Shown: positions 1 to 64,000 of the stretch, one piece after another
Layout: every line of letters starts with the position of its first letter
How positions within the stretch are numbered: position 1 is the stretch's first letter
Translations under genes and position numbers: made by a program
Notes under the pieces: model-generated
What the model was told of the DNA's origin: nothing
Database searches by the model: none
What the model saw: only the letters and a program-made list of their open reading frames with translations
NCBI RefSeq assembly: GCF_018100785.1
Contig: NZ_JAGJEC010000005.1
Coordinates: 62,001-126,000 of the forward strand
From: Maribacter sp. MMG018
GTDB lineage: Bacteria > Bacteroidota > Bacteroidia > Flavobacteriales > Flavobacteriaceae
DNA: 64,000 nucleotides
Direction: 5' to 3'

Positions 1-261
1 ATTACAGAACATAATAAATTTTTGTCGCAAAGGGCAAAAGAGGAGTTTGCAGGTTTAGGTTTGCTGGATCAACATATTGTGGAAAGGGAAAAGCATAGCG
101 GCATATTTAATATTAAGGTTGATGAGAGTGTTTTTCAGAGCTTATTTCAGAAAAACATTGTTTGTGCTCAAAGGGGGTCAGGTGTAAGACTGGGCTTTCA
201 TTTTTATAATAATGAAAGTGACCTGGATACGGTCGTAAAAATCTTAAAAACAGCAAAATAG
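1..261 (+). CDS. Class V aminotransferase-fold protein, C-terminal part only
   Basis: The reading frame is open from the first base of the window and stops at 259-261, so only the last 86 residues are present. The tail contains an RGSGVRLGFHFYNNESDLD stretch, the usual C-terminal signature of class V PLP-dependent enzymes (cysteine desulfurase/selenocysteine lyase-like), where the conserved Arg-Gly and the His-Phe-Tyr-Asn lie near the substrate site. The PLP lysine is upstream of the window, so the exact substrate cannot be assigned. Confidence 0.7.
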   Translation: MTEHNKFLSQRAKEEFAGLGLLDQHIVEREKHSGIFNIKVDESVFQSLFQKNIVCAQRGSGVRLGFHFYNNESDLDTVVKILKTAK

Positions 262-356
262 AAATTATTTACTTCTGATAAAAGAAAGATGAAATTTTCA
301 TACCTCGGTTAAAAGAAGCTAAATTTTTATTAAAATGATAAAAATTGCATTAAGCG

Positions 357-388
357 TTGACAATGAGTGTTTTAATGTGTTAGTTTTG
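357..388 (+). promoter_or_regulatory. Candidate Bacteroidota-type promoter for the CBM48 gene
   Basis: A TTG at 357-359 is followed, after 21 bases, by TAGTTTTG at 381-388, a perfect match to the TAnnTTTG -7 element of Bacteroidota. The predicted transcript would begin about 15-20 bases before the ATG at 412. Confidence 0.55.
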
Positions 389-411
389 TTTAGAATTTAA
401 AAACTGAAGTC

Positions 412-708
412 ATGGCAATTGCAAAACAATATTTAAAAACAAAACCGGTGTGTAAAGTTACTTTTACAGTGCCTGCTAAAGATGCGAAGAAAGTTGCCGT
501 AGTTGGTGACTTTAATAACTGGAGTCCTAAGGAAAGCAGTTTAAAAAAATTAAAGAACGGAACTTTTAAGGGAACCTTTAATTTGCCAAAAGAAGGTTCT
601 TATGAGTTTAAATATATTGTAGATGGTGCCTATGTTAACGAGACGGAAGCAGACCGTTATCAATGGAACGATTATGCCGGTTCTGAGAACGCTGTGCTCG
701 AATTATAG
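412..708 (+). CDS. Small glycogen-binding (CBM48/AMPK1-CBM) domain protein
   Basis: A 98-residue protein that is essentially one carbohydrate-binding module of the isoamylase N-terminal/AMPK-beta type. The diagnostic VAVVGDFNNWSP segment (about residues 29-40) is followed by alternating beta strands and a YEFKYIVDG turn, as in glycogen-binding modules. It has no catalytic domain, signal peptide or membrane segment, so it is probably cytoplasmic. It stands alone between a class V aminotransferase and convergent thyA, with its own promoter and terminator. Family knowledge suggests alpha-glucan binding; a regulatory or adaptor role is inference only. Confidence 0.75.
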   Translation: MAIAKQYLKTKPVCKVTFTVPAKDAKKVAVVGDFNNWSPKESSLKKLKNGTFKGTFNLPKEGSYEFKYIVDGAYVNETEADRYQWNDYAGSENAVLEL

Positions 709-730
709 AATAATTTAAACCTTAGAATTG

Positions 731-766
731 AAGAAGGGAGAAAACATGTTTTCTCCCTTCTTTATT
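731..766 (+). terminator. Intrinsic terminator, probably bidirectional
   Basis: A perfect 14-bp stem (731-744 with 749-762) closes a CATG tetraloop. It has A and T tracts on both flanks and lies between the convergent CBM48 gene and thyA, so it can serve both strands. Confidence 0.85.
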
Positions 767-791
767 TTATAGCTTTTGTAAAAAAGTAATG

Positions 792-1616
792 TTATACCGC
801 AACCACACCTTTTATATGCGGATGCGGATCATAATCTAAAAGGGTAAAATCTTCAAACTTAAAGTCGAAAATATCCTTTATTTTATGGTTGATAACCATT
901 TTTGGTAACGGTCTAGGTTCTCTACTTAGCTGTAGTTCTACTTGCTCCATATGATTGTTGTAGATATGGGCATCACCAAAAGTATGGATGAAATCACCAG
1001 GTTCATATCCACATACTTGAGCCATCATCATGGTGAAAAGTGCATAAGAAGCTATGTTAAACGGAACCCCTAAGAAGATATCTGCACTACGTTGGTATAA
1101 TTGACAGGATAATTTCCCGTCGGCAACATAAAACTGAAAAAATGCATGGCATGGGGGCAAAGCCGCTTTGCCGTTGGCAACATTTTCAGAAAAAGATTTT
1201 GAGGTGTCCGGTAAAACACTAGGGTTCCATGCGGATACCAACATTCTTCTACTATTTGGGTTTGTTTTTAAGGAATGTACGATTTCTTTGATTTGGTCTA
1301 TTTCATCACCGTTCCAATTTCGCCACTGGTGACCATAAACAGGACCTAGATCACCATTTTCGTCCGCCCACTCGTTCCATATACGAACACCATTTTCTTG
1401 TAGGTACTTAATATTGGTGTCTCCTTTCAAGAACCATAATAGTTCATGAACAATTGATTTTAGGTGTAGTTTTTTTGTGGTAACCAAGGGAAAACCTTTC
1501 TGAAGATCGAATCTCATTTGGTACCCGAAAACGCTTTTTGTTCCGGTTCCGGTTCGGTCCCCTTTTTGGTTTCCTTCCTTTAAAACATGTTTTAATAAAT
1601 CGTGATATTGTTTCAT
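792..1616 (-). CDS. thyA: Thymidylate synthase
   Basis: Makes dTMP from dUMP using methylenetetrahydrofolate in the cytoplasm. The 274-residue length is normal for ThyA. The catalytic [13 protein letters not shown] motif (Cys near residue 155), the [18 protein letters not shown] substrate-binding stretch and the C-terminal [11 protein letters not shown] end are all present. It is the last gene of a probable minus-strand group after the bifunctional nuclease and the nucleoside transporter. The 86-base gap to the transporter leaves a separate promoter possible. The pairing of a nucleoside transporter with thyA suggests a pyrimidine supply role for the group. Confidence 0.97.
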
Positions 1617-1702
1617 TTTTCTTCTTCAGAGAGTAGTGGTGCTAAAGTAGAAAAAGAGTGGCTTAAATGTATCTTGGCCAACGCTATTTTATCAAAAGGT
1701 TA

Positions 1703-3163
1703 TTAACCTAGGATCATACCTGCTATAGTAGCGGAAAGTAATGAGGCGAGAGAGCCTCCGAGTACTGCTTTCATTCCAAATTCTGAAAGTGTTTTTCGTT
1801 GACTTGGGGCGAGTGATCCAATTCCACCGATCTGAATACCTATAGATGCAAAGTTTGCAAAACCACATAACATATAAGTAGCCATAATAACCGACTTGTT
1901 GAACTTTAAATGTGGCAAAGTGCTAAGGTCTTTAAGTTCTGCCAATTGTACATAACCTACAAATTCGCTTGCTACCAATTTAATACCAAGTAGTTGTCCC
2001 ATTAACATGACGTCCTCTTTTGCTACTCCTATCAACCACATTAAGGGTGCAAAGATGGTACCTAAAATAGCTTCCAAAGAAAACTTTTGATATGCCGTGT
2101 TTTCGGCAATCCAACTGTTTATATGGGTCAAATCACCTGTCCATTCCAAAATACCATTGACCATGGCGATTATAGCAACAAAAACCAAAAGCATGGCGCC
2201 AACGTTCACTGCTAGTCTTAAGCCTTCAGTAGTTCCATTTGATATGGCATCCAATACATTGGCTCCAATTTTTTCGGAAGATACATGAATATCACTATTT
2301 ACTTCTTCAGTTTGTGGATATAACATTTTAGATATTACGATTGCTCCGGGTGCTGCCATGACCGATGCGGCCAGTAAGTGTTTGGCGAAGAGCAGTTGCA
2401 ATGCTTCGTCTTCACCACCTAAAAATCCGATATAGGCAGCTAAAACTGCACCAGCAAGAGTAGCCATACCGCCAATCATGACTAATAGAATCTCTGATTT
2501 AGTCATTTTTTCTAGATATGCTTTTATCAATAAAGGAGCTTCGGTTTGCCCAAGAAATATATTTCCGGCAATAGAAAGACTCTCAGGTCCTGAAATACCC
2601 AAGGTTTTGGAAAGTGCCCAAGCAAGCCACTTTACCACTTTTTGTATCAATCCTAAATAGAACAATAAAGAAGTTAAGGCAGAGAAAAATATAATTGTTG
2701 GTAGTACTTGAAAAGCAAATATGTAGCCGAAAGTACCTGTGTCTACGACAAGACCTTCAAAAAGAAACTTACTGCCTGCACGGGTAAATTCAAGAATGCT
2801 GACGAAGACTTTTCCTATCTGCTCAAAAATCAGTTGTACAAACGGAACTTTTAATACCCCTATAGCTATTAATATCTGTAAAGAGAGGCCTACACCTACT
2901 GTTTTCCAGTTAATTGCCTTTCTGTTTGAGCTGAACAAGAAAGCCAGTAACAATAGTGTCAACATCCCTAATGCTCCTCTCCATAAACTATTGAAGGAAA
3001 AACCTTCACTCGGAACTGAGGTTGCAATTTCGCCAGTGGCAACATCATTTAAGATAGTGGTGTCAACGGTATTTGCAATAACCTCGGGAGAATCTGTAGA
3101 TTGTGCGAATATTGCTAATGGAGCTATAATTAATAAGGCTGTTAGCCATTTATTGTTTTTCAT
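1703..3163 (-). CDS. Concentrative nucleoside transporter (CNT/NupC family) with N-terminal extension
   Basis: A multi-pass inner-membrane protein of 486 residues that imports nucleosides with a cation gradient. The CNT signature GQTEAPLLIKAYL (about residue 205), the gate region, and the C-terminal CGFANFASIGIQIGGIGSLAP stretch are clear. Bacterial CNTs are usually about 400 residues. Here the first 60 residues add a signal-peptide-like segment (a hydrophobic run ending AIFAQ) and a polar linker before the first transport helix, which would place the linker outside the cytoplasm. It starts 17 bases after the bifunctional nuclease gene and is probably co-transcribed with it. Confidence 0.92.
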   Translation of the reverse strand: MKNNKWLTALLIIAPLAIFAQSTDSPEVIANTVDTTILNDVATGEIATSVPSEGFSFNSLWRGALGMLTLLLLAFLFSSNRKAINWKTVGVGLSLQILIAIGVLKVPFVQLIFEQIGKVFVSILEFTRAGSKFLFEGLVVDTGTFGYIFAFQVLPTIIFFSALTSLLFYLGLIQKVVKWLAWALSKTLGISGPESLSIAGNIFLGQTEAPLLIKAYLEKMTKSEILLVMIGGMATLAGAVLAAYIGFLGGEDEALQLLFAKHLLAASVMAAPGAIVISKMLYPQTEEVNSDIHVSSEKIGANVLDAISNGTTEGLRLAVNVGAMLLVFVAIIAMVNGILEWTGDLTHINSWIAENTAYQKFSLEAILGTIFAPLMWLIGVAKEDVMLMGQLLGIKLVASEFVGYVQLAELKDLSTLPHLKFNKSVIMATYMLCGFANFASIGIQIGGIGSLAPSQRKTLSEFGMKAVLGGSLASLLSATIAGMILG

Positions 3164-3180
3164 GGGAGAGGGTTTATCCT

Positions 3181-3813
3181 TTAGTTTCTTTTGGATATTT
3201 CATCCCTTAATTTTGCTGCTTTTTCATAGTCTTCATTGTTGACCGCTTTCTTGAGCTCTTGTTCTAGTTCGTCGATGCTCAACTCGGTATAACCATCGCT
3301 GGCACCAGAATCTATTTCAACCGTTTCACCTTCTTGCAAGATTTCGTCCACGACTATACTTTCATCGTTTTCTTTCTTTTCGTTTTCGTCCTTGGTAGAG
3401 AATTTCAAGAAAATACCGGCCTTGTCCAAAATGGTCTTGTATGTAAAAATAGGAGCGTTAAAACGAAGCGCCAATGCAATGGCGTCACTGGTTCTTGCGT
3501 CTATAATTTCTTCAATGCCGTCTCGCTCGCAGATAATGCTCGAATAAAAAACACCGTCGACCAATTTATGTATAATGACCTGCTTTACGATAATATCGAA
3601 GCGGTCTGCAAAATTTTTGAACAAATCATGGGTCAGCGGTCTTGGGGGTTTAATTTCTTTCTCCAAGGCGATAGCAATAGATTGTGCCTCGAATGCACCG
3701 ATGACAATAGGTAGTTTTCGGTCTCCCTCCACTTCATTTAAAATAAGGGCGTATGCGCCATTTTGTGTTTGGCTGTATGAAATCCCTTTAATTTTCAATC
3801 GTACTAGACTCAT
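3181..3813 (-). CDS. Bifunctional nuclease family (DUF151) protein with UVR motif
   Basis: A 210-residue cytoplasmic protein. Residues 1-135 form the BFN/DUF151 domain (LPIVIGAFEAQSIAIALE, DARTSDAIALALRFNAPIF), and an acidic linker leads to a UvrB/UvrC-type motif near the C-terminus (ELEQELKKAVNNEDYEKAAK). Family members have been linked to DNase/RNase activity in plants, but the bacterial role is poorly defined. It is the first gene of the minus-strand group leading into the nucleoside transporter. Confidence 0.88.
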   Translation of the reverse strand: MSLVRLKIKGISYSQTQNGAYALILNEVEGDRKLPIVIGAFEAQSIAIALEKEIKPPRPLTHDLFKNFADRFDIIVKQVIIHKLVDGVFYSSIICERDGIEEIIDARTSDAIALALRFNAPIFTYKTILDKAGIFLKFSTKDENEKKENDESIVVDEILQEGETVEIDSGASDGYTELSIDELEQELKKAVNNEDYEKAAKLRDEISKRN

Positions 3814-3821
3814 AAGTTTTT

Positions 3822-3874
3822 TTAACTAAAAAAAGGCTGTTCAAACACTTGGGGCACCAACTATTTGAACAGCC
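3822..3874 (-). terminator. Terminator after etfBA (minus strand)
   Basis: An 11-bp inverted repeat (3835-3845 with 3864-3874) is followed on the minus strand by a run of eight T residues. It lies between the end of etfA and the start of the next minus-strand gene, so it separates the two transcription units. Confidence 0.8.
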
Positions 3875-3900
3875 CTTAGTGGGGCACAAATTAACAAATT

Positions 3901-4869
3901 TTAGCTGTTTTGGGCTTTAAATTCCTTTAATTTTTCAATCAATTGTGGTACCACTTCAAAAGCATCGCCCACAATACCGTAGTCTGCAGCCTTAAAGAAT
4001 GGGGCTTCGGGGTCGTTATTGATCACAACTTTTGTTTTCGATGCACTTACACCTGCAAGGTGCTGAATGGCTCCAGAGATACCAATGGCAATGTAAAGAT
4101 TGCTCGCTACAGGTTTTCCGGTTTGTCCAACGTGCTCGCCGTGTGGTCGCCAACCTAAATCGGATACCGGTTTGGAGCAAGCGGTAGCGGCACCGAGTAC
4201 ATCTGCCAATTCTTCTATCATTCCCCAGTTTTCGGGACCTTTAAGCCCTCGTCCCGCAGAAACTACGATATCGGCATCTGCAATGGTTGCTTTTCCGACT
4301 ACTTTGTCTATCTCTACTGATTTTGTCTCAAAGGCATCTTCTTTGATGTCTACCTTAAGGTCTTCTATAGAGATGTCCACTTTATTTTCGATTGTGCCGA
4401 AGGCATTGTTGGATACACCAATGATTTTCTGTTCTGTTTTTATTTCGGTATGCGCAAAACCTTTGTTGCTGAAAGCAGTTCTTTTTACAACAAAAGGTTG
4501 GGTGCTGTCTGGTGCGGCCACTACGTTGGGCACGTAACCGGCCTTAAGGTTTGCTGCCAAAATTGGAGCCATGAACTTGGCGTCTGTGCTAGAACTCAAA
4601 ATTACCGTAGTGGCACTTTCTTTTTGAGCAGCGGTTACTACGACTTCTGCATAAGCTTTGGCGTTGAAAGTCTTTAAAGAGTCATCTTTTACATGCAAGA
4701 CTTTTGAAATTCCATAGTTGCCTAGAATTTCGTTCTCTTCGGAGTTGATGGCGATTGCGGTGGCCGTAGTTCCAAGTTGTTTGGCGACTTCTGAGGCGTA
4801 TGAAGCGACCTCAAAAGCGTTTTTCTTGAATTTTCCGTTTTCCGATTCTGTATATACTATTACTGACAT
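3901..4869 (-). CDS. etfA: Electron transfer flavoprotein alpha subunit
   Basis: The FAD-binding subunit of the ETF heterodimer, which takes electrons from acyl-CoA dehydrogenases and passes them to the quinone pool. The 322-residue length is standard. The C-terminal FAD domain is clear: SAGRGLKGPENW, SKPVSDLGWRPHGEHVGQTGKPV and IGISGAIQHLAGV, with NNDPEAPFFKAADYGIVGD near the end. It lies 27 bases downstream of etfB and is clearly in one operon with it. Confidence 0.96.
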   Translation of the reverse strand: MSVIVYTESENGKFKKNAFEVASYASEVAKQLGTTATAIAINSEENEILGNYGISKVLHVKDDSLKTFNAKAYAEVVVTAAQKESATTVILSSSTDAKFMAPILAANLKAGYVPNVVAAPDSTQPFVVKRTAFSNKGFAHTEIKTEQKIIGVSNNAFGTIENKVDISIEDLKVDIKEDAFETKSVEIDKVVGKATIADADIVVSAGRGLKGPENWGMIEELADVLGAATACSKPVSDLGWRPHGEHVGQTGKPVASNLYIAIGISGAIQHLAGVSASKTKVVINNDPEAPFFKAADYGIVGDAFEVVPQLIEKLKEFKAQNS

Positions 4870-4896
4870 TGTCTTTTAATTTTTTTGTTTTGAACC

Positions 4897-5637
4897 TTAG
4901 ATTACTTTTGCTTCGTTATGAAGAAGGTCTACTAATTCATCTACGCTGTTTGCTAGTTTTACAGCTCCTTTTGGTGCTGGTTTGTCAAACTTAGCGTCTG
5001 TTGTCGCTTTAATACCGTCTACAGGTTCTACAACATTTAGGGCTTTTTTTCTGGCCATCATAATTCCGCGCATGTTAGGAATACGCAAATCACTTTCTTG
5101 TACCAGTCCTTTTTGTCCCCCGACTACTAAAGGTAGAGATGAGCTCAAAGTTTCTTTTCCGCCATCGATCTCTCTGATAGCGGTAACTTTTTTATCTTCG
5201 ATTTCTAAGCCTATACAGGTATTGATAAAGTTCATTCCTGTTAAGGTCGCTAAAATGCCGGGTACCATGCCTCCGTTATAGTCGATAGACTCCCTGCCGC
5301 AGATTACGAGGTCATAACCGCCATCTTTTACAACTTTTGCCAGCTGTTCGGCAACGTAAAAACCATCGGTAGGTTCTGTGTTTATTCTGATTGCCTCATC
5401 GGCTCCAATAGCCAAGGCCTTTCTCATGGTCGGTTCAACACTGGCATCACCAACGGTTGCTACATGAACGGTAGCTCCTTGTTTTTCTTTGAACCACATG
5501 GCGCGGGTTAGTCCAAACTCATCATTTGGGTTTATTACAAATTGTACACCATTGGTGTCGAATTTGGTATCGCCGTCGGTAAAATTTATTTTGGAAGTGG
5601 TATCCGGTACGTTGCTTATACAAACTAATATTTTCAT
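4897..5637 (-). CDS. etfB: Electron transfer flavoprotein beta subunit
   Basis: The AMP-binding partner of EtfA. Its 246 residues include the conserved INPNDEFGLTRA, GADEAIRI, CGRESIDYNGGMVPGILA and LPLVVGGQKGL segments. It is the first gene of the etfBA operon and is divergent from pdhB. A possible minus-strand -7 box (TATCTTCG, reverse complement of 5666-5673) lies about 30 bases before the start codon, next to a large palindrome. A regulated fatty-acid or amino-acid oxidation role is plausible by context. Confidence 0.96.
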   Translation of the reverse strand: MKILVCISNVPDTTSKINFTDGDTKFDTNGVQFVINPNDEFGLTRAMWFKEKQGATVHVATVGDASVEPTMRKALAIGADEAIRINTEPTDGFYVAEQLAKVVKDGGYDLVICGRESIDYNGGMVPGILATLTGMNFINTCIGLEIEDKKVTAIREIDGGKETLSSSLPLVVGGQKGLVQESDLRIPNMRGIMMARKKALNVVEPVDGIKATTDAKFDKPAPKGAVKLANSVDELVDLLHNEAKVI

Positions 5638-5687
5638 TTATGAAATGCTTTTAAAATGACAGGAACGAAGATAACCATTAAATTTGT

Positions 5688-5713
5688 AATTTACTATGCA
5701 TGCATAGTAAATT
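5688..5713. promoter_or_regulatory. 26-bp perfect palindrome, candidate operator between etfB and pdhB
   Basis: Each 13-base arm reads AATTTACTATGCA toward the centre, with no mismatch and no spacer. It is centred in the intergenic region between divergent etfB and pdhB, just upstream of the possible etfB promoter. A gapless palindrome with an ACTATGCA half-site resembles operators of dimeric winged-helix regulators such as MarR-family proteins. That identification is inference; no regulator gene lies beside it. Confidence 0.65.
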
Positions 5714-5762
5714 TTATAACTTTTTTTGATTGTAGCAGCAGTTAATTTGACATATATTTTCC

Positions 5763-5770
5763 TATTTTTG
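5763..5770 (+). promoter_or_regulatory. Candidate -7 element for pdhB
   Basis: TATTTTTG matches TAnnTTTG exactly, 45 bases before the pdhB ATG. No upstream TTG sits at the preferred spacing, so only the -7 half is supported. Confidence 0.4.
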
Positions 5771-5814
5771 CGTGCTTTCAATTGAAAAAAATAAAGACTA
5801 ATATTCATACTATT

Positions 5815-6795
5815 ATGAAAACACTACAATTTAGAGAAGCTATTGCGGAGGCCATGTCCGAAGAAATGCGTAGGGATGAGTCCGTTTATTTAATGGGTGA
5901 AGAAGTTGCGGAATACAATGGTGCTTACAAAGCTTCTAAAGGTATGTTGGACGAGTTTGGAGCCAAAAGGGTCATAGATACTCCGATATCTGAATTAGGG
6001 TTTGCTGGTGTTGCCGTAGGTTCCACAATGACTGGTAATAGGCCAATTGTAGAGTTCATGACTTTTAACTTTGCCTTGGTAGGTATAGATCAGATTATAA
6101 ATAATGCAGCCAAAATCAGACAGATGTCCGGTGGCCAATTTCCGTGTCCTATTGTATTTAGGGGGCCGACCGCGTCAGCTGGTCAATTGGCGGCAACACA
6201 CTCTCAGGCATTTGAAAGTTGGTATGCCAATTGTCCTGGTCTAAAGGTTATAGTGCCTTCGAACCCGGCAGATGCCAAAGGACTTTTAAAAGCGGCCATT
6301 CGTGATGACGATCCGGTTATTTTTATGGAGTCGGAGCAAATGTATGGTGATAAAGGGGAAGTTCCGGAAGGTGATTATACCATTCCTATTGGTGTTGCCG
6401 ATATTCGTAGAGAAGGTAAAGATGTTACCATTGTTTCTTTTGGTAAGATTATAAAAGAAGCTGATAAAGCGGCCGATGAGCTGGAGAAAGAAGGAATCAG
6501 TTGTGAGATTATTGATCTGCGTACCATAAAGCCTATGGATTATGACGCTATTTTAAAATCGGTCAAAAAAACCAACCGTTTGGTGGTTTTAGAAGAGGCT
6601 TGGCCTTTTGGTAACGTTTCTACAGAAGTAACATACCATGTACAGGCACATGCGTTCGATTATTTGGATGCTCCTGTCGTTAAAATTAATACGGCGGACA
6701 CTCCAGCGCCATACTCTCCTGTTTTATTGGAAGAGTGGTTGCCGAACTATAAAGATGTAATCAAAGCTGTTAAAAAAGTATTATATAAATTATAG
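5815..6795 (+). CDS. pdhB: Pyruvate dehydrogenase E1 component, beta subunit
   Basis: The beta subunit of the thiamine-diphosphate E1 enzyme of the pyruvate (or related 2-oxoacid) dehydrogenase complex. It is 326 residues from the ATG at 5815, chosen because the family begins MKTLQFREAI; an upstream in-frame TTG at 5782 adds only 11 atypical residues. Visible signatures include the Glu of GEEVAEYNGAYKASKGM, ELGFAGVAVGSTMTG, RGPTASAGQLAATHSQAFESWY and VVLEEAWPFGNVS. No E1-alpha or E2 gene is adjacent, so the complex is encoded at more than one locus. A terminator follows. Confidence 0.93.
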   Translation: MKTLQFREAIAEAMSEEMRRDESVYLMGEEVAEYNGAYKASKGMLDEFGAKRVIDTPISELGFAGVAVGSTMTGNRPIVEFMTFNFALVGIDQIINNAAKIRQMSGGQFPCPIVFRGPTASAGQLAATHSQAFESWYANCPGLKVIVPSNPADAKGLLKAAIRDDDPVIFMESEQMYGDKGEVPEGDYTIPIGVADIRREGKDVTIVSFGKIIKEADKAADELEKEGISCEIIDLRTIKPMDYDAILKSVKKTNRLVVLEEAWPFGNVSTEVTYHVQAHAFDYLDAPVVKINTADTPAPYSPVLLEEWLPNYKDVIKAVKKVLYKL

Positions 6796-6817
6796 TTTTA
6801 TTTTGTAAAAGTATCTT

Positions 6818-6852
6818 AGCTTCTTCGACCCATGTTGAAGAAGCTTTTTTTT
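6818..6852 (+). terminator. Intrinsic terminator after pdhB
   Basis: A 9-bp stem (6818-6826 with 6837-6845) is followed by a run of T residues. It lies between pdhB and the DUF5686 gene, so the latter probably needs its own promoter or read-through. Confidence 0.75.
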
Positions 6853-6894
6853 ATTGGTACGTTATTTGTACCGTGGCTTCCATAGAGCAATATA

Positions 6895-9402
6895 ATGTAT
6901 ATGAAAAACCCTTTCTTTTATTTTCTTTTGTTTTTGTTCGGTGTAATAAATGCACAGACAAAAGTAAGCGGTATTGTTATAGATGAAGGTGGAGAGCCCG
7001 TAGCATTTGCCAATGTGTTTTTTAAAAACTCTACAGAAGGTACCATCACAAACGATAATGGTAGGTTTTATATGGAGTCCGATGGTAACCATCAAGTGTT
7101 GGTGGTTTCTTTTATTGGCTACGAAAATCAAGAAATTGAACTTACTTCTTCCGTAACCTATGATATGGAAATTAAACTTCTAGAAGCTGCTCAACAGTTG
7201 AACGAGGTTGTTTTAATTTCAGGGAAGCAATCAAAAAAGAATAATCCGGCGGTAGATATCCTAAAAAAGATTTGGGCCAAAAAACGGGAGAACGGTATTC
7301 GAAAATTCGACCAATATGCTTTTGATAAGTATGAAAAGGTGGAGTTCGATTTAAATACCATTGATAGCGCCTTAATAAAGAAAAAGATTTTTAAGGGATT
7401 GGAATTTGTTTTTCAAGATTTGGATACCTCTAGGATAACCGGAAAGACATATCTTCCTATTTTTCTTAATGAAACCTTTTCTAAGGTATACGGCGATAAT
7501 GTGTTAAAAGAAGAGAAAGAGGATGTTTTAGGTAACAAGAACTCGGGTTTCGAAAACAATCAGGCTATTATAGCTTTTGTTCAGGATCTGTACCAGAGCT
7601 ATGATATATATGATAATTACCTAAAGTTTTTTGATAAGAGTTTTACAAGTCCGTTGTCAAGAACGGGGGTAGACACCTATAATTATGCTTTAAGAGACAG
7701 TGCTTTTATAGATAATAAATGGTGTTATAACATTGTGTACTATCCAAGAAGAAAGAACGAACTTACGTTTAAAGGTGATTTTTGGGTGAACGATTCTACG
7801 TGGGCCATAAAGAACATCAACTTGCAAGTGACGAAAAGTGCCAATATCAACTGGGTCAAGGAAATTTATATAGAACAAGATTTTGAGGTGGTCAATGATT
7901 CGTTGTTCTTGCTGAAAAGAGACTATATGTTAAGTGATTTCAGCTTTCAGAAAAAGGAAGAATCGCGGGGTGTGTACGGGAAAAGAACTACCGTTTACGA
8001 CAACTATGTCTTTGATCAAAAAAGACCAAAAGAGTTTTATAGAAAAGAAATAAACCCATTGGATATAAACCTTATTGTAAAGGATGATGATTTTTGGGAA
8101 AAGAACAGGTTGGAGTCTTTGAACAAGGACGAGGCCGGTATCTATAAATTATTGGACACCTTAAAAACAGTCCCAAAATTCAAGTCGTACTATAATTTGG
8201 TAAGTGTTTTAGGGTCTGGATATGTGGAGGTCGATAAATGGAACCTTGATATTGGTAATATATATGATGTATTTGGATATAACGATGCCGAGGGGCCGCG
8301 GGTACGGCTTGGTGCACGAACCTATTTTGGACAGAACGATCTTTGGCGAATAGAGGGATATGCGGCCTATGGTTTTACCGATAAAAAGGTAAAACACGGA
8401 ATTAGTGGTAAGATTTTATTGGATAAAAAAACAAGACTTATTGTTTCTGGGGGAAACAGAAGGGATATTGAGCAGTTAGGGGTAAGTCTTACGGCAACAA
8501 ACGATGTCTTGGGAAGAAGTGTGGCGTCATCTTCCTTATTGACGGTTGGGGCCAATAATAGGTTAACGAACATAAACCTTAGCGCTTTGAATTTTGAAAT
8601 GGAGCCGATTACCAATTTTAGGGTAGCTATCGGAGGAACTTTTAGAACATTAAATTCGGCCTTGCCCAATGATTTTAGTCTAGATTATGTTGATGCCGAT
8701 TCGCCTACAGGGGTTTCGTCAGAAATAAGTCAATTCGATTTTAATACCCTTATCATTTATACCCCTGGCAAAAAAACGATTGGTTATGGGGTGGAAAGAA
8801 GAGATGTGAACGACACCTATAGTACGTTGTTATTGAATTATACCAAGGGGATCGATGGTATTATGGACAGTGATTTCGACTATAGCAAATTGCAGTTTTC
8901 ATATAGTCGGCCATGGCAATTGGGAGGCTTTGGAAGGTTGTTGAGCACTGTTGAATTAGGTAAAACATTCGGAGAAGTGCCTTTGGGTTTATTGAGTGTG
9001 GTTCCGGGTAACCAAACTTTTTTCTCTAATTATGGTACTTTTCCAAACCTTGATTTTTATGAATTTGTTACAGATACTTATGCCGCCGTTCATTTAGAAC
9101 ATAATTTTAACGGAAGGCTCTTTTCTAGAATACCTTTCTTGCGAAAGATGAATTTAAGGGAGATAATAGGATTAAGGGGAGTATGGGGAGATTTGTCGGA
9201 CGACAATATTGCTTTGAGTGCGCCTGCCACTATTAACACGCCTTTGAGAGCTCCTTCCGAAAAGATTTATTACGAGTATTCTTTTGGTGTGGGAAACATA
9301 TTCAAGATTTTTCGGATAGATTTTAATTTTAGGGGCAACTATCTTGATAATCCAGATGCCAGACGCTTTGGGGTTACGGGTACTTTTGGTTTTAATTTCT
9401 AG
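6895..9402 (+). CDS. DUF5686 family outer-membrane protein with carboxypeptidase-like regulatory domain
   Basis: An 835-residue predicted outer-membrane protein. An N-terminal signal peptide ends near GVINAQ. Residues about 20-100 form a CarboxypepD_reg-like (CNA-B-like) domain (VSGIVIDEGGEPVAFANVFFKN, TNDNGRFYM, VSFIGYENQEIEL). The rest matches the long DUF5686 region, ending in alternating beta strands and a terminal aromatic residue (GTFGFNF), as expected for a barrel. No TonB plug domain is seen. ATGs at 6895 and 6901 are both possible starts. The function is not established; cell-surface assembly or uptake is only a guess. Confidence 0.85.
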   Translation: MYMKNPFFYFLLFLFGVINAQTKVSGIVIDEGGEPVAFANVFFKNSTEGTITNDNGRFYMESDGNHQVLVVSFIGYENQEIELTSSVTYDMEIKLLEAAQQLNEVVLISGKQSKKNNPAVDILKKIWAKKRENGIRKFDQYAFDKYEKVEFDLNTIDSALIKKKIFKGLEFVFQDLDTSRITGKTYLPIFLNETFSKVYGDNVLKEEKEDVLGNKNSGFENNQAIIAFVQDLYQSYDIYDNYLKFFDKSFTSPLSRTGVDTYNYALRDSAFIDNKWCYNIVYYPRRKNELTFKGDFWVNDSTWAIKNINLQVTKSANINWVKEIYIEQDFEVVNDSLFLLKRDYMLSDFSFQKKEESRGVYGKRTTVYDNYVFDQKRPKEFYRKEINPLDINLIVKDDDFWEKNRLESLNKDEAGIYKLLDTLKTVPKFKSYYNLVSVLGSGYVEVDKWNLDIGNIYDVFGYNDAEGPRVRLGARTYFGQNDLWRIEGYAAYGFTDKKVKHGISGKILLDKKTRLIVSGGNRRDIEQLGVSLTATNDVLGRSVASSSLLTVGANNRLTNINLSALNFEMEPITNFRVAIGGTFRTLNSALPNDFSLDYVDADSPTGVSSEISQFDFNTLIIYTPGKKTIGYGVERRDVNDTYSTLLLNYTKGIDGIMDSDFDYSKLQFSYSRPWQLGGFGRLLSTVELGKTFGEVPLGLLSVVPGNQTFFSNYGTFPNLDFYEFVTDTYAAVHLEHNFNGRLFSRIPFLRKMNLREIIGLRGVWGDLSDDNIALSAPATINTPLRAPSEKIYYEYSFGVGNIFKIFRIDFNFRGNYLDNPDARRFGVTGTFGFNF

Positions 9403-9606
9403 ATTTTTGTCAAAATCCTAATTTTTTATCTTGTTTCATTGCTGTTTTCTGATTCTTGAGACTCATTTTTTGGGGTATTGCCAATTATTTCCTTTTAATT
9501 TTAAAAAGCTTGGATTTGTTCGCTGAAAAGCCTTGTTTTTTTGGTCATCGCGCAATTCTTGCCTTGCATTTTTTGTACCTTCGCTGCTTTATATAAAACC
9601 GTAAAA

Positions 9607-10134
9607 ATGGGAAAAAAAGCTGATATTACTTTTGATGTTTTAATAGAGATTCCAAAAGGAAGTAGAAATAAATATGAATACGACTTTACACTGCATAAAA
9701 TACGTTTTGATCGTATGCTTTTTTCATCTATGATGTATCCTGGGGATTATGGTTTCATACCTGAAACTTTAGCATTGGACAAGGATCCGCTAGATGTTTT
9801 GGTAATGGGTGCAGAACCAACATACCCAATGGTGGTTATGGAAGTAAGGCCTATTGGAGTTTTTCATATGACCGATGAAAAAGGACCGGATGAGAAAATT
9901 ATTTGTGTACCGGTTTCAGACCCTATTTGGAGTAACAATCATGATATAAGTGATTTAAATCCGCACCGCTTAAAGGAAATTGAGCATTTCTTTAAGGTAT
10001 ATAAAGATTTAGAGAAGAAGAAAGTTGATACCGGAGGTTGGGGAGATGCCCAAGAAGCGGTTAAAATATATCATGAATGCGTTGAGCGCTATAATAATAG
10101 TGATTATAAGAAGAAGCGAACTTTTACGATATAG
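9607..10134 (+). CDS. ppa: Inorganic pyrophosphatase, family I
   Basis: Hydrolyses cytoplasmic pyrophosphate. It is 175 residues from the ATG at 9607 (MGKKADITFDVLIEIPKGS); the in-frame GTG/TTG region upstream is ignored because the family starts here. The active-site segments YPGDYGFIPETLALDKDPLDVLVM (with the DxDPxD metal-binding acids), KGPDEKIICVPVSDP and the C-terminal HFFKVYKDLEKKK region are present. It is followed by a terminator and then by the membrane pyrophosphatase hppA, so two different PPi-consuming enzymes sit side by side. Confidence 0.96.
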   Translation: MGKKADITFDVLIEIPKGSRNKYEYDFTLHKIRFDRMLFSSMMYPGDYGFIPETLALDKDPLDVLVMGAEPTYPMVVMEVRPIGVFHMTDEKGPDEKIICVPVSDPIWSNNHDISDLNPHRLKEIEHFFKVYKDLEKKKVDTGGWGDAQEAVKIYHECVERYNNSDYKKKRTFTI

Positions 10135-10156
10135 TCAATAATTCCATAAATTATAA

Positions 10157-10188
10157 CCACTCTTTTTAATAAAAAGGGTGGTTTTTTT
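10157..10188 (+). terminator. Intrinsic terminator after ppa
   Basis: An 11-bp stem with one G-T pair (10157-10167 with 10171-10181) is followed by seven T residues. Confidence 0.85.
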
Positions 10189-10248
10189 ATTATGTTCTAT
10201 TTTACTACTTTAGTTACCGTTAAAAACCAATAAAACATAACTGATCAA

Positions 10249-12681
10249 ATGGAATTAATCGTAAAATTTTTACCTGCCTTTGGCATACTCGGCCTATTGT
10301 ACGTTTTTATTAAAAGCGGATGGGTATCCAAACAAGAAGTAGGTGACGCCAAAATGGCAAGAATAGCCAAGAATATTGCCGATGGCGCAATGTCTTTTTT
10401 GAAAGCTGAATATAAAATTTTGGCCATTTTTGTGGCTGCAGTTGCCATATTGCTATTTTTTAAAGGAAGTAATGAAACGGGCTCAAATGGCATGGTGGCC
10501 GTATCTTTCATAGTAGGGGCGATTTGTTCCGCTTTGGCAGGTTTCATAGGTATGAAAGTTGCTACAAAGGCCAATGTAAGAACTACGCAGGCTGCAAGAA
10601 CCTCTTTGGGCAAGGCATTAGAAGTGGCCTTTGCAGGTGGAGCTGTTATGGGGCTTGGTGTTGTTGGTCTTGGAGTGTTGGGCCTAAGTACTTTATTTAT
10701 GGTGTATAGCGGCCAAGGTTGGGCGTTAGGCGAGGTACTTAATGTATTGTCCGGTTTCTCTTTGGGGGCTTCGTCCATTGCACTTTTCGCACGTGTAGGA
10801 GGTGGTATTTATACAAAGGCTGCGGATGTTGGAGCCGATTTGGTAGGTAAGGTAGAGGCTGGTATTCCAGAAGACCACCCTTTAAATCCGGCTACTATTG
10901 CAGATAATGTAGGTGATAATGTAGGGGATGTGGCCGGTATGGGGGCCGACCTTTTTGAATCTTATGTAGGCTCTATAATAGGAACAATGGTACTAGGTGC
11001 AGCTTTTACCCAAATACCTGCATTTCAAGATTCTTTTGATGGTTTGGGAGCCGTATATCTTCCGTTGGTTTTGGCCGCGGTAGGGATAATAATGTCCATA
11101 ATCGGTACCTTCTTTGTGAAGGTAAAGGATGGAGGTAACCCGCAGACGGCATTGAATATAGGTGAATTTGGTTCTGCCGGCTTAATGTTGGTGGCCTGTT
11201 ATTTTATTATTACGAATATGTTGCCCGAGACTTGGGTTTTCGGGGGCGTAGAATATGGTTCTTTAGGAGTTTTTATTGCCGTACTTGCTGGTCTTATTGC
11301 CGGTCTTGCGGTCGGTAAGGTGACAGAGTATTATACAGGCACAGGAACAAAACCGGTAAATGCTATTGTACGTCAATCGGAAACAGGTGCCGCCACAAAT
11401 ATCATCGCTGGTTTAGGTGTAGGTATGATGTCTACTATGTTTCCTATAATATTAATTGCGGCGGCAATTTTGGTTTCGCATCATTTTGCTGGACTTTATG
11501 GTATTGCCATCGCAGCGGTAGGTATGTTGGCGAATACAGGTATACAATTGGCGGTAGATGCGTATGGGCCCATTTCTGATAATGCCGGTGGTATTGCGGA
11601 AATGGCAGAGTTGCCAAGTGAAGTTCGTGAACGTACAGATAAATTGGATGCGGTAGGTAATACTACGGCAGCTATCGGTAAAGGTTTTGCCATTGCTTCT
11701 GCTGCTTTAACGGCATTGGCCTTGTTCGCGGCCTTTATGCAAACGGCCAATGTGTTGGCGATCGATGTTTCTAAACCTACCGTTATGGCCGGTTTGTTGA
11801 TAGGAGGTATGCTTCCGTTCGTGTTCTCAGCTTTATCAATGAATGCCGTAGGTCGTGCGGCAATGGCAATGATCGAGGAAGTGCGTAGGCAGTTCAGGGA
11901 TATTCCAAAATTAAAAGCTGCCCTAGAGGTAATGAGAGCGGTAGATTCCGATATGTCAAAGGCTACTGCCGAACAACGAAAGATTTTTGATGAGGCCGAT
12001 GGTGTAGCGGAATATGATAAATGTGTCGCGATATCTACACAAGCTTCCATAAAAGAAATGGTATTGCCAGGGCTGTTGGCGATTGCGGTGCCGGTGGCTG
12101 TTGGTTTTATTGGAGGTGCCGAAATGCTGGGAGGTCTATTGGCAGGCGTTACCACTTGTGGGGTCTTAATGGCTATCTTTCAATCTAATGCGGGTGGTGC
12201 CTGGGACAATGCAAAGAAGACCATTGAGAGCGATGGCCGTAAAGGTTCCGATGCCCACAAGGCAGCTGTAGTCGGTGATACCGTAGGTGATCCGTTTAAA
12301 GATACTTCTGGTCCTTCTTTAAATATTTTACTAAAATTAATGTCGGTAGTGGCATTGGTGATAGCCCCAAGTATTGCTCTTAGCGGAGATACCATGACCG
12401 CTTATAATGAGGAAAAATTGGCAACGGAAGTCGTTTTGAATCAGGTAGAAAAACAAGTGGAAGTTAAAATGGAAAAGGATGATGAGGGACTTACTAAAGC
12501 TACTGTTGTAACTACAATAACCGATAATGGCGAAAAAACCGTTTCAGAACAGGTGTTCAAGGGCACCGAAGAAGAGGTAAAGACAAAGATCGATGCGTTT
12601 AATGCTTCTTCAGAAGATGTAAGGGATGAGATAGAAAAAGTGGAAGAGGAAATAAAGAAAATAGAGGAAGAAATCAGATAA
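10249..12681 (+). CDS. hppA: Membrane-bound ion-pumping pyrophosphatase with C-terminal charged extension
   Basis: Couples PPi hydrolysis to pumping H+ and/or Na+ across the inner membrane. It is 810 residues with about 16 membrane helices. The catalytic [21 protein letters not shown] motif (about residues 220-240), [16 protein letters not shown] and [14 protein letters not shown] are all present. The [10 protein letters not shown] motif has Ala and Gly at the two positions that distinguish K+-dependent enzymes. The Glu of FESY is the position used by Na+-transporting types, so a K+-dependent Na+ or Na+/H+ pump is favoured but not proven. The last 95 residues are an unusual acidic, coiled-coil-like tail beyond the family core. 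Confidence 0.95.
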
Positions 12682-12701
12682 GCGCTTCTTTGAGCGATAA
12701 T

Positions 12702-12736
12702 AAAAGCCCTTCATTAAAAGTGAAGGGCTTTTTTTT
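12702..12736. terminator. Bidirectional terminator between hppA and tonB
   Basis: A 12-bp stem (12702-12713 with 12721-12732) with a 7-base loop and T tracts. It lies between hppA and convergent tonB, overlapping the tonB stop codon. Confidence 0.85.
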
Positions 12737-13436
12737 ACTGTAATTTAAAGTTGATAGGTATGCTAAAAGGTACTTTTACGGCGGTTCCACGTTGCTTTCC
12801 GGGTGTCATTTTAGGTAGTTTCGACAAAATACGAACCGCCTCGTCCTCCAATACTTTATGTGGACCTCTTTTTTTGATCAGGCCGATGCTTCCGTCTTTT
12901 TGAATGATAAACTGAGTGTTTACCCTGCCCTGTATTCCCATTTCTTGCGCTAATTCTGGATATCTAAAATGTTTCTGGATATGTTTTTGCATCATTTTAT
13001 TAAAGCAAGCTCTTTTATCTTTTTCTTTTTCACAACCGGGAAAAACAGGAACCTCTTCAATGGTTACCCAGTTGACATCCACTGTTTCCTCGATTTCCTC
13101 CACTTCAATATCCTTTGCTTCCAGAACTTCGGTTTCGGTGTCGGCTTCCGTAGATAATATTTCGGTCTCATCGATTTCTACATCGTTCTCTTCTACTTTG
13201 ATTTCTGGAGGTATCACCTGTTTAATTTTGGGTTTTTCTACCTTAAAATTCTCGGGGATTATTTCTTCTATTGCGTCGTCGGGTCTGCTCATGGCTATTC
13301 CCGGGTCATATGGTTTTTCATAGGTTTTCCATTCTAGGGCTATAAAAGAAACACATAATACGAGTGTTAGGCCGAATACAAAATATAGGCTACTTTTTTT
13401 GGTAAGGTCTTTTTTAGGGTTCTTTTTTGGTTTCAT
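12735..13436 (-). CDS. TonB family energy transducer
   Basis: A 233-residue periplasm-spanning protein. One N-terminal membrane helix (about residues 16-36) is followed by an acidic, Glu-rich spacer of about 80 residues and a C-terminal TonB domain: FRYPELAQEMGIQGRVNTQFIIQKDGSI, then DEAVRILSKLPKMTPGKQRGTAVKVPFSIPI. The spacer is not proline-rich as in enteric TonB, which is usual for Bacteroidota. The CEKEKDKRACF pair of cysteines before the domain is also a lineage trait. It has no ExbBD genes beside it and may energise TonB-dependent barrels elsewhere. Confidence 0.9.
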   Translation of the reverse strand: MKPKKNPKKDLTKKSSLYFVFGLTLVLCVSFIALEWKTYEKPYDPGIAMSRPDDAIEEIIPENFKVEKPKIKQVIPPEIKVEENDVEIDETEILSTEADTETEVLEAKDIEVEEIEETVDVNWVTIEEVPVFPGCEKEKDKRACFNKMMQKHIQKHFRYPELAQEMGIQGRVNTQFIIQKDGSIGLIKKRGPHKVLEDEAVRILSKLPKMTPGKQRGTAVKVPFSIPINFKLQ

Positions 13437-13632
13437 CTTTTAAAGTTTTTTGGCTCTGTATATTAAGCCGTGTGAGACATCTATTTTTTATTTACTTAAA
13501 GCTAGATGTTATGTACGGTGTTTAAAATGGGCAATGAGCCAAACTGTGTCTTGGGTGAGTAAAAGGGGTCTTTTGTCTTTTTGTTGGTCAATTTTTCTTT
13601 CATAAATTAAATTTGAACGTATTTTTGAGACT

Positions 13633-14637
13633 ATGGGTTTTCTTAAAAGGGATAAATTACAGATAATCGCCTTTCATGGTTATGGTACTGAAAAGAGATT
13701 TTATGCCCGTGGAAGGGCCTTAGAGGATGAAGATATTGACTTGGGGCAAAAAGGGGCCATTAACCTTCTTCTGAATACATGGAAAAGATTTGAGACCGAT
13801 GAAATTAGAAATACCCCGATACGAATAGTTTTTGCCAATAACAAGGTCGTGCATGGTATGACCGACGATGAGGGTTATTTTTTGATCAATGAAACATTAG
13901 ATGGTTTGTCTGCCTATGCAAATAGCGAGGGTTGGGTGAATTTTGATATTTCTTTTACTGATACAGACCTAAAGCGCGAAATCTTAAACCAGAATCGATT
14001 TCCGGGAGAAATGCTAATTCCTAGTAAAACTGCACGTTTTGGTGTAATCAGTGATATAGATGATACCATTTTGCATACGGGTGTTGTTTCTTCGTTAAAA
14101 TGGAAGGTAATCATCAATACTATTTTTAAAAGGGCCATTAATCGAAAACCTTTGGAAGGGGCGGCAGATTTTTACCACCAGTTGCACAAGGGGAAAACCG
14201 GAGATGAAGTAAACCCTATTTTTTATGTAAGTCATAGCCCTTGGAATCTGTATCGTTACTTAGAATTGTTTTTAACGGCAAATAACTTCCCTAAAGGACC
14301 TATTTTGTTACGTAGTATGTCGAGTTTTACACGTAGGCACAAAAGGGATGACAAACCTCAAAAGCAAAAAGAGATAACGAACATTCTAAACACCTACCCA
14401 AACCTTTCGTTTATATTGATTGGTGATAGTGGGGAACGTGACGCGGATATTTATATAGAAATATCAAAATTGTTTCCCAATAGGGTAAAAGCTATTTATT
14501 TAAGAAGTGTTTCCCATAAAAAAAGAATGGCCCGAGTGTCAAAGCTGTTCTCTGATTTTAAGCACATTCCATTTTTGATCGTAGATAAAACTTCGGAAGC
14601 CATAGCCCATGCGAAAGAACATGGCTTTATTGAATAA
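13633..14637 (+). CDS. App1-type (DUF2183) phosphatase domain protein
   Basis: A 334-residue protein. The C-terminal half carries the HAD-like App1 catalytic region: SDIDDTILHTGVV (the DxDDT nucleophile motif, about residues 139-147), YVSHSPWNLYRYLELFL, and LIGDSGERDADIY. In yeast, App1 is an Mg2+-dependent phosphatidate phosphatase. The N-terminal 130 residues form a beta-rich domain typical of bacterial relatives. No membrane segment is evident. Lipid phosphate hydrolysis is the family expectation, but the substrate in this organism is unproven. Confidence 0.85.
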   Translation: MGFLKRDKLQIIAFHGYGTEKRFYARGRALEDEDIDLGQKGAINLLLNTWKRFETDEIRNTPIRIVFANNKVVHGMTDDEGYFLINETLDGLSAYANSEGWVNFDISFTDTDLKREILNQNRFPGEMLIPSKTARFGVISDIDDTILHTGVVSSLKWKVIINTIFKRAINRKPLEGAADFYHQLHKGKTGDEVNPIFYVSHSPWNLYRYLELFLTANNFPKGPILLRSMSSFTRRHKRDDKPQKQKEITNILNTYPNLSFILIGDSGERDADIYIEISKLFPNRVKAIYLRSVSHKKRMARVSKLFSDFKHIPFLIVDKTSEAIAHAKEHGFIE

Positions 14638-14644
14638 TCGTGTT

Positions 14645-15259
14645 TTAAAACAATCCGTTGATTTCGGCGTCGATTTTATTTAGTACACTGCCAAGGTCTT
14701 CCGGGTTGTCCACAAAGTCCAGTTCGTCCACATCTATTATTAAAAGATTGCCTTTTTCGTACCCATGGACCCATGCTTCATAACGTTCGTTCAGCCTGCT
14801 GAGGTAGTCAATGGATATTGTGTTTTCGTAATCTCTTCCACGTTTGTGTATTTGCTTTACCAAATTGGGGATAGAGCTTCTTAAATAGATTAACAACTCG
14901 GGAGGCTCTACCAAGCTTTCCATAAGCTCGAAAAGACTAGTGTAATTTTGAAAATCACGGTTGGTCATTAACCCCATGGCATGTAGGTTGGGGGCAAATA
15001 TATGGGCGTCCTCATAAATGGTACGATCCTGTATGACATCTTTTCCAGATTCCCTGATCTCCAATATTTGACGATAACGGCTATTTAAAAAATAAATCTG
15101 AAGGTTAAAGCTCCAGCGTTCCATTTGTGTGTAGAAATCGTCTAAGTACGGATTGTCTACAACGTCCTCAAAATGAGCTTCCCACTTGTAGTGTTTTGCT
15201 AATAATCGTGTTAATGTGGTTTTACCAGCTCCAATATTTCCAGCTACAGCAATATGCAT
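14645..15259 (-). CDS. Deoxynucleoside kinase
   Basis: Phosphorylates deoxynucleosides for salvage. It is 204 residues with a P-loop GNIGAGKTTL at residues 7-16, the Glu of HFEDV, the QDRTIYED (DRS/DRT-like) motif near residue 80, and the arginine-rich lid KRGRDYE. This is the dCK/dGK/dAK fold common in Bacteroidota and Firmicutes. Which base it prefers cannot be told from sequence alone. It is convergent with the App1 gene (7-base gap) and transcribed from its own upstream region. Confidence 0.9.
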   Translation of the reverse strand: MHIAVAGNIGAGKTTLTRLLAKHYKWEAHFEDVVDNPYLDDFYTQMERWSFNLQIYFLNSRYRQILEIRESGKDVIQDRTIYEDAHIFAPNLHAMGLMTNRDFQNYTSLFELMESLVEPPELLIYLRSSIPNLVKQIHKRGRDYENTISIDYLSRLNERYEAWVHGYEKGNLLIIDVDELDFVDNPEDLGSVLNKIDAEINGLF

Positions 15260-15503
15260 TTTTAGTATTCTTTAATGGTTAGGAGACTAAAAAGTTCAAA
15301 GTCGAATATACAAAGTATATTAAGTTATAAGAAAAAATAGTCGTTGAAATTAATAGCTTCTTCTTAATCTTGTCAAAATGGAAATAACGATGATTTTTGA
15401 TTGTAATTGTGTTGTAAAAAAATGTTAAAAAATGATTTTTTGGTTTTTAGGTTAAACCATGGGCAATAAATTACATCTTATCAAATAAATAAAGTTATAA
15501 TCC

Positions 15504-16370
15504 ATGAATAATTTCCACTCTTTTTTACTAGTGCTGTTTCTAGGTACGGCCACTCTTATGTCACAAGATTTTCAGGGAAAAGCAATCTACCAGAGCAAAA
15601 CTCAGGTAAATATGGATTTTGGTAATAGGCAAATACCTGAAAATCGTAAAAAGGAGATGATGGAACGAATGAAAAAAGCGAATGAAAAGACCTATGAGCT
15701 TATTTTTAATCAGACAGAATCTATTTATGAGGAACAAGAGCAACTAGAGCAGCCTGGGGGAAGAGGTGGTGGTCGTGGTCCCCGTTTCGGAGCTTTTTCT
15801 AGTTCGGGAGGTGATTTGTATAAGAATATTAAGGAGGAAAAATACTTGGTGAAGAACGATTTGTTCGGAAAAATTTTCTTGGTAGAGGATTCGTTGGAGA
15901 AGCTTGATTGGAAATTGGAAAGCGAAACAAGACAAATTGGAAACTATACCGCTTTTAAGGCCACTGCGGTAAAGACGATCAAGCGACCTAATATGAGGGC
16001 TATTTTCCGTGGGCCGCGGGGTAATAGGGAAGAAGGTGATAAAGACGGAGCCGAAGAAAACAAGGAAGAAGAATTTATAATTAAAGAGGTGGAGGTCGTT
16101 GCATGGTACACACCCGAAATACCGGTGAACCAAGGTCCGGGTTCTTATTGGGGGCTTCCGGGGCTTATTTTGGCGGTAAGTGACGATATAACTACCATTG
16201 TCTGTTCTCAAATTACATTGAATCCTGCTGAAAAAGTAGAGATAAAGGCACCTAGTAAGGGCAAAAAGGTAACCCAAGAGGAGTACGATACCATTGCGCA
16301 AGAGAAAACAAAGGAGATGCGCGAAAATTTCAGAAATAGGGGCGGTGGACGTGGAAATGGCCGTTTTTAA
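15504..16370 (+). CDS. GLPGLI family secreted protein
   Basis: A 288-residue protein with an N-terminal signal peptide (cleavage near LMSQ) and the family-naming motif in SYWGLPGLILAV at about residue 215. A low-complexity Gly/Arg stretch (about residues 87-97) and an Arg/Gly-rich end (RNRGGGRGNGRF) are present. Members of this Bacteroidota family are of unknown function and are often found beside TonB-receptor-like barrels. That is the case here: the next gene starts 51 bases downstream and is probably co-transcribed. Confidence 0.88.
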   Translation: MNNFHSFLLVLFLGTATLMSQDFQGKAIYQSKTQVNMDFGNRQIPENRKKEMMERMKKANEKTYELIFNQTESIYEEQEQLEQPGGRGGGRGPRFGAFSSSGGDLYKNIKEEKYLVKNDLFGKIFLVEDSLEKLDWKLESETRQIGNYTAFKATAVKTIKRPNMRAIFRGPRGNREEGDKDGAEENKEEEFIIKEVEVVAWYTPEIPVNQGPGSYWGLPGLILAVSDDITTIVCSQITLNPAEKVEIKAPSKGKKVTQEEYDTIAQEKTKEMRENFRNRGGGRGNGRF

Positions 16371-16421
16371 TAATTCCCTTGATTTTTTATAATCCCTTTT
16401 TTTACTTCTAATAAATTGATA

Positions 16422-19100
16422 ATGAAGAATGTATCGTTGTTTGTCTTGTTCTTAATGTTGGTGTTTTCAGGTAAGGCGCAAGAAATTTCATTGACCGGAA
16501 CGGTTAAAGATAGTACGGGTGTGGGCATAGATATGGCCAATGTAATTGCGATAAACACCGAAACAAATGGCTTGGAATCGTATGGGATCACCAACCATGC
16601 CGGCTTGTATAAACTAAAGCTTAAATCAGCAAATCAATATACCGTAAAAATAAGTTACCTAGGCTTTAAGACAGAGTCTTTTACTTTTACCGCTACTGAT
16701 GTTGATGCCGTCAAAGATGTAGTTATGTATGAACAGGCGGCTGAATTGGACGGGGTTGAGGTTACCTATGAAATGCCGGTTTCCGTGAAGGGAGATACTA
16801 TTGTGTATGATACGGATTCGTTTGTTTCCGGAACCGAAAAAAAATTGAAGGATGTACTGGAAAACCTCCCGGGAATAGAGATAGACGATGATGGGCAAAT
16901 AGAGGTAGAGGGTAAAACCGTGTCTAAGGTAATGGTCGAAGGAAAAGATTTTTTCGATGGTGATTCAAAATTGGCCGTTGAGAATATTCCCGCCAACGCT
17001 TTAAGCCAAGTTGAAGTGTTGAGGAATTACAATGAGGTGTCTCAGATGAAGGGACTTACCAATGACGACGATAACGTGGCCCTTAATATTAAATTGAAAC
17101 AGGGTAAAAAGAACTTTTGGTTTGGGGAGTTGACCGCAGGTTACGGTCCGGATAATAGGTATTTGGCACACCCTAAACTATTTTATTATAGTCCTAAATA
17201 TAGTATCAATATTATTACTGATTTAAATAATATCGGTGAAGTGCCTTTTACCCGAAACGATTATCGGAATTTTACCGGAGGCTTTAGAAACATAAGTTCT
17301 AGGGGAGGTAGTTCGATTTCAACAGGGACAGATGCATTGGGTCTCTCTGCGACACAGAACAATAGGGCTAATGATATTGATACGAAATTTGCAGCTGCTA
17401 ACTTCAGTTATTCCCCAACAGAGAGTTTGGATTTAAGTGGTTTTGGTATTTATTCGTACACCGGAACATTAATGAAGACGGATAGGAATACAACTTATAT
17501 TGCGAGTGATGATGTTGAAATGGCTACAACGGATACCGACCAGACCGTACATTTAGGGTTGGCCAAGTTAAGTGCAAGGTATAAGCCCGATGAAGATTTT
17601 CAGTTAGATTATGACGTGCTTTTAAAACAATCCGATGATACCGAAGAAGTGAACGTGTTGTCGGTTTCCTCTATTAGCGATGAAATATCGGAGGTAAAAA
17701 AACAAAAGCCCTTGGCTTTAAATCAAAACCTTAATGTTTACTATACCTTAAACGATAAAAATATTTTTGCGATAGAGGCGCAGCATCTGTATCAAGACGA
17801 AGATCCGTTTTATGAGGCTATTAGAGATGAATTCGCTTTTGTGGATGTTTTTCCTGTAGACGAGGGGCAAGATGTTTACAATTTAAATCAGGCCAAAAAT
17901 GTGATAACGAATAAAATTGACGCAAAGGTCGATTATTATAGGGTGTTGGGTGCAAAAAGTAATTTGAACCTTACTTTGGGGACAACACAAAGTCACCAGA
18001 ACTTTAACACGGCCATATTTCAGATATTGGATAATGAGGAAACCCTAGATATGAATGGCGAAGAATTTGGAAATGATGTTAGGTTTAACGTTTCTGATCT
18101 CTATATGGGGCTGCATTATAAGGTCATCTCCGGAATTTTTACTTTTAACCCAGGGGTTACATTGCATCAATACAATGTTAAAAATGAACAACTGGGCACT
18201 GTTGTAGAAGACAACCTTACATCGTTGTTGCCAGATGTATATATAAATGCCCAACTTAAGAAATCGGAAAATCTTCGGTTCAATTATCAGATTACACGTT
18301 CTTTTACCGATGTCAGCAATTTTGCACAGGGGTATGTCCTTAACGGTTATAATTCGCTCTACAGTGGTAATAGAGATTTGGAAAGTTCGCTCAACCACAA
18401 CCTATCGTTGAATTTCTTTAGTTTCAATATGTTCAATTTCACCAATATTTTTGCGAACATAGCATATACCAAACGTATAGATGCGTTAAAAAGTAGTGCC
18501 AATATTGTTGGTATTAATAGGGTAAGTAGTACTATCAATTCTAACTTTGAAGACGAATCGTTAACGGCCAGTGGAAGGTATGAACGTACTTTTGGTAAGA
18601 TAAAGGGATCGGTAAGGGCCAATGTGGGTTGGTCTACGACCAATAACCTTGTAGATAATGCACAAAGCACTTCTAACTCTTTTACGCAAAATTATACAGG
18701 GGCCCTATCTACAAACTTTAAAAACGCACCTAATCTAGAGCTTGGTTACAGGTATACGGTAAATAATTATGAAAATGGAGATGTGAAATCTATTTTCTAT
18801 ACAAGCAGACCTTATGCCCGGTTCGATGTAAGCTTTCTTAAGAATTTTATATTTACTCTTGATTACGATTATTATAATTATACGAATGATGCGGACACCA
18901 TTTCCAATTCGTATAGTTTTATGGAATCTAACCTTACCTATCAGAAAAAAGGTAGCCGTTGGGAGTATGGTATAAAAGGCACAAATTTATTGAACACAAC
19001 AACATTGAACCTAGACAGTACCAATGAGTTGTATTTTAGTACGCAAGCATATTATGTGCAACCACGTTACCTTCTTTTCTCCATAAAATATGATATATAA
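16422..19100 (+). CDS. Outer-membrane beta-barrel protein with CarboxypepD_reg-like domain
   Basis: 892 residues from the ATG at 16422; an in-frame TTG lies two codons earlier. A signal peptide (ending GKAQ) leads to a regulatory beta-sandwich domain (about residues 20-105: LTGTVKDSTGVGIDMANVIA, KISYLGFKTESFTF). A plug-like region follows (DVLENLPGIEIDDDGQIEVEGKTVSKVMVEGKDFFDGD) and then a long C-terminal barrel. This is the OMP_b-brl_3/TonB-receptor-like family. It pairs with the upstream GLPGLI gene, a recurring Bacteroidota arrangement. The cargo or function is unknown; no SusD partner is present, so it is not a typical glycan-uptake locus. Confidence 0.88.
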   Translation: MKNVSLFVLFLMLVFSGKAQEISLTGTVKDSTGVGIDMANVIAINTETNGLESYGITNHAGLYKLKLKSANQYTVKISYLGFKTESFTFTATDVDAVKDVVMYEQAAELDGVEVTYEMPVSVKGDTIVYDTDSFVSGTEKKLKDVLENLPGIEIDDDGQIEVEGKTVSKVMVEGKDFFDGDSKLAVENIPANALSQVEVLRNYNEVSQMKGLTNDDDNVALNIKLKQGKKNFWFGELTAGYGPDNRYLAHPKLFYYSPKYSINIITDLNNIGEVPFTRNDYRNFTGGFRNISSRGGSSISTGTDALGLSATQNNRANDIDTKFAAANFSYSPTESLDLSGFGIYSYTGTLMKTDRNTTYIASDDVEMATTDTDQTVHLGLAKLSARYKPDEDFQLDYDVLLKQSDDTEEVNVLSVSSISDEISEVKKQKPLALNQNLNVYYTLNDKNIFAIEAQHLYQDEDPFYEAIRDEFAFVDVFPVDEGQDVYNLNQAKNVITNKIDAKVDYYRVLGAKSNLNLTLGTTQSHQNFNTAIFQILDNEETLDMNGEEFGNDVRFNVSDLYMGLHYKVISGIFTFNPGVTLHQYNVKNEQLGTVVEDNLTSLLPDVYINAQLKKSENLRFNYQITRSFTDVSNFAQGYVLNGYNSLYSGNRDLESSLNHNLSLNFFSFNMFNFTNIFANIAYTKRIDALKSSANIVGINRVSSTINSNFEDESLTASGRYERTFGKIKGSVRANVGWSTTNNLVDNAQSTSNSFTQNYTGALSTNFKNAPNLELGYRYTVNNYENGDVKSIFYTSRPYARFDVSFLKNFIFTLDYDYYNYTNDADTISNSYSFMESNLTYQKKGSRWEYGIKGTNLLNTTTLNLDSTNELYFSTQAYYVQPRYLLFSIKYDI

Positions 19101-19168
19101 AGGTTTTTGGGGCCTAAGGAGTAAATTGAATTTATTAAATGGGAAATAATTAAAGCGATATTGGCATA

Positions 19169-19195
19169 TTGAACTAAACATTTTTTATACTTTTG
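19169..19195 (+). promoter_or_regulatory. Candidate promoter for the SAM-II riboswitch/metK transcript
   Basis: A TTG at 19169-19171 and a perfect TAnnTTTG (TACTTTTG, 19188-19195) with a 16-base spacer. A start point about 6-8 bases downstream would place the transcript 5' end just before the riboswitch stem at 19214. Confidence 0.6.
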
Positions 19196-19213
19196 CACTC
19201 TATTTATAATTAA

Positions 19214-19260
19214 GAGGAAGGATTTGACTGATTGCAACCTCGTTAAAAATGCTAAAGCAG
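19214..19260 (+). ncRNA. SAM-II riboswitch upstream of metK
   Basis: GAGG at 19214-19217 pairs with CCTC at 19238-19241, flanking a loop containing GATTTGACTGATTGCAA. The 3' loop GTTAAAAATGCTAAAGCAG contains the GCTAAA core. CTG (19228-19230) can pair with CAG (19258-19260) and GCA (19234-19236) with TGC (19250-19252), giving the H-type pseudoknot of the SAM-II class. I recognise the TGATTGCAACC, GTTAAAAA and TGCTAAA words from the alphaproteobacterial metA leader. The position 95 bases before metK, the SAM synthetase, fits feedback by SAM. No strong terminator follows, so translational or stability control is more likely. Confidence 0.78.
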
Positions 19261-19354
19261 TTTGTTTCGAAATTAGTTCGATAGCTCTTCAAGAGACAGC
19301 AATTACTTCTTTAGCTTCTTTCGTTCAAATCTTTTTGAAAACATAAAAAATGTT

Positions 19355-20611
19355 ATGGCGTATTTATTTACCTCAGAGTCTGTGAGTGAAGGTCACCCAG
19401 ACAAAGTTGCCGACCAGATTAGTGATGCTCTTTTGGATCATTTTTTGGCATTCGACCCAGAAAGTAAAGTGGCATGTGAGACATTGGTGACTACAGGGCA
19501 GGTAGTTTTGGCCGGTGAGGTCAAGAGCAATACCTATTTGGATGTGCAGAACATTGCTAGGGATGTAATCAATAAAATAGGTTATACGAAAGGAGAATAT
19601 CAATTCAGTGGAGATTCTTGTGGCGTTATTTCTTTGATACATGAACAGTCACAAGACATAAATCAAGGCGTTGATAGGGGAGAGAAAGAAGAACAGGGTG
19701 CCGGTGATCAAGGTATGATGTTCGGTTATGCTACCAAAGAAACCGAGAACTATATGCCATTGGCATTGGACATTAGCCATAAGATACTACATACCTTGGC
19801 AGAATTGAGAAGGGAAGGTAAAGAAATAAATTACCTTAGGCCAGATGCAAAAGCTCAGGTAACCATAGAGTATTCCGATGAAAACGTACCTCAGCGCATA
19901 GACACTATTGTTATTTCTACCCAGCATGATGCTTTTGAAGCGGATGATGATAAAATGTTGGCTAAAATTAAGTCCGATATTGTTTCTATATTAATACCAC
20001 GGGTAAAGGCACAGTTGCCAGAAAGTATACAGCAGTTGTTCGATGATCAGATTACCTATCATATCAATCCGACAGGAAAATTTGTTATCGGAGGACCACA
20101 TGGAGATACCGGATTAACAGGTAGAAAAATTATTGTGGACACCTATGGGGGCAAAGGCGCCCATGGTGGTGGTGCTTTTAGTGGTAAAGACCCTAGTAAG
20201 GTAGACCGTAGTGCTGCTTATGCTGCTAGACATATTGCCAAGAATTTAGTAGCCGCAGGTGTTTCTGACGAGATTTTGGTACAAGTAAGTTATGCCATCG
20301 GTGTAGTGGAGCCTACATCTATTTTTGTAGATACGTATGGCACCTCTAATGTAGCTTTAACAGATGGTGAAATCGCGATAAGGGTCAAACAACTTTTTGA
20401 TATGAGACCTTTTGCGGTCGAAGAGCGCTTAAAACTTCGAAACCCTATCTATCTGGAAACCGCCGCTTATGGCCATATGGGTAAAGAACCTAAGACGGTG
20501 ACCAAAATTTTTGAATCACCCTACAATGGTAGAGTAGAAAAAGAGGTTGAGCTTTTTACATGGGAAAAGCTGGATATGGTAGACGACGTAAAAGCTGTTT
20601 TTAATATATAA
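19355..20611 (+). CDS. metK: S-adenosylmethionine synthetase
   Basis: Makes SAM from methionine and ATP. It is 418 residues with all family signatures: FTSESVSEGHPDK at the N-terminus, GAGDQGMMFGYA (about residues 115-125) and GGGAFSGKDPSKVDRSAAY (about residues 267-285). The length is slightly above the usual 380-400, as is common in Bacteroidota. It is preceded by a probable SAM-II riboswitch, so expression probably falls when SAM is abundant. A strong terminator follows at 20711, so it appears monocistronic. Confidence 0.98.
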   Translation: MAYLFTSESVSEGHPDKVADQISDALLDHFLAFDPESKVACETLVTTGQVVLAGEVKSNTYLDVQNIARDVINKIGYTKGEYQFSGDSCGVISLIHEQSQDINQGVDRGEKEEQGAGDQGMMFGYATKETENYMPLALDISHKILHTLAELRREGKEINYLRPDAKAQVTIEYSDENVPQRIDTIVISTQHDAFEADDDKMLAKIKSDIVSILIPRVKAQLPESIQQLFDDQITYHINPTGKFVIGGPHGDTGLTGRKIIVDTYGGKGAHGGGAFSGKDPSKVDRSAAYAARHIAKNLVAAGVSDEILVQVSYAIGVVEPTSIFVDTYGTSNVALTDGEIAIRVKQLFDMRPFAVEERLKLRNPIYLETAAYGHMGKEPKTVTKIFESPYNGRVEKEVELFTWEKLDMVDDVKAVFNI

Positions 20612-20710
20612 ACTTGTTTTAAAGGGGCTTGGGCTTAGGTTGTGGACCCAAACCTATATTAGGAAAATGGCTTTAGTGCCACTTTCAAAGACGTACTTCA
20701 TATTTTATAT

Positions 20711-20743
20711 AAAAAAGGACCAAAAAATGGTCCTTTTTTGTTT
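20711..20743 (+). terminator. Intrinsic terminator after metK
   Basis: An 11-bp stem (20711-20721 with 20729-20739) with a 7-base loop, A-rich on the 5' side and T-rich on the 3' side. Confidence 0.85.
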
Positions 20744-20791
20744 TATAGGGTGTCAAACTTTAGTAGATTTAAGTCCTTAAAAATTAATGTC

Positions 20792-22732
20792 ATGTCAAAG
20801 TTTACGCTAAGGTATCTACTTGCTATTGTTCTTTTTGTTTCAATTTTTGCTTCTTGTAAGAAAACTGCCGATACAGAGCAGGCAGAGGTCTCAGATACCT
20901 ATGTGTCCGATAATTATACAAAGAAGGAGGTTGATATTGAAATGCGTGACGGTGTTAAATTGCACACCACCATATACTCCCCAAAAGATACTTCGAAAGA
21001 ATATCCTATTATTATGCAACGTACGCCCTATAGTTCAAGACCATATGGTGAAGGTAATTTCAAGGAAAAGATAGCGCCTAACATTCATATGATGAAAGAA
21101 GGGTATATAGTAGTGTATCAAGATGTGCGAGGAAGATGGCTAAGTGAAGGGCATTACGAGAATATGCGTGCCTATATTCCAAATAAAACTTCAGAAAAGG
21201 ATGTTGATGAAAGTTCCGATACCTATGATACCATTGAGTGGTTGGTAAATAATGTAGAAAACAATAATGGTAATGTGGGTATTTGGGGTATTTCGTATCC
21301 CGGATTTTATTCTACCTACGCTACGGTAGATGCCCACCCGGCATTAAAGGCGGCTTCGCCACAGGCGAGTATCGGCGATTTCTTTTTTGACGATTTTCAT
21401 CATAACGGTGCTTACCTGTTGAGTTATTTTAGGGCAACCTCTCTGTTTGGAACTCCACGCCCTAATGGTGATCAGCCCATAGATACGGCATGGTATACAT
21501 TACCGGATCTAAAGACAGAGGATCAGTATCAATTTTTCTTGGATGCTGGACCTTTAAAAAATTTAGATTCCTATTTTGAGTATGAAACGGGAGATACCCC
21601 AAGAATGGCGGTTGATGGTAAGACCGATGACTTTTTTTGGAACGAGCTTAAAGAACATCCCAATTATGATGAATTGTGGCAAAGTAGAGGGTTGATCCAG
21701 CACCTTAAAAATGTAAAAAGCCATGTGGCCACTATGGTAGTGGGCGGTGAGTTCGATGCCGAAGATTTGTACGGTCCATTGGAAACCTATAAAAACATAG
21801 AGAAATATAACAAGGATAATTACAATACTTTGGTATTTGGGCCATGGGATCACGGTGCATGGGCAAGAAGAAGGGGAAAAAATGTTGTTGGCAACTATTA
21901 TTTCGGAGAGGGAATTTCAGAATTTTTTCAAGAAGAAATAGAAACAAAATTCTTTCGTCATTTTTTAAAGGGTAGCGGTGATAAAAATAGTGGACTGCCC
22001 GAAGCATATGTTTTTGATTCTGGTAGAAAAGAATGGAAACAGTACGATTCTTGGCCGCCTAAAGGTGTGGTAAAACAAGAAATGTTCTTATCCGAAAATC
22101 AAGAATTAACGAATGAAAAGAAGGGTGAGGCTGAAATAAAATTTATAAGTGATGTTAAAAAACCGGTGCCGTATTCCGAGGATATAAAGTCGGTATTTAC
22201 GCCAAGAAAATATATGACAGATGATCAGCGCTTTGCTGCCAGGCGTTCCGATGTATTGGTATTTGAAACTGATGTTCTTGAGGAGGATTTGACCCTCGCG
22301 GGTGATATTATGGCCAAGTTAAAGGTGGCGACAACCGGTACGGCCTCCGATTGGATCGTTAAAATAATAGATGTGCACCCCGCCTCTGAAGAAACACATG
22401 AAGATATGCAAGACCATTTAAAAATGAGCAACTATCATTTAATGGTGCGTAGTGAGGTGTTAAGGGGCAGGTTTAGGAATAGTTTTTCTGACCCAGAACC
22501 TTTTGTGCCCAACGAAAAGACCGATGTAAATATTAAACTGCAAGATGTTTTTCATACCATTAAAAAAGGGCACAAGCTACAAGTGCAGGTACAGAGTACA
22601 TGGTTTCCGTTAATAGATTTAAATCCACAGACGTATGTGGACAATATTTTTAAAGCTGAAAAAGAAGACTTTAAGACTCAGACGCACACGGTATTTACAG
22701 ATTCCAGTATAGAATTTTCTGTATTGAAATAA
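20792..22732 (+). CDS. CocE/NonD-type (X-Pro dipeptidyl-peptidase S15) hydrolase, lipoprotein
   Basis: 646 residues from the ATG at 20792, which gives a clean lipoprotein signal (LLAIVLFVSIFASC, lipid-modified Cys). The earlier in-frame TTG at 20738 would spoil it. The alpha/beta hydrolase domain shows the nucleophile elbow GIWGISYPGFYST (Ser), GGEFDAEDLYGPLETY (Asp region) and GPWDHGAWARR (His). The C-terminal part is the jelly-roll domain of the PepX/CocE family. It probably cleaves peptides or glutaryl/acyl esters or amides in the periplasm or at the surface; the substrate is unassigned. It sits alone between metK and the metY leader. Confidence 0.9.
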   Translation: MSKFTLRYLLAIVLFVSIFASCKKTADTEQAEVSDTYVSDNYTKKEVDIEMRDGVKLHTTIYSPKDTSKEYPIIMQRTPYSSRPYGEGNFKEKIAPNIHMMKEGYIVVYQDVRGRWLSEGHYENMRAYIPNKTSEKDVDESSDTYDTIEWLVNNVENNNGNVGIWGISYPGFYSTYATVDAHPALKAASPQASIGDFFFDDFHHNGAYLLSYFRATSLFGTPRPNGDQPIDTAWYTLPDLKTEDQYQFFLDAGPLKNLDSYFEYETGDTPRMAVDGKTDDFFWNELKEHPNYDELWQSRGLIQHLKNVKSHVATMVVGGEFDAEDLYGPLETYKNIEKYNKDNYNTLVFGPWDHGAWARRRGKNVVGNYYFGEGISEFFQEEIETKFFRHFLKGSGDKNSGLPEAYVFDSGRKEWKQYDSWPPKGVVKQEMFLSENQELTNEKKGEAEIKFISDVKKPVPYSEDIKSVFTPRKYMTDDQRFAARRSDVLVFETDVLEEDLTLAGDIMAKLKVATTGTASDWIVKIIDVHPASEETHEDMQDHLKMSNYHLMVRSEVLRGRFRNSFSDPEPFVPNEKTDVNIKLQDVFHTIKKGHKLQVQVQSTWFPLIDLNPQTYVDNIFKAEKEDFKTQTHTVFTDSSIEFSVLK

Positions 22733-22887
22733 ATTTTGGCAAGAAAGTATAGAGGAATAAGGTTGCTTTTTTTAGGGCATATACATAATACATTGGTGTT
22801 GCCGATTCGTTTTGTTCATTTTTCTAACACTTCCCACTGCTTTCATTATTTTTTGTGAATCATTAGGTTTTTAAAACTTTCAGACCT

Positions 22888-22895
22888 TATATTTG
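22888..22895 (+). promoter_or_regulatory. Candidate -7 element for the metY leader
   Basis: TATATTTG is a perfect TAnnTTTG match 29 bases before the riboswitch P1 stem. No good TTG lies at the optimal distance upstream. Confidence 0.5.
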
Positions 22896-22923
22896 CACCA
22901 ATAAGTTCAAACGCATATTGAAT

Positions 22924-23062
22924 AGTTATCAAGAAAGGTGGAGGGATTGGACCCTTTGAAGCCTTAGCAACCCTTTGTTCCATACAAAGAAGGTGCTACA
23001 TTCTACCCCTAGGGGAAGGATAACAGTCATCGAATTTTCTTCGATTTCGCTTTCTTATAACT
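22924..23062 (+). ncRNA. SAM-I (S-box) riboswitch controlling metY operon
   Basis: The conserved S-box words appear in order: TTATCAAGAAAGGTGGAGGGA, then CCCTTTGAAGCCTTAGCAACC, then AAGGTGCTACATTC, then GGATAACAG. P1 forms from AGTTAT/AAGAAA (22924-22936, with a bulged C) and TTTCTT/ATAACT (23051-23062). A P4 hairpin ATCGAA/TTCGAT lies at 23029-23045. A hairpin and T run downstream (23074-23113) suggest transcriptional termination when SAM is bound. The downstream genes make homocysteine, matching the class. Confidence 0.95.
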
Positions 23063-23170
23063 TTTTGATTTTACCATGCCGATTAGTCGGTTGGCTTGGG
23101 TTTGGGTTTTTTTATCATTAAACATGTCTGGAGGATATCCGAAGGACTTAACTATTAAAAAAACAAAATC

Positions 23171-24463
23171 ATGAGTAATCAAAAATTAGCAACAAACGCT
23201 TTACATGCAGGGCATGACACTACACAGGCCGGAGGAACAAGGGCAGTGCCTATTTACCAAACATCGTCCTATGTGTTCAATAACACAGATCATGCCGCCA
23301 ACCTATTTTCTTTGGCGGAGTTAGGTTTTATCTACACCCGTTTAAACAACCCTACCAATCAGATATTACAAGATAGATTGGCTGCTGTAGAAGGCGGAGT
23401 GGGGGCCGTGGTATTTGCTTCGGGTACAGCTGCAATTTCTACGGGTTTGCTGACACTATTAAAATCTGGAGATCATATTGTGGCTTCCAGTAGTTTGTAC
23501 GGCGGTACTTTTAATCTTTTGAATGTTACCCTTCCAAGATTGGGAATAACTACAACTTTTGTTGATGCTTCTGATCCTGCCAATTTTAAGAAAGCGGTAC
23601 AGGAAAATACCAGGGCTTTTTTCGTGGAATCTTTGGGGAATCCAAAATTGGACGTACTTGACCTGAAAGGAATATCTAAAGAGGCGAAAGCGGCACAGGT
23701 TCCCTTTATCGTAGACAATACGGTAGCTACACCTGCATTGCTGAATCCTATAGAACATGGCGCCAATATTGTTATTCATTCACTGACCAAATATATCGGT
23801 GGTCAGGGAACTTCTTTGGGTGGGGCGATCATAGATGCCGGTACCTTTGATTGGACGAACGGAAAATTCCCTGAATTCACAGAACCTTCTGCCGGATACC
23901 ATGGTTTGGTATATAGCGAAGCATTAGGGGCGGCCGCCTACACCTTTAAATTAATATTGGAAGGACTTCGTGATTTTGGAGGGGCCTTGAGTCCGTTCAA
24001 TGCTTTTCAAATCTTACAAGGGTTGGAGACCTTGCCCGTAAGAATCAAACAACATAGTACCAATGCCCTTGAGCTTGCCGAATGGTTAGAGGGGAGAGAA
24101 GAGGTTGCTTGGGTAAACTACCCAGGGTTAAAAAGTAGTGAATATAACGAGCTGGCTAATGAATACTTGCCCAAAGGACAAAGTGGATTGGTTACCTTTG
24201 GTGTAAAAGGAGGTTTTGAAGCGGCCAAACAGTTCACCGATGCTACTAAAATATTTTCTTTATTGGCGAATATTGGTGATACCAAATCTTTAATTATACA
24301 TCCTGCAAGTACCACGCATCAACAGTTAAATGAAGAACAGCAAGAAAGTGCTGGGGTAAGCCAAGACTTAATAAGGTTGTCTGTGGGTCTAGAGGATATC
24401 GAAGATCTAAAAGCGGACCTAGAACAGGCCTTTGCCGCCATTGATAAGTCGATATTGGCATAA
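23171..24463 (+). CDS. metY: O-acetylhomoserine aminocarboxypropyltransferase (sulfhydrylase)
   Basis: Joins sulfide to O-acetylhomoserine to give homocysteine, using PLP in the cytoplasm. Its 430 residues match MetY rather than the shorter gamma-synthases. Visible are YTRLNNPTNQILQDRLAALEGG-like PLP-phosphate binding residues, the VIHSLTKYIGGQGTSLGG segment with the Schiff-base Lys (about residue 206), and IHPASTTHQQL near the C-terminus. It is the first gene after the SAM-I riboswitch. The MetX-containing fusion that makes its acetylated substrate lies 73 bases downstream. Confidence 0.95.
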   Translation: MSNQKLATNALHAGHDTTQAGGTRAVPIYQTSSYVFNNTDHAANLFSLAELGFIYTRLNNPTNQILQDRLAAVEGGVGAVVFASGTAAISTGLLTLLKSGDHIVASSSLYGGTFNLLNVTLPRLGITTTFVDASDPANFKKAVQENTRAFFVESLGNPKLDVLDLKGISKEAKAAQVPFIVDNTVATPALLNPIEHGANIVIHSLTKYIGGQGTSLGGAIIDAGTFDWTNGKFPEFTEPSAGYHGLVYSEALGAAAYTFKLILEGLRDFGGALSPFNAFQILQGLETLPVRIKQHSTNALELAEWLEGREEVAWVNYPGLKSSEYNELANEYLPKGQSGLVTFGVKGGFEAAKQFTDATKIFSLLANIGDTKSLIIHPASTTHQQLNEEQQESAGVSQDLIRLSVGLEDIEDLKADLEQAFAAIDKSILA

Positions 24464-24536
24464 GAAGAATAAATAATTACATAAAAATAAATTAGTGGCT
24501 TGCCATTGGTAAGGTCATAGTTAATATTGGCATCTT

Positions 24537-27500
24537 ATGCTACATCACCTTAAAATAGAAAATTTTGCCACTCTTTCTGGAGTAACACAAGATATAGAAC
24601 TCTCCTATCAATTATTTGGGGCTCCATTGCATACGGCACCCATTATTTTGGTAAATCATGCTTTGACCGGAAACTCTAACGTTACTGGTGAAGGTGGTTG
24701 GTGGTCGGCCCTTATTGGAGATGAAAAGTGCATTGATACGAAGAAGTATACAGTGCTGTGCTTTAATATTCCGGGCAATGGTTATGATACGTTCGTAATT
24801 GAAAATTATAAAGATTTTGTTGCCGGTGATATGGCCCGTATTTTTCTTTTGGGCTTAGAGCAATTAAAGATAAAAAAGCTTTTTGCGATTATAGGTGGGT
24901 CTTTGGGCGGTGGTATTGCATGGGAAATGGCGGCATTAGATCCTAATTTAACAGAGCACTTGGTGCCAGTGGCATCTGATTGGAAATCTACTGATTGGCT
25001 TATCGCCAATTGCCAGATCCAAGAGCAGTTTTTGGTAAATTCCAAACAACCGGTTCATGATGCACGTATGCATGCCATGCTATGCTATCGTACCCCAGAA
25101 TCTTTTAAAGAGCGTTTTAAAAGAAGTACCAACGAAGAGCTTCAGGTGTTCAATGTAGAAAGTTGGTTAATGCACCATGGGGAAAAATTACAGGAGCGTT
25201 TTCAATTATCCGCTTATAAATTAATGAATCAGTTGTTGAAAACGATAGATGTTACCCGTAATGGAGACGAGAACTTTATCGATCTGCAAAATAGCGATAC
25301 CAATATTCATATTATCGGGGTAGACTCCGATCTGTTTTTTACGGCAAAGGAAAACAAGGACACCTTTAAGCAATTGGCGCAGGCCAATAGCAATGTAACC
25401 TATGGCGAAGTACAATCGCTACATGGGCATGATGCTTTTTTGATAGAATTTGAGCAAATGGAAAAATTGCTGCATTCGATCTTTAATACCAACGGAAAAT
25501 CTAGAAGGGTAAAGGTGTTGAAGTTCGGTGGTAAATCATTGAGCAATGGAGAGGGGTTAGAGCGTGTATTGGATGTAATTTCCTCCAAGGTAGAGTCTGG
25601 CGAAAACATTGCCGTGGTATTGTCGGCAAGGGAAAAAGCCACCGACCAATTGGAAAATATATTGGAAAAGGCGGCGAAAGGAGAACCTTATATGGATGAT
25701 TTTATAGCCTTGGAAAAGTATCAAAAACATACCTATGGCAATGTAAGTCTTTCCAAAGAGTTCAAGGCATTGGCAAAATTGTTCGAAGGAGTTTCGTTGC
25801 TTGGTGATTATAGTGCCAAGATAAAAGATGAGGTTATGGCCCATGGCGAACTGATTTCCGCAAAATTGGTTTCCAAATTATTGATAGGTAAAGGTGTAAA
25901 TGCCCATTTTATAGATTCAAGGGAATTGATCGTTACCGATGCCAATTTTGGCGACGCCAAAGTTCTGGAGCATATTTCGAAAGAGAAGGTGTTGTTAAGG
26001 TTTGCGGAGCTTCCACATGATGCCGTTCCCGTGATTACAGGTTTTATAGCGGCCACCGAAGACGGTGAGACCACTACTTTAGGTAGAAATGGAAGTAATT
26101 ATAGTGCAGCATTGCTGGCCAATTTTATAGATGCCGATGAATTACAGAACTATACCCATGTAGATGGCATATTTACGGCAAACCCCGATTATGTGGCAGA
26201 AGCGAAACGTATAGCCAACCTAAGTTATGCCGAGGCAAATGAAATGGCAAATTTTGGCGCTACCATTCTACATGCGAAAACCATTATTCCGTTAATAGAA
26301 AAGAATATTCCCTTACGTATTCTAAATACCTACAACGACGATAACGAGGGTACTTTGATCAGTGCCAAATCTAGCAAAGAAGGTATTAGGTCTATTTCTG
26401 TTATAGAGGATGTGGCCTTGATAAATTTAGAGGGCAGGGGGCTGTTGGGAAAAGTTGGTGTAGATGCGAGAATTTTTAAGACCCTAGAGGCAATTAATAT
26501 AAGTGTGAGCATTATTTCTCAAGGGTCGTCCGAAAGGGGAATTGGTTTAGTAGTAAACCGTGACAAGGCGGACAGGGCCAAAAAAGCCTTGGAAAACGAA
26601 TTTTCGAGCGATTTTAAGTCGCAAGACATCAATATGATCAAAGTAGTCGCCGATGTTTCTGTTATTTCTGTGGTAGGACAAGATTTGAGTACTTTTCATA
26701 AACCGTTCAATGCGCTTATAAAAAACCAGATCGTTCCGTTATTGTTCAACAATACGGTTTCTGGAAAGAATGTGAGTTTGGTCGTGAAGAAGTCAGATTT
26801 GACCAAGGCCATAAACGTAATGCACGGTCAGATTTTCGGAGTTAGTAAAAAGGTAAACTTGGCGGTTTTTGGACATGGGAATGTAGGCGGCACCCTGATC
26901 GATCAAGTTTTGGAATCCGCTCAGAGTATTGAACAGAGAAAAAGCATCGATCTACGTGTTTTTGCTATCGCCAATTCTAGAAAAGTGCTGTTGAGCGCTA
27001 ATGGAGTTGCCGGCAATTGGAGGACCGCAATAAAAGAAGAGGGACGGTCTTATTCTATTAAAGATATTATTGAATTTGCAAAAAACAATCACCTAGAAAA
27101 TTTGATCGTGGTAGATAACACGGCGAGTGAAGATTTTGTAGCACATTATTTTGATTTTGTAGAAAATGGTTTTGATGTGGTCTCTTCTAATAAGATAGCC
27201 AATACCCTTGGGTTCGATTATTACCAATTGTTGCGTGAAGAGTTGTCTAAACATCAAAAACAATATCTTTATGAGACCAATGTTGGTGCAGGGTTGCCAT
27301 TGATAGATACCATTAAGTTACTGCATTTATCAGGTGAGAACATAACCCGGATCAAAGGGGTGTTTTCTGGGTCGTTAAGTTATATTTTCAATACTTTTTC
27401 GGAAGGTAGCGCCACGTTTTCGTCTATTTTGAAAGACGCAAAACAACAAGGGTTTACCGAGCCAGATCCACGTGAAGACCTATCTGGTAACGATGTAGGG

Positions 27501-27923
27501 AGAAAACTGTTGATTTTGGCAAGAGAGTTGGATCTGAGCAATGAGTTTTCTGATATATCGATTCAAAATTTGATTCCGCCTACATTGCAAGAAGGAAGTA
27601 TTGAATCTTTTATGGGCAATCTAGAAGTATTGGATGAAAAATTCAATGAGATTAAACAGCGCCAAAAAGCGGATCATGTTTTAAGGTATGTAGGTGATTT
27701 GCACGGTGATCTGCAAAAAGAAAAAGGTATTTTAGAGGTGAAACTTATTTCCGTTCCCAAAGAAAGTGCCTTGGGGCAGGTAAAAGGTTCAGATTCCATT
27801 ATAGAAATATATACGGAGTCTTACGGGGAAAATCCTTTGGTCATTCAAGGTGCCGGAGCGGGTGCTGCGGTAACGGCCAGAGGCGTATTCGGTGATGTAT
27901 TAAGAATTGCAGAAAAAAGTTAG
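24537..27923 (+). CDS. Trifunctional fusion: homoserine O-acetyltransferase (MetX) - aspartokinase-like - homoserine dehydrogenase
   Basis: 1128 residues in one uninterrupted frame. Residues 1-320 are a MetX-type alpha/beta hydrolase with nucleophile Ser122 (IIGGSLGGG), Asp265 (GVDSDLFF) and His298 (HGHDAFL). Residues about 325-790 resemble the aspartokinase and ACT domains of ThrA; residues about 790-1128 are homoserine dehydrogenase (FGHGNVGG, NVGAGLP, TEPDPREDLSGNDVGRKLLILARE), which looks intact. The kinase part carries substitutions at conserved sites: KFGGTS reads KFGGKS, GSDYSA reads GSNYSA, TDVDG reads THVDG. It may therefore be catalytically weak or dead. The fusion would channel aspartate semialdehyde to homoserine to acetylhomoserine for metY and metZ on either side. 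Confidence 0.92.
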   Translation: MLHHLKIENFATLSGVTQDIELSYQLFGAPLHTAPIILVNHALTGNSNVTGEGGWWSALIGDEKCIDTKKYTVLCFNIPGNGYDTFVIENYKDFVAGDMARIFLLGLEQLKIKKLFAIIGGSLGGGIAWEMAALDPNLTEHLVPVASDWKSTDWLIANCQIQEQFLVNSKQPVHDARMHAMLCYRTPESFKERFKRSTNEELQVFNVESWLMHHGEKLQERFQLSAYKLMNQLLKTIDVTRNGDENFIDLQNSDTNIHIIGVDSDLFFTAKENKDTFKQLAQANSNVTYGEVQSLHGHDAFLIEFEQMEKLLHSIFNTNGKSRRVKVLKFGGKSLSNGEGLERVLDVISSKVESGENIAVVLSAREKATDQLENILEKAAKGEPYMDDFIALEKYQKHTYGNVSLSKEFKALAKLFEGVSLLGDYSAKIKDEVMAHGELISAKLVSKLLIGKGVNAHFIDSRELIVTDANFGDAKVLEHISKEKVLLRFAELPHDAVPVITGFIAATEDGETTTLGRNGSNYSAALLANFIDADELQNYTHVDGIFTANPDYVAEAKRIANLSYAEANEMANFGATILHAKTIIPLIEKNIPLRILNTYNDDNEGTLISAKSSKEGIRSISVIEDVALINLEGRGLLGKVGVDARIFKTLEAINISVSIISQGSSERGIGLVVNRDKADRAKKALENEFSSDFKSQDINMIKVVADVSVISVVGQDLSTFHKPFNALIKNQIVPLLFNNTVSGKNVSLVVKKSDLTKAINVMHGQIFGVSKKVNLAVFGHGNVGGTLIDQVLESAQSIEQRKSIDLRVFAIANSRKVLLSANGVAGNWRTAIKEEGRSYSIKDIIEFAKNNHLENLIVVDNTASEDFVAHYFDFVENGFDVVSSNKIANTLGFDYYQLLREELSKHQKQYLYETNVGAGLPLIDTIKLLHLSGENITRIKGVFSGSLSYIFNTFSEGSATFSSILKDAKQQGFTEPDPREDLSGNDVGRKLLILARELDLSNEFSDISIQNLIPPTLQEGSIESFMGNLEVLDEKFNEIKQRQKADHVLRYVGDLHGDLQKEKGILEVKLISVPKESALGQVKGSDSIIEIYTESYGENPLVIQGAGAGAAVTARGVFGDVLRIAEKS

Positions 27924-27924
27924 T

Positions 27925-29085
27925 ATGAAAAAATTTGAGACCAAGGCCATACGAACACAACTAAAAAGAAGTGAAAATTTGGAGCATTCCGTTCCCTTGT
28001 ACCTTACTTCAAGTTTCGTGTTCGAGGATGCCGAAGATATGAGGGCTTCCTTTGCAGAGGAAAAAGAACGTAATATTTACTCTCGCTACTCCAATCCTAA
28101 TTCATCGGAGTTTATAGAAAAAGTGTGCCAGATGGAAGGTGCCGAAGATGGTTTTGCTTTTTCTTCGGGTATGGCGGCCGTGTTCTCTACCCTGGCAGCC
28201 TTATTAAATAGTGGTGACCATGTAGTGTCCGCACAAAGTATTTTTGGTTCAACACATTCGTTGTTCAATAATTTTTTTCCAAAATGGAATATATCGCATA
28301 GTTATTTTGATATCAATGATCTAGATAGTATAGATGCCTTGATTACCCCTTCCACTAAATTGATATATGCGGAAACGCCGACCAATCCAGGAGTAGATAT
28401 TTTGGATCTGGAAGTATTGGGGAAAATAGCGAAAAAGCACAATGTACTTTTGGTAATAGATAATTGCTTCGCTTCGCCATACCTGCAACAACCTATAAAA
28501 TTTGGGGCAGATCTAGTGATTCATTCAGGAACAAAACTAATGGATGGTCAAGGTCGTGTTTTAGCGGGTATCACGGTCGGGAAAAGAGAATTGATAGATA
28601 AGGTATACCGCTTTTCAAGAATTACCGGACCGGCCATTTCTCCGTTCAATGCATGGGTGTTGTCCAAAAGCTTGGAAACCTTGGCGGTAAGGGTGGATCG
28701 CCATTGTGAAAACGCCTTAAAATTGGCAGAGTTTTTAGAAACGCACGATCAGGTAAACTGGGTCAAATATCCATTCTTAAAATCGCATCCTAAATATGAA
28801 GTGGCCAAGAAACAGATGAAGGCAGGCGGTTGCGTGGTTGCCTTTGAGGTAAAAGGAGGGCTTGAGGCCGGGCGGAAATTTTTTGATGCCATTAAACTTT
28901 TATCGCTCTCTGCCAATTTAGGTGATACAAGAAGTATTGTGACCCATCCGGCATCTACTACGCACAGTAAACTGTCCGTAGAGGAGCGTGCCGCTTCGGG
29001 TATTAGTGAAGGTATGGTGCGTATCTCTGTAGGTTTGGAACATATAGACGATATTATTGCCGATATAGATCAGGCCTTGGGCTAG
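27925..29085 (+). CDS. metZ: O-acyl-homoserine sulfhydrylase/cystathionine gamma-synthase family PLP enzyme, MetZ-like
   Basis: 386 residues from the ATG at 27925, one base after the previous stop codon, so it is translationally close to the fusion gene; a TTG at 27907 is ignored. The PLP lysine lies in VIHSGTKLMDGQGRVLAG (about residue 200), and the MDGQGRVLAG continuation favours O-succinyl/acetylhomoserine sulfhydrylase (MetZ) over MetB. SRYSNPNSSEFIEKV and ATTHSKLSVEERAASGI also fit the family. Substrate preference within the Cys/Met PLP family is uncertain. It gives this operon a second homocysteine-forming enzyme besides metY. Confidence 0.85.
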   Translation: MKKFETKAIRTQLKRSENLEHSVPLYLTSSFVFEDAEDMRASFAEEKERNIYSRYSNPNSSEFIEKVCQMEGAEDGFAFSSGMAAVFSTLAALLNSGDHVVSAQSIFGSTHSLFNNFFPKWNISHSYFDINDLDSIDALITPSTKLIYAETPTNPGVDILDLEVLGKIAKKHNVLLVIDNCFASPYLQQPIKFGADLVIHSGTKLMDGQGRVLAGITVGKRELIDKVYRFSRITGPAISPFNAWVLSKSLETLAVRVDRHCENALKLAEFLETHDQVNWVKYPFLKSHPKYEVAKKQMKAGGCVVAFEVKGGLEAGRKFFDAIKLLSLSANLGDTRSIVTHPASTTHSKLSVEERAASGISEGMVRISVGLEHIDDIIADIDQALG

Positions 29086-29109
29086 AACCATATATCTGAA
29101 AAGTTTTTG

Positions 29110-29138
29110 AAAGGTCTTGCGAAAGTGGGGCCTTTTTT
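29110..29138 (+). terminator. Intrinsic terminator after metZ
   Basis: A 7-bp stem with a G-T pair (29110-29116 with 29129-29135) is followed by T residues, 25 bases after the metZ stop. Confidence 0.65.
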
Positions 29139-29215
29139 AATTCGCATATTCAAGGTTCTAAAAATAGCGCTCGTTTTTATCAGAATACCTCCTAATAATG
29201 GTATGATAAATATAT

Positions 29216-29248
29216 AACAAGGCTTCCGTTGTTCTAGGAAGCCTTGTT
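29216..29248. terminator. Hairpin between convergent metZ and the Moco hydroxylase gene
   Basis: A perfect 12-bp stem (29216-29227 with 29237-29248) with a 9-base loop lies 25 bases beyond the minus-strand gene's stop. It lacks a clean T run on either strand, so it may act as a 3'-end stabiliser or a weak terminator. Confidence 0.55.
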
Positions 29249-29273
29249 GTGTTCTGTTAAGAATAATAAAGGT

Positions 29274-31478
29274 TTATCCGACCACTTCTTTTTCTAAAAT
29301 AAATGGTTGGTTGTAAAAACGTTTTCCGGTTGCCTTGTACATGGCATTTGCCAAAGCTCCTATTATCGGAGGTAAAGAAGGCTCTCCCAAACCGGTTGGA
29401 TCTATACCGTTATCAACAAAAAAAGTTTCGATTTCTTTGGGGGCTTCTTGATTTCTTATTAAGTGATAGGAATCAAAATTTTCTTGCTGTGGTGCTCCGT
29501 CCTTAAAGGTCATTTGACTGTAGGTGGCATGGCCTATACCATCTATGATACCACCTTCTATTTGGTTTCTGGCACTTATGGGGTTAATTACTATACCGCA
29601 ATCAACCGCACACCAAACCTTGTCCACTTTCGGTTTATTTCTGTCCATGGTAAGTTCCAATACCTGCGCCACATAAGAATTATGGCAATAGTAGGCAGAT
29701 ACTCCTCTGGCTTTGTCGCCATTGTTTTGGTTCCAATTAGATTTTTCTTTTACCAATTTTAGCACACCGGCATACCGTTCAGGGTCATAATCGTTTGTCT
29801 TGGGGTCGCCAACGGGTGCTGTAATTGCCTTTTCAAATAATTCTAAACGAAAATCTATAGGGTCTTTACCGGCCATTTCCGCTACTTCGTCCATAAACGC
29901 CTGCTCTGCACCAGCAATAAAGTTAGACCTTGGCGCTCTCCATGCACCGGTCGTAATTTGTGTTTGAAGCATGTCTTTTTCGGCCAAATAATTGGGTACT
30001 GCCCCAGCCGGAAACCTGTTTTCAAAAATTAAATCATCATTGGTGCCCACCCCTTTAACATACCAAGCGATGAGGTTGTTGTCATTATCCAAGCCAGCCT
30101 TAAACCTAACTTTATATGCAGGGCGGTAGGTGCCTTGGGTCATATCGTCTTCGCGGGTATAGACCAATTTTATGGGGGCTTGTACTTTTTTGGAGATTAC
30201 GGCCGCCTCAACACCAAAATGACCATAAAGCCTACGGCCAAAACCACCGCCCATACGGGTCATCATAATATCTATGTTTTCAACGGGCATATTCAATACC
30301 GAAGCCAGGGTTTTTTCTAAAAACTCAGGAGTTTGAATGGGGCCTTTAAGTATTGCTTTATCAGCGGTTACATCCGCAAAAAAGTTCATCGGCTCCATAG
30401 TGTTGTGTGACAAGAAGGGAGCGCTGTAGGTACGTTCAATTACCTTTGCAGCACCTTTAAAGGCCTTTTCGAAATCACCGTCTTTACGGGCTGGGGCTTT
30501 TGCCGGGGTATCCAATAATTCGGTAAGTGCTTCTTCATATGTAGCCGTACTTTCTAACTTGTCCGGTTTTTCCCAAGTCACTTTTACTTCCTTTTTTGCT
30601 TGCATACATTGCCAAGTACTTTCACCTACAACGGCCACCAATTTTGCAATACCACCTCCATCGGACCATTGTTTTTCTACTCCTTCTGGGTATACATCAA
30701 TAGGAAAAACGTCTTTTATGCCTGGCATTGCTTTTGCCGATTCTGCATCCAGAGATTTAAAGGTGTATCCAAAAGCCGGAGGATGAATGATCATGGCGGT
30801 GAGCATACCTTCTTCTTTTTGGTCTAGTCCAAAGAGGGGTTTTCCGGTTACTATCTTTAGTCCGTCTACATTTTTTCTGTCCGTGCTAATTATATGAAAG
30901 TCCTTCGGGTCTTTTAGCTCCACTTCTTCCGGAATTTCCATAAGAGAGGCAGCGGAAGCCATTTCTCCATAGTTGGCAGATTTACCGGAAGCTTCGTGTG
31001 TTAATACCCCGTTACTTGTCGTAATTTCTTTTGCTGGCACTTGCCATGCTTCTGCGGCTGCGGCAATTAACATATGTCTGGCCGTGGCCCCCGCCATACG
31101 TAAACTTTGCCATCCGGCCCTGATAGATTGGCTACCACCTGCCAATTGTCTTTTAAAAATATCGGTGTTCAATGGAGCCTGTTCAACAATAACATCTTTC
31201 CAGGCAATGTCGAGTTCTTCTGCAACGATCATGGGCATGGCCGTTTTTACGTTCTGGCCAATTTCTGGGTTTGGAGACATAATGGTCACGATCCCATTAT
31301 CGCCGATCTTTAAAAACCCGTTGATGTCGAACCATTCTTTGGGCATTTGCATTAGTTCAGCTTCCGTTTTGCCCTTACAAGATGCCAACCAACTAAAGCC
31401 AAGTAGCATACCGCCACTTGCCAAGGTGGTGCTTTTGAGAAAAGATCGTCTGTTAAATGATGTTTTTATGAGTGTCAT
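29274..31478 (-). CDS. Xanthine dehydrogenase family molybdopterin-binding subunit (isoquinoline 1-oxidoreductase beta-like)
   Basis: The 734-residue large subunit of a periplasmic Moco hydroxylase. The N-terminus has a twin-arginine signal (NRRSFLK, then a hydrophobic stretch ending near SWLASC), so it is exported folded. RMGGGFGRRLYGHFGVEAA, the ITTGAWRAPRSNF segment and the C-terminal GLGEPSLPPIIGALANA loop with the catalytic Glu mark the molybdenum site. The 2Fe-2S partner gene is 18 bases upstream. No FAD subunit is present, as in the IorAB/aldehyde-oxidoreductase type that passes electrons to cytochromes. The substrate, an N-heterocycle or aldehyde, cannot be deduced. Confidence 0.92.
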   Translation of the reverse strand: MTLIKTSFNRRSFLKSTTLASGGMLLGFSWLASCKGKTEAELMQMPKEWFDINGFLKIGDNGIVTIMSPNPEIGQNVKTAMPMIVAEELDIAWKDVIVEQAPLNTDIFKRQLAGGSQSIRAGWQSLRMAGATARHMLIAAAAEAWQVPAKEITTSNGVLTHEASGKSANYGEMASAASLMEIPEEVELKDPKDFHIISTDRKNVDGLKIVTGKPLFGLDQKEEGMLTAMIIHPPAFGYTFKSLDAESAKAMPGIKDVFPIDVYPEGVEKQWSDGGGIAKLVAVVGESTWQCMQAKKEVKVTWEKPDKLESTATYEEALTELLDTPAKAPARKDGDFEKAFKGAAKVIERTYSAPFLSHNTMEPMNFFADVTADKAILKGPIQTPEFLEKTLASVLNMPVENIDIMMTRMGGGFGRRLYGHFGVEAAVISKKVQAPIKLVYTREDDMTQGTYRPAYKVRFKAGLDNDNNLIAWYVKGVGTNDDLIFENRFPAGAVPNYLAEKDMLQTQITTGAWRAPRSNFIAGAEQAFMDEVAEMAGKDPIDFRLELFEKAITAPVGDPKTNDYDPERYAGVLKLVKEKSNWNQNNGDKARGVSAYYCHNSYVAQVLELTMDRNKPKVDKVWCAVDCGIVINPISARNQIEGGIIDGIGHATYSQMTFKDGAPQQENFDSYHLIRNQEAPKEIETFFVDNGIDPTGLGEPSLPPIIGALANAMYKATGKRFYNQPFILEKEVVG

Positions 31479-31496
31479 TTCTTTGTTTTAAGGTTG

Positions 31497-31964
31497 TTAT
31501 GAGGCATTATCGGAGGCAACGGCTGTTTTTATGGCCTTTTTTATTCTGGTATAGGTACCGCATCGGCATATATTTCCGTTCATGGCGTCTTCAATCTCAC
31601 TATCGGAAGGATTTGGATTTCGATTAAGTAAGGCGGATGCGCTCATAATTTGTCCTGCTTGACAATACCCACATTGGTATACGTCTTCTTCCAACCATGC
31701 TTTTTGAACAGGGTGATCACCATTTTCTGAGAGCCCTTCAATGGTAGTGATCTCTTTTTCGCCTACTGCCGATACTGGCAATTGGCAAGAACGTACCGCA
31801 TTGCCGTCTAGATGTATGGTGCATGCACCGCACTGGGCTATACCGCAACCGTATTTGGTGCCGACCAAGTTTAAATGGTCTCGGAGCACCCAAAGCATAG
31901 GGGTACTGCCGTCAACCTCTAATTCTTGGGTCTTTCCATTGATTTTTATGCTGAAATTTGCCAT
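31497..31964 (-). CDS. (2Fe-2S)-binding subunit of Moco hydroxylase (IorA-like)
   Basis: A 155-residue small subunit with two 2Fe-2S clusters. The N-terminal plant-type ferredoxin motif [17 protein letters not shown] with a further Cys in VRSCQLP, and the C-terminal [10 protein letters not shown] plus [11 protein letters not shown], account for all eight ligands. It has no signal peptide and would be co-exported with its Tat-signal-bearing partner, as is known for this family. It is the first gene of the two-gene minus-strand operon. Confidence 0.93.
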
Positions 31965-32340
31965 AATATGATGTGAGTTGATGATTATGTTGAAAGTAAT
32001 GATTTATTCAATGTCAGAAAAGGTGTAAGTAGAACATTTTAAGGTTGATAACAAATATTTAACAGTCTGTCCGTTTCATACATATCAGGTGTTTGTAGGA
32101 AACTGTTCAATTAACTGGTTGTCAGGTGGTTTTGTGGGTTTTTTGTGATAGATTTTTTTAGAGGGTAGTGGTAGTTGGGGTGTAAGTTGATATTGTAGTA
32201 AGGTTACAGGTTTTGATAGGTTCTTTTTATAAAGAAAATATTTGGAAGGTATTATTTTTGTAATGTCAACTTTGTTCGTCATAAAGGGCGCAGCGGATTC
32301 TCTGAAGTGATGAACGGCTTATTTTAATTATCTTAGCGGC
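31965..32340. other. 376-base divergent intergenic region
   Basis: Lies between the minus-strand Moco hydroxylase operon and the plus-strand Rrf2 gene, so it must hold both promoters. TATTTTTG at 32253-32260 is a perfect -7 box for the Rrf2 gene, though without a well-placed TTG. A 65-codon minus-strand frame (32085-32282) is AT-rich, repetitive and unconvincing. I see no RNA element here. Confidence 0.45.
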
Positions 32341-32757
32341 ATGCTCTCGAAAAAGACAAAATACGGATTAAAAGCATTGACCTATCTTGCTTCCCAAAAG
32401 GATAATAAGCCTGTTCAGATTGCAGAAATCGCAGAACAGGAAAATATTTCCCAGAAGTTTTTGGAAAGTATTTTGTTGAGTCTGCGAAAAACCGGCTTTT
32501 TGGGTTCTAAAAAAGGAAAAGGGGGCGGTTATTATCTGCTTAAGAAACCGGAGGAAATATCAATGACAGATGTTATGAGGGTATTAGAAGGCCCTATTTC
32601 TATGGTGCCCTGTGTTAGTCTTAATTTCTACGAGAGCTGTGATGATTGCCCGGATGAAAAAACATGTTCTGTTCATAAACTTATGTTGCAGGTACGTGAT
32701 AGTGCTCTGGAGGTGTATAGGAATAACACCCTAAAAGACATCATTGCAACTGAGTAG
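32341..32757 (+). CDS. Rrf2 family transcriptional regulator, probable sulfur-assimilation regulator
   Basis: A 138-residue dimeric winged-helix regulator: LSKKTKYGLKALTYLA at the start, the recognition region ISQKFLESILLSLRKTGFLGSKKGKGGGYYL (about residues 38-68), and a Cys cluster (PCVSLNFYESCDDCPDEKTC) with C-x8-C-x2-C-x5-C spacing. IscR and NsrR bind an Fe-S cluster through similar cysteines, whereas CymR does not, so this protein may sense Fe-S or redox state. It lies directly upstream of the sulfate assimilation operon. Three IscR-type-1-like motifs precede the cys genes, making it their likely regulator (inference). Confidence 0.9.
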   Translation: MLSKKTKYGLKALTYLASQKDNKPVQIAEIAEQENISQKFLESILLSLRKTGFLGSKKGKGGGYYLLKKPEEISMTDVMRVLEGPISMVPCVSLNFYESCDDCPDEKTCSVHKLMLQVRDSALEVYRNNTLKDIIATE

Positions 32758-32833
32758 CCCTCATTGCTTATTCAACGTTATGGTCATGGTTTTTTTTAGA
32801 AAACTTGAGTTTAAACTGTTATTTGTTAATAAT

Positions 32834-32852
32834 CTATTAAATCTATAGGGTA
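32834..32852 (+). promoter_or_regulatory. Candidate Rrf2 operator, upstream copy
   Basis: CTATTAAATC followed by TATAGGGTA matches the downstream cys operator at 16 of 19 positions. It lies about 80 bases upstream of that copy and upstream of the candidate promoter. Confidence 0.55.
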
Positions 32853-32874
32853 AATTAATTTTTTGAGAAATTTA

Positions 32875-32907
32875 TTTGTCTTAGATAAAATTATTGTACT
32901 ACTTTTG
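32875..32907 (+). promoter_or_regulatory. Candidate promoter of the cys operon
   Basis: TTTG (32875-32878), a 21-base spacer, then TACTTTTG (32900-32907), both perfect matches to the Bacteroidota consensus. The predicted start point falls at or just before the palindrome at 32911. Confidence 0.65.
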
Positions 32908-32910
32908 AAA

Positions 32911-32931
32911 ACCCTACTAAATCAGTAGGGT
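32911..32931. promoter_or_regulatory. Candidate Rrf2 operator overlapping the cys transcription start
   Basis: A perfect inverted repeat, ACCCTACT - 5 bases (AAATC) - AGTAGGGT, immediately downstream of the -7 box. It resembles the type-1 site of IscR-class Rrf2 proteins. Binding here would block initiation, so repression is the simplest reading. Confidence 0.65.
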
Positions 32932-32950
32932 ATTAAATTTAGACTAAAAC

Positions 32951-33214
32951 ATGATTGTAGATCAACTTATTTTAGATAAAAAGACGTCAAAAACAAACTA
33001 TGCCAACGATAAAAAATCGGAAAAGCCGATTCGCAGTATAGTAAAGGCATTTAGTTGGAGGGTTATAGGTACGTTAGATACTTTGTTGATATCATATATA
33101 CTCACCGGAAAGATTTCTATAGCAGCTTCAATCGCTTCTATAGATTTTGTGACAAAAATGGTGCTATACTTTTTTCATGAAAGAGCGTGGAACCTGGTAA
33201 AATGGGGCAAGTAA
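32951..33214 (+). CDS. DUF2061 domain small membrane protein
   Basis: An 87-residue protein whose C-terminal 60 residues match DUF2061: KAFSWRVIGTLDTLLISYILTG and IASIDFVTKMVLYFFHERAWNLVKWG. These give two membrane helices. DUF2061 proteins are of unknown function and are repeatedly found beside or fused to sulfate-assimilation genes. Here it is the first gene of the cys operon, 17 bases before cysH. A role in sulfate or sulfite handling at the membrane is plausible but unproven. Confidence 0.85.
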   Translation: MIVDQLILDKKTSKTNYANDKKSEKPIRSIVKAFSWRVIGTLDTLLISYILTGKISIAASIASIDFVTKMVLYFFHERAWNLVKWGK

Positions 33215-33231
33215 TTTATTAAGAAAAAGAA

Positions 33232-33855
33232 ATGGCGTTGACAGAAGAACAGATCAAACAACTGAATATCCAATTTAAGGGTATTCCGCCCGCAGAAATA
33301 ATTTCGTGGGCCGTTAAGTATGGAAATAAACCGGTGATTACCACTAATTTTAGACCTTATGAGGTAGCTATTTTACATGCGGTTACGCAAGTAAGCAAAG
33401 ATATACCTGTAATATGGTGCGATACCGGATATAATACCCCAAAAACCTATAAGCATGCCGAGGAGCTAATAGATAGATTAAAGCTGAACATTAAATTGTA
33501 CGTGCCCAAACAAACTTCGGCTCATAGAGATGCCGTAATGGGTATTCCTTTGATAGATGATCCAAGGCATGCAGAGTTTACCAGGCAAGTGAAACTGGAG
33601 CCTTTTTCTAGGGCAATGGAAGAGCACGGGCCAGATGTATGGTTTACGAATCTACGAAAGGGACAGACCGCCTTGCGCGATAGTCTAGATATTTTAAGCC
33701 TGAGTAAAGATGGTGTTTTAAAGGTAAGTCCGTTCTATCACTACAGCGATAGCCAATTGGATGCCTATTTAAGGAAGCATGACCTTCCGAATGAACATAA
33801 TTATTTTGATCCCACCAAAGTATTGGAAAATAGAGAGTGTGGATTGCATACATAA
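33232..33855 (+). CDS. cysH: Phosphoadenylylsulfate (PAPS/APS) reductase, cluster-free type
   Basis: Reduces activated sulfate to sulfite. It is 207 residues with IPVIWCDTGYNTPKTYKHAEEL, VKLEPFSRAM, WFTNLRKGQTALRDSLDIL and the C-terminal catalytic ENRECGLHT. The paired CC and CxxC cysteines that hold a 4Fe-4S cluster in APS reductases are absent: only the Cys of VIWCDTG and the catalytic Cys are present. By family rules it should use PAPS and thioredoxin. An APS kinase (cysC) is therefore expected, but none is visible in this operon. cysD follows after 12 bases. Confidence 0.92.
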   Translation: MALTEEQIKQLNIQFKGIPPAEIISWAVKYGNKPVITTNFRPYEVAILHAVTQVSKDIPVIWCDTGYNTPKTYKHAEELIDRLKLNIKLYVPKQTSAHRDAVMGIPLIDDPRHAEFTRQVKLEPFSRAMEEHGPDVWFTNLRKGQTALRDSLDILSLSKDGVLKVSPFYHYSDSQLDAYLRKHDLPNEHNYFDPTKVLENRECGLHT

Positions 33856-33867
33856 TAAAAAATAAGC

Positions 33868-34806
33868 ATGGAATTAAAAGAACCGAAAGTGCAGGTAGAT
33901 CTTAACGAAAATACGTCCCACATCAATGCACTTGAGAATGAGGCCATTTATATAATTAGAGAGGTAGCGGCACAATTTGAAAGACCTGTATTGCTTTTTT
34001 CTGGAGGAAAAGACTCTATAACATTGGTGCGTTTGGCACAAAAGGCGTTTTGGCCTGCCAAAATTCCTTTCCCATTAATGCATATTGATACGGGACACAA
34101 TTTTCCGGAGACCATTGAGTTTAGGGATCGGTTGGTAAAAGAACTAGGTCTAGAGCTTATTGTGCGTAATGTACAGGACTCTATCGATCAAGGAAAGGTA
34201 AAAGAAGAATCCGGAAGATATTCCAGTAGAAATACTTTGCAGACCACAACTTTATTGGATGCTATCGAAGAATTTAAGTTCGATGCATGTATCGGCGGTG
34301 CCCGTCGTGATGAAGAAAAAGCTAGGGCAAAAGAACGTATTTTTTCTGTACGGGACGATTTTGGTCAGTGGGACGAACGTAACCAACGTCCGGAATTGTT
34401 CGATATGTTGAACGGACAAATAGAATTAGGCCAGAACGTACGTGTATTTCCTATTTCAAACTGGACAGAACTAGATGTGTGGTCCTATATAAAAGAAGAG
34501 GAAATCGAAATCCCGTCGATCTATTTCGCACATAAACGTAAAACCTTCTTAAGGGATGGTATGATATGGTCTGCAGAGGACGATATTGTGTATAGGGAAG
34601 AGGATGAGGTCGTGGAAGAGCGATTGGTGCGTTTCCGTACCGTGGGCGATATGTCCTGTACGGCGGCCGTACTTTCAGATGCCGTTAGTATAGACAAGGT
34701 CGTAGAGGAAATAAGGGATTCGTCTATTTCTGAACGCGGTGCACGTATCGATGATAAGCGATCTGAAGCAGCAATGGAAAAAAGAAAACAACAAGGATAC
34801 TTTTAG
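33868..34806 (+). CDS. cysD: Sulfate adenylyltransferase small subunit
   Basis: The catalytic subunit of ATP sulfurylase, forming APS from sulfate and ATP. It is 312 residues with the PP-loop SGGKDSITLVRLAQKAF (about residues 46-62), HIDTGHNFPETIEFRD, GGARRDEEKARAKERIFS, and a C-terminal basic tail ending KRKQQGYF, which is typical of CysD. It works as a heterodimer with CysN, encoded 25 bases downstream. Confidence 0.97.
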   Translation: MELKEPKVQVDLNENTSHINALENEAIYIIREVAAQFERPVLLFSGGKDSITLVRLAQKAFWPAKIPFPLMHIDTGHNFPETIEFRDRLVKELGLELIVRNVQDSIDQGKVKEESGRYSSRNTLQTTTLLDAIEEFKFDACIGGARRDEEKARAKERIFSVRDDFGQWDERNQRPELFDMLNGQIELGQNVRVFPISNWTELDVWSYIKEEEIEIPSIYFAHKRKTFLRDGMIWSAEDDIVYREEDEVVEERLVRFRTVGDMSCTAAVLSDAVSIDKVVEEIRDSSISERGARIDDKRSEAAMEKRKQQGYF

Positions 34807-34831
34807 TAAATAACCGAAGAGAAAGAAAAAA

Positions 34832-36079
34832 ATGGATGTACTAAAAATAGCAACGGCAGGTAGCGTAGATGATGGTAAGAGTACCTTGATCGGAAGAATA
34901 TTATATGATACCAAATCTTTGACCTCCGATAAATTAGAGGCCATTGAAAAAACAAGTAAACAAAAAGGATATGATTATTTGGATTTTTCTTTGGCTACCG
35001 ATGGTCTTGTGGCCGAGCGTGAGCAAGGTATTACTATAGATGTGGCTCATATTTACTTTTCAACGGCTAAAAAGAGTTATATAATTGCGGATACTCCCGG
35101 TCATGTGGAATATACCCGTAACATGGTTACCGGAGCTTCTACCTCGCAGGCGGCCATTATTTTGATAGATGCACGAAAAGGAGTGATCGAACAGACGAAC
35201 AGGCATTTTTTCATCAATAATCTGTTAAGGATAAAAGATGTGGTAGTTGCCATAAACAAAATGGATCTGGTCGATTATTCTGAAGAAACCTACAATGCCA
35301 TAAAATCTGATTTTGAAAAACTTATGGCGAAAAGGGATTATCAAGATCAAAAAATCACGTTTATTCCCGTAAGTGCCCTAAAAGGTGATAACGTTGTAAA
35401 CAGATCGGAAAAAACACCTTGGTACAAGGGGCAGACCCTTTTAGAACATTTTGAGGTATTGGACAGAAAGGATGTGTACAATGTAGGTACCCCACGTTTT
35501 CCCGTGCAATATGTAATTAGGCCCAAAACGGAGGAGCATCATGATTTCCGTGGTTTTGCCGGTAAGGTCTATGGGGGTGAGTTAAGTGTGGGGGATGAGG
35601 TGGTTGCACTGCCTTCACAGACCAGATCAAAGATCAAGGAGATTTATTTTTACGACAAAAAATATAAAACGGCATCTAGAAGATCGTCCGTGACAATAAC
35701 CTTAGAAGATGAGATAAACCTAAGTAGGGGAGATATGTTGGTGAAAGCAGGGGACTTGCCGACCATTGAAAAACAATTTACGGCCACTATTTCGTGGATG
35801 GATTCGCAGCCGCTGTCGGCAGGTAAAAAGTATATAGTGCAACATGGTGTAAACAAGGTATTGGCCAAAGTGGATCAGGTGCACCATAAAATAGCGCCGG
35901 ACTATTCAGGGATAGATAAAGAAACCGATGCCCTTGGAATGAACGATATAGCCCAGGTAAGTTTTAAATTGAACAAGCCTATTTTTTATGATAAGTTCAA
36001 AGATCACAGAACAAATGGTTCTTTTATTTTGATCGACACACAATCCAATAACACGGTGGGGGCAGGTTTCATAGGTTAA
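34832..36079 (+). CDS. cysN: Sulfate adenylyltransferase GTPase subunit
   Basis: The GTPase subunit that drives APS formation. It is 415 residues: G1 AGSVDDGKSTLIGRIL, switch I EREQGITIDVAHIYF, G3 DTPGHVEYTRNM, G4 NKMDLVDYS, and G5 near IPVSALKGDNV, followed by EF-Tu-like beta-barrel domains. It is of single-function length, with no fused APS kinase (CysC) domain, which in other bacteria adds about 200 residues. It ends 110 bases before the sulfite reductase gene, where a third operator-like motif lies. Confidence 0.96.
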   Translation: MDVLKIATAGSVDDGKSTLIGRILYDTKSLTSDKLEAIEKTSKQKGYDYLDFSLATDGLVAEREQGITIDVAHIYFSTAKKSYIIADTPGHVEYTRNMVTGASTSQAAIILIDARKGVIEQTNRHFFINNLLRIKDVVVAINKMDLVDYSEETYNAIKSDFEKLMAKRDYQDQKITFIPVSALKGDNVVNRSEKTPWYKGQTLLEHFEVLDRKDVYNVGTPRFPVQYVIRPKTEEHHDFRGFAGKVYGGELSVGDEVVALPSQTRSKIKEIYFYDKKYKTASRRSSVTITLEDEINLSRGDMLVKAGDLPTIEKQFTATISWMDSQPLSAGKKYIVQHGVNKVLAKVDQVHHKIAPDYSGIDKETDALGMNDIAQVSFKLNKPIFYDKFKDHRTNGSFILIDTQSNNTVGAGFIG

Positions 36080-36136
36080 AAAGGTAATTAATAATGCGTG
36101 TCGCAATCGAGATCTTGATTTTTATGTTTTAATAAC

Positions 36137-36155
36137 ATATTAATTCTATAGGTTA
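36137..36155 (+). promoter_or_regulatory. Candidate Rrf2 operator before the sulfite reductase gene
   Basis: This 19-base site matches the 32834-32852 motif at 16 of 19 positions (shared ATTAA, TTCTATAGG-type core). Its arms AACATATT and TATAGGTT are complementary at 6 of 8 pairs around a 5-base centre. It lies in the cysN-sulfite reductase gap, where an internal promoter could be regulated. Confidence 0.5.
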
Positions 36156-36189
36156 ACTAGGTTATTAAGGCACTTAACAGGTAGTAAGT

Positions 36190-38280
36190 ATGCAAAGTTT
36201 TAGAACAGAAATAGAAAATCCCGTTGTGGCAAAGGATATCTTAGAGCTGGAACGTAAGATCCATGAGTTTCATGGTGGAAAATTGGATGATGAAAAATTC
36301 CGGAGTCTACGTTTGGCAAGGGGAATATACGGTCAGCGCCAACAAGGGGTTCAAATGATACGCATTAAATTGCCGTACGGTAAAGTAACCTCTAAACAAT
36401 TGCACCGTATTTGTGATGTGTCCGATGAGTATTCTAGGGGTAGGTTGCATATTACTACAAGACAAGATATTCAGATACATTATGTAGATCTGAACAGGAC
36501 ACCTGAGTTGTGGTCAGAGTTGGAGAAAGATGACATTACCCTAAGGGAGGCCTGTGGTAATACGGTTAGAAATGTTACTGCCAGCGAAACTGCCGGTATA
36601 GATGTGGACGAGCCTTTCGATGTCTCGCCATATGCCCATGCCTTGTTTCAATATTTTTTAAGAAACCCGATAAGTCAAGAAATGGGCCGTAAGTTTAAGG
36701 TTTCTTTTTCTGCTAGTGACGCCGATACAGGACTTTCCTACATGCACGATTTGGGTTTCATAGCCAAAATACAACAAGGGGAAAGAGGCTTTAAGGTAAT
36801 GTTGGGTGGTGGCTTGGGTTCACAGCCAAGGCATGCCGATGTGCTTTATGAATTTTTGCCCGCAGACCAGATCATTCCTTTAATGGAAACCGTGGTTCGC
36901 GTGTTCGATAGATATGGTGAACGTAAGAGCAGGGCCAAGGCCAGAATGAAATTTTTGTTGAAAGGCCTTGGTTTAGAAGCTTTTAAAGAGTTGTTGGCAA
37001 AGGAAAAAACGGCAGTGCCTTTCGAAAGTTTTCCTATAGATGCCGATAGTTACCCAAGAGTGACCGTTTCAAAAGCGCAGGCCCCAGAAGTTTCCATATC
37101 CGATGAAAAAGAATTTTTGACATGGAAGAGCACCAATGTGGTACCTCAAAAACAAAAAGGTTTTGTAGCGATCGGAATAAAAGTGTTGTTGGGTGATTTT
37201 TATACCGATAAGGCAAGGTTGTTGGCAGATTTGGTTCAGAAATATGCGGCAGGGGAAATTCGTTTGTCGTTAAGGCAAAATATATTGATACCATATGTAC
37301 GAAAAGAGCTGGTTCCTTTTTTCTATACGGAATTAAAGAAATTGGGCTTTGTGGAAGCGGGTTATAATAAGGCATTGGATATAACCGCATGTCCAGGTAC
37401 CGATACCTGTAATTTGGGAATAGCAAGTAGTACGGGTATCGCGGAAGAGTTAGAAAGAGTTATCAAGGCAGAATATCCTCAATATGTAAGTAATGAGGAT
37501 GTAACTATAAAGATCAGTGGTTGTATGAATGCCTGTGGGCAGCACAATATGGCCAATATAGGTTTTCAAGGGATGTCCGTCAGAACCAAGGATAAATTGG
37601 TGGCACCTGCACTTCAAGTGCTATTGGGGGGTAGTAATGATGGTAACGGTCAAGGTAGATTTGCTGATAAGGTCGTAAAAGTGCCCAGTAAGAGAGGACC
37701 GGAAGCATTACGACTAATTTTGAACGATTTTGAGACCAATGGAAACGGAAGGGCGTTTTCGGACTACTATGCCGAAAAAGGACAAATGTATTTCTATGAT
37801 CTACTGACCCATTTGTCTAATGTGGACGATTTAAAACCCGAAGATTTTATTGATTGGGGAAACAAAGAGCGTTATGAAAAGGCGATCGGTATTGGAGAAT
37901 GTGCCGGTGTGGTAATAGATTTAATCGCTACCCTTCTTTTTGAGAGCGAAGAGAAAATTCAACAGGCGGAAGAAAAGTTTAAAGAGAGAAAATGGGCCGC
38001 CAGTATTTATTATGCCTACACCTCTATGGTAAATTCGGCAAAGGCAATGTTAACATCGGAAAAAGCTAAAGTGAACACCCATGCCCGTATTATCAAGGAT
38101 TTTGATGAAAAATTCGTTGCGGATGGCAGAATTTCTGTCACTGGTGGGTTCGAGAATATGGTGTTGCAGTTAAACAAGAACGAACCTTCTGAAGCTTTTG
38201 CGGCATCCTATTTAAAAGAGGCTAAAACATTTTTAGAATCTGTAGAAAAATTTAGAAAACAAGAATTGGCAGAAGCATAA
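36190..38280 (+). CDS. Assimilatory sulfite (nitrite/sulfite) reductase hemoprotein with HEPN-like C-terminal domain
   Basis: Reduces sulfite to sulfide with siroheme and a coupled 4Fe-4S cluster. It is 696 residues. The ferredoxin-like halves (YSRGRLHITTRQDIQIHYV near residue 90; EIRLSLRQNILIPYV near 360) bracket the cluster ligands in TACPGTDTCNLGIASSTG and SGCMNACGQHNMANIGFQG. The core ends around residue 550. The last 140 residues are a helical domain (KWAASIYYAYTSMVNSAKAML) that I take to be HEPN-like. A ferredoxin donor is likely, as no CysJ is present and a ferredoxin reductase is encoded two genes later. Confidence 0.9.
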   Translation: MQSFRTEIENPVVAKDILELERKIHEFHGGKLDDEKFRSLRLARGIYGQRQQGVQMIRIKLPYGKVTSKQLHRICDVSDEYSRGRLHITTRQDIQIHYVDLNRTPELWSELEKDDITLREACGNTVRNVTASETAGIDVDEPFDVSPYAHALFQYFLRNPISQEMGRKFKVSFSASDADTGLSYMHDLGFIAKIQQGERGFKVMLGGGLGSQPRHADVLYEFLPADQIIPLMETVVRVFDRYGERKSRAKARMKFLLKGLGLEAFKELLAKEKTAVPFESFPIDADSYPRVTVSKAQAPEVSISDEKEFLTWKSTNVVPQKQKGFVAIGIKVLLGDFYTDKARLLADLVQKYAAGEIRLSLRQNILIPYVRKELVPFFYTELKKLGFVEAGYNKALDITACPGTDTCNLGIASSTGIAEELERVIKAEYPQYVSNEDVTIKISGCMNACGQHNMANIGFQGMSVRTKDKLVAPALQVLLGGSNDGNGQGRFADKVVKVPSKRGPEALRLILNDFETNGNGRAFSDYYAEKGQMYFYDLLTHLSNVDDLKPEDFIDWGNKERYEKAIGIGECAGVVIDLIATLLFESEEKIQQAEEKFKERKWAASIYYAYTSMVNSAKAMLTSEKAKVNTHARIIKDFDEKFVADGRISVTGGFENMVLQLNKNEPSEAFAASYLKEAKTFLESVEKFRKQELAEA

Positions 38281-38283
38281 CGT

Positions 38284-39075
38284 ATGGAATTTAGAAATAG
38301 CTGTAAGGTGTCCCCTGCTAAATTGACTGTTGTAGGCGCAGGTCCCGGAGATCCAGAATTAATTACGATAAAGGCCATAAAAGCATTAAACAATGCCAAT
38401 GTGGTGCTTTACGATGCTTTGGTGAATGATGCATTGTTGCAGTATGCTCCACATGCAGAAAAGATTTTTGTTGGAAAAAGAAAAGGATGTTATGCCTATC
38501 AGCAAGACCAAATAAACGAACTTATCGTCTCAAGGGCCCATTCGTACGGTCATGTGGTACGGTTAAAAGGGGGAGATCCCTTTGTCTTTGGTCGTGGTGC
38601 CGAAGAAATGGAATATGCGGCATCAAAAGGGCTGGAGGTGGCCATGGTGCCAGGAATATCTTCTGGTCTTAGTGTTCCGGGGTACCAAAACATACCTGTT
38701 ACCAAAAGAGGTGCTTCCGAAAGTTTTTGGATGATTACGGGCACTACAAAAGACCACCGATTATCAAAAGATGTAGCGCTGGCCGCTAAAAGCAATGCCA
38801 CCGTAGCCATTTTAATGGGGATGTCAAAACTGTCTCAAATCGTTGGCTTGTTCAAGGCGGAAGGAAAAGGGGAGACGCCGGTAGCCATCATCCAAAATGG
38901 AACTAGGGAAAATGAAAAAATCGGGGTCGGAACCATTGATAGTATTGTACGTATTGTAGATGAAGAGGGGTTGGCCAATCCTGCCATCATTATTATCGGT
39001 GAGGTCGTGGCACATAGAGAAAAAATGATACGAATAATTAGGGATAAACAATTAGAATTAAGTCAGAACATATGA
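38284..39075 (+). CDS. cobA: Uroporphyrinogen-III C-methyltransferase (siroheme pathway)
   Basis: Methylates uroporphyrinogen III to precorrin-2, the first committed step to the siroheme used by the preceding reductase. It is 263 residues with VVGAGPGDPELITIKA (residues 17-32), VRLKGGDPFVFGRGAEE, VPGISSGLSVPGYQNIPVTKRG and ATVAILMGMSKL, all SUMT hallmarks. It is a methyltransferase only, with no fused CysG dehydrogenase/ferrochelatase part. It starts 3 bases after the reductase gene and its stop overlaps the next start by 4 bases. Confidence 0.95.
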   Translation: MEFRNSCKVSPAKLTVVGAGPGDPELITIKAIKALNNANVVLYDALVNDALLQYAPHAEKIFVGKRKGCYAYQQDQINELIVSRAHSYGHVVRLKGGDPFVFGRGAEEMEYAASKGLEVAMVPGISSGLSVPGYQNIPVTKRGASESFWMITGTTKDHRLSKDVALAAKSNATVAILMGMSKLSQIVGLFKAEGKGETPVAIIQNGTRENEKIGVGTIDSIVRIVDEEGLANPAIIIIGEVVAHREKMIRIIRDKQLELSQNI

Positions 39076-40133
39076 TAAAGACAGATATATTGATAATAGG
39101 TGCGGGACCTACAGGATTGTTCACCGTTTTTGAAGCCGGATTGCTAAAACTGAAATGTCATTTAATAGATGCCTTGCCACAACCCGGTGGACAATGCTCA
39201 GAGATTTATCCGAAAAAGCCCATTTATGATATTCCGGCATTCCCAGAGGTGTTGGCAGGTACTTTGGTAGATAATCTAATGGAGCAGATAAAGCCTTTTG
39301 AAGCAGGTTTTACCTTGGGCGAACGAGCCGAAAAGTTAGACAGACAAGAAGACGGTTCTTATGTGGTAACAACCAATAAAGGTACACAGCATCAAGCTCC
39401 TGTTGTGGTAATAGCTGGTGGGCTGGGGTCTTTTGAGCCAAGAAAACCGCCCATTGCCAATATTGCCGACTTTGAGGATAAGGGTGTTGCCTATATGGTG
39501 AAAGACCCAGAGGTGTATCGTGATAAAAAGGTAGTCATTGCCGGGGGTGGTGACTCTGCCTTGGATTGGGCCATATTTTTGGCAGATGTTGCTTCAGAGG
39601 TTTCTTTAGTACATCGTAGAAACGAATTTAGAGGTGCCTTGGACTCTGTTGAAAAAGCATCTGAACTAGCCAAACAGGGAAAAATAAAACTATTTACAGA
39701 AGCTGAGGTGAAGAAGCTTTACGGGGACGAAAAGTTAGAGGCGGTGGTAATTAAACACAACGATGCCGAAAAGGGAGAAACTTATTTGCCTGTAGATAAT
39801 TTTATACCATTGTTCGGGCTTTCCCCAAAATTAGGACCTATAGGGAACTGGGGGTTGGAAATAGAAAAGAATGCCATCAAGGTAAATAATGCAAAAGACT
39901 ATCAAACCAATCTGCCGGGAGTTTTTGCAATTGGGGATGTAAACACCTATGAAGGTAAGTTAAAATTGATATTATCAGGTTTTCATGAAGCTGCGGTCAT
40001 GTGTCAGTATGCCTATCAAATAGTTAATCCCGGAAAACGATATGTAATGAAATATACCACTGTTGGTGGTGTAGAAGGATTTGATGGTTCAAAAAAAGAA
40101 GCAAAGAAAGAGGTAGTTCAAAGTATTGCCTAA
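39072..40133 (+). CDS. Ferredoxin-NADP reductase, thioredoxin-reductase-like
   Basis: A 353-residue FAD/NAD(P)H oxidoreductase: GAGPTGLFTVFEAGLL for FAD, GGGDSALDWAIFLA for NAD(P)H, and AIGDVNTYEGKLKLILSGFHEAAVM near the C-terminus. It lacks the CxxC redox pair of true thioredoxin reductase, and the C-terminal extension fits the TrxR-like FNR class (YumC type). Its start overlaps the cobA stop (ATGA), so it is translationally coupled. Context suggests it supplies reduced ferredoxin to the sulfite reductase. A terminator follows. Confidence 0.93.
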   Translation: MIKTDILIIGAGPTGLFTVFEAGLLKLKCHLIDALPQPGGQCSEIYPKKPIYDIPAFPEVLAGTLVDNLMEQIKPFEAGFTLGERAEKLDRQEDGSYVVTTNKGTQHQAPVVVIAGGLGSFEPRKPPIANIADFEDKGVAYMVKDPEVYRDKKVVIAGGGDSALDWAIFLADVASEVSLVHRRNEFRGALDSVEKASELAKQGKIKLFTEAEVKKLYGDEKLEAVVIKHNDAEKGETYLPVDNFIPLFGLSPKLGPIGNWGLEIEKNAIKVNNAKDYQTNLPGVFAIGDVNTYEGKLKLILSGFHEAAVMCQYAYQIVNPGKRYVMKYTTVGGVEGFDGSKKEAKKEVVQSIA

Positions 40134-40153
40134 AGATTTTATTTTTTTGACAT

Positions 40154-40187
40154 AAAACCTCATATTCTTGTTGATTATGAGGTTTTT
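40154..40187 (+). terminator. Intrinsic terminator of the cys operon
   Basis: An 11-bp stem (40154-40164 with 40176-40186) with an 11-base loop and a T-rich 3' side, 20 bases after the ferredoxin reductase stop. Confidence 0.85.
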
Positions 40188-40221
40188 GTCTAATAGCAAA
40201 GTGATAAAAAGAAACGTTTAA

Positions 40222-40253
40222 TTTGTTTTTAAAAAGGTAGAGCCGTTACTTTG
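40222..40253 (+). promoter_or_regulatory. Candidate promoter of the metH leader
   Basis: TTTG (40222-40225), a 20-base spacer, then TTACTTTG (40246-40253), one mismatch to TAnnTTTG. The riboswitch P1 stem starts 25 bases downstream. Confidence 0.55.
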
Positions 40254-40278
40254 CGCAAGTTCATTTAAACATTGAAAT

Positions 40279-40424
40279 AGTTATCAAGAAAGGCGGAGGG
40301 AATAGACCCGGTGAAACCTTGGCAACCCTTTTCTTATAAAGAAGGTGCTACATTCTATCCCACTTTGTTGGGGCAGATAACAAAGAGAGGCGGTCGCCTG
40401 TATTTATTCCTTTGCTTGGTAGTT
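40279..40424 (+). ncRNA. SAM-I (S-box) riboswitch controlling metH
   Basis: The S-box core words recur in order: TTATCAAGAAAGGCGGAGGGA, CCGGTGAAACCTTGGCAACC, AAGGTGCTACATTC, and CAGATAAC. An AGGCG/CGCCT hairpin lies at 40387-40398. The 5' arm AGTTATCAAGAAAGG can pair with CCTTTGCTTGGTAGTT (40409-40424) to form P1 with a bulge. It lies 65 bases before the split methionine synthase. No clear terminator hairpin follows, so the control level is uncertain. Confidence 0.94.
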
Positions 40425-40488
40425 GTTCGTAGGTTTGCATAGAACCATGATTTTATTGTTAGGGAAGATTTGGTAAGGGGATAAAAAA

Positions 40489-41493
40489 ATGAAAAAGATT
40501 CAAGATATATTAAAAGAGCGTATTCTGGTATTGGATGGTGCCATGGGTACCATGTTGCAGCGCTATAAGTTTACCGAGGAAGATTTTAGGGGAGAGCGTT
40601 TTAAGGATTGGGAGTACCCGTTACAGGGCAATAACGATTTGTTGTCCCTTACCCAACCAAAGGCCATTGCTGACGTGCATCGTAAATATTTTGCGGCCGG
40701 GGCCGATATTGTAGAAACAAATACGTTTTCGGGTACGACGATCGCAATGGCGGATTATCATATGGAGGAATTGGTGTACGAACTTAATTATGAGTCGGCC
40801 AGAATTGCAAGAATGGTAGCGGATGAATTCACCCAAAAAGAACCGAATAAACCACGTTTTGTAGCCGGTAGTATGGGGCCTACCAATAAAACTGCCAGCA
40901 TGTCCCCCGATGTAAACGATCCAGGGTTTAGGGCAATTTCTTTTGACGAACTACGGGTGGCATATAAGGAACAGGCGGAGGCTTTATTGGACGGTGGTGC
41001 CGATTTACTTTTGGTAGAGACCATTTTTGATACTTTGAATGCCAAAGCGGCATTGTTTGCCATAGAAGAGGTGAAAGAAGAAAGAAACATAGAAGTGCCC
41101 GTTATGGTGAGCGGAACCATTACCGATGCCTCCGGAAGAACTTTGTCCGGTCAAACGGCGGAAGCATTTTTAATTTCTATTTCGCATATTCCTATTTTGT
41201 CGGTAGGTTTTAATTGTGCCTTGGGGGCAAGCCAGTTGGTACCGCATTTAGAGGTATTGGCCACAAAAAGTGAACATGCGGTTTCTGCCCACCCTAATGC
41301 AGGGCTGCCCAATGCATTTGGTGAGTATGACGAAACACCGGAACAGATGGCCGCACAGATGAAGGAATATGTAGAAAAAGGCTTGGTAAACATTGTTGGA
41401 GGGTGTTGCGGCACCACCCCCGAGCATATTACGGCAATAGCTAATTTAGTGAAGGGTTATTCTCCCAGACCCATATTGGTGGAACAGTTATAA
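40489..41493 (+). CDS. metH: Methionine synthase, homocysteine-binding module (split MetH, N-terminal part)
   Basis: A 334-residue homocysteine S-methyltransferase domain. [17 protein letters not shown] starts the barrel, and the zinc thiolates are in [10 protein letters not shown] and [14 protein letters not shown]. In single-chain MetH this is the first of four modules. The stop codon TAA abuts the ATG of the next gene, which carries the remaining modules, so the enzyme is encoded in two frames and must assemble in trans. The clean boundary between domains argues for a real split, not a frameshift. It follows the SAM-I riboswitch. Confidence 0.93.
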
Positions 41494-44202
41494 ATGGAAA
41501 AAACAAAAACAAAATTCTTAAGGTTAAGTGGCCTGGAACCTTTGGTGGTTACTCCAGAAAGTAACTTTATTAATGTCGGTGAGCGTACCAACGTAGCCGG
41601 ATCTAAGCGGTTTTTGCGTCTTATTAAGGAAGAGAAATTTGAGGAAGCTTTGGATGTGGCCCGCGATCAAGTGGAAAATGGCGCCCAAATTATCGATATT
41701 AATATGGATGATGGTTTGATCGATGGTAAAGAGGCCATGGTCAAATTTTTGAACCTTGTTATTGCCGAGCCAGATATTGCCCGTGTACCCATTATGATAG
41801 ATAGTTCTAAATGGGAAATAATAGAGGCAGGCCTACAGGTGGTTCAAGGGAAGTGTGTTGTAAATTCAATTAGCCTTAAAGAAGGTGAAGAGGCATTTAT
41901 ACACCATGCCAAACTGATAAAAAGATACGGGGCGGCGGTTATTGTCATGGCTTTTGATGAAGTAGGGCAGGCAGATAATTATGAGCGCCGTATAGAGATT
42001 TCTAAACGGTCGTATGATATTCTGGTAAATAAAGTCGGTTTTCCTGCAGAGGATATCATTTTTGATTTAAATATTTTTCCTGTCGCAACAGGAATGGACG
42101 AGCATAAATTAAATGCTCTTGATTTTATAAGGGCTACAAAGTGGGTTCGAGAAAATTTGCCCTATGCCAGTGTTAGTGGAGGCGTAAGTAATGTTTCTTT
42201 TTCCTTTAGGGGAAATAATCCTGTTCGAGAAGCCATGCATTCCGTATTTCTTTACCATGCAATTAAGGCGGGTATGAACATGGGGATCGTAAATCCGACG
42301 ATGTTGGAGGTTTATGATAATATTCCGAAGGACCTTTTAGAGCATGTAGAGGATGTTATATTGAACAGGCGTGATGATGCTACGGAGCGTTTGTTGGATT
42401 TTGCGGAATCGGTCGTAGGAAAGGCAAAAGAGAGTAAGGTAGATTTGTCTTGGCGAGAAGAGCCCTTGCAAGATCGTATTACAAGGGCGTTGGTAAAAGG
42501 GATAGACCAGTATATAGAAGAAGATGTTGAGGAAGCTCGGCAAGCTGCCGATAAACCCATTGAGGTAATCGAGGGCCACTTGATGATAGGAATGAACGTA
42601 GTGGGGGATCTCTTTGGTAGTGGTAAAATGTTTTTACCGCAGGTGGTCAAATCCGCAAGGGTGATGAAGAAAGCGGTTGCATACCTATTGCCATATATAG
42701 AGGAAGAAAAACTGCTGAATCCGAAAGAAGGTGATTCCGAAGGTGCGGGTAAGATACTTATGGCCACTGTAAAAGGCGATGTTCATGATATAGGCAAGAA
42801 TATTGTAAGTGTTGTTTTGGCCTGTAATAATTATGAGATCGTAGATCTTGGTGTTATGGTTCCGCCAGAAAAAATAATAGAGGAGGCCATAGCTCATAAG
42901 GTGGATATTATTGGGCTGAGCGGACTTATAACCCCGTCATTGGACGAAATGGTGCATCTGGCAAAGGAAATGGAACGTAAGAACTTTAAGATTCCTTTGT
43001 TAATAGGTGGTGCTACAACTAGTAAGGCCCATACCGCCGTGAAAATCGACCCTCAGTATAGTGAGGCTGTTGTTCATGTAAACGATGCCTCTAGAGCCGT
43101 TACCGTGGTGGGTGATTTGTTGCAGAAAGAAACATCGGACAAGTATAAAAAAACAATAAAAGAAGAATACGATTCTTTTAGGGAGAAGTTTTTAAAACGC
43201 TCTGTGAAAAAAGAATATAAAACGCTTCAACAGATAAGGGACAATAAGTTTAAAATAGATTGGAAAACTTCTGAAATTTCTAGGCCGAACGAATTAGGGG
43301 CACATATTATAGAAGATGAGAATTTAGAAAAGTTAGTGCCCTTTATAGATTGGACTCCCTTTTTTAGAAGTTGGGAATTACATGGTAAATACCCGGATAT
43401 ACTTACCGATGAGGTGGTTGGGGAACAGGCGACCGAATTATTTGCCGACGCCCAGAATATGCTTCAAGAAATTCTATCTAAAAAACTATTGAAGGCAAAA
43501 GGTATTTTTGGTCTATTTCCGGCAAATACGATAAACGATGATGATATAGAAGTCTCGGTAGTAGAACCAAACAGTGATGTTGCCGACACCTATATTTTTA
43601 GAACCCTACGTCAACAATTAAAGCGAAAAGAAGGGGTGCCAGATTATGCCTTGGCAGACTTTATAGCCCCAAAAGAAAGTGGCGTTCAAGATTATATAGG
43701 GGCTTTTTGTGTAACAACAGGTTTTGGTGCCGAAGAGTTGGCGGCAGAGTATCGAGAAAAATTGGATGACTATAATTCTATAATGGTAAAAGCGTTGGCC
43801 GATCGCTTGGCAGAGGCCTTTGCGGAATATTTGCACAAAGAGGTCCGAACAAAGTATTGGGGGTATGCCGCAGATGAGGATTTAAGTAACGAAGACCTGA
43901 TAAAAGAATCTTACAAAGGTATACGGCCTGCCCCAGGGTATCCTGCATGCCCTGATCATTTAGAAAAATTGACCATTTGGGAAATGCTAAAGGTCGAGGA
44001 AAATATAGGGGTAAAACTTACCGATAGTCTCGCTATGTGGCCGTCAGCAGCTGTTTCTGGGTATTATTTTGCCAATAAGGAGGCTAAGTATTTCGGTCTC
44101 GGAAAAATAAAGGAAGACCAAGTGTCCGATTATGCCAATAGAAAAGGAATTCCTTTGGATGAAGCCCGTAAATGGTTAGCGCCGAATATAGTTGAGGATT
44201 AA
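41494..44202 (+). CDS. metH: Methionine synthase, folate-, cobalamin- and SAM-binding modules (split MetH, C-terminal part)
   Basis: 902 residues. The pterin-binding barrel begins at [16 protein letters not shown] (about residue 25), with [13 protein letters not shown] later. The cobalamin cap and Rossmann modules show the base-off motif [12 protein letters not shown] (DxHxxG, about residue 430) and [11 protein letters not shown]. The reactivation module has [12 protein letters not shown] near residue 810. It needs the adjacent homocysteine module for a full reaction: methyl-THF to B12 to homocysteine. No B12 riboswitch is visible. metF follows 119 bases downstream. Confidence 0.95.
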
Positions 44203-44321
44203 TTATAATGAGGCATTACCGATTATATTTTTTAGTTTTTAGAGCAAAGAAATAAAGTGATAGGGCCGTTCATAAAACAAGACGTATATAATAAGTAGCT
44301 ACTGAAACAATTTCAGCATAA

Positions 44322-45275
44322 ATGAAAGTAACAGACCACATAAAGAAAGCCGAGGGAAAAACCCTGTTCTCTTTCGAGATTATTCCGCCCGTAAAAGGAA
44401 AAAGTATTAAGGAACTCTATGATAATATAGATCCCTTAATGGAATTTAAGCCTCCTTTTATAGATGTAACCACCTCTCGGGAAGAATATGTGTATATAAA
44501 TAAAGAGGGACTTTTAGATAAGAAGATTACCCGTATGCGTCCGGGTACGGTGGGTATCTGTTCTTCCATTCAACATAAATATCAGGTAGATACGGTTCCG
44601 CATTTGCTATGTGGAGGTTTTACCAAAGAAGAAACGGAATATGTTTTGGTAGATTGTCATTATTTGGGAATAGACAATGTGATGGCCTTGCGCGGAGATG
44701 CCATGAAGGAAGAGAAGTACTTTCAGCCTACCAAAGGAGGACATGGTTATGCCAAAGGTCTTGTGGAACAGATCAGAAACCTGAGCAAGGGAAAATATTT
44801 ACATGAAATTATTGAATCTGATAACCATGCCGATTTTTGTATAGGTGTGGCGGGTTACCCTGAAAAGCATTTGGAGGCCCCTTCTTTACAATCTGATTTA
44901 AAAAGATTGAAAGAGAAAGTAGATGCAGGGGCGGACTATGTGGTTACCCAAATGTTTTTTGATAATAAAAAGTATTTTGAGTTTGTAGAGGCGGCCAGAA
45001 ACATTGGTATAGATATTCCTATTATTCCCGGAATAAAGCCAATTGCCGTAAAGCGGCATTTACAATTATTGCCACAGGTTTTTAGAATTGACCTACCTCA
45101 AGATTTAATAGATGAGGTAGATACATGTAACGACAACAAAGCGGTAAGACAAGTGGGTATAGAATGGGCCATTCAACAATCTAAAGAGTTGAAAGAGGCT
45201 GGGGTTCCCGTATTGCATTACTACTCTATGGGTAAATCGGATAATATAAAGGCCATCGCCAAAGAAGTATTTTAA
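44322..45275 (+). CDS. metF: Methylenetetrahydrofolate reductase
   Basis: Makes the 5-methyl-THF used by MetH. It is 317 residues in a TIM-barrel flavoprotein fold: TLFSFEIIPPVKGKSIKELY at the start (catalytic Glu), NVMALRGDAM, IGVAGYPEKHLEAP, and DYVVTQMFFDNKKYFEFV. It lies after the two metH genes with no terminator recognised in the gap, so the SAM-I riboswitch upstream of metH may control all three. Confidence 0.96.
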   Translation: MKVTDHIKKAEGKTLFSFEIIPPVKGKSIKELYDNIDPLMEFKPPFIDVTTSREEYVYINKEGLLDKKITRMRPGTVGICSSIQHKYQVDTVPHLLCGGFTKEETEYVLVDCHYLGIDNVMALRGDAMKEEKYFQPTKGGHGYAKGLVEQIRNLSKGKYLHEIIESDNHADFCIGVAGYPEKHLEAPSLQSDLKRLKEKVDAGADYVVTQMFFDNKKYFEFVEAARNIGIDIPIIPGIKPIAVKRHLQLLPQVFRIDLPQDLIDEVDTCNDNKAVRQVGIEWAIQQSKELKEAGVPVLHYYSMGKSDNIKAIAKEVF

Positions 45276-45342
45276 GTGCATACAAGCGAATTGTTGAACC
45301 TTTATAAAGTGAGGTAGCTCTTATTTCTTAATTTTGTCGTCC

Positions 45343-46443
45343 ATGAACTTAAAGTTTTTTTTGCCCCTATATCTTTTCGGAGTTTTGTGTTTTTCCCAAG
45401 AACAAGAAGAGATTAAAAGATATACGCTTGATGTGAACCAGTTTTATGGTTCGGTATTATTGCACAACCCCGATATATCACACCTTATAACCAACCACCC
45501 TGGTGGGGTCATCCTCAGTTATAGTAGAAAAACGTACGGGTCTAAAGAGTGGGAAGAATTGTATAATTACCCGGACTATGGGATTTCTTTCATATACCAA
45601 GATATGAACAATAGTACTTTAGGGGACTTGTACGGGGTGTATGCCCATTATAACTTTTACTTTCTTAAAAGAAATATTCAACTTAGAATTGGTCAGGGTA
45701 TTGCGTATAGCACAAACCCCTATGATAAAGAGACCAATTTTAGAAATAACGCATATGGATCCGATGTTTTAAGCTCCACTTATTTGATGTTTAATTATCA
45801 TAAAGAGAATATTTTTAGGGGGTTGGGGGTAATGGCAGGTGTTAGCTTAATGCATTATTCGAATGCTAATTTTAGGGCGCCGAACACTTCTACGAATACC
45901 ATGGCCTTAAATGTAGGGCTAACGTATTCCCTAGATTGGGAAAATGAAGTGGAGTACATAGAAAGTACCGATAGAGAAAAGGTCATAGAACCTATAAAGT
46001 ATAACTTGGCACTGAGAGGGGGTGTCAATGAAAGTGATGTTATAGGAATGGGGCAATATGGCTTTTTTATTGTATCCGCCTATGCGGATAAGCGGCTAGG
46101 GAGAAAAAGCGCTATACAGATAGGGACGGATGTGTTTTTTTCTAATTTCTTAAAAGAGTTGATACGTTTTCAGGCAACTTCTTTTCCAGAGATGGATGTA
46201 AATGTTGATGACGACTATAAGAGGGTCGGTGTCTTTTTGGGGCATGAACTGTTTATTAATAAAATGTCGGTAATAACGCAGCTTGGTTACTATGTTTATT
46301 ATCCTTTTGATTTTGAGGGAAAGGTGTATAACAGAATAGGGTTAAAGCGTTATTTTGGTGATAAGATATTTGGGGCCGTTACCCTTAAGTCACATGGGGC
46401 GGCTGCGGAGGCAGTAGAATTTGGAATAGGAATAAGATTGTAA
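45343..46443 (+). CDS. Acyloxyacyl hydrolase/PagL-like outer-membrane protein
   Basis: 366 residues from the ATG at 45343; a TTG three codons earlier is less likely. A signal peptide (ending VLCFSQ) leads to a barrel-like sequence. GQGIAYSTNPYD and GVSLMHYSNANFRAPNTSTNTMALNVGLTY match the lipid A 3-O-deacylase/acyloxyacyl hydrolase family, whose catalytic His-Ser pair fits the HYSN segment. It could remodel lipid A acyl chains in the outer membrane. The family call is moderate because the protein is longer than PagL. It is followed by a head-GIN lipoprotein gene after 7 bases. Confidence 0.72.
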   Translation: MNLKFFLPLYLFGVLCFSQEQEEIKRYTLDVNQFYGSVLLHNPDISHLITNHPGGVILSYSRKTYGSKEWEELYNYPDYGISFIYQDMNNSTLGDLYGVYAHYNFYFLKRNIQLRIGQGIAYSTNPYDKETNFRNNAYGSDVLSSTYLMFNYHKENIFRGLGVMAGVSLMHYSNANFRAPNTSTNTMALNVGLTYSLDWENEVEYIESTDREKVIEPIKYNLALRGGVNESDVIGMGQYGFFIVSAYADKRLGRKSAIQIGTDVFFSNFLKELIRFQATSFPEMDVNVDDDYKRVGVFLGHELFINKMSVITQLGYYVYYPFDFEGKVYNRIGLKRYFGDKIFGAVTLKSHGAAAEAVEFGIGIRL

Positions 46444-46450
46444 TATTCAG

Positions 46451-47242
46451 ATGTCGAAAACTAAGAAATATAATTATAGAAATTTTTTTGTAGCGAAATT
46501 GGTTTTGCTTTTGACGGTATCTTTATTCGTCTCTTCATGTAATTCTGAAAATGCCCCGGATTGTTTTCAAAATGTCGGAGACATTGTAAGAACAGAAGTT
46601 GCCCTAGCCGATTTTAAAAAGATTACCGTTTTTGAAGAAATAGCCGTTGTATTAAAACAGGGCGATACTCAGAAAGTGGAAATAGAGACGGGAGAGTATC
46701 TTTTGGATGGAGTAACGGCAGTAGTGGAGGGAGACCGATTGGTTCTTAGAAACGAAAATACTTGTAACCTGTTTAGAGAGTATGGGGTGACCACCGTATA
46801 TATAACATCCCCGAATATTAATGAAATAAGAAGTAGTACAGGCTTACCTATAAGTAGCGATGGGGTACTTTCTTATACGAGCTTAACCTTATATTCTGAA
46901 AGTTATAGTAATCCCGAAACCGAAACTACGGATGGGGAGTTTGATCTAAATGTAGACTTGTCCGATTTAAATGTAGTGGTAAACGGAATCGCTTATTTTA
47001 AGCTGAAAGGAGCTACAGAAAATCTAAATTTGACCGTTGCTGCCGGAGATTCAAGAATCGAGGCCGAAAACCTGATTGCGCAACATGTTAAACTTAACCA
47101 TAGGGGAACCAATGATATTTTGGTAAACCCACAGCAATCTATTTCTGGAATAATTCGCGGTACTGGCGATGTTATTTCATATAATCGTCCCGCTACCATC
47201 GATGTAGAGGAAATTTTCAACGGAACTTTGATCTTTAAATAA
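46451..47242 (+). CDS. Head GIN domain (DUF2807) lipoprotein
   Basis: 263 residues. A lipoprotein signal (LLLTVSLFVSSC) precedes a right-handed beta-helix-like auto-transporter adhesin head GIN domain: FKKITVFEEIAVVLKQGDTQKVEIE and later regular strand repeats (DLNVVVNGIAYFKLKGATENLNLTVAAGDSRIEAENL). This family is abundant in Bacteroidota and of unknown function, probably on the periplasmic or surface side. It is likely co-transcribed with the upstream PagL-like gene. Confidence 0.82.
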   Translation: MSKTKKYNYRNFFVAKLVLLLTVSLFVSSCNSENAPDCFQNVGDIVRTEVALADFKKITVFEEIAVVLKQGDTQKVEIETGEYLLDGVTAVVEGDRLVLRNENTCNLFREYGVTTVYITSPNINEIRSSTGLPISSDGVLSYTSLTLYSESYSNPETETTDGEFDLNVDLSDLNVVVNGIAYFKLKGATENLNLTVAAGDSRIEAENLIAQHVKLNHRGTNDILVNPQQSISGIIRGTGDVISYNRPATIDVEEIFNGTLIFK

Positions 47243-47339
47243 GGCCTATTTTGATTTAACTGCCTTATTAAAAAGCTGTTAAATACGTTTTCTTTTTATT
47301 TTGTTTAATAAATTGTAATTATATTTAAACAAAAATGCT

Positions 47340-47798
47340 ATGAAAAAGATAATTCTACTTACAACGTTCGCTTTCCTTTTGTTTTCGGTCCAACAAACCT
47401 ATTCTCAAGAAATAACTGCTTTTCAAGGTATGTGGGGAGATGAGTTTTATAAGGATAAGGAGAAAATGACCTGGAAAGAGTTTGGTATGGCCATGGATTC
47501 GAATCCTACGTCAGAAGTATATTGGACAAAGGCCAAAAAACAGTATGGTGTTACCTTTGCCGCCGCCACCGCAAATTTAGGTTTCGGAATTTGGTATCTA
47601 GTAAACGAAGGAGGAGATAAAGAAACGACCGCTCCTATTATTGGTTTTGCCAGTACGGCCGTAATAGGTTCTATATTCTATTGTTTGTCGAATAAGAACA
47701 AGAAGAATGCTATTTTAGAATACAATGATAGCCTAGGTAAAACGAGCTACAGATTGGTTCCGTCCGACAGAGGTCTAGGTTTGGCTCTGAAATTTTGA
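47340..47798 (+). CDS. Hypothetical secreted/membrane protein
   Basis: 152 residues with a signal peptide (cleavage near TYSQ). A mature region with WGDEFYKDKEKMTWKEFGMAM is followed by two hydrophobic segments (about residues 76-92 and 101-118). I do not recognise the family. Its own AT-rich upstream region suggests separate transcription from the head-GIN gene, and the phe leader follows downstream. Confidence 0.65.
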   Translation: MKKIILLTTFAFLLFSVQQTYSQEITAFQGMWGDEFYKDKEKMTWKEFGMAMDSNPTSEVYWTKAKKQYGVTFAAATANLGFGIWYLVNEGGDKETTAPIIGFASTAVIGSIFYCLSNKNKKNAILEYNDSLGKTSYRLVPSDRGLGLALKF

Positions 47799-47888
47799 TA
47801 TTTTAAAAACTTTTGGGTGCATTTTTAGATAAAAATTAAAAAAATCAAAAAAAAAATCTACCAAAGGCTGGTTTTTAAATTTAATTGT

Positions 47889-47896
47889 TACTTTAG
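47889..47896 (+). promoter_or_regulatory. Candidate -7 element of the phe leader transcript
   Basis: TACTTTAG, one mismatch to TAnnTTTG, 18 bases before the leader peptide ATG. It is the best-placed box, though the -33 region is only T-rich. Confidence 0.4.
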
Positions 47897-47913
47897 CCTA
47901 AGTTTTTGATATT

Positions 47914-47985
47914 ATGAGTAAGCAATATTTCTGGAACGGTTTCTATTTTTACTTCTTTTTTAAAAGAGGTACGGGACTGTTGTAG
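47914..47985 (+). CDS. Phe/Tyr-rich leader peptide of the aromatic operon attenuator
   Basis: A 23-codon frame, ATG at 47914 and TAG at 47983-47985. Residues 5-16 read YFWNGFYFYFFF; in all there are six Phe, three Tyr and one Trp among 23. The genes downstream make Phe and Tyr. The last codons (47971-47978, ACGGGACT) are also the first arm of an antiterminator that competes with the terminator at 48011-48033. A ribosome stalled at Phe/Tyr codons leaves that arm free; a ribosome reaching the TAG covers it. This is the logic of the enterobacterial pheL system. It is too short for usual gene finders. Confidence 0.88.
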   Translation: MSKQYFWNGFYFYFFFKRGTGLL

Positions 47986-48019
47986 TATATATTAACAATA
48001 TAAATTTATAAAGTCCCGT
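47971..48019 (+). promoter_or_regulatory. Antiterminator stem of the phe attenuator
   Basis: ACGGGACT at 47971-47978 is the exact complement of AGTCCCGT at 48012-48019, an 8-bp stem enclosing the leader stop codon. Its 3' arm is the same segment that forms the 5' arm of the terminator, so the two structures exclude each other. Confidence 0.82.
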
Positions 48020-48041
48020 TTTTCACGGGACTTTTTTTTTT
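48011..48041 (+). terminator. Attenuator terminator before the aromatic operon
   Basis: A perfect 9-bp stem AAGTCCCGT (48011-48019)/ACGGGACTT (48025-48033) with a 5-base loop, running into eight further T residues. It lies after the leader peptide and 12 bases before the first structural gene, so it can only act as a leader terminator. Confidence 0.92.
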
Positions 48042-48052
48042 AATTAAAAATT

Positions 48053-48880
48053 GTGCCAATAAAAGTTGCCATACAAGGAATAAAAGGTTCTAACCATCAT
48101 CAAGTAGCTAAAGATTATTTTGATGAAGAGTTCGAATTATTGGAGTGTCTTTCTTTTGATGCCGTTGTAGATCAATTGTTGCAGAAGAAAGCGGATAAGG
48201 GAATAATGGCCATAGAGAATTCCATAGCTGGATCTATCATCCCGAATTATGCACTGGTCTATCAAAATAACCTTCATATCATAGGAGAGCAATATTTGAA
48301 TATTCACCATAACCTTATGGTTTTGAAAGGTCAAAAGTTTGAGGACATAAAAGAGGTTAGTTCTCATCCAATGGCGCTTTTGCAGTGCAAGGAATTTTTT
48401 AAGGATTATCCCGATATACGATTGGTAGAAGATGTAGATACAGCAGAGACGGCGAAGCGGATTCAAGAACTAAAATTGGGGCATGTAGCCGCAATTGCGC
48501 CGAAGGTAGCTTCAGAATTATATGGGTTGGACATCGTAGCGGATAACATACAGACCATTAAAAATAATTCTACCCGTTTTATCATTGTAAAGACAAAGAA
48601 TAAAGAGATTCCTAAGGAAGAAATCAATAAGGCATCTGTACGCTTTATTACCGACCATAAACGCGGTAGTTTGGCCACAGTGCTTAATGTTATGAGTGAT
48701 TGTAATTTGAATTTAACCAAGATCCAGTCCCTTCCTGTTATTGAGACCCCTTGGAAATATGCTTTTTTTGTGGATGTAACTTTTGGTGTTTATAGTGATT
48801 TTGAAAAGGCTAAATCACTTTTGAATATCATGTTAGAGGATATAAAGATTTTAGGGGAATATAAAAATGCCATGCTATGA
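48053..48880 (+). CDS. pheA: Prephenate dehydratase
   Basis: Converts prephenate to phenylpyruvate. It is 275 residues with a GTG start at 48053. The N-terminal catalytic domain has QGIKGSNHHQVAKDYF, GIMAIENSIAGSIIPNYALV and the NNSTRFIIV (TRF) motif near residue 178. A C-terminal ACT domain follows (RFITDHKRGSLATVLNVMSDCNLNLTKIQSLPV). The ESRP Phe-binding motif of E. coli PheA reads QSLP here, so Phe feedback may differ. It lacks a chorismate mutase domain; that activity is at the far end of the operon. It overlaps the next gene by 4 bases. Confidence 0.95.
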   Translation: MPIKVAIQGIKGSNHHQVAKDYFDEEFELLECLSFDAVVDQLLQKKADKGIMAIENSIAGSIIPNYALVYQNNLHIIGEQYLNIHHNLMVLKGQKFEDIKEVSSHPMALLQCKEFFKDYPDIRLVEDVDTAETAKRIQELKLGHVAAIAPKVASELYGLDIVADNIQTIKNNSTRFIIVKTKNKEIPKEEINKASVRFITDHKRGSLATVLNVMSDCNLNLTKIQSLPVIETPWKYAFFVDVTFGVYSDFEKAKSLLNIMLEDIKILGEYKNAML

Positions 48881-50022
48881 TACAGACGGCAGAACGTTTA
48901 AAAACAGTACAGGAGTACTACTTTTCAAGAAAATTACGAGAGGTTCGGGGGTTGATCGCCGAAGGAAGACCGGTAATCAATATGGGGATCGGAAGTCCTG
49001 ATCTGGCTCCTTCTTCTAAAGTGATCGATGCCGTGCAGAATGCTATTTTAGAAGATGGCGCGCATCAGTACCAGAGCTATCAAGGCTTGCCGGAATTAAG
49101 AGCGGCCATCGCTTCTTTTTACAAGAATAGCTTTGGTGTACAAGCAGATCCTGCCACCGAAATTCTTCCGTTAATGGGATCAAAAGAAGGTATTATGCAT
49201 ATTAGCATGGCTTTCTTGGATAAAGGGGATGAGGTATTGGTGCCAAACCCAGGGTACCCGACCTACACATCGGTTACCAAACTAGTAGAGGCGGTACCGG
49301 TATATTATGACCTGAAAGAGGAAAATGGATGGTTTCCTGATTTGGAAGCGTTGGAGACAAAAGATTTGAGCAAAGTAAAAATAATGTGGGTTTGTTATCC
49401 ACACATGCCTACAGGGGCGTCCGCGACCAAAGAGCAATTTTCTCAACTGATCGCCTTTGCCAAAAGAAACGATATTCTTTTGGTGAATGATAACCCCTAT
49501 AGTTTTGTACTTAATAAGAATCCCCAAAGTATTTTGAAAATAGAGGGTGCAAAAGAAAATTGTTTGGAACTAAACTCGTTGAGCAAGACCTTTAATATGG
49601 CAGGTTGGCGTGTAGGTTTTGTTTTGGGCGGTCAAGAACATATAAACGCGATATTAAAAGTGAAAAGCAATATGGATTCCGGTATGTTTTACGGAATTCA
49701 GAAAGGGGCCATAGCGGCCTTGGAAAGCACTGGTGATTGGTACGATGATTTAAATGTAGTGTATAAAGAACGACGAAATTTGGTTTTTAAATTGGTGGAT
49801 AAATTAGGGTGTTCCTATGATTCGAGCGCTGTTGGAATGTTTGTTTGGGCAAAACTCCCAAATACGGTGTCATCCGCAGAAGATTTCATAGATGATATTT
49901 TATACGACAAGAACATTTTTATTACCCCGGGAACAATTTTTGGAAGTAATGGAGAAGGATATATTCGATTTTCCCTATGCGTTACAAAAGAAAAAATTCA
50001 AGAAGCAATAGATAGGTTTTAA
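48877..50022 (+). CDS. Class I/II aminotransferase of the aromatic operon
   Basis: A 381-residue PLP-dependent fold-type I aminotransferase. It has INMGIGSPDLAPSSKVIDAV, YQSYQGLPELRAAIASFY, the NPGYPTYTS segment, and the PLP Lys in NSLSKTFNMAGWRVGF (about residue 236). It resembles LL-diaminopimelate/aspartate-type enzymes. Between pheA and tyrA it probably transaminates phenylpyruvate and hydroxyphenylpyruvate to Phe and Tyr; specificity is inferred from context only. The start overlaps pheA (ATGA). Confidence 0.9.
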   Translation: MIQTAERLKTVQEYYFSRKLREVRGLIAEGRPVINMGIGSPDLAPSSKVIDAVQNAILEDGAHQYQSYQGLPELRAAIASFYKNSFGVQADPATEILPLMGSKEGIMHISMAFLDKGDEVLVPNPGYPTYTSVTKLVEAVPVYYDLKEENGWFPDLEALETKDLSKVKIMWVCYPHMPTGASATKEQFSQLIAFAKRNDILLVNDNPYSFVLNKNPQSILKIEGAKENCLELNSLSKTFNMAGWRVGFVLGGQEHINAILKVKSNMDSGMFYGIQKGAIAALESTGDWYDDLNVVYKERRNLVFKLVDKLGCSYDSSAVGMFVWAKLPNTVSSAEDFIDDILYDKNIFITPGTIFGSNGEGYIRFSLCVTKEKIQEAIDRF

Positions 50023-50023
50023 G

Positions 50024-50884
50024 ATGAACGTATTTGTAATAGGCATAGGTTTAATTGGAGGGTCCTTGGTGAAGGACATGAAAGAAAGAATACCGGATAT
50101 AACGGTGTATGGTATAGATACCAATTTGGAGCATTTGGAAGAGGCGTTGGCGCTAAATATAATAGATGAAAAATCTAGTTATGCAGATTTGGCATCTGCA
50201 GATTTTGTAATCGTAAGTGTACCGGTAAACGTAATGGTGACCGAGCTTCCGAAAATATTGGATGCCGTAAACGATGATTGTGTAGTGTGCGATGCAGGGT
50301 CGACCAAAGAGTTGATCTGCAATGTATTGTCCGATCATCCGAAGAGAAGAAATTTTTTGGCGTGCCACCCCATAGCGGGTACTGAGTTTTCTGGTCCGTC
50401 CGCGGCCATTAACGGTTTGTTCGAGGGTAAGACCAATATAATATGTGAAATAGAAAAAACCGCTTTTAAGTTGCAAGAAAGGGCATTGGAAGTTTTTCAG
50501 CTATTGGGTATGCGTATTCGGTACATGAACCCCAAGGCTCATGACAAGCACATAGCATATGTCTCTCATTTGTCACACATCAGTTCTTTTATGTTAGGAA
50601 AGACGGTAATCGAAAAAGAAAAAAATGAACGTGATATTTTTGACATGGCGGGCAGTGGATTTGAGAGTACGGTGAGGTTGGCAAAGAGTTCACCGGCCAT
50701 GTGGACACCTATTTTTGAACATAACAAAGAGAACGTAGTAGAAACACTTAATGAATACATTCAAAATCTAGCGGACTTTCGAGAATTGCTGATGGCAGAT
50801 GATTTTGAAGGTATTTACAATGAAATGAACAGTACAAATAAAATAAAATCAATATTAAAAGGAATACCACTAAATAAAAAGTAA
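50024..50884 (+). CDS. tyrA: Prephenate dehydrogenase
   Basis: Oxidatively decarboxylates prephenate to hydroxyphenylpyruvate for Tyr. It is 286 residues with the NAD-binding GIGLIGGSLVKDM at the N-terminus, VSVPVNV, CDAGSTKELI, ACHPIAGTEFSGPSAA (with the catalytic His), and AYVSHLSHISSFML. No ACT or chorismate mutase domain is attached. It starts 1 base after the aminotransferase stop, and its stop overlaps the next ATG by one base. Confidence 0.95.
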   Translation: MNVFVIGIGLIGGSLVKDMKERIPDITVYGIDTNLEHLEEALALNIIDEKSSYADLASADFVIVSVPVNVMVTELPKILDAVNDDCVVCDAGSTKELICNVLSDHPKRRNFLACHPIAGTEFSGPSAAINGLFEGKTNIICEIEKTAFKLQERALEVFQLLGMRIRYMNPKAHDKHIAYVSHLSHISSFMLGKTVIEKEKNERDIFDMAGSGFESTVRLAKSSPAMWTPIFEHNKENVVETLNEYIQNLADFRELLMADDFEGIYNEMNSTNKIKSILKGIPLNKK

Positions 50885-51966
50885 TGGAGAATAGTAAAGA
50901 AATGAGATCTTGGTTGGACGATATGGGGTTAGACCACCCTTTAGTAATAGCGGGTCCATGTAGTGCCGAAACAGAGGAGCAGGTTTTAAAGATTGCACAT
51001 GATTTAAAAGATACCGATGTAAATTATTACAGGGCCGGTATATGGAAACCAAGAACACGCCCCGGTAATTTTGAAGGGGTAGGGGCCTTAGGTTTAAAAT
51101 GGTTGCAAAGGGTAAAGGAAGAAACCGGACTAAAAACAGCGACAGAAGTAGCGAACAGGGCCCATGTAGAGTTGGCTTTGGAGTATGATGTTGATTTGCT
51201 TTGGATCGGGGCGCGTTCTACGGTGAGCCCTTTTATTATGCAAGAATTGGCAGATGCTTTGGAAGGCACCGATAAGATTGTTTTGGTAAAAAATCCTGTA
51301 AACCCGGATTTGGCATTGTGGTTGGGCGGTATAGAAAGACTGTACACCGCAGGAATAAAAAAATTAGGAGCTATCCATAGAGGATTTTCTACCTATGAGA
51401 AAACGAAGTACAGAAACATACCAGAATGGCAAATGGCGGTTGAGTTCCAAAATAGGTTCCCAGATTTACCATTGATCAATGACCCATCACATATCACAGG
51501 AAAGAGAGATATGATTTTTGATGTATCGCAGACTGCATTGGATCTGAACTTTGATGGTTTGATGATAGAAACACATCACGATCCCGATAATGCATGGAGT
51601 GATGCAGCACAACAGGTGACACCGTCAAAATTGGTTCAAATAATGAGAGATCTAAGAATCAGGAAAGAATCTGATCCCGAGGCTGAATACAACGCTGAAT
51701 TAAGTAACCTAAGAGCTCAGATAGATATGATCGACAATCAATTGATCGAGACTTTAGGTAAGAGAATGAAGATTTCCGATAGTATCGGTGCTCTTAAAAA
51801 ACAAAAAAATGTAGCCGTTTTACAATCCAATAGATGGAACCAGATTTTGGGGGCCATGATCTTAGAGGGAGAAAGTAAAGGACTTAGTGAAGAATTTGTC
51901 TTAAGAATGTTTAAGGCGATCCACCAAGAGTCGATCAACCACCAAGAGAAAATAGTGAACTCTTAG
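50884..51966 (+). CDS. Bifunctional DAHP synthase/chorismate mutase (type II, C-terminal)
   Basis: 360 residues. Residues 1-255 are a type I-beta DAHP synthase: VIAGPCSAETEEQVL, YRAGIWKPRTRPGNFEGVG, KTATEVAN, KNPVNPDLALWLGGIERL, INDPSHITGKRD and METHHDPDNAWSDAAQQVTP. Residues about 265-360 are an AroQ-type chorismate mutase (LRAQIDMIDNQLIETLGKRMKISDSIGALKKQKNV). It thus performs the first shikimate step and the first Phe/Tyr branch step. This C-terminal mutase fusion is known in Bacteroidota, where the mutase can act as the regulatory domain. It is the last gene of the attenuated operon. Confidence 0.96.
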   Translation: MENSKEMRSWLDDMGLDHPLVIAGPCSAETEEQVLKIAHDLKDTDVNYYRAGIWKPRTRPGNFEGVGALGLKWLQRVKEETGLKTATEVANRAHVELALEYDVDLLWIGARSTVSPFIMQELADALEGTDKIVLVKNPVNPDLALWLGGIERLYTAGIKKLGAIHRGFSTYEKTKYRNIPEWQMAVEFQNRFPDLPLINDPSHITGKRDMIFDVSQTALDLNFDGLMIETHHDPDNAWSDAAQQVTPSKLVQIMRDLRIRKESDPEAEYNAELSNLRAQIDMIDNQLIETLGKRMKISDSIGALKKQKNVAVLQSNRWNQILGAMILEGESKGLSEEFVLRMFKAIHQESINHQEKIVNS

Positions 51967-51992
51967 GGTAACGATTTCTTTTTAAAAATTCT

Positions 51993-52019
51993 AAAAAGCA
52001 GCCAACTGGCTGCTTTTTT
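51993..52019 (+). terminator. Intrinsic terminator of the aromatic operon
   Basis: An 11-bp stem (51993-52003 with 52008-52018) with an AACT loop and A/T flanks, 27 bases after the last gene. Confidence 0.88.
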
Positions 52020-52109
52020 ATTTGCTGTAAGAAAATACTTAATTATGTGGCAATATTGCCATTTCTAGGACGTTAAGGGTTTATAAAACAATCAACTTAA
52101 GTTCAAGGT

Positions 52110-54206
52110 ATGAGAAAAATTATTTTTTTAGGATTGGTAATGTTTGCCGTAGCGAACGTCAAGGCCCAATCCTATATAGGTTTCCTGTCGGATAACTATA
52201 GCGGGGTGCACGGGGTAATCGGCAACCCTGCGAATATAGCCGATTCTAGATTCAAAACAGATGTAAACTTAGTAGGGGCAAGTGCTTTTATTAGTAACGA
52301 TTACGTAGGCGTCGGACTTTCCGATTTAATGGGTAGCGATTTTGATTATGACACCGATGCTGAGCTGTCCGCGTCAACAAACAATAATATTGCAGGTAAT
52401 GTAGATGTATTGGGGCCAGCGTTTATGTTTAATCTGACTCCCAAGAGTTCCATTGCGGTTTTTTCAAGGGCGAGAGCATTTGTGACATTGAGCGAGATAA
52501 ACGGGGAGACCATAGATGATTTGGATGACGGTATTGATGAAAACCGCGATTTTATGGTAGATGAAGGTAATTTCTATGGTTCTGCCAGTGGTTGGGCCGA
52601 GATAGGGGTAACATATGCCCATGTGCTGTATAACAAAGAGCAACATTTCTTAAAAGGTGGACTTTCTTTAAAATACTTAAAAGGAGTGGGTAATGTTTAT
52701 ACTACAGGTACTGATGTTCAAATTGCATACGATGCCGATGGAGCCACTTTGCCAGATAGTTCAACCGTTGGTACTCTTACCTCTACGGGTGAAGTTGCCT
52801 ATGGTAGTAGCGCTGATTTTGAAGATGACGATTATGAATTTGAAATGCCGAACAATGCGAGTGGTTTTGGTGTAGACCTTGGTTTTGTATACGAATGGAG
52901 ACCGGATTATAAAAACTATATTACTACCAATGCCGACGGTACGGTACATGTACAGAAAGATAAGAATAAATATAAGCTAAAGGTAGGGCTTTCGGTTACG
53001 GATCTGGGGGCTGTTAAGTATGATGATGGTGTAGAGGATAGTTATGATATCACCAATTCTATTACAGAAGACGATTATGAGCAATACGATGGTATTGAAG
53101 AAAAATTAGAGAACCTATACGTACTTACAAGTACGGAACAAGGTATAAAATCATCCTTGCCCTCTGCGCTACATTTTAATGTGGACTATAATATAAACAA
53201 AGGTTTCTATGTAAACCTGAATACAGATATTTCGTTGAAATCTGCAGGCAGTAATATTGTTAAAAGAGTAAATATTTTATCACTTACACCTCGTTTCGAA
53301 AGCAAGTGGTTTAGTTTTTATTTGCCATTTAGTACCTATCAATATAGCGGTTTTCAAATGGGTGCCGGTTTTAGGGCCGGGCCATTGTATGTAGGTTCCG
53401 GTTCGGTGATTACCTCACTGACAAAAGATAAGATACAAGGTAGCGACGTGTATTTGGGGTTAAAAGTGCCCGTTTATCAAGGAAGTCCAAAAGATAAGGA
53501 TGAAGATGGTGTTATAGATAAGTTGGATAATTGTCCTAAAGTTCCCGGACCTGTAGAAAATAACGGTTGCCCATGGGAAGATACAGATGGTGATACCGTT
53601 ATGGATAATGAAGATCAATGTGTAAACGAAGCAGGACCGGTAGAGAACAATGGTTGTCCTTGGGGCGATACAGATGGCGATACCGTTCTAGATAATGAGG
53701 ATAATTGTATAGATGAGGCCGGACCTGTTGAAAATAATGGTTGCCCTTGGCCAGATACCGACCAAGATGGTGTTTTGGATAAGGATGATAATTGTGTCGA
53801 TGAGGTAGGCACCGTTGCCAATAACGGTTGTCCCGAACCGGTTGTTACGGAAGAAGTGCAAAAATCGTTGAACGAGTATGCAAAAACCATTTTGTTCACC
53901 TCGGGCAAAGCTACGTTAAAGGATGAATCCACGGCAGTTTTGGTAGACATCGTTAAAATCTTAAAAGAGTATCCGAACGCCAGTTTTACAGTAGAAGGGC
54001 ATACAGATAGTATAGGTTCGGTACAGACCAATCAAAAATTATCGGAAGAACGTGCTAAATCTGTTATGGATTTCTTGGTAAAGAACGGTATAGATAGTAC
54101 AAGGTTAACAGCTGTTGGTTATGGTGAGAGTAAGCCTATAGCTACCAATATGTATAAAGATGGAAGGGAAAAGAATAGAAGGGTAGAAATAAACCTTGTA
54201 AAATAG
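52110..54206 (+). CDS. OmpA-family protein with DUF5723-like barrel and TSP3-type repeats
   Basis: 698 residues. A signal peptide (ending VKAQ) precedes a barrel-like region of about 440 residues (DUF5723 type). Next come four 29-residue calcium-binding thrombospondin type 3-like repeats (DxDxDGVxDxxDNC, each ending ENNGCPW or similar; residues about 462-577). The C-terminal OmpA peptidoglycan-binding domain has TILFTSGKATLKDES, FTVEGHTDSIGSVQTNQKLSEERAKSVMDFLV and RRVEINLVK. It probably anchors the outer membrane to peptidoglycan. It is monocistronic between two terminators. Confidence 0.9.
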   Translation: MRKIIFLGLVMFAVANVKAQSYIGFLSDNYSGVHGVIGNPANIADSRFKTDVNLVGASAFISNDYVGVGLSDLMGSDFDYDTDAELSASTNNNIAGNVDVLGPAFMFNLTPKSSIAVFSRARAFVTLSEINGETIDDLDDGIDENRDFMVDEGNFYGSASGWAEIGVTYAHVLYNKEQHFLKGGLSLKYLKGVGNVYTTGTDVQIAYDADGATLPDSSTVGTLTSTGEVAYGSSADFEDDDYEFEMPNNASGFGVDLGFVYEWRPDYKNYITTNADGTVHVQKDKNKYKLKVGLSVTDLGAVKYDDGVEDSYDITNSITEDDYEQYDGIEEKLENLYVLTSTEQGIKSSLPSALHFNVDYNINKGFYVNLNTDISLKSAGSNIVKRVNILSLTPRFESKWFSFYLPFSTYQYSGFQMGAGFRAGPLYVGSGSVITSLTKDKIQGSDVYLGLKVPVYQGSPKDKDEDGVIDKLDNCPKVPGPVENNGCPWEDTDGDTVMDNEDQCVNEAGPVENNGCPWGDTDGDTVLDNEDNCIDEAGPVENNGCPWPDTDQDGVLDKDDNCVDEVGTVANNGCPEPVVTEEVQKSLNEYAKTILFTSGKATLKDESTAVLVDIVKILKEYPNASFTVEGHTDSIGSVQTNQKLSEERAKSVMDFLVKNGIDSTRLTAVGYGESKPIATNMYKDGREKNRRVEINLVK
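53493..53840 (+). repeat. Four tandem 87-bp repeats encoding TSP3-type calcium-binding units
   Basis: The period is exactly 87 bases (29 codons). The second and third units are the most alike at DNA level (GATACAGATGG, GATACCGTT, GATAATGA shared), suggesting recent duplication. Asp residues recur at the calcium-ligand positions, and each unit has two Cys. Confidence 0.85.
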
Positions 54207-54230
54207 AAAACAACATTTTTTATATAGATG

Positions 54231-54258
54231 AAAAGCCCTTTTTTAAGGGCTTTTTGTT
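54231..54258 (+). terminator. Intrinsic terminator after the OmpA-family gene
   Basis: A 10-bp stem (54231-54240 with 54245-54254), TTTT loop, T-rich 3' side. Confidence 0.88.
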
Positions 54259-54395
54259 TTGTAGGTCATTACAGTCGATGGAATGGAATAATGGATTTGT
54301 ACTTACAGCATACGTTGAGGCCATGATTTTCTTGATCTCTTGTTTATATTTGATTCTGAAAGTATTATTGTTTCTTTGCAGTATCAATTAAAAGA

Positions 54396-55349
54396 ATGAT
54401 AGGAACAGTTTATAAATCTACGGGAAGTTGGTATACGGTGAAGGCTGGTGATGGGCAGTTTTATGAATGTCGGATCAAGGGTAAATTCAGGATCAAGGGC
54501 ATTAAGAGTACCAATCCTGTGGCGGTAGGTGATCAGGTCCATTTTGAGCTCGAGGACAAAGGGGAACAAAATGTAGGGGTGATCCATAGTATTGTAGACC
54601 GTAAAAACTATATTATTCGAAAATCTGTCAACCTATCAAAGCAAACACATATTATAGCTGCCAACCTAGATCAGGTGTTTTTGTTGGTTACGTTGAACAA
54701 TCCGACCACATATACCATTTTTATAGATCGTTTTTTGGTAACGGCCGAGGCTTATGATATTCCGGTAGTTTTGGTGTTCAACAAGATAGATACGTATTCG
54801 GAAGAAGAGATCGATGAGATTAAATTTTTAGCGGCCCTTTATAGGGATATAGGGTATACCTGTGTGGGTATTTCGGCGAAGACCGGTAAAAATGTTGATA
54901 AGATAAAAGAGATGATGGTCGGCAAAACATCTATGTTTTCTGGGCATTCGGGCGTAGGTAAATCTACTTTGATCAATGCCATAGAACCTAATTTGGATAT
55001 TAAAACGGCAGAAATTTCACAACAACACCTACAGGGGCAGCATACGACTACCTTTGCAGAAATGTTCGATCTTAGTTTTGGTGCTCGTATTATCGATACT
55101 CCCGGAATAAAAGGGTTTGGTATTGTTGATATGGAAAGGGAAGAGATCGGAGATTATTTTCCAGAATTTTTTAATCTAAAACATACATGTAAGTTTAACA
55201 ACTGTATTCACTTAGATGAACCCAAATGCGGTGTAAAACAAGCCCTTGAAGAGGGCAAGGTTTCTTGGAGCCGTTATAGAAGTTATCTGCAGATGATTTC
55301 TGGGGAAGAAGAAAATTACAGAATAGACGCTTACGGAGAAAAGAAATGA
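54396..55349 (+). CDS. rsgA: Ribosome small-subunit-dependent GTPase A
   Basis: A 317-residue circularly permuted GTPase that checks late 30S maturation. The N-terminal OB-fold (GTVYKSTGSWYTVKAGDGQFYECRIKGKF) precedes the permuted motifs: G4 VFNKIDTYS, then G1 SGHSGVGKSTLINA (about residue 186), then G3 DTPGIKGFG. The C-terminal zinc knuckle is CKFNNCIHLDEPKCGV. It starts a tight cluster with dtd and mazG; its stop overlaps dtd (ATGA). Confidence 0.97.
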   Translation: MIGTVYKSTGSWYTVKAGDGQFYECRIKGKFRIKGIKSTNPVAVGDQVHFELEDKGEQNVGVIHSIVDRKNYIIRKSVNLSKQTHIIAANLDQVFLLVTLNNPTTYTIFIDRFLVTAEAYDIPVVLVFNKIDTYSEEEIDEIKFLAALYRDIGYTCVGISAKTGKNVDKIKEMMVGKTSMFSGHSGVGKSTLINAIEPNLDIKTAEISQQHLQGQHTTTFAEMFDLSFGARIIDTPGIKGFGIVDMEREEIGDYFPEFFNLKHTCKFNNCIHLDEPKCGVKQALEEGKVSWSRYRSYLQMISGEEENYRIDAYGEKK

Positions 55350-55798
55350 GAACAGTTTTACAGCGTGTGTCAAGGGCCAGCGTAACGGTAGATGGTAAGA
55401 AGGTATCATCCATAGAAAATGGTCTATTATTACTTTTGGGTATTACAGACGATGACGGTTTGGAAGATATTCAATGGTTGGTGAGAAAAGTGGTCAACCT
55501 TCGTATTTTCGAAGATGAAGAAGGTGTCATGAACAAATCTATAAAAGATGTGGACGGCGACATTATAGTGGTAAGTCAGTTTACGCTGCATGCTGCCGTT
55601 AAGAAAGGTAATAGGCCTTCTTATATAAAAGCGGCAAAACCCGATATTGCCATTCCCCTTTACGAGAGCTTTGTGCAACATTTGGAAACCGAACTGGAAA
55701 AAAAGGTAGGCACAGGTGTCTTTGGGGCCGATATGAAAGTGGATTTGTTGAACGATGGACCTGTGACCATAATCATAGATACAAAAAATAAAGAGTAA
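55346..55798 (+). CDS. dtd: D-aminoacyl-tRNA deacylase
   Basis: Removes D-amino acids mischarged on tRNA. It is 150 residues with MRTVLQRVSRASVTVDGK at the start, the catalytic SQFTLHA motif (about residues 77-83, the family's SQxTL) and the NDGPVTIIID GP-cisPro motif near the end. It overlaps rsgA by 4 bases, and its stop shares a base with the mazG start. Confidence 0.97.
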   Translation: MRTVLQRVSRASVTVDGKKVSSIENGLLLLLGITDDDGLEDIQWLVRKVVNLRIFEDEEGVMNKSIKDVDGDIIVVSQFTLHAAVKKGNRPSYIKAAKPDIAIPLYESFVQHLETELEKKVGTGVFGADMKVDLLNDGPVTIIIDTKNKE

Positions 55799-56124
55799 TG
55801 AATATTCAGAACGCACAAAAAGCGGTAGACGATTGGATCAAAGAACACGGGGTAAGATACTTTAATGAATTGACCAATATGGCCCAGCTTACCGAAGAGG
55901 TAGGTGAAGTGGCCCGTATTATAGCCCGTAGGTATGGTGAGCAAAGCGAGAAAGAATCTGATAAATCGAAGGATTTGGGAGAAGAGTTGGCAGATGTGCT
56001 GTTTGTGGTCTTGTGCTTGGCCAACCAAACCGGAATAGATTTGCAACAATCTTTTGACAAGAAGTTAGATTTAAAAACAAAGCGAGATCACGATCGTCAT
56101 CACAATAACAAAAAGCTCAAATAG
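55798..56124 (+). CDS. MazG-type nucleotide pyrophosphohydrolase
   Basis: A 108-residue all-alpha NTP-PPase fold with LTEEVGEVARIIARRYGEQ and EELADVLFVVLCLANQTGIDLQQSF, which carry the EExxE and ExxD metal-binding residues. It is half the length of full MazG and resembles the single-domain iMazG/dUTPase-like class. It probably hydrolyses non-canonical or excess (d)NTPs. It is coupled to dtd. Confidence 0.92.
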   Translation: MNIQNAQKAVDDWIKEHGVRYFNELTNMAQLTEEVGEVARIIARRYGEQSEKESDKSKDLGEELADVLFVVLCLANQTGIDLQQSFDKKLDLKTKRDHDRHHNNKKLK

Positions 56125-56127
56125 TAC

Positions 56128-56135
56128 TATATTTG
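56128..56135 (+). promoter_or_regulatory. Candidate -7 element for aroA
   Basis: TATATTTG is a perfect TAnnTTTG match 26 bases before the aroA start. It lies just after the mazG stop, so aroA can be transcribed separately from the rsgA cluster. Confidence 0.45.
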
Positions 56136-56161
56136 AGGTTCGTTTTTAATACATATATATC

Positions 56162-57391
56162 TTGAGACTTCATCTTTCTGGCCCATCTGACAAGCTTTTA
56201 AAAGAAACTATAAAAATTACGGGATCTAAGAGTGAATCTAACCGATCACTATTATTGTCTGCGCTCTATGATGGGATAGAAATTTTAAATCTTTCCAATT
56301 CCGATGATGCCCAGGTAATGGGTCAAGGTTTAACTAAAAAATCAGGAGCGGTAGACATTCACCATGCCGGTACCGCCATGCGTTTTCTAACCGGTTACTT
56401 TGCAACTTTAGAGGGTAGCGATGTAACTCTTACGGGTTCTAAACGTATGACCGAGCGCCCCATTAAAATTTTGGTAGATGCCTTAAAAGAATTGGGTGCC
56501 GATATTTCATATGTGAACCAAGAAGGGTATCCTCCATTAAAAATAAAGGGAAAGAAAATAACAAAGAACAAGGTAAGTCTTCCAGCCAATGTAAGCAGTC
56601 AATATATATCGTCTCTTTTATTGGTGGCCCCTAGTTTAGAGAATGGTTTAGAATTGGAGTTGGTCGGTAAGATTACATCCGTGCCCTATATAAAAATGAC
56701 CTTGTCATTGTTAGGGGAAATAGGGGTCAGTACCTCATTTGAAGAAAATACGATCATAGTCGGCGCTACACCGACGGTGGCCGCTACAACCTTGGTAGTA
56801 GAATCCGATTGGAGTTCGGCTTCCTATTTTTATAGCATCGTCGCCTTGGCCGAGACAGGTACGGAAATTACCTTGTCGGCCTACAAAAAGAACAGCCTTC
56901 AAGGCGATAGCGTATTAAGTGAGATATATAATCAATTTGGGGTAGAGACTGTTTTTGGGGATAATCAAATAAGATTAAAGAAAGTTTCGGAATGTAAGCA
57001 ATCTAACATTGAGCTAGATTTGGCCAATGCGCCCGACATCGCCCAAACAATTGCGGTAACGTGCTTTGGCCTGGGGATAGGTTGTCATCTTACGGGGCTA
57101 CATACCTTAAAGATCAAGGAAACGGATAGGTTAGAGGCATTAAAGACCGAACTGTCAAAATTGGGTGCCAATATTTCTGTGACCGATAAAACACTTACAT
57201 TAAGAGTAGGCGATAAGATAAATAGCGAAGTTGCCATAGATACCTATAACGACCATAGAATGGCCATGGCATTTGCACCGTTGGCCATGAAGACCTCACT
57301 TTTTGTGAACGATGCGATGGTGGTTTCCAAATCATATCCCGACTTTTGGGAAGACATGAAAACGCTTCAATTTAAAGTGGAAGAATTATAA
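56162..57391 (+). CDS. aroA: 3-phosphoshikimate 1-carboxyvinyltransferase (EPSP synthase)
   Basis: The sixth shikimate step. It is 409 residues with a TTG start at 56162; no in-frame ATG is closer and the protein begins at the expected MRLHLSGP. Key segments are GSKSESNRSLLLSAL (about residue 20; Lys and Arg for substrate), HHAGTAMRFLTGYFA, PANVSSQYISSLLL, DLANAPDIAQTIAV, KIKETDRLEALKTEL and YNDHRMAMAFAPLAMK. It supplies the chorismate used by the operon at 48 kb but is not joined to it, and no leader peptide is seen here. Confidence 0.95.
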   Translation: MRLHLSGPSDKLLKETIKITGSKSESNRSLLLSALYDGIEILNLSNSDDAQVMGQGLTKKSGAVDIHHAGTAMRFLTGYFATLEGSDVTLTGSKRMTERPIKILVDALKELGADISYVNQEGYPPLKIKGKKITKNKVSLPANVSSQYISSLLLVAPSLENGLELELVGKITSVPYIKMTLSLLGEIGVSTSFEENTIIVGATPTVAATTLVVESDWSSASYFYSIVALAETGTEITLSAYKKNSLQGDSVLSEIYNQFGVETVFGDNQIRLKKVSECKQSNIELDLANAPDIAQTIAVTCFGLGIGCHLTGLHTLKIKETDRLEALKTELSKLGANISVTDKTLTLRVGDKINSEVAIDTYNDHRMAMAFAPLAMKTSLFVNDAMVVSKSYPDFWEDMKTLQFKVEEL

Positions 57392-57403
57392 TTCCGTATT
57401 TAC

Positions 57404-57435
57404 TTGACAACCCCCTGTTTCAGATTGTATCTTTG
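57404..57435 (+). promoter_or_regulatory. Candidate promoter of queA
   Basis: TTG (57404-57406, in CTTGAC), a 21-base spacer, then TATCTTTG (57428-57435): a perfect Bacteroidota consensus, 35 bases before the ATG. Confidence 0.65.
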
Positions 57436-57470
57436 CAGCCGCAATTTGCTATACTAAAAAAATTAGCCAC

Positions 57471-58523
57471 ATGAAATTATCTAACTTTAATTTTGAACTT
57501 CCAAAAGAATTATTGGCTGAACACCCATCCGAAAATAGGGATGAATCTAAACTAATGGTGGTCCATGCGGATACCGGCAAGATAGAGCATAGGATGTTCA
57601 AGGACATGATCGATTATTTTGATGAAGGTGATGTGATGGTCCTTAACAATACCAAAGTATTTCCTGCCCGTTTGTACGGAAACAAAGAAAAGACCGGAGC
57701 GCGTATTGAAGTGTTCTTGTTAAGAGAGCTGAACGAAGAACAGCGCCTATGGGACGTGTTGGTAGATCCTGCCCGTAAAATACGTATTGGTAACAAACTT
57801 TATTTCGGAGATGACGAAACATTGGTTGCCGAGGTTATAGATAATACAACTTCAAGAGGAAGAACGTTACGCTTTTTATACGATGGGGCTTACTTGGATT
57901 TTAGAAGAAAATTAAGGGAGCTCGGGCAAACACCCTTACCAAAATATATAAAGAGAGATGTTGAGCCAGAAGACGAGGAGCGTTACCAGACCATTTATGC
58001 AAAATATGAAGGAGCGGTAGCTGCACCAACAGCAGGGCTACACTTTTCAAAGCATTTGCTAAAAAGGTTAGAGATAAAAGGTATCGACTTTGCAGAGTTG
58101 ACCCTTCATGTTGGTCTTGGTACTTTTAATCCTGTAGAGGTAGAAGACCTTTCTAAACATAAAATGGATAGCGAAGAGTTGGTCATAGATGAAAAAGCTA
58201 CCGAAATAGTGAACAACGCCAAATTGGAAAAACGTCGTATATGTGCCGTAGGTACCACGGCGATGAGAGGTTTGGAAAGTGCGGTGTCATCTAATCATAC
58301 CTTGAATACGTTCGAAGGCTGGACGAACAAATTTATCTTCCCTCCTTACGATTTTAGTATTGCCAATGCAATGATTACCAATTTCCATTTACCAAAATCT
58401 ACTTTGTTGATGATGGTATCTGCGTTTATGGGGCACGATTTAATGAAGAAAGCATATAAAGAGGCAATAATGGAAGGCTATAGGTTCTATTCTTATGGTG
58501 ATGCCATGTTGATCTTAAGATAA
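57471..58523 (+). CDS. queA: S-adenosylmethionine:tRNA ribosyltransferase-isomerase
   Basis: Converts preQ1 in tRNA to epoxyqueuosine, using SAM as the ribosyl donor. It is 350 residues with [22 protein letters not shown] at the start, [50 protein letters not shown] and [18 protein letters not shown]. It has its own promoter and terminator. Confidence 0.97.
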
Positions 58524-58560
58524 ATACAAAATTCCTTTTAAAAGGAAATAAGTAAAAATG

Positions 58561-58598
58561 TCCCGCTTTGTCCGTATATAGAGAAAGCGGGATTTTTT
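58561..58598 (+). terminator. Intrinsic terminator after queA
   Basis: A 9-bp stem TCCCGCTTT/AAAGCGGGA (58561-58569 with 58584-58592) followed by six T residues. Confidence 0.88.
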
Positions 58599-58619
58599 GT
58601 AATACCTACCTTTGGCAAG

Positions 58620-59660
58620 ATGGAAGCAAAGAAAAAAGACATTCGGGCCTTAACACGAGAACAGTTGAGAGCATTTTTTGTGCAGAACGGAGACAAAGCT
58701 TTTCGTGGTAATCAGATCTATGAGTGGCTTTGGCAAAAAGGAGCGCACTCTTTTGATGTGATGACCAACTTGTCTAAAGAGACCCGAGAAATGCTTGCTG
58801 CCAATTTTGTGATCAACCACATTAAGGTGGATCAAATGCAACGTAGTGCCGACGGTACCATAAAGAATGCCGTAAGGTTACATGACGACTTGGTGGTAGA
58901 ATCGGTATTAATACCCACAAAAACGAGAACTACGGCATGTGTTTCCAGTCAGGTAGGGTGTAGTTTGGACTGTAGGTTCTGTGCCACCGCACGTTTAAAA
59001 AGAATGCGCAATCTTAACCCTGATGAGATCTATGATCAGGTGGTGGCCATAGATAACGAAAGCAGGCTATATTTTGATAGGCCTTTGAGCAATATTGTGT
59101 TTATGGGTATGGGAGAGCCTTTGATGAACTATAACAATGTGCTCAAAGCAATAGAGAAAATTACTTCGCCCGATGGTTTGGGGATGTCTCCAAAACGTAT
59201 TACGGTCTCTACCTCTGGTGTACCCAAGTTGATTAAAAAAATGGCCGATGATGAGGTTAAATTTAAACTGGCCGTATCATTACATTCGGCTGTTGACGAT
59301 ATACGAACTTCGATAATGCCTTTTAACGCCACTTTTACACTGGCCGATCTTAGGGAAGCATTAATATATTGGTATCAAAAGACAAAAAGTAGAATAACCT
59401 ATGAATATGTAGTTTGGGAAGGTATCAATGATCATAAAAGCGATGTGGATGCATTGGTCGATTTTTGTAGGTTTGCTCCATCAAAAGTAAATCTTATCGA
59501 ATACAACCCTATAGATGACGGCGAATTTCAGCAAGCATCTAACAAGGCCATAGATATGTATGTGAATACCTTAGAGAAGAACGGTATTACCGTTACGGTA
59601 AGGCGGTCTAGGGGAAAAGATATAGATGCCGCATGTGGGCAGCTTGCCAATAAATCATAA
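58620..59660 (+). CDS. rlmN: 23S rRNA/tRNA adenine-C2 methyltransferase
   Basis: A radical SAM enzyme that methylates A2503 of 23S rRNA and A37 of tRNA. It is 346 residues. The cluster motif CSLDCRFCATA (C-x3-C-x2-C) is at about residue 119, and the two catalytic cysteines are in TTACVSSQVG and in IDAACGQL near the C-terminus. MGMGEPLMNYNNVLKA and LAVSLHSA are also typical. It starts 22 bases after the queA terminator. Confidence 0.97.
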   Translation: MEAKKKDIRALTREQLRAFFVQNGDKAFRGNQIYEWLWQKGAHSFDVMTNLSKETREMLAANFVINHIKVDQMQRSADGTIKNAVRLHDDLVVESVLIPTKTRTTACVSSQVGCSLDCRFCATARLKRMRNLNPDEIYDQVVAIDNESRLYFDRPLSNIVFMGMGEPLMNYNNVLKAIEKITSPDGLGMSPKRITVSTSGVPKLIKKMADDEVKFKLAVSLHSAVDDIRTSIMPFNATFTLADLREALIYWYQKTKSRITYEYVVWEGINDHKSDVDALVDFCRFAPSKVNLIEYNPIDDGEFQQASNKAIDMYVNTLEKNGITVTVRRSRGKDIDAACGQLANKS

Positions 59661-59725
59661 TATGGTTTTCTAAATTCTTGATTGGGTCAACTTTTGGTCC
59701 AATACTTTGGCTTTATATGCTATAC

Positions 59726-59759
59726 TTGGCCATAGTTGTTGCACTTTTCGCTAATTTTG
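59726..59759 (+). promoter_or_regulatory. Candidate promoter of the polyprenyl synthase gene
   Basis: TTG at 59726-59728, a 23-base spacer, and TAATTTTG at 59752-59759, a perfect -7 match, 24 bases before the start codon. Confidence 0.45.
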
Positions 59760-59783
59760 AAATTATAAGCCAAACCAAACTGC

Positions 59784-60761
59784 TTGAAAATAGTATCGCA
59801 AATAAAGGAACCTGTTAATAGGGAGATGGAGCTCTTTGAGACCAAGTTCCGTGAGTCCATGACTTCTAAGGTCGCCTTGCTCAATAGAATTACTTACTAC
59901 ATTGTTAATAGAAAGGGGAAGCAAATGCGACCCATGTTCGTTTTTTTAACGGCGAAATTGTTGAACAATGGTGAAGTGAACGAGCGTACCTATCGTGGTG
60001 CATCTGTCATAGAGTTGATTCATACCGCAACGCTGGTGCATGATGATGTGGTGGACGAAAGTGATAAAAGAAGGGGTTTTTTCTCCATTAATGCTTTGTG
60101 GAAGAACAAGATCGCAGTTCTGGTCGGTGATTATTTGTTGTCTAAAGGTTTATTACTGTCCATTGATAATGGTGATTTCGATTTGCTTCGAATCATTTCC
60201 GTCGCCGTTCGTGAAATGAGCGAAGGCGAGTTGTTACAGATAGATAAGGCCCGTAGATTGGATATTACCGAAGATGTATATTATGATATAATTCGCCAGA
60301 AGACCGCGACACTGATAGCTGCTTGTTGTAGCTTGGGCGCTTGTTCCGTTAAGCCAGAAAGCGAACATGTAGAAACCTTTCGAAAATTTGGAGAGCTATG
60401 TGGTATGGCATTTCAGATAAAAGATGATTTGTTCGATTACGGAGCCGAGAAAATAGGGAAGCCTACAGGTATAGATATCAAAGAGCAAAAAATGACACTA
60501 CCTTTGATATATGCATTGAACAACTGTTCTAAAAAAGAAAAAAGCTGGTTGATCAATTCCATTAAAAATCATAATAAGAACAAAAAGCGAGTAAAAGAAG
60601 TAATCGCCTTTGTAAAAAAGGCAGGAGGGTTAGACTATGCCGTAAACAAAATGTTGACCTTTAAAGATGAGGCATTGTCTTTGTTGCATACCTATCCAAA
60701 ATCTGATTATAGAGATGCTCTAGAATTAATGGTAAACTACGTAGTGGAGCGAAAAAAATAG
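59784..60761 (+). CDS. Polyprenyl diphosphate synthase
   Basis: Elongates isoprenoid diphosphates for quinone side chains or related lipids. It is 325 residues from a TTG start at 59784. The first Asp-rich motif is LVHDDVVDESDKRRG (DDxxD) at about residue 90, and the second is IKDDLFDYGAEKIGKPTG at about residue 215; KGKQMRPMFVFL provides the Lys-Arg of the allylic site. The length fits medium-chain (octaprenyl-type) synthases, but chain length cannot be read directly. Confidence 0.94.
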   Translation: MKIVSQIKEPVNREMELFETKFRESMTSKVALLNRITYYIVNRKGKQMRPMFVFLTAKLLNNGEVNERTYRGASVIELIHTATLVHDDVVDESDKRRGFFSINALWKNKIAVLVGDYLLSKGLLLSIDNGDFDLLRIISVAVREMSEGELLQIDKARRLDITEDVYYDIIRQKTATLIAACCSLGACSVKPESEHVETFRKFGELCGMAFQIKDDLFDYGAEKIGKPTGIDIKEQKMTLPLIYALNNCSKKEKSWLINSIKNHNKNKKRVKEVIAFVKKAGGLDYAVNKMLTFKDEALSLLHTYPKSDYRDALELMVNYVVERKK

Positions 60762-60906
60762 ATTTTTTTTTCAAAAATTCTTTTCTTTCTGATACTTTTT
60801 TAAGTTTTAATTTACTGATATTTAAGTAGTTAAAAAATATTTTGTTTGCCGAGGCAACTATATTGTAATTGAAGTCGTCTATGTAAATAGAAGACATTTA
60901 AAAGTT

Positions 60907-61470
60907 TTGAAAATTATACCCTTTTATAAAAACGAAAAACAGCTCATTAAAAAGGCCATAAGTGGAAATGGTGATGCGCAGCATCGTCTCTACGGCAAAT
61001 ATGCCCCTAAAATGTTGAGTGTTTGTAGGCAGTATATAAAAGACGTTCATTTTGCTGAAGACGTTATGGTACAAGGGTTTGTAAAGATGTTTCACCATCT
61101 GCATACTTTTAAGTTTCAAGGTAGTTTTGAGGGGTGGGTCAGAAGAATCATGGTAAGGGAGTGTATCTCGTACCTAAGAAAGAGGCAATTTGTTGTTTAT
61201 GATGATGAGGTGTTCGAAAACAATCAATCTAACGGTTTTGAAATAACCACAGATTTAGATACCGAGCATATACAACAATTAATAGATGCGCTACCACAAG
61301 GGTATAAAATGGTTTTTGTGCTTTATGCAGTAGAAGGATATAAGCATAATGAAATTGCTGAAATGTTGAGTATATCTGAAAGCACCAGCAAATCACAACT
61401 ATTTAAGGCAAGAAAAATGTTGCAAGAGAATTTAAAAAAACAAAATATCATAGGTTATGGAACCAGATAA
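60907..61470 (+). CDS. ECF-type RNA polymerase sigma factor
   Basis: 187 residues from a TTG start at 60907. Region 2 is AQHRLYGKYAPKMLSVCRQYIKDVHFAEDVMVQGFVKMFHHLHTFKFQGSFEGWVRRI, and region 4 is IDALPQGYKMVFVLYAVEGYKHNEIAEMLSISESTSKSQLFKARKMLQ. Its 3' end overlaps the next gene by 14 bases, and that product has one membrane helix, the usual layout for a sigma factor and a membrane-bound partner. Confidence 0.93.
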   Translation: MKIIPFYKNEKQLIKKAISGNGDAQHRLYGKYAPKMLSVCRQYIKDVHFAEDVMVQGFVKMFHHLHTFKFQGSFEGWVRRIMVRECISYLRKRQFVVYDDEVFENNQSNGFEITTDLDTEHIQQLIDALPQGYKMVFVLYAVEGYKHNEIAEMLSISESTSKSQLFKARKMLQENLKKQNIIGYGTR

Positions 61471-62227
61471 ATTTGAAAAGTATATTAAAGGCAAGTTGGA
61501 AGAAAGAGAGATTGCTCCATCTGCAGGAGCATGGGAAAAAATATCCGGGCAACTGGCTAAAGAAAAATCAAACGATAAGCCACTTTATTTTTGGTTGGGC
61601 ATTGCGGCCAGTGTTGTTGTTCTGGTAGGTGTTACCTTTTTGTTTTTTAACGATCAGGGTAACGTAGTGCCATCGGAAACAATTAAGGTTGTAACTGCCG
61701 ATGAAGATAATGTTCAGAAAACTGAACTTGAAAAGGATGTAGAGGGTTTGGTAGAGAAATCGTCAGAGGAGATCGTGCTTACACAAAAAGAGGTAAGTCC
61801 GGTCATTAAAGAGAACAATGTTGCCGTAGTTAAAAAGAATGTCGTAAAAGATGAGATTTCTACGGAGAGTGGAGATGAAGCATTGGCTGAAGCTAGTGAG
61901 GAAAAAGTTTTGCCCAATGATAATCAACTGGAAATACTGTTGCCGGATAGTATTTTAAATGAGAAAATTGCAGAAGTGGTAGCGCAGGTAGATTCCCTTG
62001 AGTTAAATGGAGAGATAACGGATGCCGAAGTAGATTCTCTACTGTTAAAGGCGCAAAAAGATATTTTAAGAGAACGACTTTTTAATAAAGACAATTCTGT
62101 TAATGCCATGGCTTTGTTGACAGAGGTCGAGGATGAACTTGATCAATCCTTCCGAGACCAGATCTTAGAATCGTTAAAAACAGGTTTTCTTAAAGTTAGG
62201 ACTGCTGTCGCGGACCGAAACAACTAA
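61457..62227 (+). CDS. Single-pass membrane protein, putative anti-sigma partner
   Basis: 256 residues: a cytoplasmic N-terminus of about 40 residues (MEPDKFEKYIKGKLEEREIA, PSAGAWEKISGQL), a membrane helix at about residues 46-66, and an acidic, Glu/Val-rich periplasmic part. I find no recognised domain name. The short N-terminal segment with a PSxxAWEKI-type motif is common in Bacteroidota proteins encoded after ECF sigma factors. An anti-sigma role is inferred from the 14-base overlap and topology only. Confidence 0.65.
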   Translation: MEPDKFEKYIKGKLEEREIAPSAGAWEKISGQLAKEKSNDKPLYFWLGIAASVVVLVGVTFLFFNDQGNVVPSETIKVVTADEDNVQKTELEKDVEGLVEKSSEEIVLTQKEVSPVIKENNVAVVKKNVVKDEISTESGDEALAEASEEKVLPNDNQLEILLPDSILNEKIAEVVAQVDSLELNGEITDAEVDSLLLKAQKDILRERLFNKDNSVNAMALLTEVEDELDQSFRDQILESLKTGFLKVRTAVADRNN

Positions 62228-62322
62228 ATCCCTAAAAATCGAAAATTCCCTAAAGCGCTATATTTTAACATAGGGCCAGGGACTGGAGTTTTATTCATCA
62301 ATCAAAATTAAATCAAATTAAA

Positions 62323-63405
62323 ATGAAAACAATTACGGTATTTGTCCTTGTGGTCTTTACACTCTTCGTAACACATGAAGTGACATCACAAGAAGAGCAT
62401 CTAAGTAAAATAGAGTTTTTAAAGGGGCAAAAGGAAAAGATTGCCTTACAGGAAAAAGATGCCCTAAAGCTAGAGGTTGCCAAAATTAACAAACAATTGG
62501 AGCGCAATGAGATTTCTGAGGAAGAGGCACAAAAACTTAAGACGGAAGCGGCGCAAAAAAGAGCGTTGAACATTGAAAATAGGTTGGGTATCATTGATAA
62601 TCAAATTGCGTTACTAGAAAGAAATGGTGAAGACCCGATGCAATTGGATACCTTAAATTATGCAACTGCCCTAGAGATAGGTTTTGGGGGCAAAGACAGT
62701 GAAAATAATAGAATGTTCGGTGTTAGTATCAAGGAGAACCCGAACAGGAAAGATGTAAAATATGATAAAAGAACATATTCCGATCTAGTGGTGGCCCTTG
62801 GTTTTAACAATGCGATTATAGATGAGGTTTCATTGAACGATTCGCCCTATAAGATTGGGGGTAGTAGGTTTTTTGAACTTGGATGGCAGTGGCGTACACG
62901 GGTTTTTAAAGAATCTAATTTTCTAAGATTAAACTATGGGTTTTCTTTTCAGTTCAATGGTTTAAAGATTAAGGACAATCAATACTTTGTAGTTAATGGA
63001 GATGGAAATGCCGAACTTGAAGAGTTCGACTATGAGTTGGATAAATCAAAATTTAGAATGGACAACCTTGTTTTTCCCGTTCATTTAGAATTTGGCCCGT
63101 CTAAATTGAAAAAGACAGAAAAGACGATTCGGTATTCGCTCACAAACCAGTTTCGTTTTGGTATTGGTGGCTATGGAGGTTTTAATCTAGGAACAAGACA
63201 AAAATTGAAGTACAGTATAGATGGTGAAAAAGTAAAGGATAAAATAAAACGGGATTATAATACGAACGATCTGGTGTATGGGCTAAGTGCCTATGCTGGT
63301 TTTGATGGGGTATTATTGTATATGAAATATGATCTGAATACTATTTTTAACAACGCTCCCGTTGATCAACGAAACATTTCTATAGGTCTTAGGTTCGATT
63401 TGTAG
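62323..63405 (+). CDS. Hypothetical outer-membrane beta-barrel protein with N-terminal coiled coil
   Basis: 360 residues. A signal peptide (ending EVTSQ) precedes a long charged helix predicted as coiled coil (about residues 25-105, rich in Lys, Glu and Gln). The remainder is barrel-like with alternating strands and ends in FDL (GLRFDL), a typical outer-membrane terminal signature. It is 95 bases after the putative anti-sigma gene and may belong to the same regulon or operon. I do not recognise a family name with confidence. Confidence 0.7.
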   Translation: MKTITVFVLVVFTLFVTHEVTSQEEHLSKIEFLKGQKEKIALQEKDALKLEVAKINKQLERNEISEEEAQKLKTEAAQKRALNIENRLGIIDNQIALLERNGEDPMQLDTLNYATALEIGFGGKDSENNRMFGVSIKENPNRKDVKYDKRTYSDLVVALGFNNAIIDEVSLNDSPYKIGGSRFFELGWQWRTRVFKESNFLRLNYGFSFQFNGLKIKDNQYFVVNGDGNAELEEFDYELDKSKFRMDNLVFPVHLEFGPSKLKKTEKTIRYSLTNQFRFGIGGYGGFNLGTRQKLKYSIDGEKVKDKIKRDYNTNDLVYGLSAYAGFDGVLLYMKYDLNTIFNNAPVDQRNISIGLRFDL

Positions 63406-63430
63406 AGAGAATTAGCTACTTATTTCAGAA

Positions 63431-63461
63431 AAGGGTACATGGTAAGATATGTACCTTTTTT
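63431..63461. terminator. Terminator between convergent genes
   Basis: A 10-bp stem with one G-T pair (63431-63440 with 63449-63458) and a T-rich 3' end. It lies just after the barrel gene and abuts the end of the minus-strand zinc-ribbon gene. Confidence 0.75.
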
Positions 63462-63703
63462 TATTGCTCTATGGCCGATTTGATATCAGCGGTAAATTCA
63501 TCTTCAAAAAATACTCCTTTGCAATGGCTACAGGTAGCTATTTTGTGGGAGGAAATTTTAAAAAGCTTGATCCAGAAAAGATGGAAGTAGTTAGAGGAAA
63601 TAGAAAGGCTGAGTGTCCCTAATTGATGGCAGTAGGGGCAGGGGGTATTTGTCAATTGCCTAATTTCTGGTTTCCCGGGTCGCGTTCCAAAGAAAAGAAT
63701 CAT
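63461..63703 (-). CDS. Small zinc-ribbon protein
   Basis: 80 residues with two CxxC knuckles, CPYC at residues 22-25 and CSHC at about residues 58-61, separated by an aromatic hydrophobic stretch. It looks like a stand-alone zinc ribbon with an uncertain role. It is divergent from dnaG (77-base gap) and convergent with the barrel gene. Confidence 0.75.
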   Translation of the reverse strand: MILFFGTRPGKPEIRQLTNTPCPYCHQLGTLSLSISSNYFHLFWIKLFKISSHKIATCSHCKGVFFEDEFTADIKSAIEQ

Positions 63704-63780
63704 ATTTTGCTCTTATTTATTCCAAAAGTAATAATTTTAGAGGCTTCTCATACGTGTAGATTATTGTTCGGAAAAGATAA

Positions 63781-64000
63781 ATGATAGCAAAGAGCACCAT
63801 AGATAAAGTATATGAAACCGCCCGTTTAGAAGAGGTGATCGGTGATTTTGTACAATTAAAGAAATCGGGGTCTAATTTTAAGGGTTTGAGCCCTTTTAGC
63901 GATGAGCGGACACCTAGCTTTATGGTGTCGCCCGTAAAGCAGATATGGAAAGATTTTAGTAGTGGTAAAGGGGGAAATGTGGTGGCTTTTTTAATGGAGC
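63781..64000 (+). CDS. dnaG: DNA primase, N-terminal part (runs off the window)
   Basis: 73 residues are visible before the window ends. STIDKVYETARLEEVIGDFVQLKKSGSNFKG is the start of the DnaG zinc-binding domain, followed by PFSDERTPSFMVSPVKQIW and GGNVVAFLME. The fold-defining residues are conserved, but the four zinc ligands of classical DnaG (C, H, C, C in the CPFH and HCFGC contexts) read S, S, D, S here (LSPFS and KDFSSG). The domain is therefore predicted not to bind zinc in the usual way. It initiates replication primers; the polymerase domain lies beyond the window. Confidence 0.92.
   Translation, partial: MIAKSTIDKVYETARLEEVIGDFVQLKKSGSNFKGLSPFSDERTPSFMVSPVKQIWKDFSSGKGGNVVAFLME

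Follow-up and report, generated by a model that had tools for sequence, protein, structure and literature searches.

A probable phenylalanine/tyrosine leader-peptide attenuator upstream of pheA in Maribacter and other Bacteroidota

Introduction

Does the short stretch of DNA ahead of pheA in Maribacter sp. MMG018 encode a transcription attenuator, in which a ribosome translating a leader peptide reports on the supply of aromatic amino acids? The question was raised by a first-pass annotation of 64,000 nucleotides of this genome (contig NZ_JAGJEC010000005.1, positions 62,001 to 126,000; the window hereafter), which read an aromatic-rich ORF and the hairpin that follows it in this way. The full architecture of trp and phe attenuators comprises three pairings between four RNA segments, 1:2, 2:3 and 3:4. 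A working ribosome-coupled attenuator without a Shine-Dalgarno sequence would, if true, be direct and testable evidence on the tightness of transcription-translation coupling in Bacteroidota.

Results

The locus and its operon

The features of the locus are collected in Table 1. The genes 3' of the leader had been annotated as pheA-aminotransferase-tyrA-DAHP synthase, an order that the profile matches confirm, with a chorismate mutase domain fused to the last product; the nearest named pheA relative found is that of Maribacter thermophilus (97% identity).

Table 1. Features of the pheA leader and operon (window positions)
Feature	Position	Strand	Remarks
Candidate -7 promoter element, TACTTTAG (TAnnTTxG type)	47889..47896	+	25 nt 5' of the leader ATG
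Leader peptide ORF, MSKQYFWNGFYFYFFFKRGTGLL-stop	47914..47985	+	23 codons plus TAG; no Shine-Dalgarno
Regulatory codons, residues 5-16, YFWNGFYFYFFF	47926..47961	+	10/12 aromatic
Segment 1, AACGGTTTC, codons Asn8-Gly9-Phe10	47935..47943	+	pairs with 47973-47981 (segment 2)
Segment 2, antiterminator 5' arm, ACGGGACT, within the ORF	47971..47978	+	stays complementary to segment 3
Small A+U hairpin just 3' of the stop codon	47988..48002	+	predicted fold; caps the predicted antiterminator
Segment 3, AAAGTCCCGT	48010..48019	+	antiterminator 3' arm and terminator 5' arm
Segment 4, terminator 3' arm, ACGGGACTTT	48025..48034	+	98.5% of cells paired across 75 sequences
T run of the intrinsic terminator, ten T	48032..48041	+	sequence
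pheA, prephenate dehydratase	48053..48880	+	PF00800, E 3.7e-57; GTG start at 48053
Class I/II aminotransferase	48877..50022	+	PF00155, E 7.7e-65
tyrA, prephenate dehydrogenase	50024..50884	+	NF006307 above its cut-off, 381.5 bits; PF02153
DAHP synthase fused to chorismate mutase	50884..51966	+	PF00793 and PF01817

The position and sequence of the leader, and the ten aromatic residues within its residues 5 to 16, hold as first annotated, and a stretch this rich in aromatic residues occurs a single time among the 71,548 twelve-residue pieces of the six-frame translation of the window. The mixture of Phe and Tyr codons that had been noted here is general: both residues are present in all 154 distinct leaders of the family (on average 6.1 Phe and 3.1 Tyr), and Trp is present in 108 of them. 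A Shine-Dalgarno-like tetramer precedes only 2 of the 154, the bases upstream being A-rich. A candidate promoter box of the form TAnnTT[TA]G (one mismatch allowed) lies upstream of every one of the 154 leaders and starts 25-27 nt before the ATG in 104; since this loose motif is also found somewhere in 1082 of 1540 shuffled upstream regions (70%), it is the constant position of the box that is informative.

Alternative folds of the leader RNA

The arm at 47971-47978 is fully complementary to 48012-48019 (AGTCCCGT), as the first-pass annotation had it; the predicted antiterminator is longer than the 8 bp then given, with an inner helix joining 47980-47985 to 48006-48011 and the A+U hairpin as a cap. 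Short inverted repeats resembling this hairpin are visible by eye in the alignment of relatives. The terminator had likewise been rightly called perfect and followed by a T run before pheA, and it measures 10 bp (48010-48019 with 48025-48034) rather than 9. Perfect 10-bp hairpins with at least five G/C pairs, followed by at least seven T in eight positions, number two in the window when both strands are searched. The second such hairpin is at about position 733 on the plus strand.

What had been missed is the 1:2 pairing (47935-47943 with 47973-47981), which would sequester segment 2 in an untranslated RNA and belongs to the minimum-energy fold of the whole leader. The leader RNA folds with z = -3.78, none of 200 dinucleotide shuffles being as stable, and the predicted energies are -17.9 kcal/mol for the 1:2 region and -14.1 kcal/mol for the terminator. 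The 2:3 antiterminator and the 3:4 terminator are mutually exclusive: when the RNA is free from 47966, the antiterminator is predicted to win at -19.9 kcal/mol despite the presence of segment 4, and when the RNA is free only from 47996, the terminator is predicted to form.

Conservation in the family

The first-pass annotation had proposed comparing the pheA upstream regions of relatives for the leader frame and its arms, and this comparison came out strongly in their favour. A related leader precedes pheA at 79 of 80 named loci, from Maribacter, Zobellia, Flagellimonas, Allomuricauda, Muricauda, Arenibacter, Cellulophaga and others, the sole exception (L106) lying on a contig that holds just 149 nt upstream of pheA; with 30 overlapping further loci added, the count becomes 109 of 110. 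A covariance model built from the named-relative sequences (R1) matches 200 of 249 family genomes and 167 of 202 genera, the 49 genomes that lack a match being counted under stricter filters and regardless of whether they hold pheA. Eighty weaker R1 matches, hand-chosen among those listed below the best 30, all lie upstream of pheA and carry an aromatic-rich ORF; their peptides are very diverse (for example MHYTYFNNWFYFFFSKRNEALYV and MSNLITWNAFYYFYFFYRDRIGSAV). The gaps of the alignment, whose rows are related to one another, fall as a translated frame would lead one to expect: gap runs are multiples of three in 445 of 627 cases within the ORF, as against 137 of 1140 in the downstream spacer.

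Pairing is conserved and covaries

For these statistics identical sequences of alignment A1 were collapsed to 75, and the 160 leaders of the swap test to 154 distinct ones. In the 75 sequences, 98.5% of terminator cells are paired and both sides have changed at four of the ten pairs, values that none of 500 shuffles reached; 29 of the 500 scored as high on further pair types. For the antiterminator, 90.7% of cells are paired and nine have changed on both sides (0/500 shuffles each), two of the five shuffle measures are unexceptional (334 and 210 of 500 shuffles as high), and 48 of the 75 sequences leave the outermost pair (columns 64/115) open. The antiterminator arm is nearly invariant in the named relatives, so the power of this comparison is low there.

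Across the 154 family leaders the best segment 2/3 stretches take 65 distinct forms, among them CGGGACT/AGTCCCG, CGAGAC/GTCTCG, CGGAACT/AGTTCCG, CCGGGATT/AGTCCCGG, ATCGGGA/TCCCGAT and CGAGACTTTCT/AGAAAGTCTCG. This list picks the best complementary stretch of each leader and is therefore illustrative; a few forms are doubtful, the best stretch being at most 5 bp in 5 of the 154. The test proper is the swapping of partners between leaders. Uncorrected for relatedness, none of 5000 permutations matched the leaders' own partners, for 2:3 and 1:2 alike. When relatedness was reduced by clustering the leaders at 80% identity (54 clusters), segments 2 and 3 paired with their own partners at -10.21 kcal/mol as against -7.96 with swapped ones (z = -8.4, 0/5000), and segments 1 and 2 likewise paired better with their own (z = -9.0, 0/5000). 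The windows of this first 1:2 test overlap in the shortest leaders; a repeat restricted to ORFs of at least 69 nt, with non-overlapping windows and 47 clusters, gave z = -8.8. As controls, these segments were paired with the spacer or with the region upstream; z was then -0.4, -2.2, -0.1 and +2.5, and the value of -2.2 means that part of the pairing signal may reflect relatedness. Pairings 1:2, 2:3 and 3:4 are all taken to be under selection.

A near-constant spacing

The stall and arm positions had been said to fit a ribosome-coupled mechanism, and the family agrees: the last aromatic codon begins 12-14 nt ahead of where segment 2 does in 132 of 152 leaders (2 of the 154 being omitted from the count). 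In leaders from the order and class, the gap is 10-17 nt in all 32 measured and 12-14 nt in 14 of them; this set includes 14 of the 17 pheA loci found with the second model described below (L250, L252 and L254 were left out). A gap of 12-14 nt is about the distance to the leading edge of a stalled ribosome, as given by the size of its footprint. A ribosome with the last aromatic codon in its A site would end about at the start of segment 2, so that the aromatic run reaches roughly as far as a ribosome could stall and still free this segment. With this spacing, a stalled ribosome would leave segment 2 free and a ribosome that has reached the stop codon would cover it, except in 4 of the 154 family leaders (L191, L197, L199 and L214), whose ORF ends 5' of segment 2. 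In these four the stop codon directly follows the aromatic run.

Occurrence beyond the family

In the order, 44 of 196 genomes match the second model, R2, and in the phylum 58 of 392, both searches using stricter filters. Of 20 retrieved loci, 17 adjoin pheA on its upstream side and 3 are unrelated terminators (L248, L260 and L261); both second matches in family genomes are plain terminators. All 13 matches listed in other orders of the class precede pheA, as do all 3 loci retrieved among the 5 matches listed in other families of the order and 1 of the 2 retrieved outside the class. This last locus (L254) has a leader and a terminator, but its best antiterminator arm is just 4 bp (GGGG/CCCC), which makes it unconvincing as a case beyond the class. 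The arm of L252 is also only 4 bp, and L250 has no leader that starts with ATG.

A model-free test, which looks for an aromatic-rich ORF starting with ATG and a terminator hairpin within the following 90 nt and does not require an antiterminator arm, was applied to a sample of the class. Among 149 genomes, 42 had a pheA match, and 33 upstream regions were taken (32 from other orders of the class, 1 from another family of the order), leaving out 4 genomes of the window's family, 4 already retrieved with R2 and 1 with a match of only 44 residues. The test is passed by 18 of the 33 regions and by none of the controls (0/505 window pieces, 0/33 reverse strands, 0/660 shuffles). Some of the 18 have weak antiterminator arms (for example L276, L282, L287 and L302), and 3 of the 15 that fail (L275, L289 and L292) are leader-like by eye. 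The four class genomes retrieved with R2 (L251, L255, L256 and L259) all have leaders. On these passes and failures, together with the R2 loci of the class, the element is judged from sequence to be widespread but not universal.

Other leaders in the same genome

Upstream of hisG (L265, minus strand), a His-rich ORF, MRNRTTHHHFHTHAQAR, lies about 100 nt before the gene and is followed by a terminator hairpin; it is likely a his attenuator. A Trp-rich leader with a terminator, MKTMKNTWWWNNLRQHS, precedes trpE (L270, 2017-2126, minus strand), and its region matches RF01692 at 56.6 bits against a cut-off of 49. The ilvD gene (L266) has an Ile/Leu/Val-rich ORF, MNKILINVVIIIPEQE, that stops 255 nt before it and is followed by a strong terminator, a candidate ilv attenuator. 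Of 566 window pieces, none passed the His test or the Trp test; the Ile/Leu/Val test passed 10 in its loose form and none in its strict form, which the ilvD leader just satisfies, the His, Trp and strict Ile/Leu/Val thresholds having been set after the leaders were seen. No Thr/Ile leader was found before thrA in this genome by a test that 1 of 566 controls passed. Taken together, the his, trp and candidate ilv leaders suggest that attenuation is probably a general device in this genome.

The window also holds an ORF of 1128 codons (24537-27923), the 3' part of which (27297-27902) matches homoserine dehydrogenase; it is perhaps a multi-domain fusion.

Discussion

On comparative evidence, we are highly confident that the pheA leader is a classical four-segment ribosome-mediated transcription attenuator of the pheA-aminotransferase-tyrA-DAHP synthase operon, which would sense charged tRNA-Phe and tRNA-Tyr. 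The reading draws together the ORF, three mutually exclusive pairings, their paired changes, the position before pheA and the near-constant spacing; the first-pass annotation had thus named the right kind of element, supported by conservation and pairing, while overlooking the 1:2 pairing, which completes the architecture. In the proposed mechanism, RNA polymerase would start near 47900 and a ribosome would initiate on the leader ORF without Shine-Dalgarno pairing. When Phe or Tyr is scarce, this ribosome would stall in the aromatic run (at about codons 10-16), where it would cover segment 1; segment 2 would then be free to pair with segment 3, and transcription would go on. When Phe and Tyr are both plentiful, the ribosome would reach the stop codon and cover segment 2, the 3:4 hairpin would form and transcription would stop. 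If the leader is not translated at all, 1:2 would hold segment 2 and the terminator would form too.

Which amino acids are sensed is a separate matter. The attenuator could work as proposed above but with Phe alone mattering and the Tyr and Trp codons passive: Phe codons outnumber Tyr codons two to one (6.1 vs 3.1 per leader), and the last three codons of the run are Phe in most named relatives. Against this, Tyr is found in all 154 leaders and tyrA is part of the operon, whose four genes predict joint sensing of Phe and Tyr, in contrast to the pheL leader of E. coli, which responds to Phe only; we find the Phe-only version rather unlikely and consider sensing of both amino acids likely. A different kind of control would be exerted by a nascent-chain arrest peptide, a conserved peptide that stalls its ribosome on binding free Phe or Tyr, in place of a codon-wise response to tRNA supply. 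The high conservation of the peptide inside the Maribacter/Flagellimonas group might be read in this way, but across the family the peptide varies freely in all but its aromatic richness (YFWNGFYFYFFF, FNNWFYFFFSKR, WNAFYYFYFFYR), and segments 1 and 2 account for the conserved Asn-Gly-Phe and Gly-Thr-Gly-Leu codons. If the ribosome arrested when the amino acid is abundant, the regulation would, moreover, be expected to run in reverse. We consider this mechanism very unlikely.

The pairing evidence by itself would fit any terminator/antiterminator switch, including one in which the choice between 2:3 and 3:4 falls to a protein or a small ligand and the ORF plays no part. Such a ribosome-independent switch leaves the codon content, the frame-preserving gaps and the 12-14 nt spacing unexplained, and no Rfam family reaches its gathering score at the locus; we regard it as extremely unlikely. 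A T-box riboswitch was also considered and rejected, no Rfam model of this kind matching the leader at E <= 1. As to chance, namely the terminator of the upstream gene beside a meaningless short ORF, three model matches elsewhere did prove to be mere terminators; this view is refuted by the recurrence of the arrangement before pheA in the family as well as in further orders of the class, by the absence of passes in three kinds of control and by the uniqueness of the 10-of-12 aromatic stretch in the window, and its probability is negligible.

If the leader is indeed an ancient Phe/Tyr attenuator common to several orders of the class, Bacteroidota ribosomes that start without a Shine-Dalgarno sequence would trail RNA polymerase closely enough to control termination, and the 12-14 nt gap would be an evolutionary gauge of the leading edge of the stalled ribosome. 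Adding the leaders that precede hisG, trpE and, as a candidate, ilvD in this genome, we lean towards the view that coupling is a general regulatory device of the phylum.

A 2004 study by Vitreschak et al. in FEMS Microbiol Lett reportedly mentions candidate attenuators in Bacteroidetes/Chlorobi. The present element may itself have been predicted earlier (Vitreschak et al. 2004; Lopatovskaya et al. 2010). A transcriptome paper on F. psychrophilum from 2021 describes a structured and conserved 5' element upstream of pheA, also present in other genera of Flavobacteriaceae, and reports 'strong clues' that leader-peptide attenuation acts on amino acid operons (PMC9723704). This is very probably the element of the window, so that its existence would have been in print since 2021, in a text whose passages on pheA give no leader sequence, arms, mechanism or covariation and do not say which amino acids are sensed or how far the element extends beyond the family (PMC9723704). 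Beyond that paper, no Phe leader attenuator of Bacteroidota was found described in the open-licence PMC literature. The 'pheA' motif of Weinberg et al. 2010, a candidate cis-regulatory RNA given there as doubtful as an RNA ('?'), shares the gene name and is listed under Actinobacteria (PMC2864571).

Among the families of Rfam, none reaches its gathering cut-off at the window element or at the divergent loci L181, L217, L245 and L263. A near counterpart is pheL, that is Phe_leader (RF01859), which is also a Phe leader peptide and which matches the window leader over the whole length of the model at 29.2 bits (E 0.028). This is a sub-threshold match; membership of the family was rejected against its gathering score of 55, and L254 reaches 34.2 bits. 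Phe_leader is a family of Gammaproteobacteria, and the peptide and arms of E. coli pheL are unlike those of the window's leader. In contrast to RF01859, leaders of the window's type combine Phe and Tyr (108 of 154 also contain Trp) and have no Shine-Dalgarno sequence, and the operon in the window additionally contains tyrA and DAHP synthase. The other relative in kind is the Bacteroidete tryptophan peptide leader, Bacteroid-trp (RF01692), which comes from the same phylum and follows the same leader-peptide logic, but differs in amino acid and in sequence; its model finds nothing in the pheA leader at E <= 1. The novelty in Flavobacteriia that the first-pass annotation had supposed is thus smaller: with a pheA 5' element in print (PMC9723704) and the Bacteroidetes trp leader known, and RF01692 present in the same genome, it is partial. 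Set beside these known systems, the element would extend Phe/Tyr leader-peptide control to a phylum for which the literature found gave no more than hints, and would add a covariation-supported RNA family that is seemingly missing from Rfam.
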